Source: Actinomycetota bacterium (GTDB taxonomy: Bacteria > Actinomycetota > Acidimicrobiia > Acidimicrobiales > Poriferisodalaceae). From it: DNA of 64,000 bases. Where the stretch lies: NCBI GenBank assembly GCA_014238065.1, contig JABABU010000025.1:62001-126000 (forward strand), given 5' to 3'. Under the pieces are notes generated by a model. That model ran no database searches. It saw nothing but the letters and a program-made list of their open reading frames with translations, and was not told the DNA's origin. Of the stretch, positions 1 to 64,000 are shown one piece after another; the stretch's first letter is position 1, and each line of letters begins with the position of its first letter. A program made the translations under genes and the position numbers.

Positions 1-30
1 GGCGCCGTTAGAAGCTCTAACATCGGGTCG

Positions 31-690
31 ATGACCGAACCACCTTCACCTCGCACGAGGCTACGTCGCGGCGCAGAACGCGGTGCTTACGACCAGTCGA
101 CGATCTTCGAAATTCTCGATGCCGGACTCATCGCCCACGTCGGGGTCCAGACCGACGACGGGCCCCTCGTCCTTCCGATGGCGTACGGCCGCGACGGCGA
201 CACGTTGTACCTCCACGGTGCTGCTGCAAACCACCTCCTCGGAACCGGCAACGGCCACGACATCTGTGTCACCGTCACGCACGTCGACGGTCTGGTCATG
301 GCTCGCACGCCATTCCACAATTCGATGAACTACCGCTCGGTGGTCGTGCGCGGGAAGGCGACAAAGATCGAGGGTCCTGACCAGAAGCTGCGAACACTCA
401 AGCTCATCACTGATCACGTGGTCGCCAACTGGGACGAGAGCCGACCGGTCTCCGACGTCGACAACAAGAAGACGCTGGTGCTCGAGATACCGCTGACCGA
501 AGCGTCGGCGAAGATCCGCGCCGGCGATCCGGTCGACGAAGACGACGATGTCGCTGGTCCGTGGTGGGCAGGCGTGATCCCTGTCGAAACTCGTTTCGGC
601 GCTCCGTATGCAGCGGCTGACTTCACAGGAAGCAACCCGATGCCGGATCAGTACAGAGCACTCACCGGGAAGACCCCCGACGAGCGCTGA
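31..690 (+). CDS. Pyridoxamine 5'-phosphate oxidase-like (NimA-like) flavin-binding protein
   Basis: A 219-aa cytosolic protein of the FMN-binding split-barrel superfamily. Residues ~25-80 show the alternating strand pattern with an LVLPMAYGRDGDTLYLHG segment typical of PPOX/NimA-like proteins, and a later NYRSVVVRGKA strand followed by an acidic C-terminal tail. Family members bind FMN, haem or F420 and reduce or bind varied substrates, so the reaction cannot be named. The ATG at 31 is the first start in the window. The gene stands alone, convergent with the serS-methyltransferase pair. The fold call is fairly secure; the function is open. Confidence 0.8.
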   Translation: MTEPPSPRTRLRRGAERGAYDQSTIFEILDAGLIAHVGVQTDDGPLVLPMAYGRDGDTLYLHGAAANHLLGTGNGHDICVTVTHVDGLVMARTPFHNSMNYRSVVVRGKATKIEGPDQKLRTLKLITDHVVANWDESRPVSDVDNKKTLVLEIPLTEASAKIRAGDPVDEDDDVAGPWWAGVIPVETRFGAPYAAADFTGSNPMPDQYRALTGKTPDER

Positions 691-738
691 GTTCCATCGT
701 CAGGCCGAACGTGGTTCACGTCCGCTGACGCAGGTCCA

Positions 739-1371
739 TCAGGTCGATGCACGGCGGAGGACAGCCCACGTACCCCGATCGGCACGGCTCGCAACGCCTG
801 CCCATGCACCGGGCAATGCCTCGACCAGATCCTCCGAACTCAGAAAGATGGGAGTGTTCTCGCCGGAGGTGTTGACCCAGACCACAGTCCCTTCTGCGGC
901 GAGGACACGGTCTACCTCCGCAGGGAACAACAGGGCGTTGATCAACACGATCGACGACGCGAGTCCATCGGCGAAGGGAAGCCGGCTCGCGTCGGCGCGA
1001 ACCCGGCGAGTGTCGGTCGGGGCCCTGATGAGCATCTCCATGGCCAGGTCAGCCGACACCGTGGGCCCGACGTGGTCCTCGATGTAGGCAGTCGAGTCCC
1101 CGATGCCGCTGCCGAGTTCGAGGGTCAGGCCGCGCTGCACGTCGCCTCGATCGATGGCGTCGGCGAGCGGGGCACCCCTGTCTGGCGACACACGTTCGTG
1201 CCAGTGGTCCGCCATGCCGTCGAAGAGGTCCCGCACCTTGTCAGCACGTTGGTTGTCCCACGCCGACTCGAAGGCAACCTGCCGAGTGACTCGGCGCATC
1301 GGGCTGTTGGCGCCGTCGAGTCCGTGTACCCCGTACTGGACCGGCATGACCGGATCGAGGTAGTTGATCAC
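739..1371 (-). CDS. Class I SAM-dependent methyltransferase
   Basis: A 210-aa protein with a Rossmann-fold methyltransferase core. Motif I is LELGSGIGDS at residues 84-93, and a motif III-like segment, RADASRLPFADG, lies at ~125-136, as in ubiE/BioC-type (Methyltransf_11) enzymes. The region after the core is short, so substrate recognition is unclear. The GTG start overlaps the serS stop by 4 bp (GTGA), so the gene is translationally coupled to serS and probably shares its mRNA. A target linked to tRNA or translation is possible but is only inference from position. Confidence 0.8.
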   Translation of the reverse strand: MINYLDPVMPVQYGVHGLDGANSPMRRVTRQVAFESAWDNQRADKVRDLFDGMADHWHERVSPDRGAPLADAIDRGDVQRGLTLELGSGIGDSTAYIEDHVGPTVSADLAMEMLIRAPTDTRRVRADASRLPFADGLASSIVLINALLFPAEVDRVLAAEGTVVWVNTSGENTPIFLSSEDLVEALPGAWAGVASRADRGTWAVLRRAST

Positions 1372-2627
1372 TTTGTCGTCGTGGGCGTGATCTCGTCGAG
1401 TCCGCAGTACGGGCGAAGAACGTCTGGCACCACGAGGGCCCCGTCAGGTGTCTGGGCGTGCTCGAAGAGGAACAGCAACGTGCGACCAATGGCGCTGGCC
1501 GTGCCATTGAGCGTGTGCAACAGCGTTGTTCCCTTCTCCGTCTTCATCCGCGTGCCCATTCGCCTGGCCGAATAGTCGGTGTAGTTCGAGCACGAAGTGA
1601 CCTCTCGGTACGCGCCCTCCGAGGGCAGCCACGCCTCGATGTCGTACTTCTTCGCAGCCGGTGCGCCAAGGTCGCCTGCCGCGACATTGATGACTCGATA
1701 CGGGAGTCCGAGAGCGCTGACGATCTCCTCCTGGGTCTCGCGGAGCAACTCCAACTCGTCCCAACTCTTGTCGGGATGGACGTATGAGAACATCTCGACC
1801 TTGTCGAACTGATGGACCCGGAAGATGCCCCGGGTGTCCTTGCCGTAGGTTCCGGCCTCACGACGGAAACACGAGCTGAAGCCGAGATATCGAATCGGAA
1901 GATCGTCTTCGTCGAGACGCTCGCCTCGGTGCATGCCCGCCAATGCGATCTCGCTGGTGCCGACGAGGAAGAGGTCATCACCTGCGATCTCGTACACCTG
2001 ATGACGATCGGCAGGAAAGAAGCCGGCGTCGACCATCATCTCTTCGCGGACGAGTACCGGAGGCACCACAGGTGTGAACCCACGTTCCGAGAGGGTGTTC
2101 ATGATCCACTGCACCAGAGCGAACTCCACGCGGACAGCGGCACCCATCAGGTACGCGAAGCGACTTCCGCTGTTGCGTACAGCTCGCTCACTGTCGACAA
2201 ACCCCATGGCCTCCCCAAATTCGGCGTGATCCATGGCCGGTGCCGGGACCTGATCGCCATGCACGCTGACGAGCTCGAAACCCTCCTCTCCGCCATCGGG
2301 AACACTGGCGTGGGCCGGATTTGGGATCGAGAGTACAAGTCCACCAACGACGGCCTCTGCTGCCTTCAGCGCCTCGTCAGCCTCAGCGAGGTCAGCCTTG
2401 ATCTTTCCGGCAGCTTCAATTCGAACCGGACGATCCTCGGGAGCCGCCTGGCCGATCTCCTTCGACGCCGCGTTCGATGCCGCCCTGAGTTCCTCGGCTG
2501 CGGTGAGTGCTCTCCTCCGCTCTGATTCGGCGGTCAGCAGCGACTCGATGGACTCTTCGGATGCGCCCTTACGCGTCGCGCCAGCGCGATAGTCGGCTTC
2601 GTCCTGGAGTCTCATCAGATCGATCAC
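1368..2627 (-). CDS. serS: Seryl-tRNA synthetase
   Basis: A class II aminoacyl-tRNA synthetase that charges tRNA-Ser and is essential for translation. The N-terminal coiled-coil arm (charged helices, residues ~25-110) precedes the catalytic domain. Motif 2 is visible as CFRREAGTYGKDTRGIFRVHQF-like sequence, and motif 3 as NGTASAIGRTLLFLFEHAQ. The open frame continues upstream to 2666, but SerRS proteins begin close to a V/M-I-D-L segment, so I choose the GTG at 2627; GTG 2633 is the alternative. That gives about 419 aa, normal for the family. It shares an mRNA with the methyltransferase downstream and is divergent from the ABC transporter genes at 2707. Confidence 0.96.
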   Translation of the reverse strand: MIDLMRLQDEADYRAGATRKGASEESIESLLTAESERRRALTAAEELRAASNAASKEIGQAAPEDRPVRIEAAGKIKADLAEADEALKAAEAVVGGLVLSIPNPAHASVPDGGEEGFELVSVHGDQVPAPAMDHAEFGEAMGFVDSERAVRNSGSRFAYLMGAAVRVEFALVQWIMNTLSERGFTPVVPPVLVREEMMVDAGFFPADRHQVYEIAGDDLFLVGTSEIALAGMHRGERLDEDDLPIRYLGFSSCFRREAGTYGKDTRGIFRVHQFDKVEMFSYVHPDKSWDELELLRETQEEIVSALGLPYRVINVAAGDLGAPAAKKYDIEAWLPSEGAYREVTSCSNYTDYSARRMGTRMKTEKGTTLLHTLNGTASAIGRTLLFLFEHAQTPDGALVVPDVLRPYCGLDEITPTTTK

Positions 2628-2706
2628 GAGCACGACGGTACAAGGCCCGAAACACGATCGGCACACCCATTATCGGCATCGCCCCACGGCCAGTAGCGTC
2701 TCGCGG

Positions 2707-3609
2707 GTGCCTGTGATCGACGTCTCGTGCCTGACGGTCGAATATGACTCACTCGTTGCCGTCAACAAGGTCTCCTTTTGTGTCGACGCCGGCGAGATCG
2801 TCGCGCTCCTCGGCCCGAACGGCGCCGGCAAGACCACCACGATGGAGGTCCTCGAGGGCTATCGGGCTGCAACCACCGGCACAGCGACAATCGACGCCGT
2901 CGAAGACCGCGTCGGCGTACTACTCCAGGAGGACGGCATCTACCCGTCGGCCAAGCCGAAGGACGTGTTGAAACTGTTTCGGGCGCTCTACGGCGGAACT
3001 GGCCCAACGGTCGAAGAACTGTTGCAGCGGGTCGGGCTCACAGATCGAGCCGCCACCACCATCCGGCAACTGTCGGGTGGTGAGAAGCGGCGACTCGGGC
3101 TCGCGCTCGCCCTGTGCGGCGAACCACAGGCTCTGTTGCTCGACGAGCCCACGTCCGGTGTCGATCAAGCTGGCCGTTCGGCGCTGCGAGTCGCAGTACG
3201 CCAAGCCGCAGATGCCGGTGCAGCAGTCCTCATCACCACTCATGAACTCGACGAGGCGCAACGACTTGCCGATCGTCTCGTAATCATCGACAAGGGGGCC
3301 GTCGTGGCCGAAGGAACACCCGAAGCGCTCACCAGAGCGAGCCGGTCGTCTGGCATCAGGTTCACCGCTGAGGAAGATCTCGACCTCACCTACCTCGTCA
3401 TCCAACTCGGGGCGCAGATAACCGAGGTCGCCCCTGGCCACTACCACGCCGCAACCACCCCGACTCCAGAAGCCGTAGCCAAGCTCACTGCCTACATGGC
3501 GGACAGGGACATCATGCTCGGCGAGGTCAGGGCAGGGCGTCACCGGCTCGAGGATGTGTTCGGGCTGCTGACGTCGAGTCCACCCGATGAGATGGATCCA
3601 CCAACTTGA
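2707..3609 (+). CDS. ABC transporter ATP-binding protein
   Basis: The 300-aa nucleotide-binding subunit of an ABC-2-type exporter. Walker A is GPNGAGKTT at residues 36-44, the signature is LSGGEKRR at 122-129, Walker B with catalytic Glu is LLLDEP at 143-148, and the switch His sits in ITTHELDEA. A C-terminal domain of ~90 aa follows, as in daunorubicin/NodI-type exporters. GTG start at 2707. It overlaps the next gene by 4 bp and the two form one transporter. Such pairs export lipids, drugs or polysaccharides; the substrate is unknown. Confidence 0.93.
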   Translation: MPVIDVSCLTVEYDSLVAVNKVSFCVDAGEIVALLGPNGAGKTTTMEVLEGYRAATTGTATIDAVEDRVGVLLQEDGIYPSAKPKDVLKLFRALYGGTGPTVEELLQRVGLTDRAATTIRQLSGGEKRRLGLALALCGEPQALLLDEPTSGVDQAGRSALRVAVRQAADAGAAVLITTHELDEAQRLADRLVIIDKGAVVAEGTPEALTRASRSSGIRFTAEEDLDLTYLVIQLGAQITEVAPGHYHAATTPTPEAVAKLTAYMADRDIMLGEVRAGRHRLEDVFGLLTSSPPDEMDPPT

Positions 3610-4361
3610 ACCCGTCTCGTATCAAGGCCCAACTCGCGATGGAGTTGCGGCTGACCCTCAGCAACGGCGAGTCACTCCTGTTGATCCTCGGTATTCCGAT
3701 ATTGCTGCTCGTGTTCTTCGGCACCGTCGACGTTCTACCGACCGATTCGGTGACCGACGATCCTGTCGACTTTCTCGTACCTGGCGTCCTGGCCCTGGCG
3801 ATCATGTCGACATCCTTCGTCAACCTCGCCATCTCGACTGGCTTCGATCGACACTACGGCGTCCTGAAGCGACTGGGCACCACGCCGCTGACCCGTATAG
3901 AACTGCTTTCGGCGAAAACCATCACGCTGGTCATCGTCGAGTTGCTCCAGTTCGTTGCGATCATCGGCGTCGGCACCGGGCTCGGTTGGCCGTCAGACGG
4001 CGGGGCCGTCGTCGGAGCCATCGCCATTTCGGCCGTCGGTGCGATCTTGGCGACCGTCGCCTTTGCCGGGCTCGGCTTTCTTCTCGCTGGCGCATCGTCG
4101 GGCCTCGCGGTGCTGGCCGCGGCCAACGCCATCTACCTCGTCCTCCTCCTCGCGTCAGGCCTCGTCTTTCCACTCGAAGAGTTCACATCACCCATTCGTG
4201 CGACCGTCCGCCTACTCCCTTCAACGGCCCTCGGAGAGATCACCCACGGAACGATGCGTGACAGCACGGACGTCGCAGGCCAAGCGTGGATCGTGCTCGG
4301 CGCCTGGGCCGTGATGGCGCCTGCTGTGGCAAGCCGGCTCTTTCGGTGGACCCCGAGCTGA
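3606..4361 (+). CDS. ABC-2 type transporter permease
   Basis: A 251-aa integral membrane subunit with about six hydrophobic segments, for example LLLILGIPILLLVFFG near the N-terminus and LVLLLASGLVFPLEEF in the second half. Residues ~90-102 match the RRLGTTPL-like segment of ABC-2 permeases (GVLKRLGTTPLTR). The start is TTG at 3606, overlapping the ATPase stop (TTGA), so translation is coupled. It is the membrane partner of the upstream ATPase. Confidence 0.9.
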   Translation: MNPSRIKAQLAMELRLTLSNGESLLLILGIPILLLVFFGTVDVLPTDSVTDDPVDFLVPGVLALAIMSTSFVNLAISTGFDRHYGVLKRLGTTPLTRIELLSAKTITLVIVELLQFVAIIGVGTGLGWPSDGGAVVGAIAISAVGAILATVAFAGLGFLLAGASSGLAVLAAANAIYLVLLLASGLVFPLEEFTSPIRATVRLLPSTALGEITHGTMRDSTDVAGQAWIVLGAWAVMAPAVASRLFRWTPS

Positions 4362-4379
4362 GCCGTCGGCGGGCTCTGG

Positions 4380-4712
4380 CTACGACCAGAAGCCGAATGC
4401 GGTCAGAGCGGCGAGGTAGACCGCTACCGCTAGCACGAGTCCGCCGACGAACAGCGCTGTGAAGAGCCAGTTCTCGAAGCGGAGGTGCATGAAATAAGCG
4501 ACGACGACGGCGAACTTCACGATCATCAGAATAATGAGGAGCGGGACGGCGAAGTCACCGAAGTCCCAGAAGTACGTGAGCACCTCGATGCCGGTGACGA
4601 CGGCGAGGAAGGCCGCTATGTTGACCGCGTTCTTGAACGTCAGGCCATGCTCTTCGTGAGCATCAATGTCGTGATCATCATGCGTGGATTCTGCAACTGC
4701 AGCGGCGGTCAT
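4380..4712 (-). CDS. ctaF: Cytochrome c oxidase subunit IV (caa3 type, COX4_pro-like)
   Basis: A 110-aa membrane protein and the last gene of the oxidase operon. After a His/Asp-rich N-terminus it has three hydrophobic helices, including VAYFMHLRFENWLFTALFV, the segment typical of prokaryotic COX subunit IV (CyoD/CtaF/CoxD families). These small subunits support assembly and carry no cofactor. Start ATG 4712 is chosen because TAGGAG lies 8-13 bases before it; the frame is open further, to 4763. It overlaps the end of ctaE. The gene name is used in the caa3 sense. Confidence 0.85.
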   Translation of the reverse strand: MTAAAVAESTHDDHDIDAHEEHGLTFKNAVNIAAFLAVVTGIEVLTYFWDFGDFAVPLLIILMIVKFAVVVAYFMHLRFENWLFTALFVGGLVLAVAVYLAALTAFGFWS

Positions 4713-4723
4713 GAGTTCAACTC

Positions 4724-5368
4724 CTACGGGATCAGGTAGACGATCGCGAAGATGACGATCCACACGATGTCGACGAAGTGCCAGTACAGGCCGACGATTT
4801 CGACTGTCTCGGCGTTCTTCTGGGTCACGCGGCCACGAGCGCTGAGGATGTACAGCGACGCCAACATCACGATGCCAAGCGAAACGTGAACACCGTGGAA
4901 ACCGGTCAATGTGAAGAAGGCAGAGGCTGAGATGTTGGTGGTGTAGCCGAGGCCCTCTCGGTAGAAGACCGTGAACTCATACACCTGGCCGGCAATGAAG
5001 ATGCAACCGAACGTGGCCGTTGTTCCGAGCCACAGGCGGGTCTGGCGGTTGTCGCCTTTGGCGACGGCCTGCACCGCAAGCACCATGGTGAGTGAGCTCA
5101 TCAGCAACACGAACGAGCTGACAGACGTGAACGGAATATCGAACAGTTCGCTGGCCTTCGGGCCCACGTTCTCGAGGTCGTCCGGCTTGTTGCGCAGCAA
5201 CAGGTAGGTCGAGATGAGCGCGCCGAACAACAGGCACTCTGATCCGAGGAAAGCCCACATCGTGAGCTTGTCGTGTGTGAGACCGGTAGTGGTCGGAAGG
5301 TGCTCGTAGTCGTCCCACTCGGTTCGACCGTAAGCGAGTTCGTTCTCGGGAGCGGTGACATCAGACAT
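4724..5368 (-). CDS. ctaE: Cytochrome c oxidase subunit III
   Basis: A 214-aa seven-helix-type subunit III of the haem-copper oxidase. The conserved first-core helix KLTMWAFLGSECLLFGAL carries the family Glu, the FHGVHVSLG segment carries the HxxH pair, and the C-terminus ends in YWHFVDIVWI, all canonical. Start ATG 5368 overlaps the ctaD stop by 8 bp, with a GAGG Shine-Dalgarno just upstream; the frame is open to 5461 but that part lies within ctaD. The protein stabilises subunit I and its D-channel. It is a useful control for the degenerate subunit III-like protein at 9435-10022. Confidence 0.95.
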   Translation of the reverse strand: MSDVTAPENELAYGRTEWDDYEHLPTTTGLTHDKLTMWAFLGSECLLFGALISTYLLLRNKPDDLENVGPKASELFDIPFTSVSSFVLLMSSLTMVLAVQAVAKGDNRQTRLWLGTTATFGCIFIAGQVYEFTVFYREGLGYTTNISASAFFTLTGFHGVHVSLGIVMLASLYILSARGRVTQKNAETVEIVGLYWHFVDIVWIVIFAIVYLIP

Positions 5369-7379
5369 TGGCCGCCTCCTCTTCCTCGGTGTCGGTAGAC
5401 GCATCGCCCGCGTCGGTTCCGTCGCCGGAGTCCTCATGTCCCTCATGGTCGTGGCCGTCATCAGGGTCGGTTGGGGGCTCGAGGGTCCAACCGTATATGG
5501 CGCCGATGATCACGATCAGGCCGACAGCCGAGATCGCGAGGTTGTAGATCACACCGAGGGCGACGAGTGGGAAGCCAAATGCCAGCACAACCGGCCAATA
5601 CGACGGTGATGGCAGGTGCGGGTGCTGGTCGCCCTTCTGCGCGATGTCGTTGCCATCTGCGATCTTGACGACCTTGCCATCTTCGTCCTCTTGGTACTTC
5701 TTGTGCCAGAAATCGTCGAGTTCGGTGACAACCGGGACATAGTCGAAGTTGTGTTCCGGGGCAGGAGACGGAATGGCCCATTCGAGCGTGCGACCGTCCC
5801 ACGGGTCGGCTTCGGCTCGAGGGATCTCACCGCTCTTGTACTGCTTCGCTGAGCGGAAGATGTTGTAGGCGAACACCAACATGCCGATGAGGATGACGAA
5901 CGCGCCGATGGTGGCGACCATGTTCCAGAAGTCGAGGCCGAGGTTCTCGTCGTAGCGATACGTTCGCCGCGCTTGACCCTGCAACCCGAGGATGTGCATT
6001 GGCCCAAACGACATGTTGAAGCCAATGAGCACCAACCAGAAGTGCGTCTTGCCGAGCCCGGTGCCCAGGTGATGCCCGAATGCCTTGGGCCACCAGTAGT
6101 ACATGCCGGCGAACAGACCCATGAGAGCGCCGCCGAACAGCACGTAGTGGAAGTGGGCGACGATGAAGTAGGTGTCGGTCTGCTGTGTGTCGGCCGCAGC
6201 AACTGAGTGCATGACACCCGAGAGACCACCGATGGTGAACATCGACACGAGCGAGATCGAGAACATCATCGGGACGGTGAAACGGAGCTTTCCGCCCCAC
6301 ATCGTGGCGATCCAGTTGAGAATCTTCACGCCCGTGGGTACAGCGATGAACATCGTGGTCGCCGAGAATGCAGCCACAGAAACTGGTCCGAGGCCAGAGG
6401 CGAACATGTGGTGTGCCCACACGCCCCAGCCCATGAAACCGATGCCGATGCCCGAGAAGACGACGAACGAGTAGCCGAACAGGGGCTTGCGCGAGAACAC
6501 TGGAAGTGTTTCCGACACGATGCCGAAGCTGGGCAAAATGAGGATGTAGACCTCCGGGTGCCCAAAGATCCAGAAAAGGTGTTGCCACAGCAATGGGTCG
6601 GCGCCCTGGTCGACGTTGAAGAAATTGGCGTCGAACGACCGGTCGAAGGTGAGCAGGAACAGCGCCACTGTGATCACCGGAATCGCAAACAACAACAAGA
6701 ACTGTGTGACCAGCACCATCCAGGTGAAGATCGGCATGATCCGCAGATCCATGCCAGGTGCACGCATGTTGAGAATGGTGACGATCAGGTTGATGGCACC
6801 TACCAGCGAAGCGATGCCTGCGATCTGGAGGCCGAGTGCGTAGTAGTCGACACCGGAGCCTGAGCTGTAGGCCAGGCCCGAGTTGGGCGAGTAGCAGAAC
6901 CAACCACAATCGGCGCCGCCGCCGGTGAACCAGCTGAGGTTCAAGAAGATGCCGGCGAACACGAAGATCCACAGACCAAGCGCATTCAGACGCGGGAACG
7001 CGACGTCGCGTGCACCGATCTGCAACGGAACCATGTAGTTGGCGAACGCAGCAGCAAGCGGCATGATCACGAGGAACACCATCGTCGTGCCGTGCATGGT
7101 GAACGCCTGGTTGTAGGCAGCTGCCGAAAGGATCTCGCCATTCGGCGATGCCAACTGCGAACGGACGAGTAGTGCTTCTACGCCGCCCCAGAAGAACCAG
7201 AACATCGCGACAACGCCGTACATGATGCCGATTTTCTTGTGATCGACAGTGAAGATCCAGCTACGCCACCCGGTGGTCGACTTCGGTCGTGCGAACACGC
7301 CGAGATCGCGCGGGACGGGAGCTGACGGCTCGCCGGATTCGAGTTCGAGGAGCTGTGGCTCTTCCTCGATGATTGCCAT
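5361..7379 (-). CDS. ctaD: Cytochrome c oxidase subunit I, catalytic
   Basis: The catalytic subunit of an A-type haem-copper oxidase, 672 aa. All functional residues are present: haem a ligands H96 and H411, haem a3 ligand H409, CuB ligands H274, H323 and H324, cross-linked Y278, E276 of the D-channel, D125 at its entrance, and K352 of the K-channel. After the 12-helix core there is a C-terminal extension with an extra hydrophobic hairpin (residues ~590-640) and an acidic, His-containing tail, as in caa3-type and actinobacterial enzymes. ATG 7379 has AGGAGAAC upstream. It lies between coxB and ctaE in one operon. Confidence 0.97.
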   Translation of the reverse strand: MAIIEEEPQLLELESGEPSAPVPRDLGVFARPKSTTGWRSWIFTVDHKKIGIMYGVVAMFWFFWGGVEALLVRSQLASPNGEILSAAAYNQAFTMHGTTMVFLVIMPLAAAFANYMVPLQIGARDVAFPRLNALGLWIFVFAGIFLNLSWFTGGGADCGWFCYSPNSGLAYSSGSGVDYYALGLQIAGIASLVGAINLIVTILNMRAPGMDLRIMPIFTWMVLVTQFLLLFAIPVITVALFLLTFDRSFDANFFNVDQGADPLLWQHLFWIFGHPEVYILILPSFGIVSETLPVFSRKPLFGYSFVVFSGIGIGFMGWGVWAHHMFASGLGPVSVAAFSATTMFIAVPTGVKILNWIATMWGGKLRFTVPMMFSISLVSMFTIGGLSGVMHSVAAADTQQTDTYFIVAHFHYVLFGGALMGLFAGMYYWWPKAFGHHLGTGLGKTHFWLVLIGFNMSFGPMHILGLQGQARRTYRYDENLGLDFWNMVATIGAFVILIGMLVFAYNIFRSAKQYKSGEIPRAEADPWDGRTLEWAIPSPAPEHNFDYVPVVTELDDFWHKKYQEDEDGKVVKIADGNDIAQKGDQHPHLPSPSYWPVVLAFGFPLVALGVIYNLAISAVGLIVIIGAIYGWTLEPPTDPDDGHDHEGHEDSGDGTDAGDASTDTEEEEAANV

Positions 7380-7444
7380 GAATCGTTCTCCTGGGCCTCG
7401 TGTAGCGGGGCTCGGACGGTGGGAAAGCGGACGTGAGCTGTGGG

Positions 7445-8653
7445 TCAGCTCGAGGTGGGTGTTCTGTCGCCGAGAGTCGAGAGATAGGCGACGAGGTCTT
7501 GGACATCTTCGTCGTTGAGCGAGTCGACGAACGAGAGCATGCCCTGTTGGTTGTCAGGGTCGAGCGGCTTTTGCGAAGGAGCATCGCGAATCCACGCCGT
7601 GAGGTCGGCTTCGTTCAGCGATCCGTCTTCGTTGTACAAATCGAAGATGGCGCCGGCAAACGACGTCCGACTCATGAGGTGCGTCAGATTCGGTGCAACC
7701 CCTGCGAGCAGTGGAACCGGGTTCTCCGCGGCTGCCTCGAACACGCCGTTCACGATGTGGCAGCTGGCGCAATGAAGCTGAAACAGCTCGTAGCCTTCGC
7801 GAACGTCTTCTTCTTCGGAACCTGGCAGGAAGCTCTGGCCTGGGACAGTCGCCGCGACCTGCTGTGAAGCCACCCAGGCGTTCCAGTCGCCGTCGCTCAA
7901 TGCGACAGCGCGGATGCGCATGTCGGCATGCGACAGTCCGCAGTACTCGGTGCAGACACCCCAGTACTCCCCTGGCTCATCCGCCTGGATTCGCCACTCG
8001 TGGACACGGCCAGGAACGGCGTCCTTTTTGCCGTTGAGCTCGGGCACCCAGAACGAATGGATCACGTCATTGGAGGTGATCTCGAGGTTGATGTCCTGAC
8101 CAGCGGGGAAAACGATGTCGTTGGCGGTGACGATCTCGTAGTGGCCATCGCCATCGAGGTCATAGGAATACTGCCACCACCACTGCTGGCCCTCGACTCG
8201 AATTTCGATCGCACCTTCTGGCTGGTCGACGAGATCGAAGATGGTCGGGATCGACACGACAGCGAGCACGGCGAGCAGAACTGCCGGTGCAATCGTCCAG
8301 CCGACTTCCGCCTTCGTGTGGCCATGAACCTGCTTCGGGAGCGACCCGTCGTCATGCTTGCGTTCCCTGAACTTGAAGATCAGGAAGACGACAGCTGCTC
8401 CCACGAGGAGGCCGATGATCGCCGCGAGCCATCCGGAGAACTTCGTCAGGAAATGGATGTCCCTCGCGAGTTCACTCTTTGGTTGCAGGGTGTCGCTCTT
8501 TGCATCGGCGCAGGAAACGAGAAGCGCTCCAGCCAAGACGAGCAATGTCAGGCGGCCGGTGCGTCGCATCGAGTGCCGTGATCGAGTGTTCGAAGACGTC
8601 GACAATGCGCCGCTCTCCTGGTCGGGTGATGTCGAAACGGTCGAGTGGCGCAT
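7445..8653 (-). CDS. ctaC: Cytochrome c oxidase subunit II with fused cytochrome c domain (caa3 type)
   Basis: A membrane-anchored electron-entry subunit, 402 aa. A lipoprotein-like signal (LVLAGALLVSC, Cys at 48) is followed by two transmembrane helices (~70-95 and ~118-138) and a cupredoxin domain with the full CuA set H199, C234, E236, C238, H242, M245. A C-terminal cytochrome c domain has CASCH at 295-299. The caa3 architecture lets the enzyme take electrons from a cytochrome c domain of its own. ATG 8653 shares a base with the stop of the upstream gene (TGATG) and has GGAG before it. An internal ATG at 8569 would place the signal peptide at the very N-terminus and is a real alternative. 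Confidence 0.95.
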   Translation of the reverse strand: MRHSTVSTSPDQESGALSTSSNTRSRHSMRRTGRLTLLVLAGALLVSCADAKSDTLQPKSELARDIHFLTKFSGWLAAIIGLLVGAAVVFLIFKFRERKHDDGSLPKQVHGHTKAEVGWTIAPAVLLAVLAVVSIPTIFDLVDQPEGAIEIRVEGQQWWWQYSYDLDGDGHYEIVTANDIVFPAGQDINLEITSNDVIHSFWVPELNGKKDAVPGRVHEWRIQADEPGEYWGVCTEYCGLSHADMRIRAVALSDGDWNAWVASQQVAATVPGQSFLPGSEEEDVREGYELFQLHCASCHIVNGVFEAAAENPVPLLAGVAPNLTHLMSRTSFAGAIFDLYNEDGSLNEADLTAWIRDAPSQKPLDPDNQQGMLSFVDSLNDEDVQDLVAYLSTLGDRTPTSS

Positions 8654-9429
8654 CAGCTGAGCTCCACGACCGCGAGGAAGGGTGCGAGACCCTCTTCGTG
8701 AACTTCCTCTTCTGAATGGTCGCCGCCCTCGGGACCATGATGCTCGATGTCGCGTTCCCCGATTGCCGCCGCAACGACACCACCGACGATCAACGCGACC
8801 GCGCTGATCGCCAACACCGAGGTAACGAGCGCCTTCTTGAGCTGTGGCTTGGCATACAGGAGGAAGGCCGCCCCGAGCACGACCGTCGCTGCCGCGAGCG
8901 CGAACCAACTGGCCGCGTTACGGGACACCGCGATGAGCACCCTCGAGATGAGGAATACGGGCAGGGCAACAACAACCGCTCCGTAGAGCGGAACCTCGAA
9001 CGGTGTTGCCAAGGTCCTGCGTTGCGAGTAGTTGGCGGCGCTGTCGGTCGAACGGTGGTCGGCCCACGCCGTGAGAGTCCATTCGAGCGCTGCCGTGATG
9101 ATGAGAAGCTGACCGAAGATGGCGAGTTGCGTGTTGATGACGAGCCCGACGATGAGCACACCGATTCCGGTAGCGAGCATCGCCGGCCAGTAAGCGGGCA
9201 GCAGCTCGTAGCTGGCTTGACGATGACGGTCCTGCGACGCTGAGTCGCCGGCTTCGAGCATCACGAACGCCAGGAATCCCGCAATGGCGCCCGACGTGCC
9301 GAGAACGGCTGTGCCGAGCAACGCTACGTTGCCGGTGCTGTCGCCGCCCGTGCCGATGCCGTAGACAACCGCAGCAGCGATGAGGAGAAGCGAGATTCCA
9401 GCGAAGTACTTGGAGGCGGTTCCGAGCAT
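8653..9429 (-). CDS. Uncharacterised polytopic membrane protein of the oxidase operon (CtaF-like in part)
   Basis: A 258-aa protein with roughly seven to eight hydrophobic segments and a His/Glu-rich stretch near the C-terminus (HHGPEGGDHSEEEVHEE). The first half (a helix pair, then a YWPAM segment and another helix pair) resembles the layout of actinobacterial CtaF, the small fourth subunit of aa3 oxidases; this is a pattern impression, not a tested homology. ATG 9429 follows the subunit III-like stop by 5 bases, and the stop overlaps the coxB start. The open frame upstream of 9429 is a shadow of the neighbouring gene. Probable role: structural or assembly subunit. Confidence 0.7.
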   Translation of the reverse strand: MLGTASKYFAGISLLLIAAAVVYGIGTGGDSTGNVALLGTAVLGTSGAIAGFLAFVMLEAGDSASQDRHRQASYELLPAYWPAMLATGIGVLIVGLVINTQLAIFGQLLIITAALEWTLTAWADHRSTDSAANYSQRRTLATPFEVPLYGAVVVALPVFLISRVLIAVSRNAASWFALAAATVVLGAAFLLYAKPQLKKALVTSVLAISAVALIVGGVVAAAIGERDIEHHGPEGGDHSEEEVHEEGLAPFLAVVELS

Positions 9430-9434
9430 GTCCC

Positions 9435-10022
9435 CTACTTCACGACATAGACGACGTAGAAGGCGGCCGACCAGGCCACCGCCACGAAGTCCCATACGAG
9501 CACGGCAGATGCGAGAGGCGCCGTACCTTCCGGACCGAGGTCGCCACCGATGGCACGAAAGCCCATCAGCGCGAGATAGACGAGTGACAGTACCGCCATG
9601 GTGAGCACCACGCCGGTGATCGAGAAAGCGAGGTTCTGCCATTCGCCGTCGCCGAGCGCAATGCCCATGCGGTTGAGCGAGAAGATCAACATGTTGAGAA
9701 AGAGCACACCCATAAGAAGCGTGAGTCCGATGCCGGTGTAGGCGTGCCCGCGCTCCTCCTTGCGGCTCGCCCATACGGCCCAGTGGGCAACGAACGATGC
9801 GAGTACCACGGTGACGACGCACATCACCAACTGTGCGTTAGGGATGGTGATCTCGTCAGGTACCCAGTGACTTCCTGGAGCCTTCACCTGATGACGTCGG
9901 CTGATGTAGAAGCCGAGCATTCCGGCCATCATCGCAGAGCCGGCGGCAATGGCCATGCAGGTGGCGACCAGCTGAGTCCGCGGTCGCGCCGACTGCTGCG
10001 TCATGGTCAACGTTTCTGCCAT
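9435..10022 (-). CDS. Degenerate cytochrome c oxidase subunit III-like protein
   Basis: A 195-aa five-helix membrane protein related to haem-copper oxidase subunit III. The C-terminal VWDFVAVAWSAAFYVVYVV aligns with YWHFVDIVWIVIFAIVYLI of ctaE in the same operon, but the His becomes Asp and the Asp becomes Ala. The segment AAGSAMMAG aligns with LGSECLLFG, so the conserved Glu becomes Ala (residue 30). No HxxH pair is seen. The start codon overlaps the stop of the COX1-like gene (TGATG). It is most simply the partner of that COX1-like protein. Homology is moderately sure; the function is unknown. Confidence 0.75.
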   Translation of the reverse strand: MAETLTMTQQSARPRTQLVATCMAIAAGSAMMAGMLGFYISRRHQVKAPGSHWVPDEITIPNAQLVMCVVTVVLASFVAHWAVWASRKEERGHAYTGIGLTLLMGVLFLNMLIFSLNRMGIALGDGEWQNLAFSITGVVLTMAVLSLVYLALMGFRAIGGDLGPEGTAPLASAVLVWDFVAVAWSAAFYVVYVVK

Positions 10023-11707
10023 CAGACCGTCGCCTCCTCAATATCGGCCCCACGGGCATCGAGTGCTGGGGTTCCCGATGTGAGATCGGGAAGATCGGAC
10101 CTGCCGGCGGCCGGTGGCGAATCGAGCAGCCATTCGGCCGACTGTGCTTCCCACGGGTCGCCTTCGGCATCTCCACCTCTGCCCGCGACCACCGAAGCAA
10201 TCAGGTCGAGAAGGAACAGCACTGCCGCGAGGGCGATGGCGACCGTTCCTACGAGGGAGAGGACGTTCAGGCCGCTGCTGGCATCAGGGAGGAACCCGTA
10301 GATTCCGCCGAGTTGAGGATCGATGGCCCCATCGACCCGTGGCAGTTCGGCTTGGCCGCTGACAACAGCCGCTACCGATGTGCCAGCAGCTGCGAGGAGC
10401 GTTCCGAGGAACGCGAGCCCCACACAGAGACGGCCGACGACACCGTTCAACGAGCGTCCCCAGATCTTCGGTGCCCACCAACTGAGCGACCCGACCATTC
10501 CGACCACGCCGACGCCCATGACGAGAATCTGGAACTGGGCCGAGCTCCACGTCGTGTCGCGAAGCGCGGGAACAGGATCGGTGGACCACCAGTCGAGCGA
10601 CTCGGCCCAGTCGAGAAACACGCCGGCTGCGCCCTGAGCGGCACCCAGCAGCACGAGGACCATCGTCGCGACGCCGGCGAGCACCGGCGCTGACAGCGAG
10701 GGAAGGGACTTCGAGGAGCCGAGGGTGCCGAGGCTCATGGCCGCAACCATCAGGACACCCAGAAGCGCTCCGAGGAACATCCCGAGATAGACGATGCCCG
10801 GCCAGCCGTTGGTGACGTCTGCACCTTCAGCGAGGTTCAACTGCGCCCACGCACCAAGGCCGAACACTGCGACGGCGCCGAGGCCACCGGTGACGACCAT
10901 GGGAATCATGGCCTTGCGCTTGGAGGCGGACTGGAGAACTTCGGCCGCAACACCAAGAGCCGGTACCGCGTAGAGAAACAGCGTCGGCGCACGGTAGGCG
11001 AACTCGACGTGGTCCCAGATGCCGTGGTTGCCGCCGAGGAAGACACGCCCATAGCGGTGGTCGACGTACAGGAAGACCAGGTTGCCGAGCAGCACCGGAA
11101 GGGTCAACAAGAGACCGACACCGGAGACGACGCTGGCCCACGTGAACGCCGGGACTTCGTCGAGGTAGAGGTCAGGAGCCCTGACGGTGAGTGCTGTGGT
11201 GACCACGACGCTCGCCGCCACCAACAGTGCCGCCACCGAGAATCCGAGAGCGAGCAGGTGAAGGTCGACACCATCGGCGTCACCACCGAATGGTCCGCCG
11301 TTGCCGAGGTATGCACCGATCAGAATTCCGCTGGATATCAGCCATGTCCAGAACGAGGCGAGTGCAGCTCGTGGGAACGTCACGTTCAATGCGCCGACCT
11401 GCAACGGGACGACGTAGACAGCGATGCCGAGGAAGAGTGGGATCAGGAACAAGAACAACAGCGCGTCCCTGGCCAGCAGGAACGACTGCGTATAGGTGTT
11501 CGCATCGAAGATCACATAGGCATCGGCGTCGGTCAGATCGACACGTAGCAGCGTCTCGAGGACGATGCCGACGACACCGAACAACACGGCGCACGTGATG
11601 AACATACGGCCGATGCGCTTGTGGTCGGTCGTGCCAACGAGCCCGATGAGACTCGGGTCCTCGACAGGCGGTGGCGAGAGAGCTGATTCGTTTGAAGTTT
11701 CGGTCAT
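10022..11707 (-). CDS. Cytochrome c oxidase subunit I-like protein lacking all haem and copper ligands
   Basis: A 561-aa, about 12-helix protein clearly homologous to COX subunit I: TTDHKRIGRMF at 27-36 matches TVDHKKIGIMY of ctaD, VVPLQVGALNVTFPR at 99-113 matches MVPLQIGARDVAFPR, and WWAPKIWG at 410-417 matches the subunit I segment WWPKAFG. Every catalytic residue is changed: haem a His to A79 and Q393, haem a3 His to Q391, CuB His to A240, Q289 and L290, cross-link Tyr to F244, D-channel Asp/Glu to N108 and T242, and no K-channel Lys. The frame is intact with normal codon use, so this is not a decaying pseudogene. It is the first gene of the oxidase operon. The Shine-Dalgarno is weak (GTGAG). 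Confidence 0.88.
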   Translation of the reverse strand: MTETSNESALSPPPVEDPSLIGLVGTTDHKRIGRMFITCAVLFGVVGIVLETLLRVDLTDADAYVIFDANTYTQSFLLARDALLFLFLIPLFLGIAVYVVPLQVGALNVTFPRAALASFWTWLISSGILIGAYLGNGGPFGGDADGVDLHLLALGFSVAALLVAASVVVTTALTVRAPDLYLDEVPAFTWASVVSGVGLLLTLPVLLGNLVFLYVDHRYGRVFLGGNHGIWDHVEFAYRAPTLFLYAVPALGVAAEVLQSASKRKAMIPMVVTGGLGAVAVFGLGAWAQLNLAEGADVTNGWPGIVYLGMFLGALLGVLMVAAMSLGTLGSSKSLPSLSAPVLAGVATMVLVLLGAAQGAAGVFLDWAESLDWWSTDPVPALRDTTWSSAQFQILVMGVGVVGMVGSLSWWAPKIWGRSLNGVVGRLCVGLAFLGTLLAAAGTSVAAVVSGQAELPRVDGAIDPQLGGIYGFLPDASSGLNVLSLVGTVAIALAAVLFLLDLIASVVAGRGGDAEGDPWEAQSAEWLLDSPPAAGRSDLPDLTSGTPALDARGADIEEATV

Positions 11708-11869
11708 CGCTCGAACTCACTTTGGGGCGTCGAGCACCGCGTCATCGGGCCCGCTGGGCACAAACGACACGGTCGACACCCAGGCGGATCGCTGGACGGA
11801 TTCTGGAGGACTCTAGTCACGAGAATGGCAGGCTTCGAAACGTCGACGGGTGAACGGTCGATTGTGGCA

Positions 11870-12784
11870 TCAGAATCCCTCGACCACGAGGATGTCGACG
11901 GCCATGGCAACGAACACCACCGTGAGGTAGGTGATCGAGTAGCCGAAGACCTTCATGGCTCGTTTTGTGGATGGATCTTTCAACAGCATTGCGGTGTGGG
12001 TGAAAAAAACAAGACCGGCACCAGCTGCGGCAAGTCCGTAGATCCAGCCAAGATCTGCGATGAGCCCGAAGGCAGACCCGACCCCTGCGACGAGCGCCGT
12101 GTAGGCAATCATCTGGGTGGCTGTGTTTCGTACGCTTTCCACGACGGGCATCATCGGCACGTCGGCGAGGCGATAGTCCTCGGCGTATTTGATGGCCAGT
12201 GCCCAGAAGTGCGGCGGTGTCCACAGGAAGATGAGCGCGAAGAGAACCCACGGCTCGACGGCCAGTTGGTTCGTGACCGCTGACCAACCGATCAGTACCG
12301 GTGCAGCACCAGCAGCGCCGCCGATGACGATGTTCTGCCGCGATGTCCGCTTCAACCACAACGTGTAAACGAAGACATAGAAGAGCGTCGCGCTCACTGC
12401 AAGCGCCGCGGAAAGCAGGTTCACACCGACCCAGAGCAGCACGAACGCTGCGATCTCGAGCACGAATCCGAACACCAGGGCCTGTCGAGGCTGGACTGCG
12501 CCCGTGACGAGGGGCCGGTTTTTGGTGCGCTCCATCAGTGCGTCGATATCTCGATCGACGTACATGTTGAACGTGTTCGCGCCTCCAGCGGCGAGCGTTC
12601 CGCCGACCACGGTAAGCACCACGAGCCAACCGCTCGGCATTCCACGCTCAGCCACGATCATCGTCGGAACAGTTGTGACAAGCAGCAGTTCGATGATGCG
12701 CGGTTTCGTGAGCGCGACGAAGGCACCGATCTTTGTGGCAAAGGTGCGCGGCGGCGCGACCGTCACGGCGCTGACGTCAGTCAC
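11870..12784 (-). CDS. ctaB: Protohaem IX farnesyltransferase (haem O synthase)
   Basis: A UbiA-family membrane prenyltransferase, 304 aa, that adds a farnesyl group to haem B to give haem O, the precursor of haem A for the oxidase. The signature FNMYVDRDIDALMERTKNRPL-like region near residues 75-95 holds the N/DxxxD Mg-diphosphate site, preceded by LTKPRIIELLLVTTVPTM, as expected for CtaB/CyoE. About eight to nine hydrophobic helices follow. GTG start at 12784. It lies upstream of the oxidase operon in the same direction, with a 160-bp gap, and is divergent from ctaA. Confidence 0.95.
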   Translation of the reverse strand: MTDVSAVTVAPPRTFATKIGAFVALTKPRIIELLLVTTVPTMIVAERGMPSGWLVVLTVVGGTLAAGGANTFNMYVDRDIDALMERTKNRPLVTGAVQPRQALVFGFVLEIAAFVLLWVGVNLLSAALAVSATLFYVFVYTLWLKRTSRQNIVIGGAAGAAPVLIGWSAVTNQLAVEPWVLFALIFLWTPPHFWALAIKYAEDYRLADVPMMPVVESVRNTATQMIAYTALVAGVGSAFGLIADLGWIYGLAAAGAGLVFFTHTAMLLKDPSTKRAMKVFGYSITYLTVVFVAMAVDILVVEGF

Positions 12785-12916
12785 GGCAGGAACGATACGG
12801 CTTCTGGCGGGTCAACAACCAGCCCGAAGCGCAGTTTGTGAAAAAACGCACAAACCCTCAGCACCACGCCACCGCCTTCGTTGCTCATCGCATCGACTGC
12901 TCGTAGCGTCAACCGG

Positions 12917-13840
12917 GTGCAACGCACGCTGACACCTGCCACATATGTCCGGGTCACGAGGCTCGCACTGTGGTCGTTGGTCGTCATCGTCGTCACCGGC
13001 GCAGCAGTCCGACTCAGCGGCTCCGGTCTGGGTTGCTCAGACTGGCCGACCTGCACTTCTGAGCGATTCGTTCCCGAACGGGAGTTCCACGGTCTGGTCG
13101 AGTTCATCAATCGGATGTTCACCGGAGCGGTGTCGATGGCAGTCATCGCCGCTGTTCTTGCTTCGCAGCTGCGTGCAACGAAGCGGAAGGACCTGACCCG
13201 ACTCTCGTGGGGACTCGTGGTCGGCGTCGTCGCACAAATCGTGCTCGGCGGTGTCACCGTCTTGACCCACCTGCGCCCAGAGATCGTGATGGCCCACTTC
13301 CTGCTCTCGATGGTTCTCGTCGCCAACGCCGTGCTGTTGCAACACAGGGCCGGAACTCCCGACGAGGTCATCGCCGGTCGAGCATCGAAAAGGTCATCGC
13401 ACGACAGGACCTGGGCCATGAGACTCATGGTGCTCAGCTCGATCACCGTCGTGCTCGGCACGGTCGTCACCGCCGCCGGCCCACATGCCGGCGACGAGGA
13501 GGTCGAGCGGTTGTCGGTCGACCTCGGTTGGGTCGCGCGCATCCACGGCGCTTCCGTGTGGCTTCTGCTCGCCGCGATCGTGTGGTTCGCCTACATCCGG
13601 TCGCGATTCGACACAACGCCCCATCGACCAACGACTGTTCGACTCGAACAATTCGTACTCGTGGTGCTCGCGCAGGGCACCATCGGATACGTGCAGTACT
13701 TCAACGACACACCAGCGCTGCTCGTCGGACTCCACATCGTCGGAGCCTGCACCGTCTGGATCAGCGTCCTCCGTCTCGTGCTGTTCGCCGACGACGCAGC
13801 AGCCGACAACCGCGACCTACAAGAACTTCAGCGAACATGA
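12917..13840 (+). CDS. ctaA: Haem A synthase (COX15/CtaA family)
   Basis: A membrane monooxygenase that converts haem O to haem A. It shows the repeated four-helix-bundle design with His ligands: [15 protein letters not shown] near residue 55, [23 protein letters not shown] and [10 protein letters not shown]. The Cys pair GCSDWPTC is in the first periplasmic loop, as in Bacillus-type enzymes. I choose GTG 12917 ([16 protein letters not shown]), which puts the first helix at the usual distance; a TTG at 12881 is in frame. The stop overlaps clpS by 4 bp. Confidence 0.93.
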
Positions 13841-14160
13841 CAGCCGAACCAACTCGATCAACACGACTGGCATCGACCGAGCCGACCATCGTCGACGACG
13901 AGGACACAGACATCGCCTTGGACTCGGACCTGCCATGGGTGGTGCTCGTTTGGAATGACCCGATCAACCTCACGTCGTATGTGGTCTTCGTGTTCCAGAA
14001 GCTTTTCGGCTTCAGCATCGAGAAGGCAACCAAGCTGATGCTCGACGTTCACGAGCGCGGCCGCGCAGTGGTGTCGAACGGGACGCGCGAGAAGGCCGAA
14101 CTCGACGTGTTTCGCCTCCACGAGTACGGGCTGTGGGCGACGATGCAGCAAGACAGATGA
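13837..14160 (+). CDS. clpS: ATP-dependent Clp protease adaptor ClpS
   Basis: A 107-aa adaptor that hands N-degron substrates to the ClpC/ClpA-ClpP protease. It is recognised by [20 protein letters not shown] (the NDP turn and the N-degron pocket), then [22 protein letters not shown] and the closing GLWATM. A ~35-aa flexible N-terminal tail precedes the fold. ATG 13837 overlaps the ctaA stop, and the stop overlaps the next gene (ATGA both times), so three genes are translated in a chain. The frame is open far upstream, but that is a shadow of ctaA. Confidence 0.95.
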
Positions 14161-14642
14161 ATCCGTTTCGGCGCCGCTTCTCACGCAACTCAGACGGCGA
14201 TTACGCTGTTCGCATCGCCGAGGAGGAACGCGATCTCCTCGAGTACCTGGTACCACAACTCCGCGACCTCCTCATGGCGACATCACCGGTCGGGGAGATC
14301 GACCCAGCCGCACGGCGTCTGTTCCCCACGGCATACAACGAGGACCAGAAAAAGGATGTCATCTACCAAGAGCTGATGCGTGACCAGCTCCTTGCGGCCC
14401 GACTCGACGCCCTCGACGTCCTCGAGGCAACCACGCGGGTCGACCGGGTGACCGATGACCAGCTCGACTCGTGGATGAACTGCATCAATCAGATGCGCCT
14501 CGTCCTCGGTACCCGGCTCGACGTCAGCGAAGAGGACGAGCCGACAGACATGGACCCCGAAGATCCGAACACAGCGGCCATGGCCACCTACCACTACCTC
14601 GGACATCTGCTCGGCGAGATCCTCGATGCACGGATTCGTTGA
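14157..14642 (+). CDS. DUF2017 family protein
   Basis: A 161-aa acidic, mostly helical cytosolic protein with no signal peptide or membrane segment. The [21 protein letters not shown] start and the central [24 protein letters not shown] segment match the DUF2017 family, which commonly follows clpS in actinobacteria. The function is unknown; the fixed partnership suggests a link to Clp proteolysis, which is inference. ATG 14157 overlaps the clpS stop. Confidence 0.85.
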
Positions 14643-14949
14643 CGCTCAAGCAGAAGGACCGCTGTTCCAGATGGACGAGCACGGTCAGCTCATCGCCATA
14701 CACCGTGACAATGGGAATGCCAGCCACATCCCCGTCCAGCCTCGTGGCGTGCGCCCTTTCCTCGTCGCGGACCAGGTCCCGCTCGCTCAGCACGAAGGCA
14801 TTCCTCGTGCAGCGACCGTCGGGCTGGCTGCCGCGAACCCACGCGAACGAAGCGAACTCACTCCACCCAACACCGACGCAACATACCTCGACGGTCGCCG
14901 CTGTAGGAGGTCTCGCAACGATGGCGTCCCGCTAGGCTTGTCGCTTCCG
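14643..14949 (+). other. No clear gene between DUF2017 gene and tRNA-Glu
   Basis: About 300 bases. Several overlapping frames are open here, one on the plus strand (14626-14964, running into the tRNA) and one on the minus strand (14524-14793, running into the DUF2017 gene). Neither has a convincing start, Shine-Dalgarno or family motif. The minus frame, with a VAGIPIVTVYGDELTVLVHLE stretch, is open further upstream but has no start codon before a stop. I assign no gene; a promoter for tRNA-Glu must lie in the right-hand part. Confidence 0.4.
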
Positions 14950-15022
14950 GCCCCCATCGTCTAGCGGCCTAGGACACCGGCCTTTCACGCCGGCAGCACG
15001 GGTTCGAATCCCGTTGGGGGTG
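14950..15022 (+). tRNA. tRNA-Glu (TTC)
   Basis: A cloverleaf with acceptor GCCCCCA/TGGGGGT (G1-U72 wobble, as usual for actinobacterial tRNA-Glu), T-arm ACGGGTTCGAATCCCGT, and anticodon stem CCGGC/GCCGG around loop CTTTCAC, anticodon TTC. Discriminator G; CCA is not encoded. Confidence 0.97.
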
Positions 15023-15243
15023 CAGCTTCGCGGTACAGCAATTCAGAGATGGCGAGAGAGTCGCAAAATCGCCACGACATGTTCCCGGGGTCGGGTACGG
15101 CTACGCGCCGCTCCAATTCCACGTCGCGAGTCACCACCACGGGGTGAACGGAGTCCCGGCCGGCAATCACCTCCACACCTTCTGCCCTGTCCCCCGAAAA
15201 AGCGCACTGGATCCTGTCATTTCGGAGACAGAAAGTGGTCGGG

Positions 15244-16566
15244 TCAATCGATCAGGGGGAGGCGCAGAACAAACCGGGCACCACCCTTGACTGACGCTGA
15301 AGCGGTCACCTGGCCACCGTAGGCCGTGGCCACCTGCCTCACGATCGAGAGACCGAGCCCAGATCCTGGCATCGTTCTTGCCGTGTCAGCGCGCCAGAAT
15401 CGCTCGAAGACATGTTCCAGGTCAGGCTCTGGAATTCCGGGGCCGTCGTCACTGACCTCGACAGAGCCGGCAGCGACAACAACATCGACCTCACCGTCGA
15501 TCGAGAACTTCACCGCGTTGTCTACGAGGTTGCTCACGGCGCGCTCGATCAGAGCCGACACTGCGAGCACCATCGAATCGTCGGCGGTGAGATGGATCGT
15601 CGCCTCGGAACGTCGGCGGTGCCGTTCGACCACTGATCGAGCGATGGCACCGAGATTGGTGGGCTCGGGTTCCGCTGATTCGTGTCGATCCGTTGCCAGC
15701 TCGACCAACTCGGTGACGAGCGCCGTGAGCTCGTCGAGCTCGAACAACACGTCGTCCATCACGTGGCCCCGCAGCTCGGGCTCTGAATCTCCGGCGCGCT
15801 GGAGCAACTCGACATTCGTTCTGAGGCTCGTCAATGGGGTGCGAAGCTCATGGCTCGCGTCGGTCACGAGGCGGTGTTGTTGTTCACGGCTCGTCGACAG
15901 GGCGCCGAGCATGCGATTGAAACTATCGGCAAGTGAGCCGAGCTCGTCGTGACGCTCGATCGGGATTTCGCGGTCGAAGTCTTGAGTCGCCGCAACGTGC
16001 TCGGCAACGCTCTTCAGACGTTCGACTGGTCGGAGCGACCGCCGGGCGACGGCGAGTCCGATACCAGCAGCACCGACGACCCCGAGAGCCGACAGCACGA
16101 TCAGCGCGCCTTGCAGTCGGTCGAGGCTGTCGTCAACTTGGGAGAGCGGCGCGGCGAACGTCACAGCCACACCTGGGTTCAGATCGAGGGAGACCGTCAG
16201 CACCCGGAAATGGACGCCGTCGACCGTCACGTCACGCAGCACCTCTTCGTCTTCGCCTCTCGCCACCGCCTTGTCCTGATCCGAGACGGGGATCTCGAAC
16301 TCACCGACCGAAATGACGACGCCATCAGGTCCGAGGCGCTGCTCGATGGCACCGCCCTCGAGGAAACCCGGCCTACGGCGAGCACCACCCGGCTCCCGAC
16401 CACCCGTCGGAAAGCCCCTGACGAACTCAGCCCGCTCCCGCAGCTGCTCATCGACCGAGGCGCGCATCTGTGCTCTGGCAACGAACCAGGCCGATACCGA
16501 TACCAGCACGACGGCAACAGCCGCCACCGAAGCGGTCAACACCGCCACACGGGTCCGGAGTTTCAC
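15244..16566 (-). CDS. Sensor histidine kinase (MprB-like)
   Basis: A 440-aa membrane sensor. A first transmembrane helix (residues ~8-30), an extracytoplasmic domain of ~120 aa, a second helix (~153-173), a HAMP linker, the phosphoacceptor H-box SHELRTPL with H239, and a C-terminal ATPase domain with [10 protein letters not shown] (N box), DDGPGIP (G1) and GSGLGLSIV (G2). It phosphorylates the regulator encoded just upstream, which it overlaps by 4 bp (GTGA). The domain order and partner resemble MprAB/TcrYX of actinobacteria. The signal is unknown; envelope stress would be the precedent. Confidence 0.92.
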
Positions 16567-17252
16567 TGCTCTCTCGCCACGTACCCGACGCCACGGACGG
16601 TGTGTACGAGCCGCGAGGCGCCGTCTTGCTCGGTCTTGCGGCGGAGATACCCGATGTACACCTCGAGCGAGTTGGAGCTGGTCGAGCTGTCATAGCCCCA
16701 GACGTTCTCGTAGATCTGATCGCGAGTCAGCACCTGACCCTGGTGCTCGAGCAGCAACTCGAGCAGCGAGAACTCTGTGCGGGTCAGGTCGGCCCGGCGG
16801 CCGCTTCGTTCGACGAGTCGACTCGACCTGTCGAGGGTGAGATCGCCGAGGGCGAGACGCACATCCTCTGCGTCCGCCGTGATCGTCCTTCGCAGCAGGG
16901 CTCTGACCCTGGCCAACAGTTCTTCCAGCGCGAACGGCTTCACCAGATAGTCGTCGGCGCCGGCATCGAGCCCCGCGACGCGGTCTTGCGTCGAATGCCG
17001 CGCGGTCAGGACAAGGATCGGCAAGTCACTTCCCTTGGCCCGCAGCCGTCGGCAGACCTCGAGCCCGTTCATGTTCGGCATCGTGACGTCGAGGATCATC
17101 ACATCGATCTCATCGGTCAACGTCTCCAGCGCCGCGAGCCCATCGGCCGCTGTTTCAACCTCGTAACCCTCGAACGTCAGGGCGCGATCGAGCGAGGTTC
17201 TCACGCCACGGTCGTCATCGACAACGAGGATCTGGGGATTGTCGTTGGTCAC
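16563..17252 (-). CDS. OmpR-family response regulator (MprA-like)
   Basis: A 229-aa regulator: receiver domain with acidic pocket VVDDD, phosphorylation site D55 (MILDVTMP), T83 and K105 (VKPF), then a winged-helix domain with [15 protein letters not shown] and the recognition region [15 protein letters not shown] ([14 protein letters not shown]), ending [15 protein letters not shown] start at 17252. It is the first gene of the two-gene operon with the kinase. The match to MprA-like regulators is by sequence pattern; target genes are unknown. Confidence 0.94.
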
Positions 17253-17327
17253 GCTCGAACCTCCCGACTCGTGACTAGAAGTACCGCAGAAACCTGAGGG
17301 TCAGATGAGAAAACTTTTCACGACCCC

Positions 17328-17738
17328 TCAAGACATCAGCTCGATCACGCGTCGCTCGTCGATGTAGGTCAGGTTGACTCGAGCCCTCTCGAGAGTCCAC
17401 CACGCGACGTCGTCGACCTCGTTCGGATCGCCATCACCGATGGTCGAGTCCCCGACCGGTTCCATCGGGAAGAAGACCACGATCTTGGGTTCATCGCCGA
17501 TCATGTACGAGATCGGAACAGGATTCCCAGTGATCACAGCGTCCAACCCGGTCTCTTCGCTCACTTCTCGGAGCGCGGTCTCTTCCCACGTTTCACCATC
17601 GTCGACATGCCCTTTGGGAAGCGACCAATCGTCGAAGCGCGGTCGATGAACAACGAGCACACGCAACACCCCATCGACCACCGAAGTGACATAACCGCCA
17701 GAAGCGCGATCAACGGGTGCCTTGGAGAAGTTGCCCAC
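17328..17738 (-). CDS. Nudix hydrolase
   Basis: A 136-aa enzyme with a complete Nudix box (GHVDDGETWEETALREVSEE then TGL: Gx5Ex7REUxEExGU), binding Mg and cleaving a nucleoside diphosphate linked to another moiety. The RPRFDDWSLPKGH segment before the box is typical of the MutT/diadenosine-polyphosphate hydrolase group. The substrate is unassigned. GTG start at 17738; the gene is separated from the two-component genes by 75 bp, so co-transcription with them is possible. Confidence 0.88.
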   Translation of the reverse strand: MGNFSKAPVDRASGGYVTSVVDGVLRVLVVHRPRFDDWSLPKGHVDDGETWEETALREVSEETGLDAVITGNPVPISYMIGDEPKIVVFFPMEPVGDSTIGDGDPNEVDDVAWWTLERARVNLTYIDERRVIELMS

Positions 17739-17789
17739 GCTGCGACCCTATGTCACCCAGTGTTCGAAGCGGACCTACGCTGTTGAGCG

Positions 17790-19388
17790 ATGACAGGCGA
17801 CGGCGCGACGGCCAGAGCACCGATCATCGGTCGACTCGTCCAGGCCAACCTGATCCTGGCGGCACTCGCAACAGGTGTCGCCGCCGTGTGGTACGTGACC
17901 CGCGACGCTGATGACGACGCAATCGAAGTGACACCGGCAACAACAACGACGGCAGTCCCAGTGACGACCCGGCCGACAACGACGCTCGCGACGACGACAA
18001 CCAGTACGACCACAACCTCGACCACAGCTGGCCCGACGACGACAACGACGACGATCTACGAGGGCTGGGTTGATCCTGCAGCCGTCGGGGTGGCCTGGGG
18101 CGACACCGTCGAGGGTGTCCTCACGTTTCGTGGGTCACCGACACGCTCGTACTACGGCGAAGGTCCCGTGCCGCGTGATCCTCAGGTGTTGTGGAGCTTT
18201 CCCGAGGGCGGGATGTGCAGCCAATCAACAACCGGAGGTGTGACCAAAACCTGGTGCGGTATGGGTTGGACCGGTCAACCATCGGTCTGGGAAAAGGGTG
18301 GGAGGACCTGGCTCGCGTTCGGTGCGTACGACCGCGCCATCCACGTGCTCGACGCCGAGACCGGCCTTCGCCTTCTCGACGACTTTCCCACTGGCGACAT
18401 CATCAAGGGCAGCGTCACCGTCGACCCTGACGGCTTTCCTCTCCTCTACTCGGGGTCGCGCGACGGATTCTTCAGGGTCATCGCGCTCGACAGAGGGAAA
18501 GACCCTCTCGAGTTGTGGCGGCTCTCGGCAGACGATGTAAGCCCAACGAAGTGGAACGACGACTGGGACGGTTCGGCCCTCGTCATCGACGACTACCTGT
18601 TCGAAGGAGGCGAGAACTCACAGCTGCACATCGTGAAGCTGAACAGGGGCTACGACGAAGACGGTTTCGTGACCGTCGACCCCGAACTCGTGTTCAACGC
18701 ACCCGGCTGGGACAACGAGCTCATCCGGCGCATGGGCAACAACGTGTCGATCGAGAGCAGCGTCGCCATCTCTGGCAACACCCTCTACTTCGCGAACTCG
18801 GGCGGACTGATCCAAGGCTGGAACATCGAGGATCTGACCGAGGGTCGACAACCCGTCAGAGTGTTTCGATATTGGGTCGGCGACGACACCGACGCGACAG
18901 TCGTCGTCGACGAGGAGGGATTCCTCTACGTGGGCGCCGAGTACGAGCGGGCGCTCGACAGGGCTCGTGAGGTCGGCCAGTTCGTGAAACTCGATCCGAG
19001 CAACGAAGACGACCCCCTCGTCTGGTCGGTCGCCGACGACTCTCAACTCAACGGCGGCATCTGGGCCACCGCTGCGTTGCACGAGGACATCGTCATCGTG
19101 CCGACGAACGGCGGTCGGGTACTCGGCATCGACCGCGAAACTGGCGCGATCAGGTGGACGATTCATCTCCCTGGCCCATTGTGGCAGTCACCAGTGGTCG
19201 TCGACGGCGTATTGATCCAAGGCGACTGCAGCGGCAGGCTCAGGGCCTATGACGTCAGCAACACCATGATCGAGCCACCACAGATCTGGTCGATCACCCT
19301 GCGCGGGTGCATCGAATCGACCCCTGTGGTCTGGCGCGGCACGATCTACATCGGCACGAGAGGCGGCCAAATCCACGCCATCGGGTGA
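17790..19388 (+). CDS. Membrane-anchored PQQ-like beta-propeller protein
   Basis: A 532-aa protein: a hydrophobic helix near the N-terminus (residues ~15-32, anchor or uncleaved signal), a threonine-rich linker (~45-88), then an outer-surface domain of repeated propeller blades. Blades are seen as repeating W/D-G-xx-LxD/V segments such as TWLAFGAYDRAIHVLDAETG, TLYFANSGGLIQGWNIED and TIYIGTRGGQIHAIG at the very end. This resembles PQQ-binding-like (PQQ_2) repeats, which also occur in scaffold proteins such as BamB, so enzyme activity cannot be assumed. It is divergent from the Nudix gene. A strong palindrome follows the stop (19407-19435). Confidence 0.8.
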   Translation: MTGDGATARAPIIGRLVQANLILAALATGVAAVWYVTRDADDDAIEVTPATTTTAVPVTTRPTTTLATTTTSTTTTSTTAGPTTTTTTIYEGWVDPAAVGVAWGDTVEGVLTFRGSPTRSYYGEGPVPRDPQVLWSFPEGGMCSQSTTGGVTKTWCGMGWTGQPSVWEKGGRTWLAFGAYDRAIHVLDAETGLRLLDDFPTGDIIKGSVTVDPDGFPLLYSGSRDGFFRVIALDRGKDPLELWRLSADDVSPTKWNDDWDGSALVIDDYLFEGGENSQLHIVKLNRGYDEDGFVTVDPELVFNAPGWDNELIRRMGNNVSIESSVAISGNTLYFANSGGLIQGWNIEDLTEGRQPVRVFRYWVGDDTDATVVVDEEGFLYVGAEYERALDRAREVGQFVKLDPSNEDDPLVWSVADDSQLNGGIWATAALHEDIVIVPTNGGRVLGIDRETGAIRWTIHLPGPLWQSPVVVDGVLIQGDCSGRLRAYDVSNTMIEPPQIWSITLRGCIESTPVVWRGTIYIGTRGGQIHAIG

Positions 19389-19406
19389 AGTTGAATCCCT
19401 CGTCAT

Positions 19407-19435
19407 CTGTGACAAGGGTCTGAGCCTTGTCACAG
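19407..19435. repeat. Perfect 11-bp inverted repeat, copy 1 of a dispersed palindrome
   Basis: Arms CTGTGACAAGG and CCTTGTCACAG pair perfectly around the 7-base loop GTCTGAG. It lies 18 bases after the propeller gene and about 190 bases before rpmB. A near-identical palindrome (25 of 29 bases) is at 30882-30910. No T-tract follows, so a classical terminator is not certain. Confidence 0.75.
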
Positions 19436-19622
19436 TCGAACGTCGGTGGTGGGGACCCTCGATCAACACGCTGTCATCAGCCGTAGCCATCGCGGAACGC
19501 CGGTGGTAGATTGGTCAATTGCCGTTGGCACGCTCCACTCGCGACGGGAGCGCCGCGACAAGTTCGACTCTTTGACGTGTGACGCGTCAGAAGCACGGTT
19601 TTACGATGAGCAGGTCTTCACG

Positions 19623-19859
19623 ATGAGCAATGTCTGTCAGGTCACGGGCAAGCGCCCAAGCACCGGATTCAACGTTTCACACTCGCACCGGCGCACCAAA
19701 CGCTGGTTCAAGCCGAACATCCAGAAGCAGCGCTTCTGGGTCCCCAACGAGAAGCGCTGGATCACGTTGACCGTGAGCACCACGGGAATCAAGACGATCA
19801 ACAAGAACGGCATCGAGTCGGTACTGGCCGACATGCGCCGTCGAGGGGTGAAAGTCTGA
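19623..19859 (+). CDS. rpmB: Large ribosomal subunit protein bL28
   Basis: A 78-aa basic protein of the 50S subunit. It begins [12 protein letters not shown] and keeps the diagnostic [16 protein letters not shown] and [13 protein letters not shown] segments. It has a single Cys (residue 5), so it lacks the zinc-binding Cys set of C+ bL28. It resembles the mycobacterial rpmB2 type, which is the zinc-free paralogue there. I start at ATG 19623; the longer open frame to 19446 has no family support. The stop overlaps rpmG (TGATG). Confidence 0.96.
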
Positions 19860-20023
19860 TGGCCAAGAGTGACAAGCGTCCCATCGTCAAACTTCGTTCA
19901 ACTGAGGGCACCGGCTTCACCTACGTGACCCGCAAGAACAAGACGAACACACGCGAGCGTCTCGAACTGCGAAAGTACGACCCCGTACTTCGCAAGCACG
20001 TCATCTTCAAAGAAGAACGCTGA
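19859..20023 (+). CDS. rpmG: Large ribosomal subunit protein bL33
   Basis: A 54-aa basic ribosomal protein. It starts [19 protein letters not shown] and ends [10 protein letters not shown], the standard bL33 form, with no cysteine at all, hence the zinc-independent type (like mycobacterial rpmG1). Its ATG shares one base with the rpmB stop, so the two are translationally coupled. In mycobacteria this pair is followed by rpsN2 and rpsR2 under Zur control; here no further ribosomal gene follows. Confidence 0.96.
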
Positions 20024-20026
20024 ACC

Positions 20027-20308
20027 TCAGCGGCGGAGCGGCACTTTCCCATCTCTGAGCTGTACGCCTTCGGCGTGCAGCCTCGCCGCGTGTTCTTCTT
20101 CGTGGCCAGGCACCAGTCGACCTGACGCATTGACCACTCTCCACCATGGGGCACCTTCGCCTTTGGCGAGGTAGTTGCCAACTGCTCGCGCCGCGCCGGG
20201 ATACCCGGCTTCAGCGGCGGCCTCGCCATAGGTGATGATGTCGCCTGGCTCGAGCGAATCGAGCACAGCGGCAACCGAATTCTCGAACTCAGGCCCGGAC
20301 GCCGTCAG
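20027..20308 (-). CDS. Alkyltransferase-like protein (MGMT family without active-site Cys)
   Basis: A ~93-aa protein of the O6-alkylguanine-DNA alkyltransferase fold. GDIITYGEAAAEAG is the DNA-binding helix entry, ARAVGNYLA contains the base-flipping Arg, and the active-site motif PCHRV is replaced by PWWRVV. It therefore cannot transfer alkyl groups, and by family knowledge (Atl1/YbaZ) it would flag O6-alkylguanine for nucleotide excision repair. No ATG, GTG or TTG gives the full N-terminal helix. The best start is CTG 20308, which makes a CTGA overlap with the stop of the upstream gene. GTG 20266 would remove the first helix. Confidence 0.68.
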   Translation of the reverse strand: MTASGPEFENSVAAVLDSLEPGDIITYGEAAAEAGYPGAARAVGNYLAKGEGAPWWRVVNASGRLVPGHEEEHAARLHAEGVQLRDGKVPLRR

Positions 20309-21105
20309 GGCGTGACCACAGCGAGTCGGCGCCGGTCGTGGATCGAGCCGAGAACGACGAGACCGAGTCCGCCGACGATCAGAGATATGCCGGCCAGCAT
20401 CAGGTTCAGGTTTGTTCCGGTGAACGCGAGTTCCGTGTACTCCTCGGTGGTGCCACCAAGACTGTCCACCGTGGTCGTGGCGGCGGCGGTCACGGAAGGA
20501 ATCGTCGTGGGGGTCAGTAGTACCGACGTCGTCGTGGTCGAGGTGGTCGTCGCCGGCACCGAGGTCGACGCAGTCGTCGGCGGTACGGAGGTCGACGTGA
20601 CAATCGATGTGCTCGACGTAGCCTGAATGACCTGGGTAACGCACGTGAAGCTGACCATCGCGTGCACGCTGTCCGGCGAAGGCGCTTGGCCGGCCCAGAA
20701 TGCAGTGATCTGACTCGCACTGGCGAGCGTGACCCCAGAACTGACGATGGCAACACCGCTTGCTTCATCGTCGAAGTCGGGAGTGGTCGGGCTTACATAA
20801 CCGCTGTCGAGGGTGAAGAACCACGACTCGTGTAGTTGATCGGAGTGCTTGCCCGGGGCATGACCAGGGTCGGAACTGGTGAGCAAGATGTCATACGTAC
20901 CGGCGGCAAGAGAAATGGCGACCGGACCGGTGGATGGATTGTCTCTCCAGAGCGGCAAACCACCGCTATGGTCATCGAAGTTCACGACGACGTTCGTACA
21001 CGCTGAGCTATCGTCGGCCGCGTTGAGTGGCGAACCGGCGATCATGACGGCCCCGATGACAATCATCACGCTCGCCAGAAGATTTCTACTCGATCGGGTC
21101 GGCAC
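20305..21105 (-). CDS. Secreted cell-wall protein with LAFTG sorting signal
   Basis: A 266-aa exported protein. Signal peptide (RNLLASVMIVIGAVMIAG), an N-terminal beta-rich domain with Cys residues at ~36 and ~154, a Thr/Ser/Val-rich linker (~160-225), then a sorting signal: LAFTG, a hydrophobic helix and a positively charged tail (HDRRR). LAxTG is the motif used by class E sortases of high-GC actinobacteria. The N-terminal domain is not recognised; the FDDHSGGLPLW start may be a carbohydrate- or protein-binding module. No sortase gene is in this window. The stop overlaps the alkyltransferase-like gene. Confidence 0.78.
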   Translation of the reverse strand: MPTRSSRNLLASVMIVIGAVMIAGSPLNAADDSSACTNVVVNFDDHSGGLPLWRDNPSTGPVAISLAAGTYDILLTSSDPGHAPGKHSDQLHESWFFTLDSGYVSPTTPDFDDEASGVAIVSSGVTLASASQITAFWAGQAPSPDSVHAMVSFTCVTQVIQATSSTSIVTSTSVPPTTASTSVPATTTSTTTTSVLLTPTTIPSVTAAATTTVDSLGGTTEEYTELAFTGTNLNLMLAGISLIVGGLGLVVLGSIHDRRRLAVVTP

Positions 21106-21233
21106 GGCCGCTCCTCATCACACGAAGTGCAACGTAGGTCGCAACCCTACTGCGCAGGTGGGAATATTCTCCACCACCCTCTGTCCCACGCGCAAGGGGG
21201 TCGCATGGGAGCGGGAGTGCAAGAATCTCGTCC

Positions 21234-22214
21234 ATGAGTTCCATCGCCTTCGATTTCGACTTCACTCCCGACTACGGAGTTCCCGTCGAGCTCGAACCCG
21301 GCCTCCGACGCGTCGTGGCCAAGAACCCGAACCGATTCACATTTCGCGGGACCGGGACGTACATCGTCGGTACGACATCAGTTGCGATCATCGATCCCGG
21401 TCCCGCCATCGACTCACACTTCGATGCGCTCATGGACACAATCGGCGGCGCCGACGTGAGTCACATACTCATCACGCACACCCATCGTGATCACTCACCG
21501 CTCGCAGCACGTGTTCACGACGCGACAGGCGCACCGACCATCGGTTTCGGCCCTCATGGTGACGTGCCACCAGGCGACCCCGACGACCAGATCGACTTCG
21601 GGGAGGTCGAAGACGACGACCAGGAGCCAGATGAGCAAGAGGACGAGACCCAGAACGAGCACGCCGACGGTGGATACGACGACCAGTTCGTCCCGGATGT
21701 GGCTGTTCGTCACGGCGATATCATCGTGGGCGACGGATGGTCGATGGATTGTGTACACACTCCGGGTCACACGTCGAACCACATCTGTTTCGGCTGGCGT
21801 GAACGCAAGGCCTTGTTCAGTGGCGATCACGTGATGGGCTGGTCGACGAGTGTCATCTCACCACCCGATGGTGACATGGCCACCTACATGGCCAGCCTCG
21901 AGCTACTTCTCCATCGGGACGACAACGTCTACTGGCCAACCCACGGCAACCCGATCCGAAACCCGCGCGACCACGTCAGAGCATTCATCTCCCATCGCCA
22001 GGCGCGTGAGGCTGCGATCGTCGAGCTGATCAAGTCGGGAACCACATCGATCGAACAGATGGTCAGATCGATGTACACCCAGGTTCACCCGAAGCTCTAC
22101 GGGGCAGCAGCGAGATCGGTCCACGCCCACATCGTCCACCTGGTCGAGAACGGCCTCCTGACCTCGGCATCCGGGAAGAATCGCCTCACCGACCCGTACA
22201 CCTTGGCCACCTAG
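21234..22214 (+). CDS. Metallo-beta-lactamase-fold hydrolase with acidic insertion
   Basis: A 326-aa cytosolic hydrolase of the LACTB2/glyoxalase II-like group. The metal motif is THTHRDHSP (H82, H84, D86, H87), with further ligands in HTPGHTSNH, FSGDH (Asp) and PTHGNP. A C-terminal winged-helix-like domain (residues ~255-320) follows, as in LACTB2. Between the core motifs lies an unusual Asp/Glu/Gln-rich insertion (residues ~118-150) with no hydrophobic content. ATG 21234. Relatives cleave thioesters, RNA or phosphodiesters; the substrate here is unknown. Confidence 0.85.
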   Translation: MSSIAFDFDFTPDYGVPVELEPGLRRVVAKNPNRFTFRGTGTYIVGTTSVAIIDPGPAIDSHFDALMDTIGGADVSHILITHTHRDHSPLAARVHDATGAPTIGFGPHGDVPPGDPDDQIDFGEVEDDDQEPDEQEDETQNEHADGGYDDQFVPDVAVRHGDIIVGDGWSMDCVHTPGHTSNHICFGWRERKALFSGDHVMGWSTSVISPPDGDMATYMASLELLLHRDDNVYWPTHGNPIRNPRDHVRAFISHRQAREAAIVELIKSGTTSIEQMVRSMYTQVHPKLYGAAARSVHAHIVHLVENGLLTSASGKNRLTDPYTLAT

Positions 22215-22334
22215 CCGGCGTCGCAGGTATGGCCACGCGCAAGACTACGATCGAGTCCGGCATCGCCGAGCACCCGACGTCGCCGGGCTACGGAGTTGTG
22301 CAGCTTCGCACGTCCACCACGACGAGGAGGGATC

Positions 22335-24341
22335 GTGACGGACTTCGACGAGTCCTTGTTGCGTGAACAGTCGCGTCACGAAGATGCCAGAAAGCATCTC
22401 TCGCGCATGCGGGAACGTACTACTCACGCGAAACGTGCCGCGAGCGCGGCAACCGAAGTCGACTCAGAAATCATGGAGTGGACACTCGACCATCGATTGA
22501 GGAGCCTCGACGACGACCCGTCGGGTGTGTTCTTCGGAAACATCGATGACGGCAAGGACAACTTCTTCGTCGGACGGCGCCACATCGAGGACGAGCACGG
22601 TGAAGCGTACGTCATCGACTGGCGGGCACCTGCAGCTACTCCGTTCTATCGAGCAACATGGGCCGATCCCATGGACCTACGAATCCGGCGGCGTCACACC
22701 ATCGAGGACCACCAAGTCGTCGCGGTGTTCGAGGAAGACTTCGACGATGAAGAGGGTGGTGCCGGTGGCGGGGGCGTCCCTGACCCCCTGCTCGCCGAAC
22801 TCGAGCGCGAACGAAGCGGGTCGATGCGCGACATCGTCGCCACTATCCAGCAGGAACAAGACGAGGTCATCAGGGCGCCACTCGAAGGCACCATCGTTGT
22901 CCAAGGCGGCCCGGGGACTGGTAAGACCGCAGTCGGACTGCACCGCGCCGCGTTCTTGCTGTACGACCACCGCGACCTGCTCGACAAGGAGGGCGTGTTG
23001 GTCGTCGGGCCAAACCAGCGGTTCCTGCGCTACATCTCACAGGTACTTCCCTCCCTCGGTGAGCGCGCGGTGACCCAACTCACGGTGGACGGCGTCGCCA
23101 GCACCCGTCGCTTTCCGAAGCGAGTCGACACGCCAGCGGCGCAGCGCATCAAGGGCAGTGCAACCATGGTCGAAGTCACCACCCGGTTGGTCACCGATCA
23201 GATCGCGGCGGCTCCCGTCGAAGCCCCACTCGGATTCCGGGTGGTCAAACTCACGTTGGAGGAGGTCCAAGGCCTCTTGGACAACACCCTCGCCGGCTCG
23301 TCCCAGATCAACTCGGCGCGCGAGGGATTCCTTCAACAGGCCGCGACAGCTGCGTTGCGTAAACGACATGCCCGACACTCCGACGAGATCGAGCAGATCG
23401 ACGACCTTCGACGCCAGTTGCGACGCAACTCCGACTGGAACAAGGCACTCGACAAGATCTGGCCTTCGCAGAGCAGTGTCGCGCTGCTCCGTCGCCTGTA
23501 CGGAAACCGGCCAACTCGCCAGAGAGCCACCGACGGCCACCTCGAACCAACCGAGGCAGACCAGTTGGCGCGGCGACCAGAGAAGAAGGCGAACGAAGAG
23601 AAATGGACAGCCAGTGACCTCATCCTGCTCGACGAGATCGAGGATCGACTGAACGGCACGCCGCTGAGTTTCGGCCACATCGTCGTCGACGAAGCCCAAG
23701 ATCTCACAGCCATGGGCCTGCGAATGATCAAACGACGAGCCGGCCGAAATTCGATGACGATCCTCGGCGACCTGGCACAGAGCACCAAGCCCGGCGGCCA
23801 GACGTCGTGGTCTTCAGTCCTCGAACATCTGGACAAAAACGACGCCGACCTGGTCGAACTCGAGGTGGGCTACCGGCTCCCGGCCACCATTCTCGACTAC
23901 GCGTCACAACTGCTCCGCTCCGCCGCGCCCGGTGTTCGCCCTTCAACCTCAGTACGAGAGGGTGGCAACGAGCCCAACATTGTCGAAGTCGCCGAGTCCG
24001 AACTGATCAGCACAGCGATGACCCAGGTCACAGAACTTTCAGAGCGTTACAAGACCGTTGCGATGCTCGTCGAAGAGGCACGGCTCGCAGATGCGGTTGC
24101 CTCCGCACGCGATGCCGGTCACGATCTCGAAGCAGAGGACGCGCCGGTAACAGTGCTCGAAGCCAGCGTGGCGAAAGGCCTCGAGTTCGATGCTGTTGTC
24201 GTTCTCGAACCGGCCGCGATCGTCGCCTCGACCGCCCCCGAGACACAGGTGGGGCTGCGGATGTTGTACGTCGCGCTCACGCGGGCCGTTCAGGAACTCA
24301 CCGTTGTCCACGCCGCTCCCCTCCCGGTCGAACTCGCCTGA
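22335..24341 (+). CDS. helD: HelD-like RNA polymerase-associated helicase/ATPase
   Basis: A 668-aa superfamily 1 (UvrD/Rep-like) ATPase of the HelD type. An N-terminal charged coiled-coil (residues ~5-50) is the part that enters the RNA polymerase secondary channel in studied HelDs; Walker A GGPGTGKTA is at 191-199, motif II VVDEAQDL is in the second half, followed by ILGDLAQ, a GYRLP motif, and the closing KGLEFDAVVVLEP and YVALTRAVQEL motifs. Family role: removes RNA polymerase from stalled or spent complexes, and in some actinobacteria gives rifamycin tolerance. GTG 22335 is chosen because AGGAGG lies 7-12 bases upstream; the frame is open to 22296. Confidence 0.88.
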   Translation: MTDFDESLLREQSRHEDARKHLSRMRERTTHAKRAASAATEVDSEIMEWTLDHRLRSLDDDPSGVFFGNIDDGKDNFFVGRRHIEDEHGEAYVIDWRAPAATPFYRATWADPMDLRIRRRHTIEDHQVVAVFEEDFDDEEGGAGGGGVPDPLLAELERERSGSMRDIVATIQQEQDEVIRAPLEGTIVVQGGPGTGKTAVGLHRAAFLLYDHRDLLDKEGVLVVGPNQRFLRYISQVLPSLGERAVTQLTVDGVASTRRFPKRVDTPAAQRIKGSATMVEVTTRLVTDQIAAAPVEAPLGFRVVKLTLEEVQGLLDNTLAGSSQINSAREGFLQQAATAALRKRHARHSDEIEQIDDLRRQLRRNSDWNKALDKIWPSQSSVALLRRLYGNRPTRQRATDGHLEPTEADQLARRPEKKANEEKWTASDLILLDEIEDRLNGTPLSFGHIVVDEAQDLTAMGLRMIKRRAGRNSMTILGDLAQSTKPGGQTSWSSVLEHLDKNDADLVELEVGYRLPATILDYASQLLRSAAPGVRPSTSVREGGNEPNIVEVAESELISTAMTQVTELSERYKTVAMLVEEARLADAVASARDAGHDLEAEDAPVTVLEASVAKGLEFDAVVVLEPAAIVASTAPETQVGLRMLYVALTRAVQELTVVHAAPLPVELA

Positions 24342-24403
24342 TCAGCTCGCCGGACCACATGGTGAACCCTTGAACGACGTGCCGCATCGTCCGATTGGGA
24401 ACC

Positions 24404-24895
24404 ATGTCGAGGACACGTCAACGACTCCGCGCCACGAGTGCGGTCCTGATGCTCGTCCTCGTCGCGGGCGCCATGACGCTGGGAAACCAAGCCGGCGCCG
24501 TCGGCGGAGACGCTGTGGCGTGTGCCGGCGCCGACTCACTCGGCAGCATCAACCACGCGCCCCTCGCCGTCGACGACGAGATCTGGGTCCAACCCGGCGA
24601 GGCCTCGTCCGTGGACGTGCTGGCGAACGACCGTGACTTCGATGGTGACGAGATGACAGTCACCGACGTACTCCCAGCGGGCCATGGAACAGCCGAACTC
24701 GACGATGCGGGCGAAGTCGTGTTCACATCGGCCCCTGACTTCGAAGGATTCGATGTGTTCTCCTACGTCGTCACCGACGGGAGATGTGGCACGCACGACG
24801 CCTCTGTTCGAGTTCAAGTGTCACAGGATCCCCCTCCACCCGACAAAGCCACACCAGAACCTCCGGTCGTCGGCGTCGTCACGTTCACCGGCTGA
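24404..24895 (+). CDS. Secreted single-domain Ig/cadherin-like protein
   Basis: A ~163-aa exported protein. A signal peptide with VLMLVLVAGAMTLG is followed by one beta-sandwich repeat: HAPLAVDDEIWVQPGEASSV, DVLANDRDFDGDEMTV and SYVVTDG, the hallmark of the tandem cadherin-like/VCBS (Cadherin_5, 'Ig-like domain-containing') repeats that occur in long arrays in adhesins. Here a single copy forms the whole protein, with a proline-rich tail. ATG 24404 is preferred to the in-frame TTG 24395. It lies 4 bases upstream of the L,D-transpeptidase gene and is probably co-expressed with it. Confidence 0.7.
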   Translation: MSRTRQRLRATSAVLMLVLVAGAMTLGNQAGAVGGDAVACAGADSLGSINHAPLAVDDEIWVQPGEASSVDVLANDRDFDGDEMTVTDVLPAGHGTAELDDAGEVVFTSAPDFEGFDVFSYVVTDGRCGTHDASVRVQVSQDPPPPDKATPEPPVVGVVTFTG

Positions 24896-24899
24896 CGAG

Positions 24900-25706
24900 A
24901 TGCGGACGATGGCATCGTTTAGCGCAACCGCCGGTGTCCTCATGGCTGTGGCCATGTTGACGTCGAGCTGCACGACAATTGCGGCAAGCGTCGAAGCCGA
25001 CGGCGCGGCCATCATCGAAGCCTCTCCGAACGTAGTGTCTCCCGACGAAGTTGCTCACAACGCCTCATTCGCCACCATTCCGTCCAGCGCGGCCTACATC
25101 GTGCGACCCCGCTATCGGACACTCACCGTCTACGACACGCCACACGCCGAAGGCGCCCGCCACCCGAACGAGCAAAATCACCAATCGCTCATGGCCGCCG
25201 ATGCAAACGGCACTCCGCTGACACTGGCCGCTATCGGCGAACCGGCCGATGGTTGGGTCCAAGTTCGACTGGCCAAACGGCCGAACTTCAGCACCGGATG
25301 GGTCGAGATCGACGACGTCGAGATCACCTGGACGACGATGCACATCGTCGTCGATTCGGCGAGTCGTACATTGACGTTGTTCGATGGGACCGAACCGGTC
25401 GTGTGGGGCGCGGTCACGATCGGCACGGCCCGAACGCCGACCCCGCTAGGCGAGACCTATGTGTCCGAGTTGCTGGCGCCAGGCGACCCCGACGGGTTGT
25501 ATGGCCCCTACGCACTTGGTCTCGCGCTGTTCTCGGACGAAGTGACCGAATATGCCGGCGGTGACGGCCAGATCGGCCTCCACGGCACCAACAGTCCCGA
25601 ACTTCTGGGCACGCGGGCAAGCCTCGGCTGTGTGAGGACGCACAACGATCTCATCAGCGAACTCGCAGGACGAGTGCCACTCGGGACGCCCGTCTCGATT
25701 GTCTAG
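24900..25706 (+). CDS. L,D-transpeptidase (YkuD family), lipoprotein
   Basis: A 268-aa cell-wall enzyme. An N-terminal lipoprotein signal (MAVAMLTSSC) tethers it to the membrane. A ~110-aa SH3-like N-terminal module is followed by the YkuD domain: HGTNSPELLGTRASLGCVR carries the catalytic His and the nucleophilic Cys in SxGCxR. It forms 3-3 peptidoglycan crosslinks or attaches proteins to the wall. ATG 24900 (alternative 24909); the open frame upstream to 24684 is a shadow of the neighbour. Confidence 0.9.
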   Translation: MRTMASFSATAGVLMAVAMLTSSCTTIAASVEADGAAIIEASPNVVSPDEVAHNASFATIPSSAAYIVRPRYRTLTVYDTPHAEGARHPNEQNHQSLMAADANGTPLTLAAIGEPADGWVQVRLAKRPNFSTGWVEIDDVEITWTTMHIVVDSASRTLTLFDGTEPVVWGAVTIGTARTPTPLGETYVSELLAPGDPDGLYGPYALGLALFSDEVTEYAGGDGQIGLHGTNSPELLGTRASLGCVRTHNDLISELAGRVPLGTPVSIV

Positions 25707-25726
25707 GAAGGATCGGTACGGAACCG

Positions 25727-26464
25727 CTAGGCGCGCATCCCGCCATCGACCACGAACTCGTGCCCGGTGCAGTACCGGCTCGAGTCGCTCAGCAGGAAGA
25801 ACACCACTTCCGACACCTCTTCGGCCGCACCAGTCCTGCCGAGCGGAATGTTGGCAGTGAGTCGATCGCGGATGTCAGGTCCGAGCACGTCGAACTGTTG
25901 GAGCATCTCTGTCTCGATGATGCCGGGGTGGATGCTGTTGACACGCACGTTCGAGGGGCCGAGTTCCTGTGCAGCGGACTTCGTCATGCCCCGAACCGCC
26001 CATTTCGATGCTCCGTAGGCAAAGGCCGAAGCAGCACCGCTGAGACCAGCGATCGACGAGATGTTCACGATGCTGCCCGACTGCTGCGCGACCATCTGTT
26101 TGGCAGCGGCCCTCATGCCAAGAAACACGCCTGTCTGGTTGATCTCGGTGATACGCCGATAGTCATCAAGCGTGGTCTGTGTCATCGGGACGATCTTGAA
26201 AATGCCGGCGTTGTTGACCAGACCGTCGAGGGATCCCGAGGTGACCACGATCTCGTCAATGACTTCGTTCCAGAGAGATTCATTCGTGACGTCCTGTTCG
26301 AGGAAGTGCCCGCCGATGTCGGCCGCGACCTTCTCGCCATCGGCGACCAGCAGATCCGTCACCCAGACATCGGCGCCGGCGGCAGCGCACTGTCGCGCCT
26401 CAGCTGCACCCTGACCGCGCGCACCACCTGTGATGAGGATGACCTTGCCCTCTAACTGACCCAT
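25727..26464 (-). CDS. Short-chain dehydrogenase/reductase (SDR)
   Basis: A 245-aa classical SDR. The cofactor motif TGGARGQG is at residues 11-18, NNAGIF replaces NNAG, the catalytic set is Ser (NISSIAG), Tyr and Lys (YGASKWA), and the C-terminus DGGMRA is typical. The Asp after the second strand (DLL) favours NAD(H). ATG 26464 has GGAAGG upstream; the frame to 26635 is a shadow of the peptidase gene. Many homologues are annotated as 3-alpha/20-beta-hydroxysteroid or 3-oxoacyl-ACP dehydrogenases; the substrate is unknown. Confidence 0.92.
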   Translation of the reverse strand: MGQLEGKVILITGGARGQGAAEARQCAAAGADVWVTDLLVADGEKVAADIGGHFLEQDVTNESLWNEVIDEIVVTSGSLDGLVNNAGIFKIVPMTQTTLDDYRRITEINQTGVFLGMRAAAKQMVAQQSGSIVNISSIAGLSGAASAFAYGASKWAVRGMTKSAAQELGPSNVRVNSIHPGIIETEMLQQFDVLGPDIRDRLTANIPLGRTGAAEEVSEVVFFLLSDSSRYCTGHEFVVDGGMRA

Positions 26465-26534
26465 GCTGGTTTCCTTCCCTCGGCCAGCGATTCTGTCGCG
26501 ACTGCAGGCGTTGCCCAAATGGAGCAACGAACGA

Positions 26535-28088
26535 TCAGGTCTCAGCAGGCGCTTCGGGAAGCTCGGGAGTCGTGTCGTCGTACAACCACGCATTGAACAG
26601 CACATCGAGTTCGCGGCCCGAGACTTCCTCGGCAACAGCGATGAAGTCGGCCGTCGTCACGTTGCCGTGGGCAAACCGGTGTGTATAAGTCCTGAGCGTG
26701 TCGAAGAACGCATCGTCGCCGACGGTTCTGCGGACAGCGTGCAAGGTCAGAGCGCCCCGGATATACACCGTCGAGTCGAACAGCCCCTCCGGCCCAGGGT
26801 CGCCAGGACCCGACCAGGCGGGTCTGCCTTGTCTCGCCAACCGTTCGGCTGTGGCGTCGATGTCGAAAGCAGGGTCGGTTGCCTCCTGCCACACCCATTC
26901 GCCATATGTGGCGAACCCTTCATTCAGCCAGATGTCGCGCCATGTCGCTGGCGTCAGCGAGTTGCCAAACCACTGGTGGGCAAGTTCGTGTGCCACCACG
27001 ATCTCGCCGAACGGGCCACCGAACAAACTGCTCGAGAAGACTGACAGGGTCTGGGCCTCGAGGGCACCACCGAAATTGTCATCGACCACGAGCGCGCCGT
27101 ACACCTCGAATGGGTAGGGACCGAAGAGCTCTGAGAAGACCCCAAGCATCTCGCCCTGTAGGTCGATGGCTGATTTGGCGCTGAGCTCCGATGAAGCTCG
27201 GTACGCATCGCGCAACGGGGTACCGGTTTCAGAGACCGTCTCGTGGAACGAAAACTCTCCGATCGCGACCGTGACGAGATAGCTCGCCATCGGGTCACGG
27301 GCCCTGTATCTCCAGGTGGTGGTCTCATCCTCGTTTTCTTTCACATCGACGAGAACGCCATTCGCAATGACCTGAAGATCGGAAGGCACTGTCGCCGAGA
27401 TCGAGTAAGTCGCCTTGTCGATGGGATGGTCGTTCACCGGGTACCAGCCGTGAGCTCCCGTGGGTTCGCTCACGACATAGCTGAACTCGCCGGCATCCCG
27501 CCATCCGACTCGGTCGCGCCACGCCGGCGACAGGACCCCTTCAGGGGTCCCTTCGTAGAAGACGACGACCTCGAACTCTTCACCCGACCTCAGCGGCGTC
27601 AGCCCGGCGTCGATCACGAGTTCCTCGGCTTCGTGCACGAAGCCGGTCTCCACTCCATCCACCTCGACAGCCGTGACCGTCAGACCGACGAGATCGAGGT
27701 TCAGCGACGACAACGTCTGGGTCGCCAGGGCCCTCATGGTCATCACTGCTTCCATCTCGTCGATCGCTGGATCGATCGCAAAATCGATGTCGTAGTGCAG
27801 CGCGTCATATCCGCCATTGCCGAGCCCATCGAAGTACTCGTCCCCGGCCGATGACGCACCGGCAATCGGTGGGAGTTCGGGCGCAGCAGTCGTCGCAGTG
27901 GTCGTCGGTGGCGGATCGCTGGACGTCGTGGTCGGGAGCTCTGTCGGCGGCACGACCGAGATCGCCGACGACGATGACTCTGAAGCAGCCGATGTCGATG
28001 TCGCTGCCGGCACGTCGTTCCTGTTGCGGTCTGAGCACCCGACGGCAACGACGCCCAGAATCACCAAGATCGCGACAGACTTTCCCAT
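26535..28088 (-). CDS. M1 family zinc metallopeptidase, lipoprotein
   Basis: A 517-aa exported aminopeptidase-like enzyme. The signal MGKSVAILVILGVVAVGC makes it a lipoprotein, followed by a Ser/Thr/Pro linker (~25-70) and the M1 fold. The zinc site is HELAHQWFGN with the third ligand Glu in WLNEGFATYGEW; the exopeptidase motif GAMEN appears as GALEAQT, a common variant in bacterial M1 proteins. ATG 28088 is chosen at the signal peptide; the frame is open to 28247. It is divergent from the TetR gene. Role: peptide breakdown at the cell surface. Confidence 0.9.
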   Translation of the reverse strand: MGKSVAILVILGVVAVGCSDRNRNDVPAATSTSAASESSSSAISVVPPTELPTTTSSDPPPTTTATTAAPELPPIAGASSAGDEYFDGLGNGGYDALHYDIDFAIDPAIDEMEAVMTMRALATQTLSSLNLDLVGLTVTAVEVDGVETGFVHEAEELVIDAGLTPLRSGEEFEVVVFYEGTPEGVLSPAWRDRVGWRDAGEFSYVVSEPTGAHGWYPVNDHPIDKATYSISATVPSDLQVIANGVLVDVKENEDETTTWRYRARDPMASYLVTVAIGEFSFHETVSETGTPLRDAYRASSELSAKSAIDLQGEMLGVFSELFGPYPFEVYGALVVDDNFGGALEAQTLSVFSSSLFGGPFGEIVVAHELAHQWFGNSLTPATWRDIWLNEGFATYGEWVWQEATDPAFDIDATAERLARQGRPAWSGPGDPGPEGLFDSTVYIRGALTLHAVRRTVGDDAFFDTLRTYTHRFAHGNVTTADFIAVAEEVSGRELDVLFNAWLYDDTTPELPEAPAET

Positions 28089-28210
28089 GGAGCGAAAGGT
28101 ACAGAAGGACTCCGGGGGAACGGACGCGAGCTCACACTCCGGTCCATTTCGCTCAGTGTGGCCAACGGGGAGTTTGGTTTTGCGCGGTGCGAACCTGTTG
28201 AAATAGATGT

Positions 28211-28822
28211 ATGGCGGCAAAAACCGACCCCACCGAAGACACGGCAATTGACGACACAGCGACCGACGGACGTGTGCTGCGTGGTCAACGCAACCGTGAG
28301 GCCATCGTCGACGCGATGGTCGCGATGTTCGAACAAGGGAACCTTCGTCCCACTGCTGCGCAGGTCGCAGAGACCGCCGGCCTGTCCACCCGAAGCGTGT
28401 ATCACCACTTCAACGACATGAAGTCGCTCGCCCTCGAGGTCACATCACGATCCGAAGCACGCATGCGTCCTCCGGACTTCACAGCGATGTCGAACGTCGC
28501 TCTGAACGAGCGCATCTGCATGTTCGTCGAACATCGATTCGATCGTTGGCGACAGACATCGGCAGTGGTGAGAGCCGGACTGCTGGCCGAGTACGACTCG
28601 CACATCGTCGCTGAGCTGCTGAGCCTCGGGCGCGAAGCGCGTATCCAAGAAGTCAGAACCGTGTTCGCCGATGCGGTCACAGGGACCGACGAGGAAGCGG
28701 TGTTCGCAGCACTCGACGTCGTGTTCGGGTACGACACCTGGCATCGCCTCATCGATGTTCGTGAAATCGAAGGCGCGACCGCAGAGAATCTCGTTGCCAA
28801 GATGGCACACGCCCTCATCTAA
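28211..28822 (+). CDS. TetR/AcrR family transcriptional regulator
   Basis: A 203-aa repressor-type protein. The N-terminal helix-turn-helix (residues ~25-72) has NREAIVDAMVAMFEQG, then AAQVAETAGLSTRSVYHHF and ND, the standard TetR motif. The C-terminal helical domain would bind an unknown ligand. It is divergent from the M1 peptidase gene and upstream of the YcaQ gene; the first is the likely target by position only. Confidence 0.92.
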   Translation: MAAKTDPTEDTAIDDTATDGRVLRGQRNREAIVDAMVAMFEQGNLRPTAAQVAETAGLSTRSVYHHFNDMKSLALEVTSRSEARMRPPDFTAMSNVALNERICMFVEHRFDRWRQTSAVVRAGLLAEYDSHIVAELLSLGREARIQEVRTVFADAVTGTDEEAVFAALDVVFGYDTWHRLIDVREIEGATAENLVAKMAHALI

Positions 28823-28866
28823 TCTCCGTCAGGCAAAGTCCGACTACTCCACGAGACTCTTCGTAC

Positions 28867-30063
28867 GTGGCACACGATCTCAACACCCTCGCTGCTCGAA
28901 GGCTCGCACTCGCGGCACATGGCGTCGTCGACGCGCGCCCCACGGCCAAGATCAATCGTGGACACGTACGCAAAGTGATCGACAAACTCGGGTTGCTACA
29001 GATCGACAGTGTCAACGTCGTGTGCCGCTCGCACTACCTTCCGCTGTTCGCAAGGCTGGGCCCATACGACACCGACCTCCTCCACCGGCTCGCATCCGAC
29101 GGCGAACTCGTCGAAGGGTGGATCCACGAGGCCACGTTTCTCCCCGCGCGGCACCACCACCTGTTCGAGTGGCGGCGGCGCGAGGCCAAGAACCTCGACG
29201 TCAGGCCCAAGACGAGAAAATGGGTCAGTGATAACGAGGAGCTGATCGCCAACGTCCTCCACGCGGTGCGCGAACGAGGCCCCGTCGCCGCAAGTGACTT
29301 CGAGGGGAAGAACGTCAAACGCGGCCCGTGGTGGGGTTGGGGCGACGCCAAGATGGCGCTCGAATGGTTGTTCAGAACCGGCGACCTCGGCGCAACCCGA
29401 GCCGGCCAGTTCGAGCGCAGATACGACCTCATGGAACGAGTGCTCCCCCCGGAGTTCGCCGACATTGCCATCCCCAGCCGCGACGAAGCTCACCGAACAC
29501 TGTTGACCATGGCATCGGAGTACCTCGGCGTGGCAACCGTCGAAGAGCTGGGGGACTATCACCGCCTCCAGATCGGCGAGACGCGCCGACACGTCAGGGA
29601 CCTCGTCACCGACGGTGTCCTCGAAGAAGTATCCGTTCAGGGTTGGGGAGTCCCTGGATACGTCAACGCCGGATGGTCGAGAGCGCGCAAAGACGCGGTG
29701 AGCACGCTGATCAGCCCATTCGACCCGATCACCTGGCACCGCGACCGCGCCGAACGCATCTTCGGATTCCACTATCGAATCGAGATCTACGTCCCGAAGC
29801 CGAAGCGCGTCTACGGCTATTACGTCCTGCCGTTCGTGCATCGAAACGGGATTGTCGCTCGGGTCGACGTGAAGAACGACAGGCAGGCATCTGTACTCCG
29901 CGTCTTCTCCTCATGGGGAGAATCGCACGACGACGATCCCGCCGACACTGCCGCCGCGCTGGCGATCGAACTCCGACAACTGGCCCTGTTCCTTGGCACC
30001 GACGACGTCGACGTGCAGAACCACGGCGACCTCGCCCCAGAGCTGATGAGTCACTTCACGTGA
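28867..30063 (+). CDS. YcaQ/AlkX-type DNA crosslink-repair glycosylase (winged-helix, HTH_42)
   Basis: A 398-aa protein of the AlkZ/YcaQ family: three tandem winged-helix modules and a beta-barrel. LGLLQIDSVNVVCRSHY carries the catalytic QxD motif that marks the YcaQ (AlkX) branch, which unhooks interstrand crosslinks and removes bulky N7 adducts; the AlkZ branch has QxQ. FDPITWHRDRAERIFGF and YGYYVLP near the C-terminus are conserved. Start GTG 28867. The stop overlaps the DUF983 gene by 4 bp. Confidence 0.9.
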   Translation: MAHDLNTLAARRLALAAHGVVDARPTAKINRGHVRKVIDKLGLLQIDSVNVVCRSHYLPLFARLGPYDTDLLHRLASDGELVEGWIHEATFLPARHHHLFEWRRREAKNLDVRPKTRKWVSDNEELIANVLHAVRERGPVAASDFEGKNVKRGPWWGWGDAKMALEWLFRTGDLGATRAGQFERRYDLMERVLPPEFADIAIPSRDEAHRTLLTMASEYLGVATVEELGDYHRLQIGETRRHVRDLVTDGVLEEVSVQGWGVPGYVNAGWSRARKDAVSTLISPFDPITWHRDRAERIFGFHYRIEIYVPKPKRVYGYYVLPFVHRNGIVARVDVKNDRQASVLRVFSSWGESHDDDPADTAAALAIELRQLALFLGTDDVDVQNHGDLAPELMSHFT

Positions 30064-30548
30064 GTCGGGCAACTCCTCCACCGCACTCATCGGTGAACTG
30101 GCGCCCTCCCCTTCCGGCAGCCAGAACCCTGCAACGCGGCGCGACGCTGGCGTGCCCTGTCTGTGGCATACGCGGGTTGTTCCGACACTGGTTCACCATG
30201 ATCGAACAATGCCCTCGATGTCACCTCAGATTCGACCGGCTGCCCGGCCACATCCTCGGCTCGATCGCGATGAACACGATCCTCTCATTTGGGGTCATGG
30301 CCATCGCCCTCGTCTGGTCGCTCGTCGAGGCGCATCCGAACTTCGACAGGACACGACTGCTGCTCATCAACATTCCGGTCGCCATCACCGCGCCGGTCCT
30401 GTTCCTCCCGCTCAGCAAGACCATCTGGTCGGCCGTCGAACTGCTCGGACGTCCACTTGCTGAAGGCGAAGTCCTTGCTCAGTACGCACCAGATGACCCT
30501 CGGACCTCGAAATCACCCACCACCGACGCGTCGAAGAAAGCCACCTGA
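30060..30548 (+). CDS. DUF983 membrane protein
   Basis: A 162-aa protein. An N-terminal zinc-ribbon-like segment (CPVCGIRGLF then EQCPRCHLRF) precedes two transmembrane helices (ILSFGVMAIALVWSLV and LLINIPVAITAPVLFLPL), the DUF983 pattern. The function is unknown; in alphaproteobacteria the family lies in oxidase gene clusters. GTG 30060 overlaps the ycaQ stop (GTGA). The much longer open frame upstream is a shadow of ycaQ. Confidence 0.85.
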   Translation: MSRATPPPHSSVNWRPPLPAARTLQRGATLACPVCGIRGLFRHWFTMIEQCPRCHLRFDRLPGHILGSIAMNTILSFGVMAIALVWSLVEAHPNFDRTRLLLINIPVAITAPVLFLPLSKTIWSAVELLGRPLAEGEVLAQYAPDDPRTSKSPTTDASKKAT

Positions 30549-30624
30549 CAGGTTGCAATCCGGCCCCAAATCGGCCATCCTGACCACTCCACGACGGCGC
30601 CCCGGCGTCGTCGTACTGCGGTGT

Positions 30625-30699
30625 GGTCCCGTGGTGAAGTCTGGAGTTCACGCTGGCCTGTCAAGCCAGAGGTCGCGGGTTCAAATCCCGTCGGGACCG
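30625..30699 (+). tRNA. tRNA-Asp (GTC)
   Basis: Acceptor GGTCCCG/CGGGACC, anticodon stem CTGGC/GCCAG with loop CTGTCAA (anticodon GTC), and T-arm GCGGGTTCAAATCCCGT. Discriminator G; CCA is not encoded. One base separates it from tRNA-Phe, so they are surely co-transcribed. Confidence 0.97.
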
Positions 30700-30700
30700 C

Positions 30701-30773
30701 GGTCGGGTAGCTCAGTTGGCAGAGCGCGCGCCTGAAAAGTGTGAGGTCACCGGATCGACGCCGGTCCCGACCA
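30701..30773 (+). tRNA. tRNA-Phe (GAA)
   Basis: Acceptor GGTCGGG/CCCGACC, D-arm with GTAGCTCAGTTGGCAGAGC, and loop CTGAAAA with anticodon GAA. The anticodon stem CGCGC/GTGTG uses two G-U pairs. Discriminator A; CCA is not encoded. Second of a tandem pair. Confidence 0.95.
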
Positions 30774-30881
30774 CGTTACGAACGCTGCGGGCATGGCCAT
30801 TCGGTCGGCTCGCAGCTTCGCTTTTGGGCTCTCTTCGACGGCGAAAGGAGCTGTGCCATCGACCACGACGACGATCGCACC

Positions 30882-30910
30882 CTGTGGCAAGGGTCTGACC
30901 CTTGTTACAC
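30882..30910. repeat. Imperfect palindrome, copy 2 of the dispersed 29-bp repeat
   Basis: CTGTGGCAAGG, loop GTCTGAC, CCTTGTTACAC. As RNA the stem has ten pairs including two G-U. It matches 25 of 29 bases of 19407-19435. It sits two bases beyond the malic enzyme stop (minus strand) and ~110 bases past tRNA-Phe, a place where a bidirectional terminator would fit. Confidence 0.7.
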
Positions 30911-30911
30911 G

Positions 30912-32318
30912 TCAGGAACTGCGAGTGACGCCATCGCGCTGTGCGGCTTCGGCGACTGCGGGGGCGACGGCCTCGACGACCGAGCGATCGAAGGCACTCG
31001 GCATGATGTTGGTGGCGCTCAGCTTCTCGACAGGAACACTCGAGGCGATGGCTTCGGCAGCGGCGATCTTCATTCCCTCGGTGATGTCGGTAGCTCCAGC
31101 AAGGAACGCTCCTCGGAAGATGCCGGGGAACGCAAGCACATTGTTGATCTGGTTCGGGAAGTCACTTCGACCGGTCGCGATGACCGCAGCGATGTCCTGA
31201 ATCGTTTCCGGCCGAATCTCCGGCTCGGGATTTGCCATCGCGAACACGATCGGGCGCTCAGTCATGCGCTCGACGTCGGTACGGGTGATGACACCGGGAC
31301 CTGACACACCCATGAACACGTCGGCTCCGTCCATGGCGTCCGCCACGGTGCCAGCGATGCCGCGGGGGTTCGTGTGGTCGGCGAGCCACTGCTTTGACGA
31401 ATGAAGCCCCACACGCCCCTTGTGAATCGAGCCAGCCCTGTCGACGGCAACCACCTCCCCAACCCCGGCGCCTTGCAGAATCTTCGTGATGGCGACACCG
31501 GCTGCGCCCGCACCGGCGATGACAACCCGGACGTCAGCCATGACTTTGCCGACAACCTTCAGCGCATTCTCGAGCGCGGCGAGTGCCACAACGGCCGTGC
31601 CGTGCTGGTCATCATGGAAGACCGGAATGTTCAGCGCTTCTCGCAGCCGGGCTTCGATGTCGAACGCGCCAGGTGCAGCAATGTCCTCGAGATTGATGCC
31701 CCCGAACGTCGGCGCAAGACGAATGACGGTCTCGACGATCTCGTCGGGGTCCTGCGTGTCGAGGCAGATCGGGAACGCGTCGACACCGGCGAACTCCTTG
31801 AACAGCAGAGCTTTGCCCTCCATCACCGGCATCGCGGCTTCAGGACCGATGTTTCCGAGGCCGAGAACGGCCGTCCCATCGGACACGATCGCAACGGTGT
31901 TGCCCTTGATCGTGTACCGGTGGACAAGTTCAGGGTGTTCGTGAATTGCCATACAGATGCGGGCGACGCCCGGTGTGTACGCCATCGACAGATCGTCGTT
32001 GTCACGAAGCTCGACCCGACTCACGGTCTCGATCTTGCCGCCCTCGTGGAGATAGAACGTTCGGTCCTGCGAGCTGATGACCTCGATGCCGTCGAGGTCG
32101 TGCACAGCGGCACAGATCTCGACGATGTGCTCTTCGCTTCTGGCATCGACGATCACCTCTTCCATGAGGTGATCACCTTCGATGTGGAAACCCTCGAGGC
32201 CACGAATATTGCCCCCGGCCTCACCGATGGCGATGCACAACCGGCCAAGTGTTCCTGGCTTATGTTCGAGACGGACCTGAATCTCAGCCGAGTATGCGGC
32301 AGTGGGGTTCGAAGACAT
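30912..32318 (-). CDS. NAD(P)-dependent malic enzyme with N-terminal ACT-like domain
   Basis: A 468-aa enzyme that decarboxylates malate to pyruvate. Residues ~10-85 form an ACT-like regulatory domain (LEHKPGTLGRLCIAIGEAGG). The catalytic part has AYTPGVARIC, the metal/substrate segment FPICLDTQDPDEIVETV, NIPVFHDDQHGTA, and Rossmann motif GAGAAGVA, ending NPEPEIRP and NQINNVLAFPG. ACT-linked malic enzymes are usually thought to be amino-acid or metabolite controlled. ATG 32318. It lies 98 bp downstream of purM in the same direction and may be read from the purine transcript. Confidence 0.94.
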   Translation of the reverse strand: MSSNPTAAYSAEIQVRLEHKPGTLGRLCIAIGEAGGNIRGLEGFHIEGDHLMEEVIVDARSEEHIVEICAAVHDLDGIEVISSQDRTFYLHEGGKIETVSRVELRDNDDLSMAYTPGVARICMAIHEHPELVHRYTIKGNTVAIVSDGTAVLGLGNIGPEAAMPVMEGKALLFKEFAGVDAFPICLDTQDPDEIVETVIRLAPTFGGINLEDIAAPGAFDIEARLREALNIPVFHDDQHGTAVVALAALENALKVVGKVMADVRVVIAGAGAAGVAITKILQGAGVGEVVAVDRAGSIHKGRVGLHSSKQWLADHTNPRGIAGTVADAMDGADVFMGVSGPGVITRTDVERMTERPIVFAMANPEPEIRPETIQDIAAVIATGRSDFPNQINNVLAFPGIFRGAFLAGATDITEGMKIAAAEAIASSVPVEKLSATNIMPSAFDRSVVEAVAPAVAEAAQRDGVTRSS

Positions 32319-32416
32319 CTGGGGACTCTCCGGTCAAAGGACGATCGGCCATTCTCGGGTTCGATCGATTGAGAAGCAACACGGCTCGACTGCGAATCGC
32401 CACGGCACAGTACCGA

Positions 32417-33487
32417 TCAGGGAGCTTCGAACCTCACGTTGCCCCCACCATCGACGACCGAACCGATCACAAACGGGGCGTGACCGGCGTCTTCGAGCAC
32501 GGAGAGCGCTGTGTCGACAGATTCAGGTCCGACGACAGCAACCATCCCTATGCCCAGGTTGAAGACACGCTCCATCTCGGCCATCTCGACCCCACCACGT
32601 CTCGCGATTTCGTCGAAGATCGGAGGCACCGGCCATGCGGCGCGATCGACCAACACATCGACATCCGACGGCAAGACTCGTTCGAGGTTCGATGCCAAAC
32701 CACCGCCAGTCACATGGGCGAGGCCGTGGACCTCTACCGCATCGATCAGCTCGAGCACGGCAGGCGCGTAGATGACTGATGGGCGCAACATCTCGTCACC
32801 AATCGTGACATCAGCCCCTGGCCATGCCGGCTTGTGCACCATCGAAGGCTCTGACATCAGGACGCGTCTTGCCAGCGAATAGCCGTTGCACCTGATTCCA
32901 GGCGACGCAATCCCCATCACCACGTCCCCGGCCGAGATCCTCGTTCCGTCGACGATTCGGTCACGTTCGACCACGCCGACAACGAACCCACCGATGTCCC
33001 ACTCATGGGGCTCCATGGCGTCGGGATGTTCAGCGATCTCGCCACCGGTCAGCGAACAACCAGCCTGGCGACACCCCTCGGCCATCCCGGAGACGAGTTG
33101 CTCGATTCGATCCGGATCGACCTTCCCTGTCGTGATGATGTCGAGAAAGAAGAGCGGCTCTGCGCCTTGGGTGACGATGTCGTCGACACACATTGCAATC
33201 AGATCGATGCCGATGGTGTCCCATTTCTGGCAGGCGTCGGCGACGAGGGCCTTGGTGCCGACGCCATCGGTTCCCGACACAAGAACCGGCTCGTCGTAAC
33301 CCTTGGGAATTGCGACCATCGAACCGAATCCACCGATGTCGGTGAGCACTTCGGGCCTGAACGTCGACCTCACATGTGGGATGAAACGCCGGATTGCCTC
33401 GTCGGCAGCATCGATGTCGACACCGGCCTCCGCGTAGGTCGTCGGCTGGTGGGTAACCGCCTTGTCGGACACGGGCTGATCAGACAC
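32417..33487 (-). CDS. purM: Phosphoribosylformylglycinamidine cyclo-ligase (AIR synthetase)
   Basis: A 356-aa enzyme of purine synthesis, step 5: ATP-dependent ring closure of FGAM to AIR. Diagnostic segments are YAEAGVDIDAADEA, SGTDGVGTK and LTGGEIAEHPDAM near the active site, and HVTGGGLASNLERVLP. I choose GTG 33487 (4 bases after the purF stop); GTG 33472 is also possible, and the frame is open to 33547. Follows purF in the operon. Confidence 0.95.
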   Translation of the reverse strand: MSDQPVSDKAVTHQPTTYAEAGVDIDAADEAIRRFIPHVRSTFRPEVLTDIGGFGSMVAIPKGYDEPVLVSGTDGVGTKALVADACQKWDTIGIDLIAMCVDDIVTQGAEPLFFLDIITTGKVDPDRIEQLVSGMAEGCRQAGCSLTGGEIAEHPDAMEPHEWDIGGFVVGVVERDRIVDGTRISAGDVVMGIASPGIRCNGYSLARRVLMSEPSMVHKPAWPGADVTIGDEMLRPSVIYAPAVLELIDAVEVHGLAHVTGGGLASNLERVLPSDVDVLVDRAAWPVPPIFDEIARRGGVEMAEMERVFNLGIGMVAVVGPESVDTALSVLEDAGHAPFVIGSVVDGGGNVRFEAP

Positions 33488-33491
33488 GGGC

Positions 33492-34979
33492 TCAGAAGAG
33501 CTCAGCGAGCCCAGGGGTGCTTCCTGGCATGACCTCGTCGATCTCATCGCCGACGACGTTCTTCGACAGTTCGATGGGGACCTCGATGGGGTATTCGCCG
33601 GTCAGGCATGCACTGCAGAATCCAGCCCCGACCGTTCCGGTTGCGTCGAGGAGGCGATCGAGCGAGAGGTACGACAACGAGTCGACCCCGAGATACTCAC
33701 GGATCTCCTCGACGCTGAGGTTCGCAGCCAACAACTCGGCTCGTGTTCCGGTGTCCATCCCGTAGAAGCAGGGCCAGCGATATGGCGGTGACGAGATCCG
33801 CATGTGAATCTGAGCCGCACCTGCTTCGCGAAGCATGCCCACCATGGCCTTGGTGGTCGTTCCCCTGACGATGGAGTCGTCGACGACAACGAGACGCTGG
33901 CCCTCGATGTTCGGCCTGATCGGGTTCAACTTCATGCGAACACCGAGCGAGCGAAGCGCCTGGTTGGGCGCGATGAACGTGCGACCGATGTAGCGGTTCT
34001 TCACGAGGCCGTCGCGGTACGGGATGCCGCTCTGTTTGGCGAACCCCTGAGCCGCAGGAATTCCAGACTCCGGGACCGGGATCACGAAGTCAGCCTCGGC
34101 TGGCGCCTGCTCTGCGAGCGATTGACCCATTCGCTGACGAGATTCGTGAACGTTCGATCCGTAGAGCTTCGTGTCCGGCCTCGAGAAGTACACGAACTCG
34201 AACACACAGAGACGCGGATCGACCCTGGCTTCCTCGAAGGGGTGAAGTGAATGGCACCCCTCGGCATCGATCACGATGAGTTCACCAGGCTCGATTTCCC
34301 GGATGAAGCTGGCCCCTGCGATGTCGAGCGCTGGCGACTCGGAGGCAAGCACCCATCCCCCACCATCGAGGCGGCCGAGACACAGCGGCCAGAAACCGTT
34401 CGGGTCACGAACACCGATCAGATGATCGCGATCGAGAGCAACGAATGAGAACCCGCCGGCGAGTTGAGCAACGACCTCGAAAAGCGAGGTCTCGAGTTCG
34501 GCACCTTCATCCAGTCCACCGGCGAGGAGCCGGTTGGCCACCAGTTCAGCCACGAGGTCAGTATCACTGGTGACGGTGTCGGGGAGCATCCCCGCATCGG
34601 CAGCAAGCTGGGCCGTATTGACGAGGTTGCCGTTGTGGCCAAGCGCGAACTCCCGCTCACCGACATCACGGTAGAACGGCTGTGATGCCCGCCAGGAAGA
34701 TGATCCAGTTGTCGAATATCTGGTGTGGCCGATGGCGACATGGCCGTCGAGCGCGGCGAGAATGCGGTCGTCGAGCGCCTGTGCAACGAGGCCCATGTCC
34801 TTCACGACGGTGACATTCGTGCTGTCGCTCACCGCTATGCCTGCCGATTCCTGACCGCGATGTTGCAGCGCATAGAGCCCGAGATAGGTGAGGTGAGCTA
34901 CGGGTTGGCCTGGCGCGAAGACCCCGAAAACACCACAGGCCTCACGCGGTTTCTCGAGATGGACTCCGTCGTCGGACAT
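33492..34979 (-). CDS. purF: Amidophosphoribosyltransferase
   Basis: Purine synthesis step 1: transfers the glutamine amide nitrogen to PRPP. A 495-aa protein with a 14-residue propeptide before the N-terminal nucleophile C15 (REACGVFG). The glutaminase domain (HRGQESAGI, GHTRYSTTG) is followed by the PRTase domain with PRPP motif VVVDDSIVRGTT. Cys residues in FEF-adjacent LCVF, CFYGMD and CSACL fit the 4Fe-4S-type enzyme of Bacillus. ATG 34979 is supported by the propeptide length; GGAG is 15 bases upstream. The frame reaches 35168, but that part has no family match. Confidence 0.96.
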   Translation of the reverse strand: MSDDGVHLEKPREACGVFGVFAPGQPVAHLTYLGLYALQHRGQESAGIAVSDSTNVTVVKDMGLVAQALDDRILAALDGHVAIGHTRYSTTGSSSWRASQPFYRDVGEREFALGHNGNLVNTAQLAADAGMLPDTVTSDTDLVAELVANRLLAGGLDEGAELETSLFEVVAQLAGGFSFVALDRDHLIGVRDPNGFWPLCLGRLDGGGWVLASESPALDIAGASFIREIEPGELIVIDAEGCHSLHPFEEARVDPRLCVFEFVYFSRPDTKLYGSNVHESRQRMGQSLAEQAPAEADFVIPVPESGIPAAQGFAKQSGIPYRDGLVKNRYIGRTFIAPNQALRSLGVRMKLNPIRPNIEGQRLVVVDDSIVRGTTTKAMVGMLREAGAAQIHMRISSPPYRWPCFYGMDTGTRAELLAANLSVEEIREYLGVDSLSYLSLDRLLDATGTVGAGFCSACLTGEYPIEVPIELSKNVVGDEIDEVMPGSTPGLAELF

Positions 34980-35281
34980 CTCAAGCGGCTGCTCCACTGG
35001 TTCATCCTCGCATGTCCGACGAGGGCCTTCGGACACCCATTCTGAACAGGGTGTTCTTCGGTTTGCCCCATCCCGCACCATACGACGCGCCGCGCCTACA
35101 CCATCGGCCCGCACTGGTTCGGCGGACATCGCTGCAGGATCAGACCGCCACAGCTGCGGCAGCCACAAATCATTGATCGCCCATCAGTGAGGTAGAGCTC
35201 CTCGCCCATCAATCGACATGCTCAAGGGGCACCGCTTCAGGCGTCCTGTGAGAGTGAGACCAGTAGCCGTGACCAGCGTTT
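34980..35281 (-). other. Leader region between purL and purF
   Basis: About 300 bases without a convincing gene. The purF frame stays open to 35168, but the extra 63 residues are arginine-rich and unlike PurF. Two copies of TCGCCCATCA lie 25 bases apart (35177-35186 and 35202-35211, plus strand). I see no known riboswitch and no clear terminator. A purF promoter or an RNA leader is possible. Confidence 0.4.
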
Positions 35282-37519
35282 TCAGCCGCTTGTCGTGCCT
35301 GATCCCATCGCGTCGGCAAGGCGGTCCGCTGATGTGGACATGGCATCCACGAGCAAGGCGCCGATTCGGGGGCCGATGGCGATGCGGTCCCCGCCCGTAC
35401 TCCCAAGGTCGGTTACGTCGACGCCAGCTGAGTCGGCAACAGCCAAGACAGCGGTGACCTGCCCAGCACCGACCGAAAGGACGATCCGACCCGGTGCCTC
35501 GCTGAACGCTTCAGCTCTCGACGATCCGATGTCTGTACGACAACCAACGCGTCCGCGAACAGCCATCTCGGCAATCGTGCAGGCGAGCCCGCCTTCTGCG
35601 ACGTCGTGAACACCGTTGACGAGCCCGTCCACGACAAGTTTTCTCACCAGTGCGGCAGTAGCGGCGACCGCGGCGGCATCGAGTGCGGCCAGCGAACCTT
35701 CGGTCTTGCCATGCGCCCATGCCCATCGGCTCCCGCCGAGAGGTGATTTGGCGTCCGCAGCCGTTCCGACAACGAGCACACGGCTGTCTTCACAGAGACG
35801 CGCCCCTGGAGGAATCGACGTGAGCGAGTCACGGAGGCCGACGACGGCGACCACGGGCGTCGGGTCGATGTCCGAACCGTTGCTCTCGTTGTAGAGACTC
35901 ACATTTCCGCCGACGACCGGTATATCGAAGGCGGTGCACGCCGCCGTCATGCCATCCACAGACTCCGACAGCTGCCACATGACCTCGGGGTGCTCGGGAT
36001 TGCCGAAGTTGAGACAGTTCACAAGCGCCTTCGGCTCCGCTCCGACGCAGGCGAGATTCATCACCGACTCGGCAACGAGATGCTGTGTACCCAGATTGGG
36101 ATCGACGGCACACCACCGATGATTGCCGTCTGCGGTGAGACCAAGGCCCTTCCCTGTGTCGAAGCCAGTCTCCGGATCGCGAAGGCGGAGCAGCGAGGCA
36201 TCGTCACCAGGAGCAACGACCGTGTTCAAGAACAACTGGTGGTCATATTGACGGTGCACCCAGGACGTATCGCACAGCATGGCCATTAGGTCGTCGGTGA
36301 GGTCGCCTCCTTCATCGTCGAGTGAAGGATCGTTGGCACGACGAGCAGCGAGGCCGACAGGTGCCTGACGAGGTCGGTCGTACAGCGGAGCGTTCTCATG
36401 CAGCGTCGTCGCCGGCACATCGGCCAGGACTTCACCATCGAATCCGTCGCGGATGCGAAGCGCCCCACCTTCAGTGACGATGCCGATCACATCGGAACGC
36501 ACTTCCCACTTCTCGCAGATCTTCAACACCCGGTCGAGGCCGGAGGGTTCGACGATCGCGAGCATGCGCTCCTGCGACTCACTGGTCATCACCTCGAAGG
36601 GCTCCATGCCATCTTCTCGACGCGGGATCGCGGTGACGTCGACGTCCATGCCGACACCACCACGCGAGGCCGTCTCACTCGTCGCACAACTCAGGCCGGC
36701 ACCGCCGAGGTCTTGAATCCCGACGACAAGATCTTCGTTGAGCAGCTCCAGACACGCTTCGAGCAGTCGCTTCTCCTCGTAAGGATCACCCACCTGAACG
36801 CTCGGGCGCTTCGACTCGTCATTGGCGTCATCGTCGAAACCGGCACTCGCGAGAACACTGACGCCACCGATCCCATCGCGACCCGTCGAGGAACCAAGCA
36901 GAACTGCGAGGTTCCCCGTGCCGGAAGCCTGACCCAGCACGAGACGTTCGGTCGGCATGATGCCGAGGCAGAACACGTTGACGAGCGGGTTACCGCGGTA
37001 GGTCTCGTCGAACACTGTCTCGCCGCCCACTGTCGGGACACCAACGGCGTTGCCGTAACCGGAGACGCCGCTCACGACGCCCTCGGCGATCCAGCGACTC
37101 CTGGCTTCGTCGAGCGGCCCAAAGCGAAGTGGATCCATCAGTGCAATGGGCCGGGCACCCATGGTGAAGATGTCGCGGATGATGCCGCCGACGCCTGTGG
37201 CTGCGCCCTGATACGGCTCGATGGCCGAGGGATGGTTGTGGCTCTCGATCCGAAGCGCAACAGCGAGACCGTCACCGACATCGATCACGCCCGCATTCTC
37301 ACCTGGCCCGACGAGGACCCACGGTGCCTCCGTCGGAAGGCGCTTGAGGTGGATTCGGGACGACTTGTACGAGCAGTGCTCGCTCCACATCACCGAATAC
37401 ATCGCCAACTCGAGATGGTTCGGCCGCCGACCCAACAGTGCAGCAATCTCGACCGCCTCTTCGTCGGTGAGCCCAAGCGCTCTGTGGATGTCAGGATCGA
37501 CGTCGGCCGCGTTCGTCAT
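35282..37519 (-). CDS. purL: Phosphoribosylformylglycinamidine synthase, large subunit
   Basis: The small-type PurL (745 aa) that works with PurS and PurQ to turn FGAR into FGAM (step 4). Seen: YSVMWSEHCSYKSSR at residues ~41-55, the ATP site with LRIESHNHPSAIEP and GVGGIIRD, QDLGGAGLSCATSE, and the second half with GNHRW and NCLNFGNPEHPEVMWQ. ATG 37519. It is separated from purQ by an opposite-strand gene, so it probably has its own promoter in 37520-37581. Confidence 0.96.
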   Translation of the reverse strand: MTNAADVDPDIHRALGLTDEEAVEIAALLGRRPNHLELAMYSVMWSEHCSYKSSRIHLKRLPTEAPWVLVGPGENAGVIDVGDGLAVALRIESHNHPSAIEPYQGAATGVGGIIRDIFTMGARPIALMDPLRFGPLDEARSRWIAEGVVSGVSGYGNAVGVPTVGGETVFDETYRGNPLVNVFCLGIMPTERLVLGQASGTGNLAVLLGSSTGRDGIGGVSVLASAGFDDDANDESKRPSVQVGDPYEEKRLLEACLELLNEDLVVGIQDLGGAGLSCATSETASRGGVGMDVDVTAIPRREDGMEPFEVMTSESQERMLAIVEPSGLDRVLKICEKWEVRSDVIGIVTEGGALRIRDGFDGEVLADVPATTLHENAPLYDRPRQAPVGLAARRANDPSLDDEGGDLTDDLMAMLCDTSWVHRQYDHQLFLNTVVAPGDDASLLRLRDPETGFDTGKGLGLTADGNHRWCAVDPNLGTQHLVAESVMNLACVGAEPKALVNCLNFGNPEHPEVMWQLSESVDGMTAACTAFDIPVVGGNVSLYNESNGSDIDPTPVVAVVGLRDSLTSIPPGARLCEDSRVLVVGTAADAKSPLGGSRWAWAHGKTEGSLAALDAAAVAATAALVRKLVVDGLVNGVHDVAEGGLACTIAEMAVRGRVGCRTDIGSSRAEAFSEAPGRIVLSVGAGQVTAVLAVADSAGVDVTDLGSTGGDRIAIGPRIGALLVDAMSTSADRLADAMGSGTTSG

Positions 37520-37581
37520 GCACTGAAACTAGCCCGTCACGAGTTGTGCCCGAACCACTCAAGAGCTAAAACAATGACGTT

Positions 37582-37992
37582 ATGAACCCGCCTAATTCAC
37601 CAATGTCAGACGCTCACAAAGTTGCCCTATCCGAAGGACGCGCCCAGGGTGCGGCTGTGCGAGCGTACGTGGAAGGCCTCGAAGCGAATCGCCCAAAGCG
37701 CGGTAGGAAGCGCACGGCAGAAACGGTCAAGCGTCAGCTCGAAGAAACAATCTCCGAACTCGCATCTGCTTCTGGAATGAACAAGCTCGACCTCATGCAG
37801 ACCCGCCGAGATCTCGAACGTGAACTTGAGAACAAGGACACTGGCGTCGACATGGAAGAACTCGAGGCAGCGTTCATCGGGGTCGCTGCTGCCTATAGCG
37901 CCAGAAAAGGTATCGAATACGCCACGTGGCGTGAATTCGGCGTCTCCGCAGCAACCCTGAAGGCAGCCGGCGTCAGTCGCGGCACCAGCTAG
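37582..37992 (+). CDS. Conserved hypothetical protein, charged and helical
   Basis: A 136-aa cytosolic protein without a recognised domain name. RAYVEGLEANRPKRGRKRTAETVKRQLEE is a basic segment followed by coiled-coil-like helices (ISELASASGMNKLDLMQTRRDLERELE) and a C-terminal YATWREFGVSAATLKAAGVSR that could form a helix-turn-helix-like unit. The KRGRKRT stretch suggests nucleic-acid contact; this is inference. I have an impression that similar proteins occur across actinobacteria. It lies on the plus strand between purL (divergent) and purQ (convergent, stops 10 bp apart). A second ATG at 37603 is possible. Confidence 0.75.
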   Translation: MNPPNSPMSDAHKVALSEGRAQGAAVRAYVEGLEANRPKRGRKRTAETVKRQLEETISELASASGMNKLDLMQTRRDLERELENKDTGVDMEELEAAFIGVAAAYSARKGIEYATWREFGVSAATLKAAGVSRGTS

Positions 37993-38002
37993 CGCAGATC
38001 GG

Positions 38003-38674
38003 TCAACTTGCGACGAACGAGTTCGTCAGTAGCGAGACGAACATTGGCAGCCCATCGGCTGACCCGAGCAACGTGTTCGATGCACGCTCGGGGTGGGGCA
38101 TCAGACCAACGACGTTACCGGCGCGGTTCGAGACCCCTGCAATCGACGCTACCGAACCATTCGGGTTGTCGACATAGCGGAGAAACACCTGCTTATTGTC
38201 CTCGAGTTCGTGGAGTGTCTTTGAGTCGACCGTGTAGTTGCCTTCGAAATGATTGATTGGAATCGTCAACTCCTGGCCAAGTTCATATTGTGTGCTGACA
38301 ACGTTTGATGTCGACTCAACCATCAGCTTGACCGGCTTGCACACAAATTTCAGCCCCGCGTTCTTCTGCAGAGCACCTGGAACCAATCCGGCCTCGGCAA
38401 GTACCTGGAACCCGTTGCAGATACCAAGGACGGGCCCTCCTTCGGCAGCGAACCGAACAACAGCCTCCATCACCGGCGAGAACCGGGCGATCGCGCCGCT
38501 TCGTAGATAGTCGCCGTGGGCAAAACCTCCAGGAACAATGACAGCGTCGACGTCACCCAGGTTCTTCTCTCCATGCCATATGAACTCAGCGACACCGCCG
38601 GCGGTCTCGACGGCCGACACCGCGTCCATCTCGCAATTCGTGCCAGGAAAGACGATGACCCCGACGTTGGTCAC
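38003..38674 (-). CDS. purQ: Phosphoribosylformylglycinamidine synthase, glutaminase subunit
   Basis: A 223-aa class I glutamine amidotransferase that feeds ammonia to PurL. It starts VTNVGVIVFPGTNCE; the catalytic Cys is in VLGICNGFQVL, and the His-Glu pair in LMPHPERA near the C-terminus. GTG 38674 overlaps the purS stop by 4 bp (GTGA); the longer frame to 38746 lies inside purS. Last gene of the purA-to-purQ block. Confidence 0.96.
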   Translation of the reverse strand: MTNVGVIVFPGTNCEMDAVSAVETAGGVAEFIWHGEKNLGDVDAVIVPGGFAHGDYLRSGAIARFSPVMEAVVRFAAEGGPVLGICNGFQVLAEAGLVPGALQKNAGLKFVCKPVKLMVESTSNVVSTQYELGQELTIPINHFEGNYTVDSKTLHELEDNKQVFLRYVDNPNGSVASIAGVSNRAGNVVGLMPHPERASNTLLGSADGLPMFVSLLTNSFVAS

Positions 38675-38934
38675 CCGACAGCCGCCACATCGCTGATGCG
38701 GGCGAAGGCATCCTCGATTACCGGGTTCGACAGAAAGCGCTCGCACATGTCGTCGACGATCGTCCGAGCGGCGACCACATCGTCGGCGTCGATCTCGAAG
38801 GTGATCAGTTTGCCGGTCCTGACTCGCGACACGCCTCCGAACCCGAGTATCGGGAGAGCCCGCTCGATGGTCTGTCCCTCGGGGTCACTGATTCCCTCGC
38901 GAGGGGTGATCTCGACCTGAACATCAAACCGCAT
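38671..38934 (-). CDS. purS: Phosphoribosylformylglycinamidine synthase subunit PurS
   Basis: An 87-aa small subunit that bridges PurL and PurQ. FDVQVEITPREGISDPEGQTIERAL and the VRTGKLITFEIDADD segment are typical of the PurS fold, a ferredoxin-like unit that binds as a dimer. ATG 38934, 17 bases after the purC stop. Confidence 0.95.
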   Translation of the reverse strand: MRFDVQVEITPREGISDPEGQTIERALPILGFGGVSRVRTGKLITFEIDADDVVAARTIVDDMCERFLSNPVIEDAFARISDVAAVG

Positions 38935-38951
38935 CTCGTGTTTCCTCTTTC

Positions 38952-39836
38952 TCAGGCGCTCGGCCAGCTCGCGAACGAGCGTCCGGTGATCATCTCATAC
39001 GCGTCGATGTACCGATTGCGCGTCGCGGCGACGACATCCTCGGGCAGCGCCGGCGCCGGTGGCTGCTTGTTCCAGCCTGTCGCCGAGGAGAAGTCTCTGA
39101 CCGACTGCTTGTCGAGCGATGGCGGTGTGCTGCCTGGGGCCCACGACTCCTCGGGCCAGAACCGGCTGGAGTCCGGGGTGAGCATCTCGTCGGCGACGAC
39201 GAGTTCACCGTCGATGTAGCCGAGCTCGAACTTCGTGTCGGCGATAATCACGCCGCGCTCGGCCGCGTGCGTCGCGGCCTTCGCATAGGCGGCGATGCTG
39301 ATCTCGCGCGCTCGGTCGGCAGCTTCACGACCAACCAGGTCAACCGCAGCTTCGAAGCTGATGTTCTCGTCGTGCAGACCCTCTTCGGCCTTCGTCGACG
39401 GGGTGAACACTGGCTCAGCGAGGCGGGCCGACTCGAGGAGACCTTCCTCGAGAACGTCGCCGTGCATGGTTCCGCTCTGCGTGTACTCCTTCCACGCCGA
39501 CCCCGTGATGTGACCCCTGACGATGCATTCGATCGGGAGCATCTCGGCCCTACGCACGAGCATGCCCCTGCCCCTCCACTCGGGGATCTGCGCTTCGACG
39601 GGGAAGTCGGCAGGATCGGAAGACACCAGATGGGTGCCCGCGATGTCTGACAGAAACTCGGACCAAAAGTCGGTCATGGCCGTGAGCACTCGGCCCTTGT
39701 CCGGAATGGATTCGTCGAACACGACATCGAACGCGCTGATGCGGTCGCTCGCGACCATCAGCAGGTGCTTGTCGTCCACCTCGTACATCTCGCGGACCTT
39801 GCCGGCATGGACCAGGTTGAGCGGTGCTGCGGTCAT
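38952..39836 (-). CDS. purC: SAICAR synthase
   Basis: A 294-aa enzyme of purine step 8: joins aspartate to CAIR. Diagnostic parts: HAGKVREMYEV, DRISAFDVVFDE near the start, ECIVRGHITGSAWKEY in the centre, IIADTKFELGY and DEMLTPDSSRFWP. This is the larger, eukaryote-like length. ATG 39836 has AAGGAG 6-11 bases upstream; the frame extends to 39926 within purB. Confidence 0.96.
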   Translation of the reverse strand: MTAAPLNLVHAGKVREMYEVDDKHLLMVASDRISAFDVVFDESIPDKGRVLTAMTDFWSEFLSDIAGTHLVSSDPADFPVEAQIPEWRGRGMLVRRAEMLPIECIVRGHITGSAWKEYTQSGTMHGDVLEEGLLESARLAEPVFTPSTKAEEGLHDENISFEAAVDLVGREAADRAREISIAAYAKAATHAAERGVIIADTKFELGYIDGELVVADEMLTPDSSRFWPEESWAPGSTPPSLDKQSVRDFSSATGWNKQPPAPALPEDVVAATRNRYIDAYEMITGRSFASWPSA

Positions 39837-39846
39837 GTGCGCTCCT

Positions 39847-41277
39847 TCACAGTAGGGGCTCAGGGGAATAGGCGGCCGCAGCGGGTGAAGCGGCCACGAT
39901 CTTCGAGACGCGGTGGACAATCGCAATAACCTGATCAGGGGCTCGCCCTACGAAGTCGGTCTTCGATTCGAGCAGCTCTTCGATGGCGACCTCGTCCAGC
40001 GGGAACTCTGGGTCGCCGGCGAGAGCCTTCAACATCGGGTTGTCCGCGCTCGCTTCTTGACGCAGGCCGAGCGCAGCTGCAACAGCGTGACCTTTGATGA
40101 GTTCGTGCGCCTGCTCGCGACCCATACCGAGCTTCACTGCTGCAACCAGTAATTTCGTCGTCGCCAAGAATGGCAGGTACCGGTCGAGTTCACGTCCGAT
40201 CACTGCCGGGTATGCGCCGAACTCGTCGAGCACGGTCAGCATTGTCTCAAACGCACCGTCAGTGGCGAAGAAGGCATCCGGGAGCACGACTCTTCGCACG
40301 ACAGAGCAACTCACGTCGCCCTCGTTCCACTGGTCACCAGCAATCGCCGCAGCCATCGTGAGGTGCCCACGCAAAATCGTCATGAAGCCGCTGATGCGCT
40401 CGGTCGAGCGGGTGTTCATCTTGTGTGGCATCGCCGTCGAGCCGACCTGGCCCTCTTGGAAGCCCTCGGTGACAGCTTCGGTTCCAGCCATGAGGCGGAC
40501 GGCGAGTGAAAAGTCAGATGCTGCCGACACCAGCTGAACCAATGTGGCCACCACATCGAGATCAAGCGACCTCGGGTACACCTGACCGACCGAGTCGAGC
40601 ACGTTGTCGAAGCCGAGCGCGTTGGCCACAGCCCGTTCGAGCCCCGCCACCGCATCACTGTCGCCGAGAAGGTCGAGCTGATCCATCTGTGTTCCCACAG
40701 GACCCTTGAGACCGCGAAGCGGGTAACGCGCGAGAAAGTCGTCGAGACGCTCGAGGCCGGACAAGAGCTCCTGAGCGGTGTTGGCGAACCGCTTGCCGAG
40801 TGTGGTCGCCTGCGCCGGCACGTTGTGCGAGCGGCCGGGCATCGTGAGTGCCGAATACTCCGTAGCGCCGGCTGCAAGACGAGCCAGCGTGGCGACCACG
40901 CGGTCCCTGACAATCAGCAGAGCGTCGCGAACTTGGAGTTGCTCGACGTTCTCGGTGAGGTCCCGACTAGTCAACCCTTTGTGGATCTGCTCGTGACCGG
41001 CCAGAGCACAGAATTCCTCGATGCGGGCCTTCACGTCGTGGCGATTGATCCGTTCGCGTTCACGAATCGAGTCGAGATCGATGTCGTCGACCACGGCTCG
41101 GTAGGCATCGATCACGTCACCGTCGATGTCGACGCCGAACTCGGTCTGCGCCTCCAGGACAGCTATCCAGAAGCGACGTTCGAGCCGAATCTTGTTCTCT
41201 GATGACCACAGATCGAGCATGGCCGTACTCGCGTATCGGTCGGCCAAGACGTTTCGAACGAGAGGACGATCGGTCAT
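39847..41277 (-). CDS. purB: Adenylosuccinate lyase
   Basis: A 476-aa fumarase-superfamily enzyme that cleaves SAICAR and adenylosuccinate, releasing fumarate. The signature loop is [10 protein letters not shown], near residue 275; [16 protein letters not shown] and [13 protein letters not shown] hold the catalytic His and Ser/Thr contacts. ATG 41277 overlaps the purE stop by 4 bp. It serves the purine pathway twice, in AICAR and in AMP formation. Confidence 0.95.
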
Positions 41278-41716
41278 CTTGCGCCTTCGACTCTGAACTT
41301 CGCGAGCTTCGCCTCGAGGTGTTCGTCGGTGATGCTGAGCATCTCCGCAACGAGAATGCCAGCGTTGGCCGAGCCGTTCACCGCAACCGTGGCGACCGGA
41401 ATGCCACGTGGCATCTGTACCGTCGACAGCAACGAATCCAGACCGTCCTGCATCCCACCGGACAGTGGTACCCCGATGACAGGAAGCGTTGTGTGGGCTG
41501 CAACGACACCTGCGAGATGTGCAGCCATACCGGCGCCACAGATGAACGCGACGAAGCCGTTCTCTCGCCCACGCGATGCGAGGTCGGCCACATCATGTGG
41601 ATTGCGATGAGCGCTGAGCACATGCACCTCGTGCTCGATGCCAAAACGTTCGAGCATGTCTGACGCGCCTTGCATCTTCTCGGCGTCTCGAGGCGAGCCC
41701 ATCATGATCGCAACCT

Positions 41717-41720
<4 letters not shown>
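41274..41720 (-). CDS. purE: N5-carboxyaminoimidazole ribonucleotide mutase
   Basis: A 148-aa class I Pur[13 protein letters not shown] matches the phosphate/ribose loop (GSxSD), [17 protein letters not shown] and [18 protein letters not shown] follow in the standard order, then [23 protein letters not shown] 41720 has AGGAGG 7-12 bases upstream and overlaps the purD stop. Class I PurE needs N5-CAIR from PurK; no purK is in this window. Confidence 0.95.
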
Positions 41721-44343
<2,623 letters not shown>

Positions 44344-44472
44344 TCAGGGCGACAAATGACGCATTTGCAATTCCCGATGATTTCGTCCCGATTCGGGATC
44401 TCGTGCGGGTTTTCGGCACCGCAATACGAATATCCCCGTGAATGGGTCACATGGTCGTGCAATGCTCAGGGC

Positions 44473-45087
44473 ATGTCGGCGATCGAGAATTCACGGCATC
44501 GGTTGGGATACACCGTGCCCCTCTGGGAAATACTCGGTGGGCTGCTCGAGCGATGGAGTGAACCACATCGGGCATACCACGCGCTCTCGCATCTCGACGC
44601 CGCACTCGTCAATCTCGACGAATTCGAGCTGGCAAGCACAGAACTGGACATCATCGAGTGGGCGCTGTGGTTCCACGACGCCATCTACGACCCGACGGCC
44701 GCCGACAACGAGGAACGAAGCGCGGTGTTGGCCCACGAGCAGATCGACCACCACCTGCCCGTTTCGACGGTTGACGAGGTCGCCAGACTCGTTCGCCTGA
44801 CCGCGGGTCACGTGGTGGATCCCGGCGACCGCATCGGCGGGATCATGATCGACATCGATCTCTCGATCCTCGGCGCACCGTCAGATGTTTACGCCGCGTA
44901 CGCCATCGGTGTTCGTCACGAGTACAGCCATCGCAACGATGATGACTTCCGCGAAGGGCGGGGCACATTCCTCGAAGCCATGCTGGCCCGCGACCAGATT
45001 TTCAACACCCCGCGCGGCATCGAGCTCTGGGAGATCCGAACCCGAACAAACCTCGTCACAGAACTGGCCGCCCTGTCCGACCGATAA
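44473..45087 (+). CDS. HD-superfamily metal-dependent phosphohydrolase-like protein
   Basis: A 204-aa cytosolic protein. YHALSHLDAAL and ALWFHDAIYDPTAADNEERSA give the H...HD...D arrangement of predicted HD-domain hydrolases (the COG4339-like group), with a later HVVDPGDRIGGIMIDIDLSILG helix carrying more Asp residues. The natural substrate is unknown for this group. ATG 44473; the open frame back to 44170 is antisense to purA. It is divergent from purA. Confidence 0.82.
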   Translation: MSAIENSRHRLGYTVPLWEILGGLLERWSEPHRAYHALSHLDAALVNLDEFELASTELDIIEWALWFHDAIYDPTAADNEERSAVLAHEQIDHHLPVSTVDEVARLVRLTAGHVVDPGDRIGGIMIDIDLSILGAPSDVYAAYAIGVRHEYSHRNDDDFREGRGTFLEAMLARDQIFNTPRGIELWEIRTRTNLVTELAALSDR

Positions 45088-45108
45088 CGGCGTCCGACAC
45101 CGTCATCG

Positions 45109-47640
45109 TCAGCTGGAGACGAGGGTTCGGACCGAGATGGTGAAGTCGTCGCCCGCGACATCGACGAGAACGGTCCTGCCTTCTTCGACCTCGCCGGAAA
45201 GCAGCAACATAGCCAGTCGGTCGGCCAGTTCACGCTGCACGACGCGCCTCAGCGGCCTGGCGCCGAAGGCCGGATCGTAGGCCAATGTCGCCAGGCGATT
45301 CAGGGCAGCATCGGTGAGTTCGAGGTCGAGCTTCCTATCGGCCATGCGATCTTTCAAGCGTTCGATCTGCATGCCGACGATCGGGCGCAGGTCAGCAAGT
45401 TCCAGCGGACGGAACCTGACAATCTCGTCGATCCGGTTGATGAACTCGGGACGGAAGAAGTCTTGCGGATCGCCCGGCAGGTTCGAAGTCATGATCAGCA
45501 CGACGTTCGTGAAGTCGACCGTACGTCCTTGACCGTCAGTGAGGCGACCGTCGTCGAGTACCTGAAGCAGCACGTTCACGACATCGCTGTGGGCTTTCTC
45601 GATCTCGTCGAGCAAGAGCACCGAATACGGCCGACGACGGACTGCTTCGGTCAGCTGGCCCCCAGCGTCGTGGCCGACATAACCCGGAGGCGCTCCGATG
45701 AGACGGCTCACGGTGTGCTTTTCCATGTACTCGCTCATGTCGATACGGACCATGGCCCGATCGTCGTCGAACAACACATCGCCAACGGTCCTGGCGAGTT
45801 CGGTCTTTCCGACACCAGTAGGACCGAGGAACAGAAAGCTCCCGACGGGCCGGTTGGGGTCGGACAGACCAGCCCTACTTCGCCGAAGCGCGTTCGAGAC
45901 GGCGTTGACTGCTTCGTCCTGGCCGACGACGCGCTCGTGCATGATCTCTTCGAGGTGCACCAACTTTTGGATCTCGCCTTCCAGCAGACGTGACACCGGA
46001 ACGCCCGTCCACCGGGACACAACCGTTGCGATGTCGTCGTCCGTGACTTCTTCTTTGAGCATGCGCCTCTCGACCTGGAGTTCGGCCAAGTGCGCTGTGG
46101 CGGCATCGACCCTGGTTTCAAGATCGGGAAGCGTGCCGTACCGGATTTCGGCCGCACGTTCGAGGTCAAGCTCACGCTCGAGCTGACCGTTCAGTTGCTC
46201 GATGTCGCCCTTGAGTGAACGGATGGCGTCGATGGCTTCCTTCTCGGACTGCCAGTGGACGCGCATGCCGGCCAACTTCTCGTGTTCATCGGCGAGCTTG
46301 GCCTCGATGTCGGCGAGCCGTTCCTTTGAGGCCTTATCCCTCTCCTTGCCAAGGGCCACCGCTTCGATCTCGAACTGTCGGATACGCCGGTCGACCACGT
46401 CGATCTCGATCGGTACCGAGTCGATCTCGATGCGCAAGCGGCTGGCAGATTCATCGATGAGGTCGATGGCCTTGTCGGGAAGGAATCGGTCGGTGAGGTA
46501 GCGGTCGGACATCACAGCAGCACTTATCAGTGCCGCGTCCTGGATGCGGACGCCGTGGTGCACCTCGTAGCGTTCCTTCAATCCGCGGAGGATCGTGATC
46601 GTGTCCTCGACCGAAGGCTCTTCGACCAGGACCGGCTGAAACCGCCGCTCGAGCGCGGCGTCCTTCTCTATGTGCTTGCGGTATTCGTCGAGCGTGGTCG
46701 CGCCGATCATTCGTAGCTCGCCTCTGGCGAGCATCGGCTTCAGCATGTTGCCCACATCCATGGACGACTCACCAGATGCACCAGCGCCGACAATCGTGTG
46801 CAACTCGTCGATGAAGGTGATGACCTCGCCCTCGCTGTCCTTGATCTCGTTGAGGACAGCCTGCAGCCGCTCCTCGAACTCACCGCGGAATTTCGCCCCG
46901 GCGACCATCGCTGTGAGATCGAGCGAAATGAGCCGCTTGTGCCTGAGGCTCTCTGGGACATCACCTTCGGCTACGCGCCGGGCCAGACCTTCGATAATGG
47001 CGGTCTTGCCGACGCCAGGCTCGCCGATGAGTACCGGGTTGTTCTTCGTTCGTCTCGCCAACACCTGGATGATGCGGCGAACTTCGTCGTCGCGACCGAT
47101 GACGGGGTCGAGCTTGCCCTCGCGGGCTGCCTGGGTGAGGTCGTTGCCGAACTTCTCGAGAGACTGATACGTCGCCTCAGGTTCGCGGGTCGTGACTCGG
47201 TGGCTTCCACGCACTTCGCGGAGAGCATCGAGAACGATGTCGCGGTCAACATTGATGCGAGGCGTGCCGTCGCGGGTCTCATTGCCGCGACTCAGCGCGA
47301 CCAGAAGGTGCTCGGTCGAGAGGTACTCGTCACCGAGTTCGATGCGAACCTGCTCGGCGGCTTCGAGCACCGCGTTCATCTCACGATTCAAGCCGGGATC
47401 ATCACCGCCGTAGCTGTTCGGAAGATGCGACAACGCCTCAGCGGTCTGGTTTCGCAACGCCAGTGGCTGCAATCCCAGCTTCGCAACAACGGGCAACACC
47501 ACGCCCTCGGACTGGCCGAGCAGCGCGGCGAGGAGATGATCGGGGGTGACCTCAGGATGACTGGCAGAACGCGCGGTCTGGAGTGCACCCGCGAAGGCTT
47601 CCTGGGTCTTCAGGGTCCAACGGTTCGGGTTAATGGTCAT
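45109..47640 (-). CDS. clpB: Disaggregase chaperone ClpB
   Basis: An 843-aa AAA+ hexameric disaggregase that works with DnaK to rescue aggregated proteins. N-domain (1-150), AAA1 with Walker [10 protein letters not shown] (~205), the M-domain coiled coil (~400-520: long Glu/Lys/Leu helices) that separates ClpB from ClpA/C, and AAA2 with GPTGVGKTE (~595) and [13 protein letters not shown] pore region. ATG 47640. It directly follows the dnaK-hspR operon on the same strand but has its own promoter (see 47647-47689). Confidence 0.97.
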
Positions 47641-47646
47641 GGCAAT

Positions 47647-47655
47647 ATTATACCA
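47647..47655 (-). promoter_or_regulatory. Extended -10 element of clpB, leaderless type
   Basis: On the minus strand TGGTATAAT is a perfect extended -10 (TGnTATAAT). Only six bases separate it from the clpB ATG, so RNA starting at the normal distance would begin at or next to the start codon. No Shine-Dalgarno is present before the ATG, which fits leaderless translation, common in actinobacteria. Confidence 0.55.
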
Positions 47656-47660
47656 TTAAC

Positions 47661-47689
47661 ATCATGAAATCTGATGGTAGGACCATCAA
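47661..47689 (-). promoter_or_regulatory. clpB upstream promoter with HspR-box-like inverted repeat
   Basis: The minus strand reads TTGATG (-35, 47689-47684), a 17-base spacer, CATGAT (-10, 47666-47661). TTGATG-N7-CATCAG overlaps the -35 box, with the same 6-7-6 geometry as the HspR-associated inverted repeat (TTGAGT-N7-ACTCAA). The perfect core is TGATGGT/ACCATCA around three bases (47672-47688). Regulation by HspR is inference. Confidence 0.5.
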
Positions 47690-47711
47690 GTTTTGCGGTG
47701 AGTTCGGGAGC

Positions 47712-48035
47712 TCAGGCCAGAACGTCGACCCGGTCGACAACGTCCCATTCCCCATCTGCCCGCTCAGCCAGAACGAAAGCAACATCGGAGTCACCATCGA
47801 GTTCGAGCAACGTTGTCTTGGCCGCAGTCCTCGCTTCGGCGAGCGATCCAAAATCGCCATCGAGGTCATCGCCCTCGAACCCACGAGCATCGCCCGGCCC
47901 GATGCGAACCCGATAGGTACCGACATGGTGTCGACGGCGAACAACCTGGAGAACTCGTCCTCCGGTCAGAGCGACGAGGAAAAGCAGGATGACAAAGCCC
48001 AAGACCGCTAGCACAGCCGACAAGACGAGAACCAT
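47712..48035 (-). CDS. Small membrane-anchored protein between hspR and clpB
   Basis: A 107-aa protein not recognised. One N-terminal transmembrane helix (VLVLSAVLAVLGFVILLFLVA), a short basic stretch (RRRHH), then a ~70-residue acidic soluble domain ending EWDVVDRVDVLA. ATG 48035 follows the hspR stop by 2 bases; a TTG at 48041 is in frame. The position suggests a heat-shock-induced membrane protein. Confidence 0.7.
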   Translation of the reverse strand: MVLVLSAVLAVLGFVILLFLVALTGGRVLQVVRRRHHVGTYRVRIGPGDARGFEGDDLDGDFGSLAEARTAAKTTLLELDGDSDVAFVLAERADGEWDVVDRVDVLA

Positions 48036-48037
48036 GG

Positions 48038-48442
48038 TCAACCAGTACCGCGTGGGCCAGGTCCGCGGCGCTCCCAGCGCACGACGGACTGCTCGAGGGG
48101 AACAAGATCGCGGCGGTGTTCGCGATGCGCAGCCGCAATGGCTGCGTTGGCGTGACCACGCAGTTCGATCATCTCCTGCTGTAGCCGCACGACCTGATCT
48201 TCGAGGTCCATCACTCGCTTCACACCGGCGAGATTGAGACCCTCATTGGTGAGCTCCTGAATCCGGAGCAGCCGATTGATATCGACATCACTGTAGCGAC
48301 GACTCCCGCCTGGGGTGCGAGCTGGTTCAACGAGCCCTTTGCGCTCGTAGATACGCAGTGTTTGGGCATGAACACCGGCGAGTTCGGCCGCGACCGAGAT
48401 GACATATACGGCCCGAAGTGGATCGGGTCCACGGTTGCTCAT
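48038..48442 (-). CDS. hspR: Heat-shock repressor HspR (MerR family)
   Basis: A 134-aa MerR-type regulator. VYVISVAAELAGVHAQTLRIYERKGLV is the winged helix-turn-helix start, PARTPGGSRRYSDVDINRL the wing, then a dimer coiled coil and an Arg-rich tail. In actinobacteria HspR, with DnaK as co-repressor, binds inverted repeats over the dnaK and clpB promoters. The encoded position as fourth gene of the dnaK operon and the matching boxes at 52039-52057 and 47672-47689 support autoregulation. Confidence 0.95.
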   Translation of the reverse strand: MSNRGPDPLRAVYVISVAAELAGVHAQTLRIYERKGLVEPARTPGGSRRYSDVDINRLLRIQELTNEGLNLAGVKRVMDLEDQVVRLQQEMIELRGHANAAIAAAHREHRRDLVPLEQSVVRWERRGPGPRGTG

Positions 48443-48497
48443 GACGAGCCTCCCCCAATTCGGACGGGACCACCAGACGGGCGCCCCTTCAACCTCA

Positions 48498-49439
48498 TCA
48501 CAATCCCTCGTCTCGTGGCGACCAGTCAGTCACCTCGCCGAGCGCTTCGATGGCTTCGCGTTCCTTCTTCGACAGTTTCTGTGGCACCACGACCTCAACC
48601 GTCACGAGCAGATCGCCGGTTGCCTTCGGGGTCTCGAGGCCCTTGCCCTTGACCCTGAATGTCATCCCCGACTTCGTGCCGGCGGGAACTTTCAACGTGA
48701 CCGATCCCTGCTCGAGAGTCGGCACCTTCACGTTCGACCCGAGCGCGGCTTCAGGGAACGTGATGGGAACAGTCAGCGTGAGGTCCTTGCCGGAACGACC
48801 GAACATCTGGTGTGGTTGAACATCGACGATCACGTAGAGATCGCCCGACTCGCCACCACCGCGACCGGGACCTCCCTTGCCGCGAAGGCGGATTCGTTGG
48901 CCGTCGTCGACCCCTGCGGGAATGCGGACCTTGACCTCACGCGTCTTGCGTTCGACACCACCAGCCGTCGGCACATCGGTGGTCAGATGAACAGCGGTTG
49001 TGACACCGTGAGCCGCCTCCATGAAGCCGAGGTGCAACCTGGCTTCCTGGTCGACGCCCCGAACTGCGTGCGATCGACCACCGCCTCGGCGGCCGAACAG
49101 ACCTCCGAAAAGGTCGCCCATACCGCCCATGTCATCGAGGTCCTCGTAGCGGATGTTGAACCCACCCTGCTGGCCACCGGCGAACGGGCTACCCATCCCT
49201 GAAGCCGCTGGTCCGAGGCGGCGGGCCTCGTCATATTCCTCGCGTTTGTCCTCGTCGCCCACCACGTCGTAGGCAGAGGAGATGTCCTTGAACCGCTCTT
49301 CGTTACCCGACGCTGCGTCGGGGTGCGTCTCACGGGCCAGCTTTCGGTACGCCTTCGTGATCTCCTTCTGCGACGACGCTGGCTTGACACCAAGGACTGC
49401 GTAGTAATCCTTGTCGAACCATTCACGCTGGACAGCCAT
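48498..49439 (-). CDS. dnaJ: J-domain co-chaperone DnaJ (type II, no zinc finger)
   Basis: A 313-aa DnaK partner that stimulates ATP hydrolysis. J-domain residues 10-75 with HPD at 39-41, a Gly/Phe-rich region (~85-125), then two C-terminal beta domains (RLHLGFMEAAHG, VRIPAGVDDGQRIRLRGKG). There is no CxxCxGxG zinc region, so it is CbpA-like (type II/B), as in many actinobacterial hspR operons. ATG 49439 has AAGGAGG upstream. It sits between grpE and hspR. Confidence 0.93.
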   Translation of the reverse strand: MAVQREWFDKDYYAVLGVKPASSQKEITKAYRKLARETHPDAASGNEERFKDISSAYDVVGDEDKREEYDEARRLGPAASGMGSPFAGGQQGGFNIRYEDLDDMGGMGDLFGGLFGRRGGGRSHAVRGVDQEARLHLGFMEAAHGVTTAVHLTTDVPTAGGVERKTREVKVRIPAGVDDGQRIRLRGKGGPGRGGGESGDLYVIVDVQPHQMFGRSGKDLTLTVPITFPEAALGSNVKVPTLEQGSVTLKVPAGTKSGMTFRVKGKGLETPKATGDLLVTVEVVVPQKLSKKEREAIEALGEVTDWSPRDEGL

Positions 49440-49487
49440 GTCGAGCCTCCTTTCGGTGTCGGTGCTCAGTGATCACGATTCGGGCTC

Positions 49488-50060
49488 TCAGTTGCGGACC
49501 TTGACCATGGCGGCCCGCAGCACTCTGCCGTGCCACAGGTAGCCGCAGCGAAGTTCCTCGGCTACGACCGACTCTCCTCCATCGCCAGCCTCATGCAGAA
49601 CCGCTTCGTGCACATTCGGGTCGAATTGTTCGCCGGCCGAACCGACCCGCGAAAGGCCCTCACGCTCGAGGACGCTGTACAGCTGAGTTCGAAGCGGTTC
49701 GACATTGTCCTCGCCCTGCCCGACCGCAGCGTCGAACGCATCGAGTACCGGAAGCAGCGCCTCGGCAATACGAGCAACACCATTCTTGACCCTGGTGTCG
49801 GCATCAGTGGCACTGCGCTTGCGGAAGTTGTCGAACTCGGCCTGGACCCGCTGCGCCGTCTCGAGATAAGAGTCTCGTTCAGCTGTGGTGAGGAAGAGTG
49901 CTTCGGCAAGTTCCTCCTTCGACCGTGAGTCGGGCGGCAACTCGACGACCTCGGCCATGTCCCCCGCCTCACCGTCCGCTGACGCGTGGACGTCGGCGCC
50001 TTCAGCAACGGCTTCGGCCGAGTTCGGGACAGTTTCGCCGTCCGAGGGGGCGTCGCTCAC
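49488..50060 (-). CDS. grpE: Nucleotide exchange factor GrpE
   Basis: A 190-aa exchange factor for DnaK. An acidic disordered N-terminus (~1-50), a long helix, then [20 protein letters not shown] and the beta domain with [14 protein letters not shown] and [17 protein letters not shown], the closing GrpE signature. The GTG start at 50060 overlaps the dnaK stop by 4 bp. Confidence 0.96.
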
Positions 50061-51880
50061 TGCTCCTCGTCCACGATTTCGGCGTCGACGACCTCATCGT
50101 CGTCTGCCGTGGGATCGGCACTGGTCTCGGCCCCCTCCGCCGCTGAGGCAGCCTCGTAGACCTTCTGGAAGAACGCCTGACTTGAATTCGCGAGCGCCTC
50201 GGTCTTCTGCTTGATCTCGTCGAGGTCCTCGCCCTCGAGAGTGCTCTTCAACTCGGTGAGAGCGGCCTCGACTGGCTCCTTGTCGGCGTCGGCCAGCGAC
50301 TCGCCGTGCTCGCGCATGGCCTTCTCGGTCGAGTAGACGAGCGAGTCGGCGTCGTTCCGGATCTCGGCAGCCTGGCGGCTCTGACGATCGGCCTCGGCGT
50401 GAGCTTCAGCGTCCTTCACCATCAAATCAATGTCGTCCTTGTCGAGGGTCGACTGGCCGGTGATGGTGATCGACTGTTCTTTGTTCGTGGCCCTGTCCTT
50501 GGCCGACACGTGCACGATGCCGTTGGCATCGATGTCGAACGTGACCTCGATTTGAGGAACGCCGCGCGGGGCAGGAGGAAGATCGACCAGCTGGAACTTG
50601 CCAAGCGTCTTGTTGACCCCTGCCATCTCCCGCTCGCCCTGGAGGACATGAATCTCGACCGAAGGCTGCATGTCCTCAGCCGTGGTGAACACGTCGGTTT
50701 TCTTCGTAGGGATCGTGGTGTTGCGCTCGATGAGCTTCGTCATCACACCACCCTTGGTCTCGATGCCGAGAGTCAGCGGAGTGACATCGAGTAGCAGGAC
50801 GTCCTTCACATCGCCCTTCAGCACGCCGGCCTGAACCGCGGCACCTACTGCGACGACCTCGTCGGGGTTGACACCCTTGTGTGCTTCCTTACCGGCGATG
50901 CTCTGGACCAGCTGCTGCACGGCAGGCATACGCGTCGAGCCTCCGACCATGATCACATGGTCGATGTCGGACACCGCAAGGCCTGCGTCCTTGATGGCCG
51001 CCTTGAACGGTGCCTCACAACGGCCAACCAGATCAGCGGTGAGCTCGTCGAACTTCGCCCTGGTGAGCTGGTAGTCGAGATGGAGCGGGCCGGCGTCAGT
51101 TGCGGTGATGAACGGAAGGTTCACCTGCGTCTGCTGCGTGGTCGACAACTCCTTCTTGGCCTGCTCGGCCGCTTCTTTCAGGCGCTGACGGGCCATGGCG
51201 TCAGCTCCGAGGTCGACACCATGGTCGCCCTTGAACTGCGAGATCAGCCAGTCGATGACGGCCTGATCCCAGTCGTCGCCGCCGAGCTGCGTGTCACCAG
51301 AGGTCGACTTCACTTCGAACACGCCGTCACCGATCTCGAGCACCGACACGTCGAAGGTGCCGCCGCCGAGATCGAACACGAGGATCGTCTGATCTTCGTC
51401 TTCCTTGTCGAGGCCGTACGCAAGCGCGGCCGCAGTCGGCTCATTGATGATGCGGAGCACCTCGAGGCCCGCGATCTGGCCGGCTTCTTTGGTTGCAGTG
51501 CGTTGTGCATCATCGAAATAGGCGGGAACGGTGATGACCGCCTGGGTCACCGTGTCGTTCAGGTAGGCCTCGGCGTCGCGCTTCAGCTTCTGGAGGACGC
51601 GAGCCGCAATCTCTTGAGGGGCGTAGCTCTTGTCGTCGATATCGATAGTCCAGTCAGTGCCGATGTGGCGCTTGACCGACGCAAGGGTGCGATCGGGGTT
51701 CGTGACCGCCTGACGCTTCGCGACTTCGCCGACAAGGACTTCGCCGGCCTTGGTGAAACCGACGATGGACGGGGTGGTGCGATCGCCTTCAGCGTTGGCG
51801 ATGACCGTCGGCTCGCCACCCTCAAGGGCAGCAACGACAGAGTTGGTGGTCCCGAGGTCGATACCTACGGCTTTTGGCAT
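50057..51880 (-). CDS. dnaK: Chaperone protein DnaK (Hsp70)
   Basis: A 607-aa Hsp70. [17 protein letters not shown] begins the ATPase domain, with [15 protein letters not shown] and [13 protein letters not shown], followed by the linker [16 protein letters not shown] and the substrate domain. The C-terminal lid ends in acidic residues. ATG 51880 with AGGAG nine bases before it. First gene of the heat-shock operon, transcribed from the promoter at 52029-52057 with a ~140-base untranslated leader. Confidence 0.98.
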
Positions 51881-52220
51881 GGTGACACGCTCCTATTTCT
51901 TGAATTTTTGGTCTGGGGGGAAGTGAGATTCTTCACAGTCCTGCTTGAAGATTGCACTGCTCGAAGAACAGTCTGCTGGTCAAGAGAACGACTTCCGCGC
52001 CAGTTTTGTTCCCTTTTTCGAGAAGAACATCATAAAAGTTGAGTCGAACATTATCAATTTCACTTGTGCACTCCTGTCCGGAAGGCGGGGCAGGGCAAGC
52101 CTCCGCGGCGCCTGGACGACCCCAGAAGGAAGAGGTGCCGCGCCAGCGACGCCGGGGTTGCAGGGACGCGCGACTGCTTGGGGAGTTTTTCCGAGTCGCC
52201 GGCGCGGTACCTTCCCTGGC
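51881..52220. other. Intergenic region between dnaK and gpmA
   Basis: About 340 bases. The part at 51940-52070 is clearly AT-richer than the surroundings and holds the dnaK promoter and operator. The part near 52120-52220 is GC-rich and should hold the gpmA promoter. An open frame of gpmA extends to 51945 but has no family match and covers the dnaK promoter, so I do not count it as coding. Confidence 0.6.
52029..52057 (-). promoter_or_regulatory. dnaK promoter with HspR-box-like (HAIR-like) operator
   Basis: On the minus strand TTGATA (-35, 52057-52052), exactly 17 bases, TATGAT (-10, 52034-52029). On the plus strand TTGAGT-N7-TATCAA (52039-52057) is a HAIR-like inverted repeat lying over the -35 box and the spacer; the left half is identical to the TTGAGT half-site, the right half matches in TCAA. 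Bound HspR would block RNA polymerase here. Confidence 0.65.
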
Positions 52221-52976
52221 ATGTCGACGTTGGTGTTGCTGCGGCACGGTCAGAGTCAGTGGAACCTCGAAAATCGGTTCACAGGGTGGTGGGACGTCGA
52301 CCTGACCGCTCAGGGCGAAGCCGAGGCAACCGCTGGTGGTGTCGCCATGACTGAAGCCGGCGTGCTACCCGACGTGGTGCATACCTCACTCCAGAAGCGC
52401 GCTATTCGCACCGCAAACCTCGCGCTTGACGCAATGGACAGGGCCTGGCTGCCAGTTCGCCGCGATTGGCGCCTCAACGAACGTCATTACGGCGCTCTCA
52501 CCGGACTCGACAAGAAGGAGACCGCCGAACGTCACGGTGCCGATCAACTCCATGCCTGGCGCCGTGGCTACGCCACTCCACCTCCATTGATGGAGCCCGG
52601 TCACGAGTTCGATCCGGCGGTCGACGACCGATATGCCCACCTGGCACCAGAGATGCTCCCGCGCACCGAGTGTCTGAGAGACGTCGTCGATCGTCTCCTC
52701 CCCTATTGGCACGGCGCCATCGCTCCCGACCTGATCGCAGGCAAGACCGTCCTCGTGGCGGCTCACGGCAACTCGCTTCGGGCACTCGTCAAGCACCTCG
52801 ACGGCATCAGCGACACTGACATCGCTGAGCTGAACATCCCAACAGGCGTGCCCGTTCTCTACGAATTGGGCCAGGACCTCCGACCGGCAGAACCAAAGGA
52901 AATGACGGCGCGCTTCCTCGGCGACGCCGAGGCTGCCAAAGCCGCAGTAGAGGCGGTCGCCCGTCAGGCGGGCTGA
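52221..52976 (+). CDS. gpmA: 2,3-bisphosphoglycerate-dependent phosphoglycerate mutase
   Basis: A 251-aa glycolytic enzyme (3-PG to 2-PG). [12 protein letters not shown] carries the phospho-His, then [13 protein letters not shown], the [15 protein letters not shown] loop, and the second His in [14 protein letters not shown]. The length fits dPGM. ATG 52221, divergent from dnaK. Confidence 0.96.
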
Positions 52977-53014
52977 AGAGGATTCAGGCAGTTGCGAAGC
53001 GAATTGGAGAGGCT

Positions 53015-53932
53015 GTGGATCGGTACACGAGTCTTATCGACCGAGCTCGCGCCGGTGAGCGGATTCTCATCGACGGCGGGACCGGGTCTGAGTGCCTGCG
53101 TCGAGGAGCATCAGCCCTGCCGAACGGGTGGAGCGGAGGCGCCGCGCTCAACGATCCCGAGATCGTCCGACAGGTGCACCGCGACTACATCGCCCTCGGC
53201 GCAGACGTCATCGCGTCGAACACCTTCGCGACGGGACGCAATGTCCTCGTAGATGCCGGGGTCGCGAAGGACTTCGAGGAGAGCAACCGTCGCGCCGTCG
53301 AGCTCGCGGTGGAGGCGAGGTCGATGGAGTCAGCCGACGGAGTCGTCGTTGCAGGGGGCATCAGCAACTGGAGTTTCTCCGGAAATCGGTCGTCGCTCGA
53401 TTGTCTCCGTGAGAACACGATCGAGCAGGCGACGATCATGCACGCTGCCGGTGCAGAGCTCCTGAGTCTGGAGATGATGGTCGACCTACCGCGCATGACG
53501 GCGACACTCGACGCCGTATCGACCATCGGGCTTCCAGTGTGGGTCGGTTTCACGATCGGCCCCGAGGTCGCCGGCGACGTAGACGAACTCGATGACGAGA
53601 TCGAGCTGAGAGAGGGTGGGCCTTTGGCCGAAGCCGTCGCCATCGCCAGGTGCTACGACTGCGTCGACGCGATGTGTCTGATGCATTCCGACGTTCGTCA
53701 CACCGAGCGCGGGCTGATCACGATTCGGGACTGTTGGGACGGTCCAGTCGGCGCGTACGCGCACGCAGCCCACATGGTCGACGGCGAGTTGAGTTTCGAG
53801 GGCGCCATCACCCCGGACGCGTACGCGGCATACGGGCCAGTCTGGCACGCAGCCGGCGCAACCATGGTCGGCGGATGTTGTGGCATCGGGCCGTCGCATA
53901 TCGCGGCGCTCGCGGAGACGATGGGACTCTGA
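53015..53932 (+). CDS. Homocysteine S-methyltransferase family protein
   Basis: A 305-aa TIM-barrel enzyme with the zinc site of the family: a Cys in AMCLMHSD (~residue 226) and the Cys pair in VGGCCGIGPSH near 285. DGGTGSECLRR starts the barrel, and ASNTFATG the substrate loop. It would move a methyl group from a donor (for example a betaine or S-methylmethionine) to homocysteine or another thiol. GTG 53015 with GGAGAGG upstream. The next gene, an FAD oxidoreductase, could be functionally linked. Confidence 0.88.
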   Translation: MDRYTSLIDRARAGERILIDGGTGSECLRRGASALPNGWSGGAALNDPEIVRQVHRDYIALGADVIASNTFATGRNVLVDAGVAKDFEESNRRAVELAVEARSMESADGVVVAGGISNWSFSGNRSSLDCLRENTIEQATIMHAAGAELLSLEMMVDLPRMTATLDAVSTIGLPVWVGFTIGPEVAGDVDELDDEIELREGGPLAEAVAIARCYDCVDAMCLMHSDVRHTERGLITIRDCWDGPVGAYAHAAHMVDGELSFEGAITPDAYAAYGPVWHAAGATMVGGCCGIGPSHIAALAETMGL

Positions 53933-54041
53933 TCGCCTCGGCGAACGAAAGTTGTACGCCGAACGAGGGAGCCAACCAACGGCGATCTCTTGGCACGCCC
54001 AGTCGCCTGACAACGACCTCATCAGATCGTACGCTTCGCCC

Positions 54042-55166
54042 ATGGCCAACGACCGATTCGACATCGCGATCATCGGCGGCGGTATCGGCGGGGCGACCTC
54101 TGCGTGTCATCTGGCCCCGAATCATTCTGTCATCCTGCTCGAGCAGGAAAACGAGCTGGCGTATCACACCACTTCGCGTTCAGCGGCTGTCTACCTCGAG
54201 CACGATGGCGGATTTGTGTTCCATCGGTTGAACCGCTCCGCACGACAGTTCCTCGATGAAGATCACCCCGAACTCGATGCGCCTCTGCTCCACCCGATGC
54301 CGGTGCTCGACGTGGGCACCGAGGAACTCGAGGACCAGATGCGCGAAGTCGCAGCGCGTGGGGCGGAGCTCAACCCGGCCATCCGGTTCGTAGCCGGGGA
54401 AGAGCTGACCGAGATCTGCCCCGTACTTCGACCCGACGTCGCGGTGATTGGCGTTCTCGAGCCAACCGCGGCAGCACTCGACGTCATGGCATTGCATCAG
54501 CTCTACGTTCGGCGCGCCAGAGCAGCGAATGCCGAGATCCGACGATCATCGAAAGTCACCGGTGTCACCCGATCGAACGACGGCTTCACGCTGGCGACAG
54601 CGTCGGGGCAGGTCCATGCTGGCATTGTCGTGAATGCGGCCGGCGCGTGGGGCGATGTCGTGGCGGCGATGGCAGGCGTGCAACCCATCGGGCTCACGCC
54701 GATGCGACGCACGGCCTTCACCACCTCGGTCGGGCAGGAAACGAAGGGTTGGCCGCTCGTCTACGCGGCGACCATCAGCCATCAGTGCTACTTCAAACCG
54801 GAGGCCGGCAACCAGTTGCTGTGCTCGCTCGCCGACGAGACCCCTTCGCCACCGGTCGACGCTCGACCAGAGGAGGTCGACGTGGCGATGGCTATCGAAA
54901 ATATCAACCTTCTGACGACACTCGACATCCGGTCGGTGAACACGACCTGGGCCGGGCTCCGCACGTTCTCTCCTGACCGGGACCCCGTTTTCGGCTGGGA
55001 TGACGAGGTCGAGGGGTTCTTCTGGATGGTCGGCCAAGGTGGCTGGGGGATCGTCAGCTCACCGATGGCAGGCCAAGTCGTCGCGAACGCCGTTGCCGGC
55101 AATTCGTTCCCCTCGGCGCTGTCCGACATCGGCCTGACGGCGGAACATCTCAACCCGCGGCGCTAG
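54042..55166 (+). CDS. FAD-dependent oxidoreductase (DAO/glycine oxidase-like)
   Basis: A 374-aa flavoenzyme. The FAD dinucleotide site is DIAIIGGGIGGATSACHL at residues ~6-23, with Glu at the end of the second strand (LLEQE), VNAAGAWGD in the centre and FWMVGQGGWGIVSSP near the C-terminus. It oxidises amines or D-amino/N-methyl amino acids; the donor is unknown. ATG 54042. The frame to 53880 is a shadow of the upstream gene's tail. Convergent with the DNA-binding gene at 55163. Confidence 0.87.
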   Translation: MANDRFDIAIIGGGIGGATSACHLAPNHSVILLEQENELAYHTTSRSAAVYLEHDGGFVFHRLNRSARQFLDEDHPELDAPLLHPMPVLDVGTEELEDQMREVAARGAELNPAIRFVAGEELTEICPVLRPDVAVIGVLEPTAAALDVMALHQLYVRRARAANAEIRRSSKVTGVTRSNDGFTLATASGQVHAGIVVNAAGAWGDVVAAMAGVQPIGLTPMRRTAFTTSVGQETKGWPLVYAATISHQCYFKPEAGNQLLCSLADETPSPPVDARPEEVDVAMAIENINLLTTLDIRSVNTTWAGLRTFSPDRDPVFGWDDEVEGFFWMVGQGGWGIVSSPMAGQVVANAVAGNSFPSALSDIGLTAEHLNPRR

Positions 55167-55669
55167 AACTCGTCGACTACGTAGCCCCGACCTCGGACGG
55201 TTCGGATCATCACTCCCAGCGGCTCGACCCTTCGCCGAAGTCGCATCACCCTCAGATCCACCGCGTTTCGTGTCGGCGTTTCGTCTGGCCAACCGACCGC
55301 GGCGAGTTCATCTCGGGTGACGACCTCCCCGGCATCACCGAGCAGTGCTCGCATCAGCCGAGCTTCGACTGGTCCCAACGGCTTCCGCAAGCCATCGGCT
55401 CTGAGCACGCCGTATTCATCGACCCTGCGCCTTCCCGGCTGGCGACCGTCCCGGCGTGCCAGCAGCATCCGCTCTCTTGCCGCAACGTCCTCCTCGCTGC
55501 ACGGAACGCGAATCCAGTCCTCGTTGAGGTCGGTGACGTGTGGCGCAGGAACACCCGACTCCAGCCGAAGCAACCGCAGTCGGCCCCAGTCAGCCAAGTG
55601 CTGGCGCTGGGCCTCGCCGGAGGGCCAGTCGACCACCGTGACAGAGTTGTCGTCGCTGAACGTTTCCAC
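55163..55669 (-). CDS. Winged-helix DNA-binding protein (OmpR-type effector domain, no receiver)
   Basis: A 168-aa protein. Residues ~90-166 form an OmpR/PhoB-type winged helix: GPVEARLMRALLGDAGEVVTRDELAAVGWP, then DLRVMRLRRRVEPLGVMIRTVRGRGYVVDE. The first ~85 residues lack a receiver Asp pocket and are not recognised (short tryptophan/leucine-rich segment). Such stand-alone effectors respond to something other than a phosphorelay. Convergent with the flavoenzyme; the stops overlap by 4 bp. Confidence 0.83.
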   Translation of the reverse strand: METFSDDNSVTVVDWPSGEAQRQHLADWGRLRLLRLESGVPAPHVTDLNEDWIRVPCSEEDVAARERMLLARRDGRQPGRRRVDEYGVLRADGLRKPLGPVEARLMRALLGDAGEVVTRDELAAVGWPDETPTRNAVDLRVMRLRRRVEPLGVMIRTVRGRGYVVDEF

Positions 55670-55809
55670 GCCTCACAGAATGGCCCACGTCGAGCTTTCA
55701 GCGACACATCGCGTCATTTGAGAAACACTCGGGCGTCTTTGGCACAACACCAGCGTGAACCAGGGCACACCGTTGCACATGAAGGTCGCCGATTTCATAT
55801 AGTTCCGGC

Positions 55810-56232
55810 ATGGCGCGTACCGAGCACATTGATCGTCTTTCGACACTCGAGCTGTTTCGCACATGCTCGAACAAGGATCTCCAACGCATCGCGAGGGCGA
55901 GCGACGAAATCACCGTCGCCGCCGGCACGACGCTGATGGAACAGGGTGACGCCGGAACGGAGGCCTACGTCATCCTCGAAGGCGAGGCCGTCGTACGAAG
56001 GAGTGGCAGGAAGATCGCCACTCTCGGCACTGGTGACGCAGCCGGTGAGTTCGCTCTGCTCGATCGTCGGCCACGTTCGGCCTACGTCGAGGCTGCCACC
56101 GACATGCGACTGCTTCGGGTCAAGGGTTCGGCCTTCCGAAAGCTCCTCTCGGAGACACCTTCCATGGCGCTCAATCTGCTTGCGGCCATGTCCATGCGTG
56201 TGCGCGAACTCGACCGCAAAATCTACGGCTGA
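55810..56232 (+). CDS. Single-domain cyclic nucleotide-binding (Crp/Fnr-type sensor) protein
   Basis: A 140-aa protein consisting only of a cNMP-binding fold: ELFRTCSNKDLQRIARASDEITV, MEQGDAGTEAYVILEGEAVV, then AGEFALLDRRPRSAYVEAATD, which holds the phosphate-binding cassette (GEFALLxxRPRSA), and a C-helix. There is no DNA-binding domain. RS in the cassette fits cAMP-type binding. It lies 60 bases upstream of the large Fe-S reductase gene on the same strand. Confidence 0.88.
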   Translation: MARTEHIDRLSTLELFRTCSNKDLQRIARASDEITVAAGTTLMEQGDAGTEAYVILEGEAVVRRSGRKIATLGTGDAAGEFALLDRRPRSAYVEAATDMRLLRVKGSAFRKLLSETPSMALNLLAAMSMRVRELDRKIYG

Positions 56233-56291
56233 CCACCCACATCCTCATGTGAGGAGACATCCCGGTTCGTGTGTGTTCTCAGGGCGGGGGC

Positions 56292-58559
56292 ATGTTCGAT
56301 ACGGTTTCGCCCGTGATGAATCGTCGCATCAAACCACATCAGCTCGTCCTGGCAGGCGGGGTCGCATTTGCGGTGGTCACCGTGCTGTCGGGGATCGCTG
56401 CCAGCGTGTTCGACTTCCACGAGGATTCGCCGATCCACCGCACGGTGTTCGGCAACATCCCCGATGCGTACAAGGTCATCTTTTACACAGTGACCCCGCT
56501 GTTGCTCGTGTTCGGCGCGTGGAACTTCGCCAACCGCACCAAGAACTGGGAACGGGGCCAGCCCGACCGACGTGAGCTTCGCCAGGACAACGCCCACCGC
56601 AGGGTGAAGGACTGGCGAGCCGGCGTGATGATGCAGACGCTGCTTCGCGATCCAGCTGCTGGCATCATGCACTCGCTCCTGTACTACGGCTTCTTCGTGT
56701 TGCTCGGCGTGACGACCACGCTGGAGATCGACCATCAGCTTCCGGAGGACCTCAAGTTCCTTCACGGCGGCACATATCAGGGGTTTGCCTTCGTCGGCGA
56801 TGTCGCCGGTGTGCTCTACCTGGCCGGGGTGACATGGGCCATCGTGCGGCGCTACATCCAGAAGCCATACCGAATCCGCATCAAGACCAAACCGGAGCAC
56901 GCGGTGGTGCTCGGTGTGTTGTTCGCCATCGGTATCACCGGGTTCGCCGCAGAGGTCTTCCGCATCGCGGCGGAGGGTCGTCCTTCATATGAGGAGTGGT
57001 CGATCATCGGCTACCCGCTGTCCGGCCTCGTCGACGGCATCGACTCGATCCGCGGATGGCATCAGGCGATCTGGATCAGCCACGTGCTCAGCTTCTTCGC
57101 CTTCTTGATCATCCTGCCCATCACGATGATGCGTCACATGTTCACTTCGCCTTTGAACATGTACCTCAAGGACAAGGATCGTCCGAAGGGCGCCATGCGG
57201 GCGATGCCTGACCTGATGGAAACCGAACTCGAGAGCTTCGGTGCCACCGAGATCGCCGACTTCACGTGGAAACAACTGCTCGACACCGACGCATGCACCA
57301 TGTGTGGCCGCTGCACCTCGGTGTGCCCAGCGCATGCAACCGGCAAGCCGCTCGATCCGCGCGAGATCGTGCTGAAGACCGGCGAAGTCATGTCGGCAAC
57401 CGGTGCGCACGGCGCGGTCTCGCCGCCAATCGGCGTCGACGTCGACATCACAGTCAAAGCGGACAGCGTCTTCGAGCGCATCACGACCGAAGAACTGTGG
57501 TCATGCACGTCTTGCAAGGCATGCGACGAGATCTGCCCCGTGAACATCGAGATCCTCGACAAGATCCTCGATATGCGTCGCTACCTGACGTTGATGGAGT
57601 CAGACTTCCCCAACGAGCTCGGCGGCGCGTTCCGCGGCATGGAGAACAACGCCAACCCGTGGAACATGAACAACGGTGAACGAGGCGACTGGGCACTCAA
57701 CCTCGACGGTGTCGAAATCGTCGACCCGAGCGATGCCTTCGAGCACGACTACCTCTACTGGGTCGGCTGCGCCGGTTCCTTCGACGACAAGAACCGCAAG
57801 GTCTCCGAAGCAACGGCCAATCTGTTGAACAGGGCCGGCATCGACTTCGCCATCCTCGGCCCATCCGAGATGTGCACCGGCGACTCGGCCCGTCGATCGG
57901 GCAATGAATACCTCTGGCAGATGCTGGCAGCCCAGAACATCGAGACAATGGACGGCATGGGCGTGAAAAAGATCATCACGCAATGCCCGCACTGCTTCAA
58001 CACGCTGAAAAACGAGTATCCCCAGGTGGGGGGCAACTACGAGGTGGTTCACCACAGCCAGTTCCTCGAAGAGCTGATCGATTCGGGGCAACTCGACATG
58101 AGCAACGCCCGCCTCGACGAGAGGGTCGTCTACCACGACAGCTGCTACCTCGGCCGCCACAACGACGTCTACATGCCTCCTCGACGCGTGATCGGCAGTC
58201 TTGCCGGTGTCGAGATCGTCGAGGCCCCCCGCAACGGCACGAAGGGCATGTGCTGCGGCGCCGGTGGTGCTCGCATGTGGATGGAGGAGAACACGGGCAA
58301 GAAGGTGAACGACGAGCGAGCAGAAGAGCTCGTCGGGACCGGAGCGTCGCGCATCGCGACTGCGTGCCCGTTCTGCTTCATCATGATGGACGATGGTGTG
58401 AAGGCTCAAGGCATCGAAGAGGACGACGTCAAGGTCGCCGACATCTCGATCCACCTCGTCGACGCTCTGGAGGCCGGTACCCACGACGAGGATCCGATTC
58501 CCTCGCCAGGTGACCTGCTGGTCGACGACCGTTTCGAAGCGCCGCTCGAGGAACGCTGA
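56292..58559 (+). CDS. Membrane-bound iron-sulfur reductase, HdrD/EtfD-like
   Basis: A 755-aa fusion. N-terminal NarI-like membrane part with six hydrophobic helices (residues ~15-290) and conserved His, probably binding haem b; then two 4Fe-4S motifs (CTMCGRCTSVCP and CTSCKACDEICP); then two CCG domains (CAGSF-type, CPHCFN, HDSCYLGRHND, CCGAGGARMW, CPFCF). This order is that of mycobacterial EtfD (Rv0338c) and FadF-type proteins, which accept electrons from ETF in fatty-acid oxidation and reduce menaquinone. That role is inference. ATG 56292 has GGGCGGGGG upstream; ATG 56316 and TTG/GTG starts nearby also fit. Confidence 0.85.
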   Translation: MFDTVSPVMNRRIKPHQLVLAGGVAFAVVTVLSGIAASVFDFHEDSPIHRTVFGNIPDAYKVIFYTVTPLLLVFGAWNFANRTKNWERGQPDRRELRQDNAHRRVKDWRAGVMMQTLLRDPAAGIMHSLLYYGFFVLLGVTTTLEIDHQLPEDLKFLHGGTYQGFAFVGDVAGVLYLAGVTWAIVRRYIQKPYRIRIKTKPEHAVVLGVLFAIGITGFAAEVFRIAAEGRPSYEEWSIIGYPLSGLVDGIDSIRGWHQAIWISHVLSFFAFLIILPITMMRHMFTSPLNMYLKDKDRPKGAMRAMPDLMETELESFGATEIADFTWKQLLDTDACTMCGRCTSVCPAHATGKPLDPREIVLKTGEVMSATGAHGAVSPPIGVDVDITVKADSVFERITTEELWSCTSCKACDEICPVNIEILDKILDMRRYLTLMESDFPNELGGAFRGMENNANPWNMNNGERGDWALNLDGVEIVDPSDAFEHDYLYWVGCAGSFDDKNRKVSEATANLLNRAGIDFAILGPSEMCTGDSARRSGNEYLWQMLAAQNIETMDGMGVKKIITQCPHCFNTLKNEYPQVGGNYEVVHHSQFLEELIDSGQLDMSNARLDERVVYHDSCYLGRHNDVYMPPRRVIGSLAGVEIVEAPRNGTKGMCCGAGGARMWMEENTGKKVNDERAEELVGTGASRIATACPFCFIMMDDGVKAQGIEEDDVKVADISIHLVDALEAGTHDEDPIPSPGDLLVDDRFEAPLEER

Positions 58560-58589
58560 GCTGCGGTTCCCTTGAATTGGGCGGATTTC

Positions 58590-59831
58590 TCAGCGGCGAT
58601 GGAAGCCGACCCCGACGACGAGGCCCGCGGCGAGGAACAGCACGCCACCGACGGACATGGCGGCCGAAACTGTCGTCAGGTAGGCGACAACGGCCATGGT
58701 GATGCCACCCGTCACCTGGCCAACCGCATCGGCCTGACCGTGGAATGACAAGATCGTCGCCCGGTGTTCCGCCGTGGCCTTTCGATTGACGATGGCGGCT
58801 TCGATCGGTTCGACGATCTGTCGCGACGTCGCCTGAATCACGTGACCGGCAGCCGCGACCGCAAACACAGGTCCAAGCGCCAGCGCGAACACACCGGCCG
58901 ACACGACCGCGTACGAGACAGCGACAAAACGCGCAGACATTGCATCCGACGAGGTGTCGACTCGCGACTGGAGGCGGCCGAGCACAAGCCACACCACGAC
59001 TCGGCCGACCAGCATCAAAATGCCGACAGCGACGACGGGCTCGAAGCGTGGAACGCCGACGTCGATCAGCCGGAGCACCATCAATCTGTCGACCACCTCT
59101 GATGCAAACCCGCCGATCAGTGCGGCGACGATCACGAGCCGCGTGATCCGGTAACCACGCAGAACCCTCGAGCCATCCACCGCCGTAGACACCATCGAGC
59201 ACCACCTCGAACGTTCGTGTTGGGCAGCGGGCGAAAACCCGGTCTCCGGCATCACGATCGCCAAGACGATCGAGACGGCGATGGCGGTGGTGCCTGCAGT
59301 GGCGATTGCAACATCGAGCGACGCAGCCCCGATGCCGATGCCGGCCACGATCCCGAAGATCAGGCCGACCTGCTGCCACCTGGCCTTGGCAAGGATCAAG
59401 TCGTCCACATCACGGCCGAGTTCATCGGTGACCCATGCCGTAGTCGCCCCGCTCTGGAACGTGTGGCCGATGCCCCATACGGCTTGCGCAACGAGCAGAA
59501 CGGCGAACGTGTCGCTGACGTTCATCATCACGCCGATACCGACCATCAGGTACGAGATGACGATCGACCACTTCCTGCTGATGGTGTCGGCCACGACTCC
59601 TGTCGGGACCTCACCCAACACAACCGAGCCCTCGAGCACAGACCCGAGCAGGATGAGCCGGACCGGGCCGAGATCGGCTTCGGTGACCCAGGCAACTGTC
59701 ACTGCCACCCCGAAGCAGGCCATCGTGAAACCTGACGCGGCACCGAAACACTTGTAGATCAGCTCGACCCTGCGACTGTCCCCCGACACCCGCCGCACGC
59801 TACTGGCGTCGACCAGGGCGCCACCCTCCAC
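58590..59831 (-). CDS. MFS transporter
   Basis: A 413-aa transporter of the major facilitator superfamily with about 12 hydrophobic segments. The loop 2-3 motif is seen as GEVPTGVVADTISRKW (D-x-x-S-R-K), typical of MFS proteins. The middle loop is basic. No substrate signature. GTG start at 59831; the first ~20 residues before the helix are hydrophilic. It is 49 bases downstream of dcd in the same direction. Confidence 0.87.
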   Translation of the reverse strand: MEGGALVDASSVRRVSGDSRRVELIYKCFGAASGFTMACFGVAVTVAWVTEADLGPVRLILLGSVLEGSVVLGEVPTGVVADTISRKWSIVISYLMVGIGVMMNVSDTFAVLLVAQAVWGIGHTFQSGATTAWVTDELGRDVDDLILAKARWQQVGLIFGIVAGIGIGAASLDVAIATAGTTAIAVSIVLAIVMPETGFSPAAQHERSRWCSMVSTAVDGSRVLRGYRITRLVIVAALIGGFASEVVDRLMVLRLIDVGVPRFEPVVAVGILMLVGRVVVWLVLGRLQSRVDTSSDAMSARFVAVSYAVVSAGVFALALGPVFAVAAAGHVIQATSRQIVEPIEAAIVNRKATAEHRATILSFHGQADAVGQVTGGITMAVVAYLTTVSAAMSVGGVLFLAAGLVVGVGFHRR

Positions 59832-59880
59832 AACTCGACCCCGGTGTCACTCCGCTGGACACGCCGATGGGCGTGGCCAA

Positions 59881-60447
59881 TCAACTGTCGAAGTTCTCGT
59901 GGTACCTGCTGGGGGTGGGGCCTCGCTGGCCCTTGTACTTCGACCCGAGTTGGCTGGAGCCATAAGGAATGTCGGCGCTCGTGGTCATCTGGATGAAGCT
60001 GATCTGACCGATCTTCATCCCTGGGTACAACGTGATGGGCAGATTGGCCACGTTCGACAGTTCGAGGGTGAGGTAGCCGTCCCACCCCGCATCCACGAAG
60101 CCCGCTGTCGTGTGAATGAGCAGACCGAGCCGGCCGAGAGACGACTTGCCTTCGATCCTCCCGACCAGATCATCGGGAAGACCGACACGTTCGAGTGTCG
60201 ACCCGAGTGCGAACTCGCCGGGGTGAAGCACGAACGCCTCACTGTCGCTGATCTTCACCTCCTCCGTGAGATCAGACTGGTCTTCCTTCACATCGATGAC
60301 ACGGCGGGTGTGGTTCTTGAAGACGCGGAAGGTGTCATCGAGGTGGAGATCGACCGAAGAAGGCTGGATACAGCTGGAATCGAGGGGTTCGATGATGATG
60401 CGCCCGGCCTCGAGTTCGGCCTTGATGGTGCGGTCGGAGAGAATCAT
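59881..60447 (-). CDS. dcd: dCTP deaminase (possibly bifunctional with dUTPase)
   Basis: A 188-aa trimeric enzyme that turns dCTP to dUTP (and, in the actinobacterial type, on to dUMP). MILSDRTIKAEL begins it, SCIQPSSVDLHLDDTFRVF holds conserved Ser/Asp contacts, GRIEGKSSLGRLGLLIHTTAGFVDAGW the catalytic region with Glu, and KYKGQRGPTPSR the C-terminal lid. Whether it is mono- or bifunctional cannot be read from this alone. ATG 60447; the frame is open to 60459. Confidence 0.94.
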   Translation of the reverse strand: MILSDRTIKAELEAGRIIIEPLDSSCIQPSSVDLHLDDTFRVFKNHTRRVIDVKEDQSDLTEEVKISDSEAFVLHPGEFALGSTLERVGLPDDLVGRIEGKSSLGRLGLLIHTTAGFVDAGWDGYLTLELSNVANLPITLYPGMKIGQISFIQMTTSADIPYGSSQLGSKYKGQRGPTPSRYHENFDS

Positions 60448-60559
60448 GTGAAACGGCACACTAGCGGCCCTCGGGCCAACCCAATCGGTCCCATCAACAC
60501 CGTCTGCCCACGAAGAAACAGCCCGGCTAAGCTGATCGTCCGCCCTGCTCGGCAGGTCT

Positions 60560-60633
60560 GCGGGTGTAGTTCAATGGCAGAACAGCAGCTTCCCAAGCTG
60601 CTAACGCGGGTTCGATTCCCGTCACCCGCTCCA
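60560..60633 (+). tRNA. tRNA-Gly (CCC)
   Basis: Acceptor GCGGGTG/CACCCGC, anticodon stem GCAGC/GCTGC with loop TTCCCAA (anticodon CCC), and T-arm GCGGGTTCGATTCCCGT. Discriminator T, followed by encoded CCA, unlike the other three tRNAs here. It lies ~110 bases from dcd on the opposite strand. Confidence 0.95.
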
Positions 60634-60847
60634 CGCGTCATTTCCCGACGATGGAGCGCTCGTGTACCAAGTGACCGAGCTGCCAGGCGAAAACGACAAC
60701 GGCCACGGAGGTCGAGCCACGACCGTGTGGACGGTCTCGGTCACTGACGGCTGAGATGGCACAGAACCAAGGTCACGCCACCGCCCATGCAGGATCGAGC
60801 GAGAAGGCGCTACCACATGAACGCCGGCGTCGACCACACTCGACCCT

Positions 60848-61768
60848 GTGACTCGAGCTCGAATCGCCGTTACGACGATCTGCCTCAGCGTGCTGGCCAC
60901 AGCATGCAGCACCGGTGACGGAACGACTCTGCGTACACCAGGACCCACAAGCACGACGACAACAACAACAACCATGGCGCTGACGACCATCGACATTCTC
61001 CCGACGACCGTCGCCAAGACGACCACGACCACAAGCACGACGACGACAACGACAACGACAGAGCCCACCACGACTACCACCAGTCGGCCAGAACCGCCAC
61101 GCGTGCTCCTGGTCGGCGATTCCACACTGCTTGCGGTCGAGACCTATCAGGCCGAGTTGGGTCTCCAAGGCTTCGACGCGGTCCTCGAGGTGGCGTCTTG
61201 CCGCACGCTCGGCGTCCCGTCATGCGGGAGCACGCCGGTCCCACCAAATTCAGTCGAGGTGATCATGAGCGCCGAAGGACCATTTGACGGAGTCGTGATC
61301 ATGGCCGGCTACGACGAATGGTGGACATCGTTCGCCAGCAGCTTCGAGGCCGTGATGCAAGTCTCCCGCGAGCAGGGCGCCGAGTGGGTGCTCTGGCTTG
61401 CCTATCCAGAAAACGTGCCGTATCTGATGCCGGACGGAAAAACGGCAAACGAATCGTTCGTCGCCATCAACGAGTTCCTCAGAGGCTTCGATGCAGATCC
61501 CGCTTACGACGACCTCGTCGTTGCTGAGTGGCCGACATACAACTCATCCAGCGAACGGTGGATCGCGGGCGACGGAATTCACCTCAGTCCACACGGCGCC
61601 TATGGCGTCGCCGATTACCTCTCGCGGTGGATCGCGCACATAGCAGGTCTACCGTGTCCACAACCGCTTCTACTCGGAGCGACAATCGATGGCGTGTGCG
61701 GCAATCCCGACGAACTCCCGTTGGTCGCCGACATCGAGAGCCTCTATATCCAGACCGTCGATGGATGA
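60848..61768 (+). CDS. Lipoprotein SGNH/GDSL-hydrolase-like protein
   Basis: A 306-aa exported protein. Signal TTICLSVLATAC is a lipobox (Cys at ~20), followed by a nearly pure threonine linker (~35-80) and an SGNH domain: LLVGDSTLL (block I with Ser), an AGYDEWW segment in the place of the Asn block, and GDGIHLSPHGA (block V with Asp and His). It may deacylate surface polymers; the substrate is unknown. GTG start at 60848. A minus-strand frame through the linker is a shadow. Confidence 0.83.
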   Translation: MTRARIAVTTICLSVLATACSTGDGTTLRTPGPTSTTTTTTTMALTTIDILPTTVAKTTTTTSTTTTTTTTEPTTTTTSRPEPPRVLLVGDSTLLAVETYQAELGLQGFDAVLEVASCRTLGVPSCGSTPVPPNSVEVIMSAEGPFDGVVIMAGYDEWWTSFASSFEAVMQVSREQGAEWVLWLAYPENVPYLMPDGKTANESFVAINEFLRGFDADPAYDDLVVAEWPTYNSSSERWIAGDGIHLSPHGAYGVADYLSRWIAHIAGLPCPQPLLLGATIDGVCGNPDELPLVADIESLYIQTVDG

Positions 61769-61802
61769 CGCGACACGCATAAGTCAATGACGACACTGTC
61801 CG

Positions 61803-63200
61803 TCACGGACACATTTGACGAGATGCCGCGTACTGGTCCACGGTCTTCCAGACGGCGAGATGTCGGTGCGCCAGCTCAGTCATCGTCGTCTCGGTGACAC
61901 CTATCACCGTCGACTTCACCGTGTCGTTCAGCGGCGACGCAAACGATTCGTCGAAACCCGACCGCCCGGCAGCGGCACCCACGATCGACCCGACTGATGC
62001 GCCGTTGCAGTCGGTGTCGAGTCCTGCCATCACCGAGATTGTCGTCGCCACCCGTGTGTCCATGTCACCGAGCACGAGTGCCATCGCGCATATCAGCGCG
62101 TTGTTGATCGTGTGGACCGGGCTCATCTTCGGGTACTGGGCTTCCAGCCGATCCATCACCGCTTCCCAGTCCGCGTCGGCGTCGATCCAACCAAGGCAGT
62201 CGCGCACACCGCGCGCCAGACGACACTCTGCCGGTATTTGCCCAAGCCCGATCTCGAGCAAGCGGTGTGGATCATTTTCGACGAAGGCTGCAGCCTGCAT
62301 CGCGGCCATGAACATCTCGCCGTAGATTCCGTTGCGAGTGTGTGTCCAGCAGGCATCCCGATAGGCGAACTCTGCTGCGAGGCCCGGTTTCCCTGCGCAC
62401 GCCCACGCCCACCCATCGGACCGGATCTGGGCGCCGATCCACTCGCGGTATGGGTTCCTGTGCAGACGTGTGTGCTCTGGTGTCGTGTTGACCCTTCGGC
62501 GACCCATCCGCGCCGAGTTGTTCCAGTAGTTCAACACCGCCTGTGTCTCCGCGGTGAAGATGCCACCGAACGGAATACGCCCAGTCCACGCGTTTGCGAC
62601 GTCGAGCCAGCTGAAGTCAGGGCCGGATTCTTCGAGCACCATCAGCCCGATGAGTGAGTAGTTGATGTCATCGTCGGGCTCCATGAACGCGATGTGCTCG
62701 AGCGTCGACGGCACGCATGGCAGCTCTTCACCGCCAGCCACCGCCGGAAAGTAGTCGCGCAGGGGCCAGGCATCAGCAGCTTCGAGGTACGCCTTGATCG
62801 ACGTACGCCCCGCCAACTCGCCGCGCACGACACGCATGCCCATTGCCTCCACCGGCTTGCCGGAAGCGCACCCGCAACAACGACCCGTCCACGCCCCATG
62901 GAACCGGTCGAACAGTTCCTCGTCGCTCGGCGACCATGACATGTCATCGACATGGCCGGCTGGCCGCAACCCTCTGATCGCCTCCAACTCGTCGGGTTCA
63001 CGGGCCGCGAGATCGCTGCCAGGAGACAGGCTCATCAACCCGTCATACAGCTCTTCCGTCACGGTGGTGTTCCACTCGTCGGCCGCCGAGTCGAGACTGC
63101 CGATTCGCCGGACCAGGTCATCTGGGATCGAGCAGCCCTCATCTCGCCGCTGTCTGAGCTCGGCCTTGAGCAGACCCAACGGGGACGCCATCCCGACCAT
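61803..63200 (-). CDS. ADP-ribosylglycohydrolase family protein
   Basis: A ~465-aa protein. GAWTGRCCGCASGKPVEAMG opens the ADP-ribosylglycohydrolase fold, EPDDDINYSL is the first metal site, and GLDTDCNGASVGSIVGAAAG the second (DTDCNGA subtype). Residues 1-100 form a helical N-terminal extension not typical of ARH1/DraG. Substrate may be ADP-ribosylated protein or an ADP-ribosyl small molecule. The frame is open to 63371, overlapping the VTC gene by 115 bases; ATG 63200 with AGGGAG upstream is my choice, but TTG/GTG starts between are possible. Confidence 0.8.
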   Translation of the reverse strand: MVGMASPLGLLKAELRQRRDEGCSIPDDLVRRIGSLDSAADEWNTTVTEELYDGLMSLSPGSDLAAREPDELEAIRGLRPAGHVDDMSWSPSDEELFDRFHGAWTGRCCGCASGKPVEAMGMRVVRGELAGRTSIKAYLEAADAWPLRDYFPAVAGGEELPCVPSTLEHIAFMEPDDDINYSLIGLMVLEESGPDFSWLDVANAWTGRIPFGGIFTAETQAVLNYWNNSARMGRRRVNTTPEHTRLHRNPYREWIGAQIRSDGWAWACAGKPGLAAEFAYRDACWTHTRNGIYGEMFMAAMQAAAFVENDPHRLLEIGLGQIPAECRLARGVRDCLGWIDADADWEAVMDRLEAQYPKMSPVHTINNALICAMALVLGDMDTRVATTISVMAGLDTDCNGASVGSIVGAAAGRSGFDESFASPLNDTVKSTVIGVTETTMTELAHRHLAVWKTVDQYAASRQMCP

Positions 63201-63256
63201 CGCCAACTCCCTCAACTCGGTGGACGGAACCGAGCGTAGAAGACAGCGATGCCAGA

Positions 63257-63997
63257 TCAGAAGTGACGACGCAGGGTCCGACTCCAGCGGTTCGATGGCA
63301 AGTCGGGGTGAAGAGCCGCTAGCGAAGTGCAGAACTTGCTGAGTCGCACCGGACGTATCCCCATAGACCACAGGATCCGGTCGGTGACGCTGGCCGATCC
63401 AGCCGACTTGGTCTCGATGACGATGTCATCGAGACCAACCACCGCTCCTCGCCAATCCGTGCAACGAACGCTTTCATCCACGGTCGTGCGAGTCCAGAGG
63501 GCCCTGTCAACCAGCGTCGAACGTCGGTACTCCGTCGTCAGCGTCGGGATCAGATCAGCCACCACACTGTCGCGGTCGACTACACCTCCGATGAATCGCC
63601 GGTCGACATCTTCGAGCTTCGCGGCGCTGCCCGAAGAATGGGGGGTTCGTGCCTTGATCGTCAAACCACGTCGGCCCTTCGTTTTCACCTCGAGCACGAG
63701 TCCCGACGACCCACCGTGGCTGCGGGTCCTGACTTTGAACTGGCGACGCCGCCGTTGTGCCGCCTCGCGGTAGAGGAGGAGATCAGGTGTATCGAAATAT
63801 TGGGATCGGTAGTCGAAGGCTCGCTCCGCATCGAGTTCGAGCGCGGCAGCGCTCGACGGTTGAGATGCGACCACCACCTCGAGGACGGTTCGGTCAACGA
63901 TGTACTTCCGGTCGACCCGAGCCTGCAGGTCGGCGAGGGCCGTCAGCTCCGCAAGATCGGCCGGTGGGAAACACCCGACGGCCTCGGCCACGGTCAT
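63257..63997 (-). CDS. VTC-domain (polyphosphate polymerase-like) protein
   Basis: A 246-aa protein of the CYTH/VTC tunnel fold. ARVDRKYIVD, DYRSQYFDTPDLLLY, RRRQFKVRTR, LVLEVKTKG and the late DIVIETKSAG give the alternating basic and acidic strands that bind polyphosphate and metal in VTC4-like enzymes. Bacterial homologues are of uncertain activity. The ATG at 63997 is the last start in the window, so the gene may begin further upstream, outside it. Confidence 0.82.
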   Translation of the reverse strand: MTVAEAVGCFPPADLAELTALADLQARVDRKYIVDRTVLEVVVASQPSSAAALELDAERAFDYRSQYFDTPDLLLYREAAQRRRRQFKVRTRSHGGSSGLVLEVKTKGRRGLTIKARTPHSSGSAAKLEDVDRRFIGGVVDRDSVVADLIPTLTTEYRRSTLVDRALWTRTTVDESVRCTDWRGAVVGLDDIVIETKSAGSASVTDRILWSMGIRPVRLSKFCTSLAALHPDLPSNRWSRTLRRHF

Positions 63998-64000
63998 GCA

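Follow-up and report, generated by a model that had tools for sequence, protein, structure and literature searches.

The window (the whole 64,000-nucleotide stretch that was analysed) carries a caa3-type oxidase operon in which a ligand-less subunit I paralogue, COX1', is encoded together with a diverged subunit III paralogue and a CtaF'-like membrane protein (Table 1). The COX1' ORF starts with ATG, and its stop shares one base with the COX3' start (TGATG); a 1-base TGATG overlap also joins the CtaF'-like gene to ctaC, whose likely start is the ATG overlapping the CtaF' stop, the mechanical ORF extending to 8908. No second subunit II gene was found in the operon from Pfam matches and gene-order reading, and the assembly to which the window belongs (94.65% complete) holds two PF00115 genes only, COX1' and ctaD. 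A sequence-only reading of this DNA had described COX1' as full-length, in frame, normal in codon use and linked to the next gene, and this description holds for the 561 aa ORF, the codon usage of which follows that of ctaD (r = 0.91; GC3 0.75 vs 0.79). The COX3' and CtaF'-like genes, which belong to the same set as COX1', lay outside that reading's view, as did the stepwise ligand loss in relatives described below. On the same contig, about 24 kb before the window, there is a cytochrome b match (PF13631; L208, G000:C3), and beside it, by eye, a 4Fe-4S ferredoxin-like ORF, a second cytochrome b-like part and a Rieske-like ORF; judged from these genes, the cluster may encode a complex III arranged like b6f. 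Elsewhere (L209, G000:C30), an NrfD match lies in an ORF with an N-terminal iron-sulfur part, followed by a molybdopterin oxidoreductase-like ORF (by eye).

Table 1. Oxidase-related genes in the window, with window coordinates.
Gene	Coordinates	Strand	Description and evidence
COX1', ligand-less subunit I paralogue	10022..11707	(-)	561 aa, 12 predicted TM helices
COX3', diverged subunit III paralogue	9435..10022	(-)	195 aa; PF00510 2.9e-6, 27.8 bits, cut-off 23.8; synteny
CtaF'-like membrane protein	8653..9432	(-)	259 aa; PF12270 8.1e-4, below cut-off; relatives; synteny
ctaC, subunit II with fused cytochrome c, live caa3 oxidase	7445..8653	(-)	PF00116 + PF00034
ctaD, live subunit I, six ligands present	5361..7379	(-)	Pfam match and ligand alignment
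ctaE, live subunit III, start possibly internal	4724..5461	(-)	PF00510 6.2e-18
COX4-type small subunit, live oxidase	4380..4763	(-)	PF03626 2e-10
ctaB, haem O synthase (UbiA family), heads the conserved order	11870..12784	(-)	PF01040 1.3e-65
ctaA, haem A synthase, divergent	12881..13840	(+)	PF02628 1.8e-24

COX1' is a homologue of the Pfam COX1 family (PF00115, 1.7e-36, 126.5 bits against a cut-off of 34.8) and aligns with the ctaD of the window at 26% identity over 561 columns (E 3e-41); its score against the CtaD/CoxA equivalog TIGR02891, 188.8 bits, lies below the curated cut-off of 670.75. The six haem and CuB ligands of ctaD, H96, H274, H323, H324, H409 and H411, are replaced by A79, A240, Q289, L290, Q391 and Q393, exactly as the sequence-only reading had claimed, and the profile-HMM alignment gives an identical reading; the last ligand reads I in some MAFFT runs, owing to a gap inside the last block, where SAQFQIL against VAHFHYV is the clear block. 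Its further claims were borne out as well: the ctaD alignment places F244 at Tyr278, the Tyr cross-linked to a CuB His, N108 at the D-channel Asp, T242 at the Glu of HPEVY and V321 at the K-channel Lys. The profile alignment puts no other His at a ligand site, and misaligned histidines are ruled out as an explanation by the same HMM alignment. The window protein has five His in all (29, 150, 217, 228, 233) and two Cys. Across the family, His reaches 40% in two columns only, H29 (95%, on the cytoplasmic side) and H217 (63%), and just two ionisable mid-membrane columns exceed 30%, an Arg at the haem-a site (65 of 84 rows) and His488 (30 of 84; Thr in the window). With the channel residues gone, COX1' as a proton or ion pump is ruled out; the proton/ion module earlier suggested as a role has little support, given in addition how few ionisable mid-membrane columns there are. 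COX1' is thus a member of the COX1 sequence family that fails its defining ligands, and on its sequence it should not be called oxidase subunit I in a functional sense.

Structure prediction gave a confident full-length model of COX1' with the predicted 12-helix COX1 fold. The best PDB sequence match is 6hwh (121.2 bits), and the best structural match of the model is 6adq, tied within 1 Z with an E. coli bo3 row; among solved structures, the subunits I of actinobacterial III2-IV2 supercomplexes are its closest relatives. This likeness, together with the cytochrome b match on the same contig and the Rieske-like ORF seen by eye beside it, would suit a COX1' through which complex III is attached to the caa3 oxidase in a supercomplex; on the tree, however, the COX1' family branches apart from the sampled live types of the order, and we regard such a docking role as very improbable. 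The model of the CtaF'-like protein is poor (pLDDT 70.2, pTM 0.48), and a Foldseek search with it found no fold match (114 rows, best E 0.39).

COX1' belongs to a family spread across the order Acidimicrobiales. A protein search returned 883 relatives (E <= 0.001), and among the best 120 of these one protein has one ligand His and all others have none; some homologues are annotated as cytochrome c oxidase subunit 1 (names among the matches listed). In the family-level group of the window, 38 of 39 genomes have a match, none of the matches in that scan contains an internal stop, and in 33 of the 38 a single contig carries both the ligand-poor gene and a ctaD-like match, separated by about 4 kb. 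Named genomes, scanned with the neighbouring-family alignment, yielded 131 loci; the best 80 have the same gene order in nearly all cases within contig reach, and they include Ilumatobacter nonamiensis YM16-303 (L059) and Desertimonas flava (L079), in both of which the gene set is present. Ligand-poor genes occur in 37 family-level codes of the order (at least 36 if f73, represented by a frame-shifted gene alone, is set aside). The relatives do not keep the His ligands, so COX1' is not one decayed copy, and the gene order of the His-less form is kept across relatives in the order; both points had been put forward earlier as checks. No ligand-poor subunit I was found outside the order, where 19 of 19 matched regions (16 plus three) have all six His; the same-class scan matched 23 genomes, seven of which were read at that match, and six same-class regions also have all six His.

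Conversely, a search with the live ctaD found a match in 73 of 128 genomes of the order (E <= 1e-200). COX1' is present in all 63 of these that can be assessed, on the same contig in 59 and on another contig in four (G008, G019, G244, G262); in the other ten (G095, G236, G250, G257, G266, G278, G293, G299, G318, G332) the contig ends before the COX1' site, and in six of the ten COX3' and/or CtaF' is still visible. Some loci depart from the common arrangement. In G254 (L234, L270) and G321 (L243, L271), CtaF' and ctaC are separated by several kilobases of other genes, and COX1' is retained in both. COX1' is frame-shifted in G261, and the family-alignment matches in G023, G145, G377 and G383 span one TGA; the G023 ORF itself has 530 aa (L017), and its match may be an overrun past the gene end. 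In G249 (L153), ctaB, COX1', COX3' and a shortened CtaF'-like reading are followed by unrelated genes, with no ctaC or ctaD there; an ABC-transporter-like pair comes after the COX1' set, and other PF00115 matches, one of a six-His type, lie on other contigs. Because COX1' and COX3' stand in G249 without ctaC and ctaD behind them, the dependence of COX1' on the caa3 oxidase is not absolute.

The ligands have been lost to different degrees among the relatives. In one profile of 431 unique sequences, from which duplicates and matches of fewer than 400 aligned residues were removed and which does not extend to L272-L278, the number of ligand His is zero in 261, one in 17, two in 12 and three in nine; none has four, one has five (with the sixth unread) and 131 have six. 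Among the 299 ligand-poor sequences, 294 lack every CuB His and five have one, both haem-a His are present in 18, and the a3 His in 12. The family of the window itself is over-sampled here, as 120 of the 299 come from one protein search; in the 179 derived from loci, 142 have no ligand His. On a tree of 75 rows built with the ligand columns removed, the 53 ligand-poor rows form one clade (100/100), which stands apart from the sampled live types of the order and has fast COX1' branches. Parsimony gives one change for the CuB triad, six for the haem-a pair and five for the a3 His. The live rows were set as the outgroup, so "loss" assumes a live ancestor; given such an ancestor, the sequences show that the CuB ligands were lost once and the haem ligands later and repeatedly. 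The haem-a pair is kept in the deepest lineages (f66; f8, f11, f52, f54, f70 and f85; and f56), and which of the first two splits first has low support (85/22). Ten CuB-less loci (L165, L170, L230, L231, L236, L238, L240, L242, L241, L150) keep both haem-a His, and all of these except L236 and L241 keep the a3 His as well.

The third protein of the set differs in the same ten deepest-lineage loci: a cupredoxin domain lies at the C-terminal end of the CtaF'-like protein, above the Pfam cut-off in nine and below it in L231 (21.2 bits). In twenty other loci tested, the domain was found in L274 only, whose COX1' has no ligand His. Set against the haem-a pair, the domain is thus present in ten of 14 tested loci with the pair (counting L231, below the cut-off) and in one of 16 without it; the pair occurs without a cupredoxin domain in L247, L257, L266 and L275, so a strict co-occurrence of cupredoxin and haem ligands was not found in the 30 tested loci. 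L274 and L275 are absent from the tree. Because the deepest-lineage loci carry the cupredoxin domain, a plausible ancestor is a protein that lacked CuB but had haems and a copper electron carrier, and the eight loci that keep the a3 His may, with their cupredoxin partner, possibly form a haem/copper electron-transfer or gas-binding complex of their own. In Ilumatobacteraceae (L053, L054, L059, L079), the CtaF'-like proteins have about 379-416 aa with an unassigned C-terminal extension, as against 259 aa in the window.

One position may indicate how the empty haem-a site was accommodated. All 132 live rows have Gly or Ala at query position 80, beside the lost TM2 haem-a ligand, and 16 of 18 rows with the haem-a pair have Gly, Ala or Ser; of the 281 rows without the pair, 257 have Arg there. 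On supported branches of the tree the swap offers four independent contrasts, of which one or two agree and none disagree, which is not significant; because the contrasts are only four, the association of Arg80 with haem-a loss is suggestive only.

Purifying selection acts on the gene: the median dN/dS of COX1' is 0.04-0.13 (pairs with dS outside 0.02-1.5 excluded), far below the value near 1 that would have marked decay. A pseudogene or an assembly artefact could be read from the lost ligands and the fast branches; nevertheless, it is contradicted by 299 unique ligand-poor sequences, the low dN/dS, the absence of internal stops from the matches in the window's family-level group, the conserved order and the confident full-length model, and we give this explanation next to no credence. 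The statement of the sequence-only reading that selection kept the fold, here a predicted one, and dropped catalysis is supported by the order-wide family, the purifying selection and the conserved place in the operon. For the comparison of constraint, 291 ligand-poor rows were reduced to 87 at 70% identity and to 84 with three basal rows set aside, and 74 live rows to 44 at 85%. The catalytic half of COX1' diverges fast, and relaxation extends to cytoplasmic loops 6-7 (32%) and 8-9 (39%), so the constraint that is kept does not cover the whole cytoplasmic face.

Rate covariation was compared in 67 loci (68 with all eight genes, minus one near-duplicate). The correlations are 0.40 for COX3'-CtaF', 0.33 for COX1'-CtaF' and 0.24 for COX1'-COX3', and those of COX1' with ctaB, ctaC, ctaD and ctaE are 0.25, 0.24, 0.24 and -0.04. 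In these loci the trio is not separated from the ctaB control, and the measure is undecisive because COX1'-COX3' is no higher than COX1' with ctaB, ctaC or ctaD. The correlation with ctaB, the position of COX1' between ctaB and ctaC-ctaD-ctaE, and its presence with ctaD in all assessable genomes are consistent with a dedicated assembly platform, on which COX1' and its two partners would hold CtaD, CtaC or haem intermediates and then leave the mature enzyme. We consider this doubtful: it can be argued that a paralogous set including a subunit III homologue exceeds the needs of an assembly factor, and oxidases exist without any ligand-poor match, as in the six-His regions outside the order.

We propose that the COX1' of the window, a member of an order-wide group of subunit I paralogues stripped of metal ligands, is probably a metal-free, structural and non-catalytic subunit of the caa3 oxidase with the predicted 12-helix fold. 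Replaced ligands, conserved gene order, purifying selection and a single ligand-poor clade are observed for the family, and the co-inheritance with the live operon, the translational coupling, the kept fold and the lost active site lead us to a non-catalytic module. In this mechanism, COX1' would bind COX3' and the CtaF'-like protein to form an inert copy of the oxidase core, which would pack as a scaffold against the live CtaC-CtaD-CtaE-COX4 core, by analogy with CydB on CydA; the haem-a void may be closed partly by side chains, notably the Arg beside the lost TM2 ligand. Among the roles suggested earlier, a structural subunit of an enlarged oxidase is the best fit. More specifically, and more tentatively, with our confidence falling a little short of even, complex IV here could be heterodimeric, pairing a working half with one free of metals, the duplicate having lost CuB once, then served as a haem/cupredoxin protein, then lost its haems several times to become a pure scaffold of the caa3 oxidase.

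The heavy drift of COX1' from ctaD could alternatively reflect a new function on an old fold. The module would then perform some other membrane function, such as lipid or quinone binding, signalling or transport, and would merely be co-expressed with the oxidase. The fast divergence of the catalytic half and the G249 locus fit such a function, and in the accessible text of PMC6853902 quinone replaces haem in CydB; on the other side, the proton-channel residues are gone, Arg80 and His488 are the few conserved ionisable columns in mid-membrane, and the operon place is strict. We therefore find it unlikely.

To place the preferred structural subunit among known systems, COX1' shares with the family A heme-copper subunit I (CtaD/COX1; caa3 and actinobacterial aa3) the PF00115 match, the predicted 12-TM fold and an operon with ctaB and subunits II, III and IV, but it differs in lacking the six haem/CuB His, the cross-linked Tyr and the D- and K-channel residues. 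Its CuB-less relatives, the ten loci named above, share its operon and clade and differ in their retained haem ligands and in the cupredoxin match of the third protein (below the cut-off in L231). The fold of CydB is unrelated to that of heme-copper subunit I. Nevertheless, CydB of cytochrome bd is the nearest precedent, as COX1' is likewise a ligand-free homologue encoded beside the catalytic subunit; CydB is an established part of its complex, whereas COX1' is a putative subunit, and, unlike in CydB, the stripping of COX1' is graded across living relatives. According to the accessible part of PMC6853902, CydB is a haem-free homologue of CydA with ubiquinone-8 where CydA has haems. FoxA of the Sulfolobales fox clusters, a putative oxidase subunit, resembles COX1' in being a diverged homologue of subunit I encoded within an oxidase-like cluster, and the accessible portions of PMC10654088 and PMC5461723 mention no lost ligands. 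No ligand-less subunit I was found in the literature covered, including the accessible text of PMC10654088, PMC5461723, PMC6853902, PMC8239418 and PMC9145763, a coverage that mostly excludes subscription papers. A cofactor-free paralogue subunit is thus a known kind, for which no precedent in the heme-copper superfamily was found in that literature.

Subunit I has been regarded as the respiratory component that its metals hold constant. In this clade, read in at least 36 family-level groups within a single order, the protein has been retained and its metal ligands given up, and relatives alive today represent intermediates in the apparent order of loss. The annotation of such genes by homology as cytochrome c oxidase subunit 1 is a caution. 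The family makes it possible to probe what in the COX1 fold selection maintains purely for structural reasons, by what route an enzyme turns into a scaffold, and whether a heterodimeric complex IV can exist. If the heterodimer proposal is true, the heme-copper superfamily would have in COX1' its first subunit I free of cofactors, and related living genomes would still hold every stage of its stripping.
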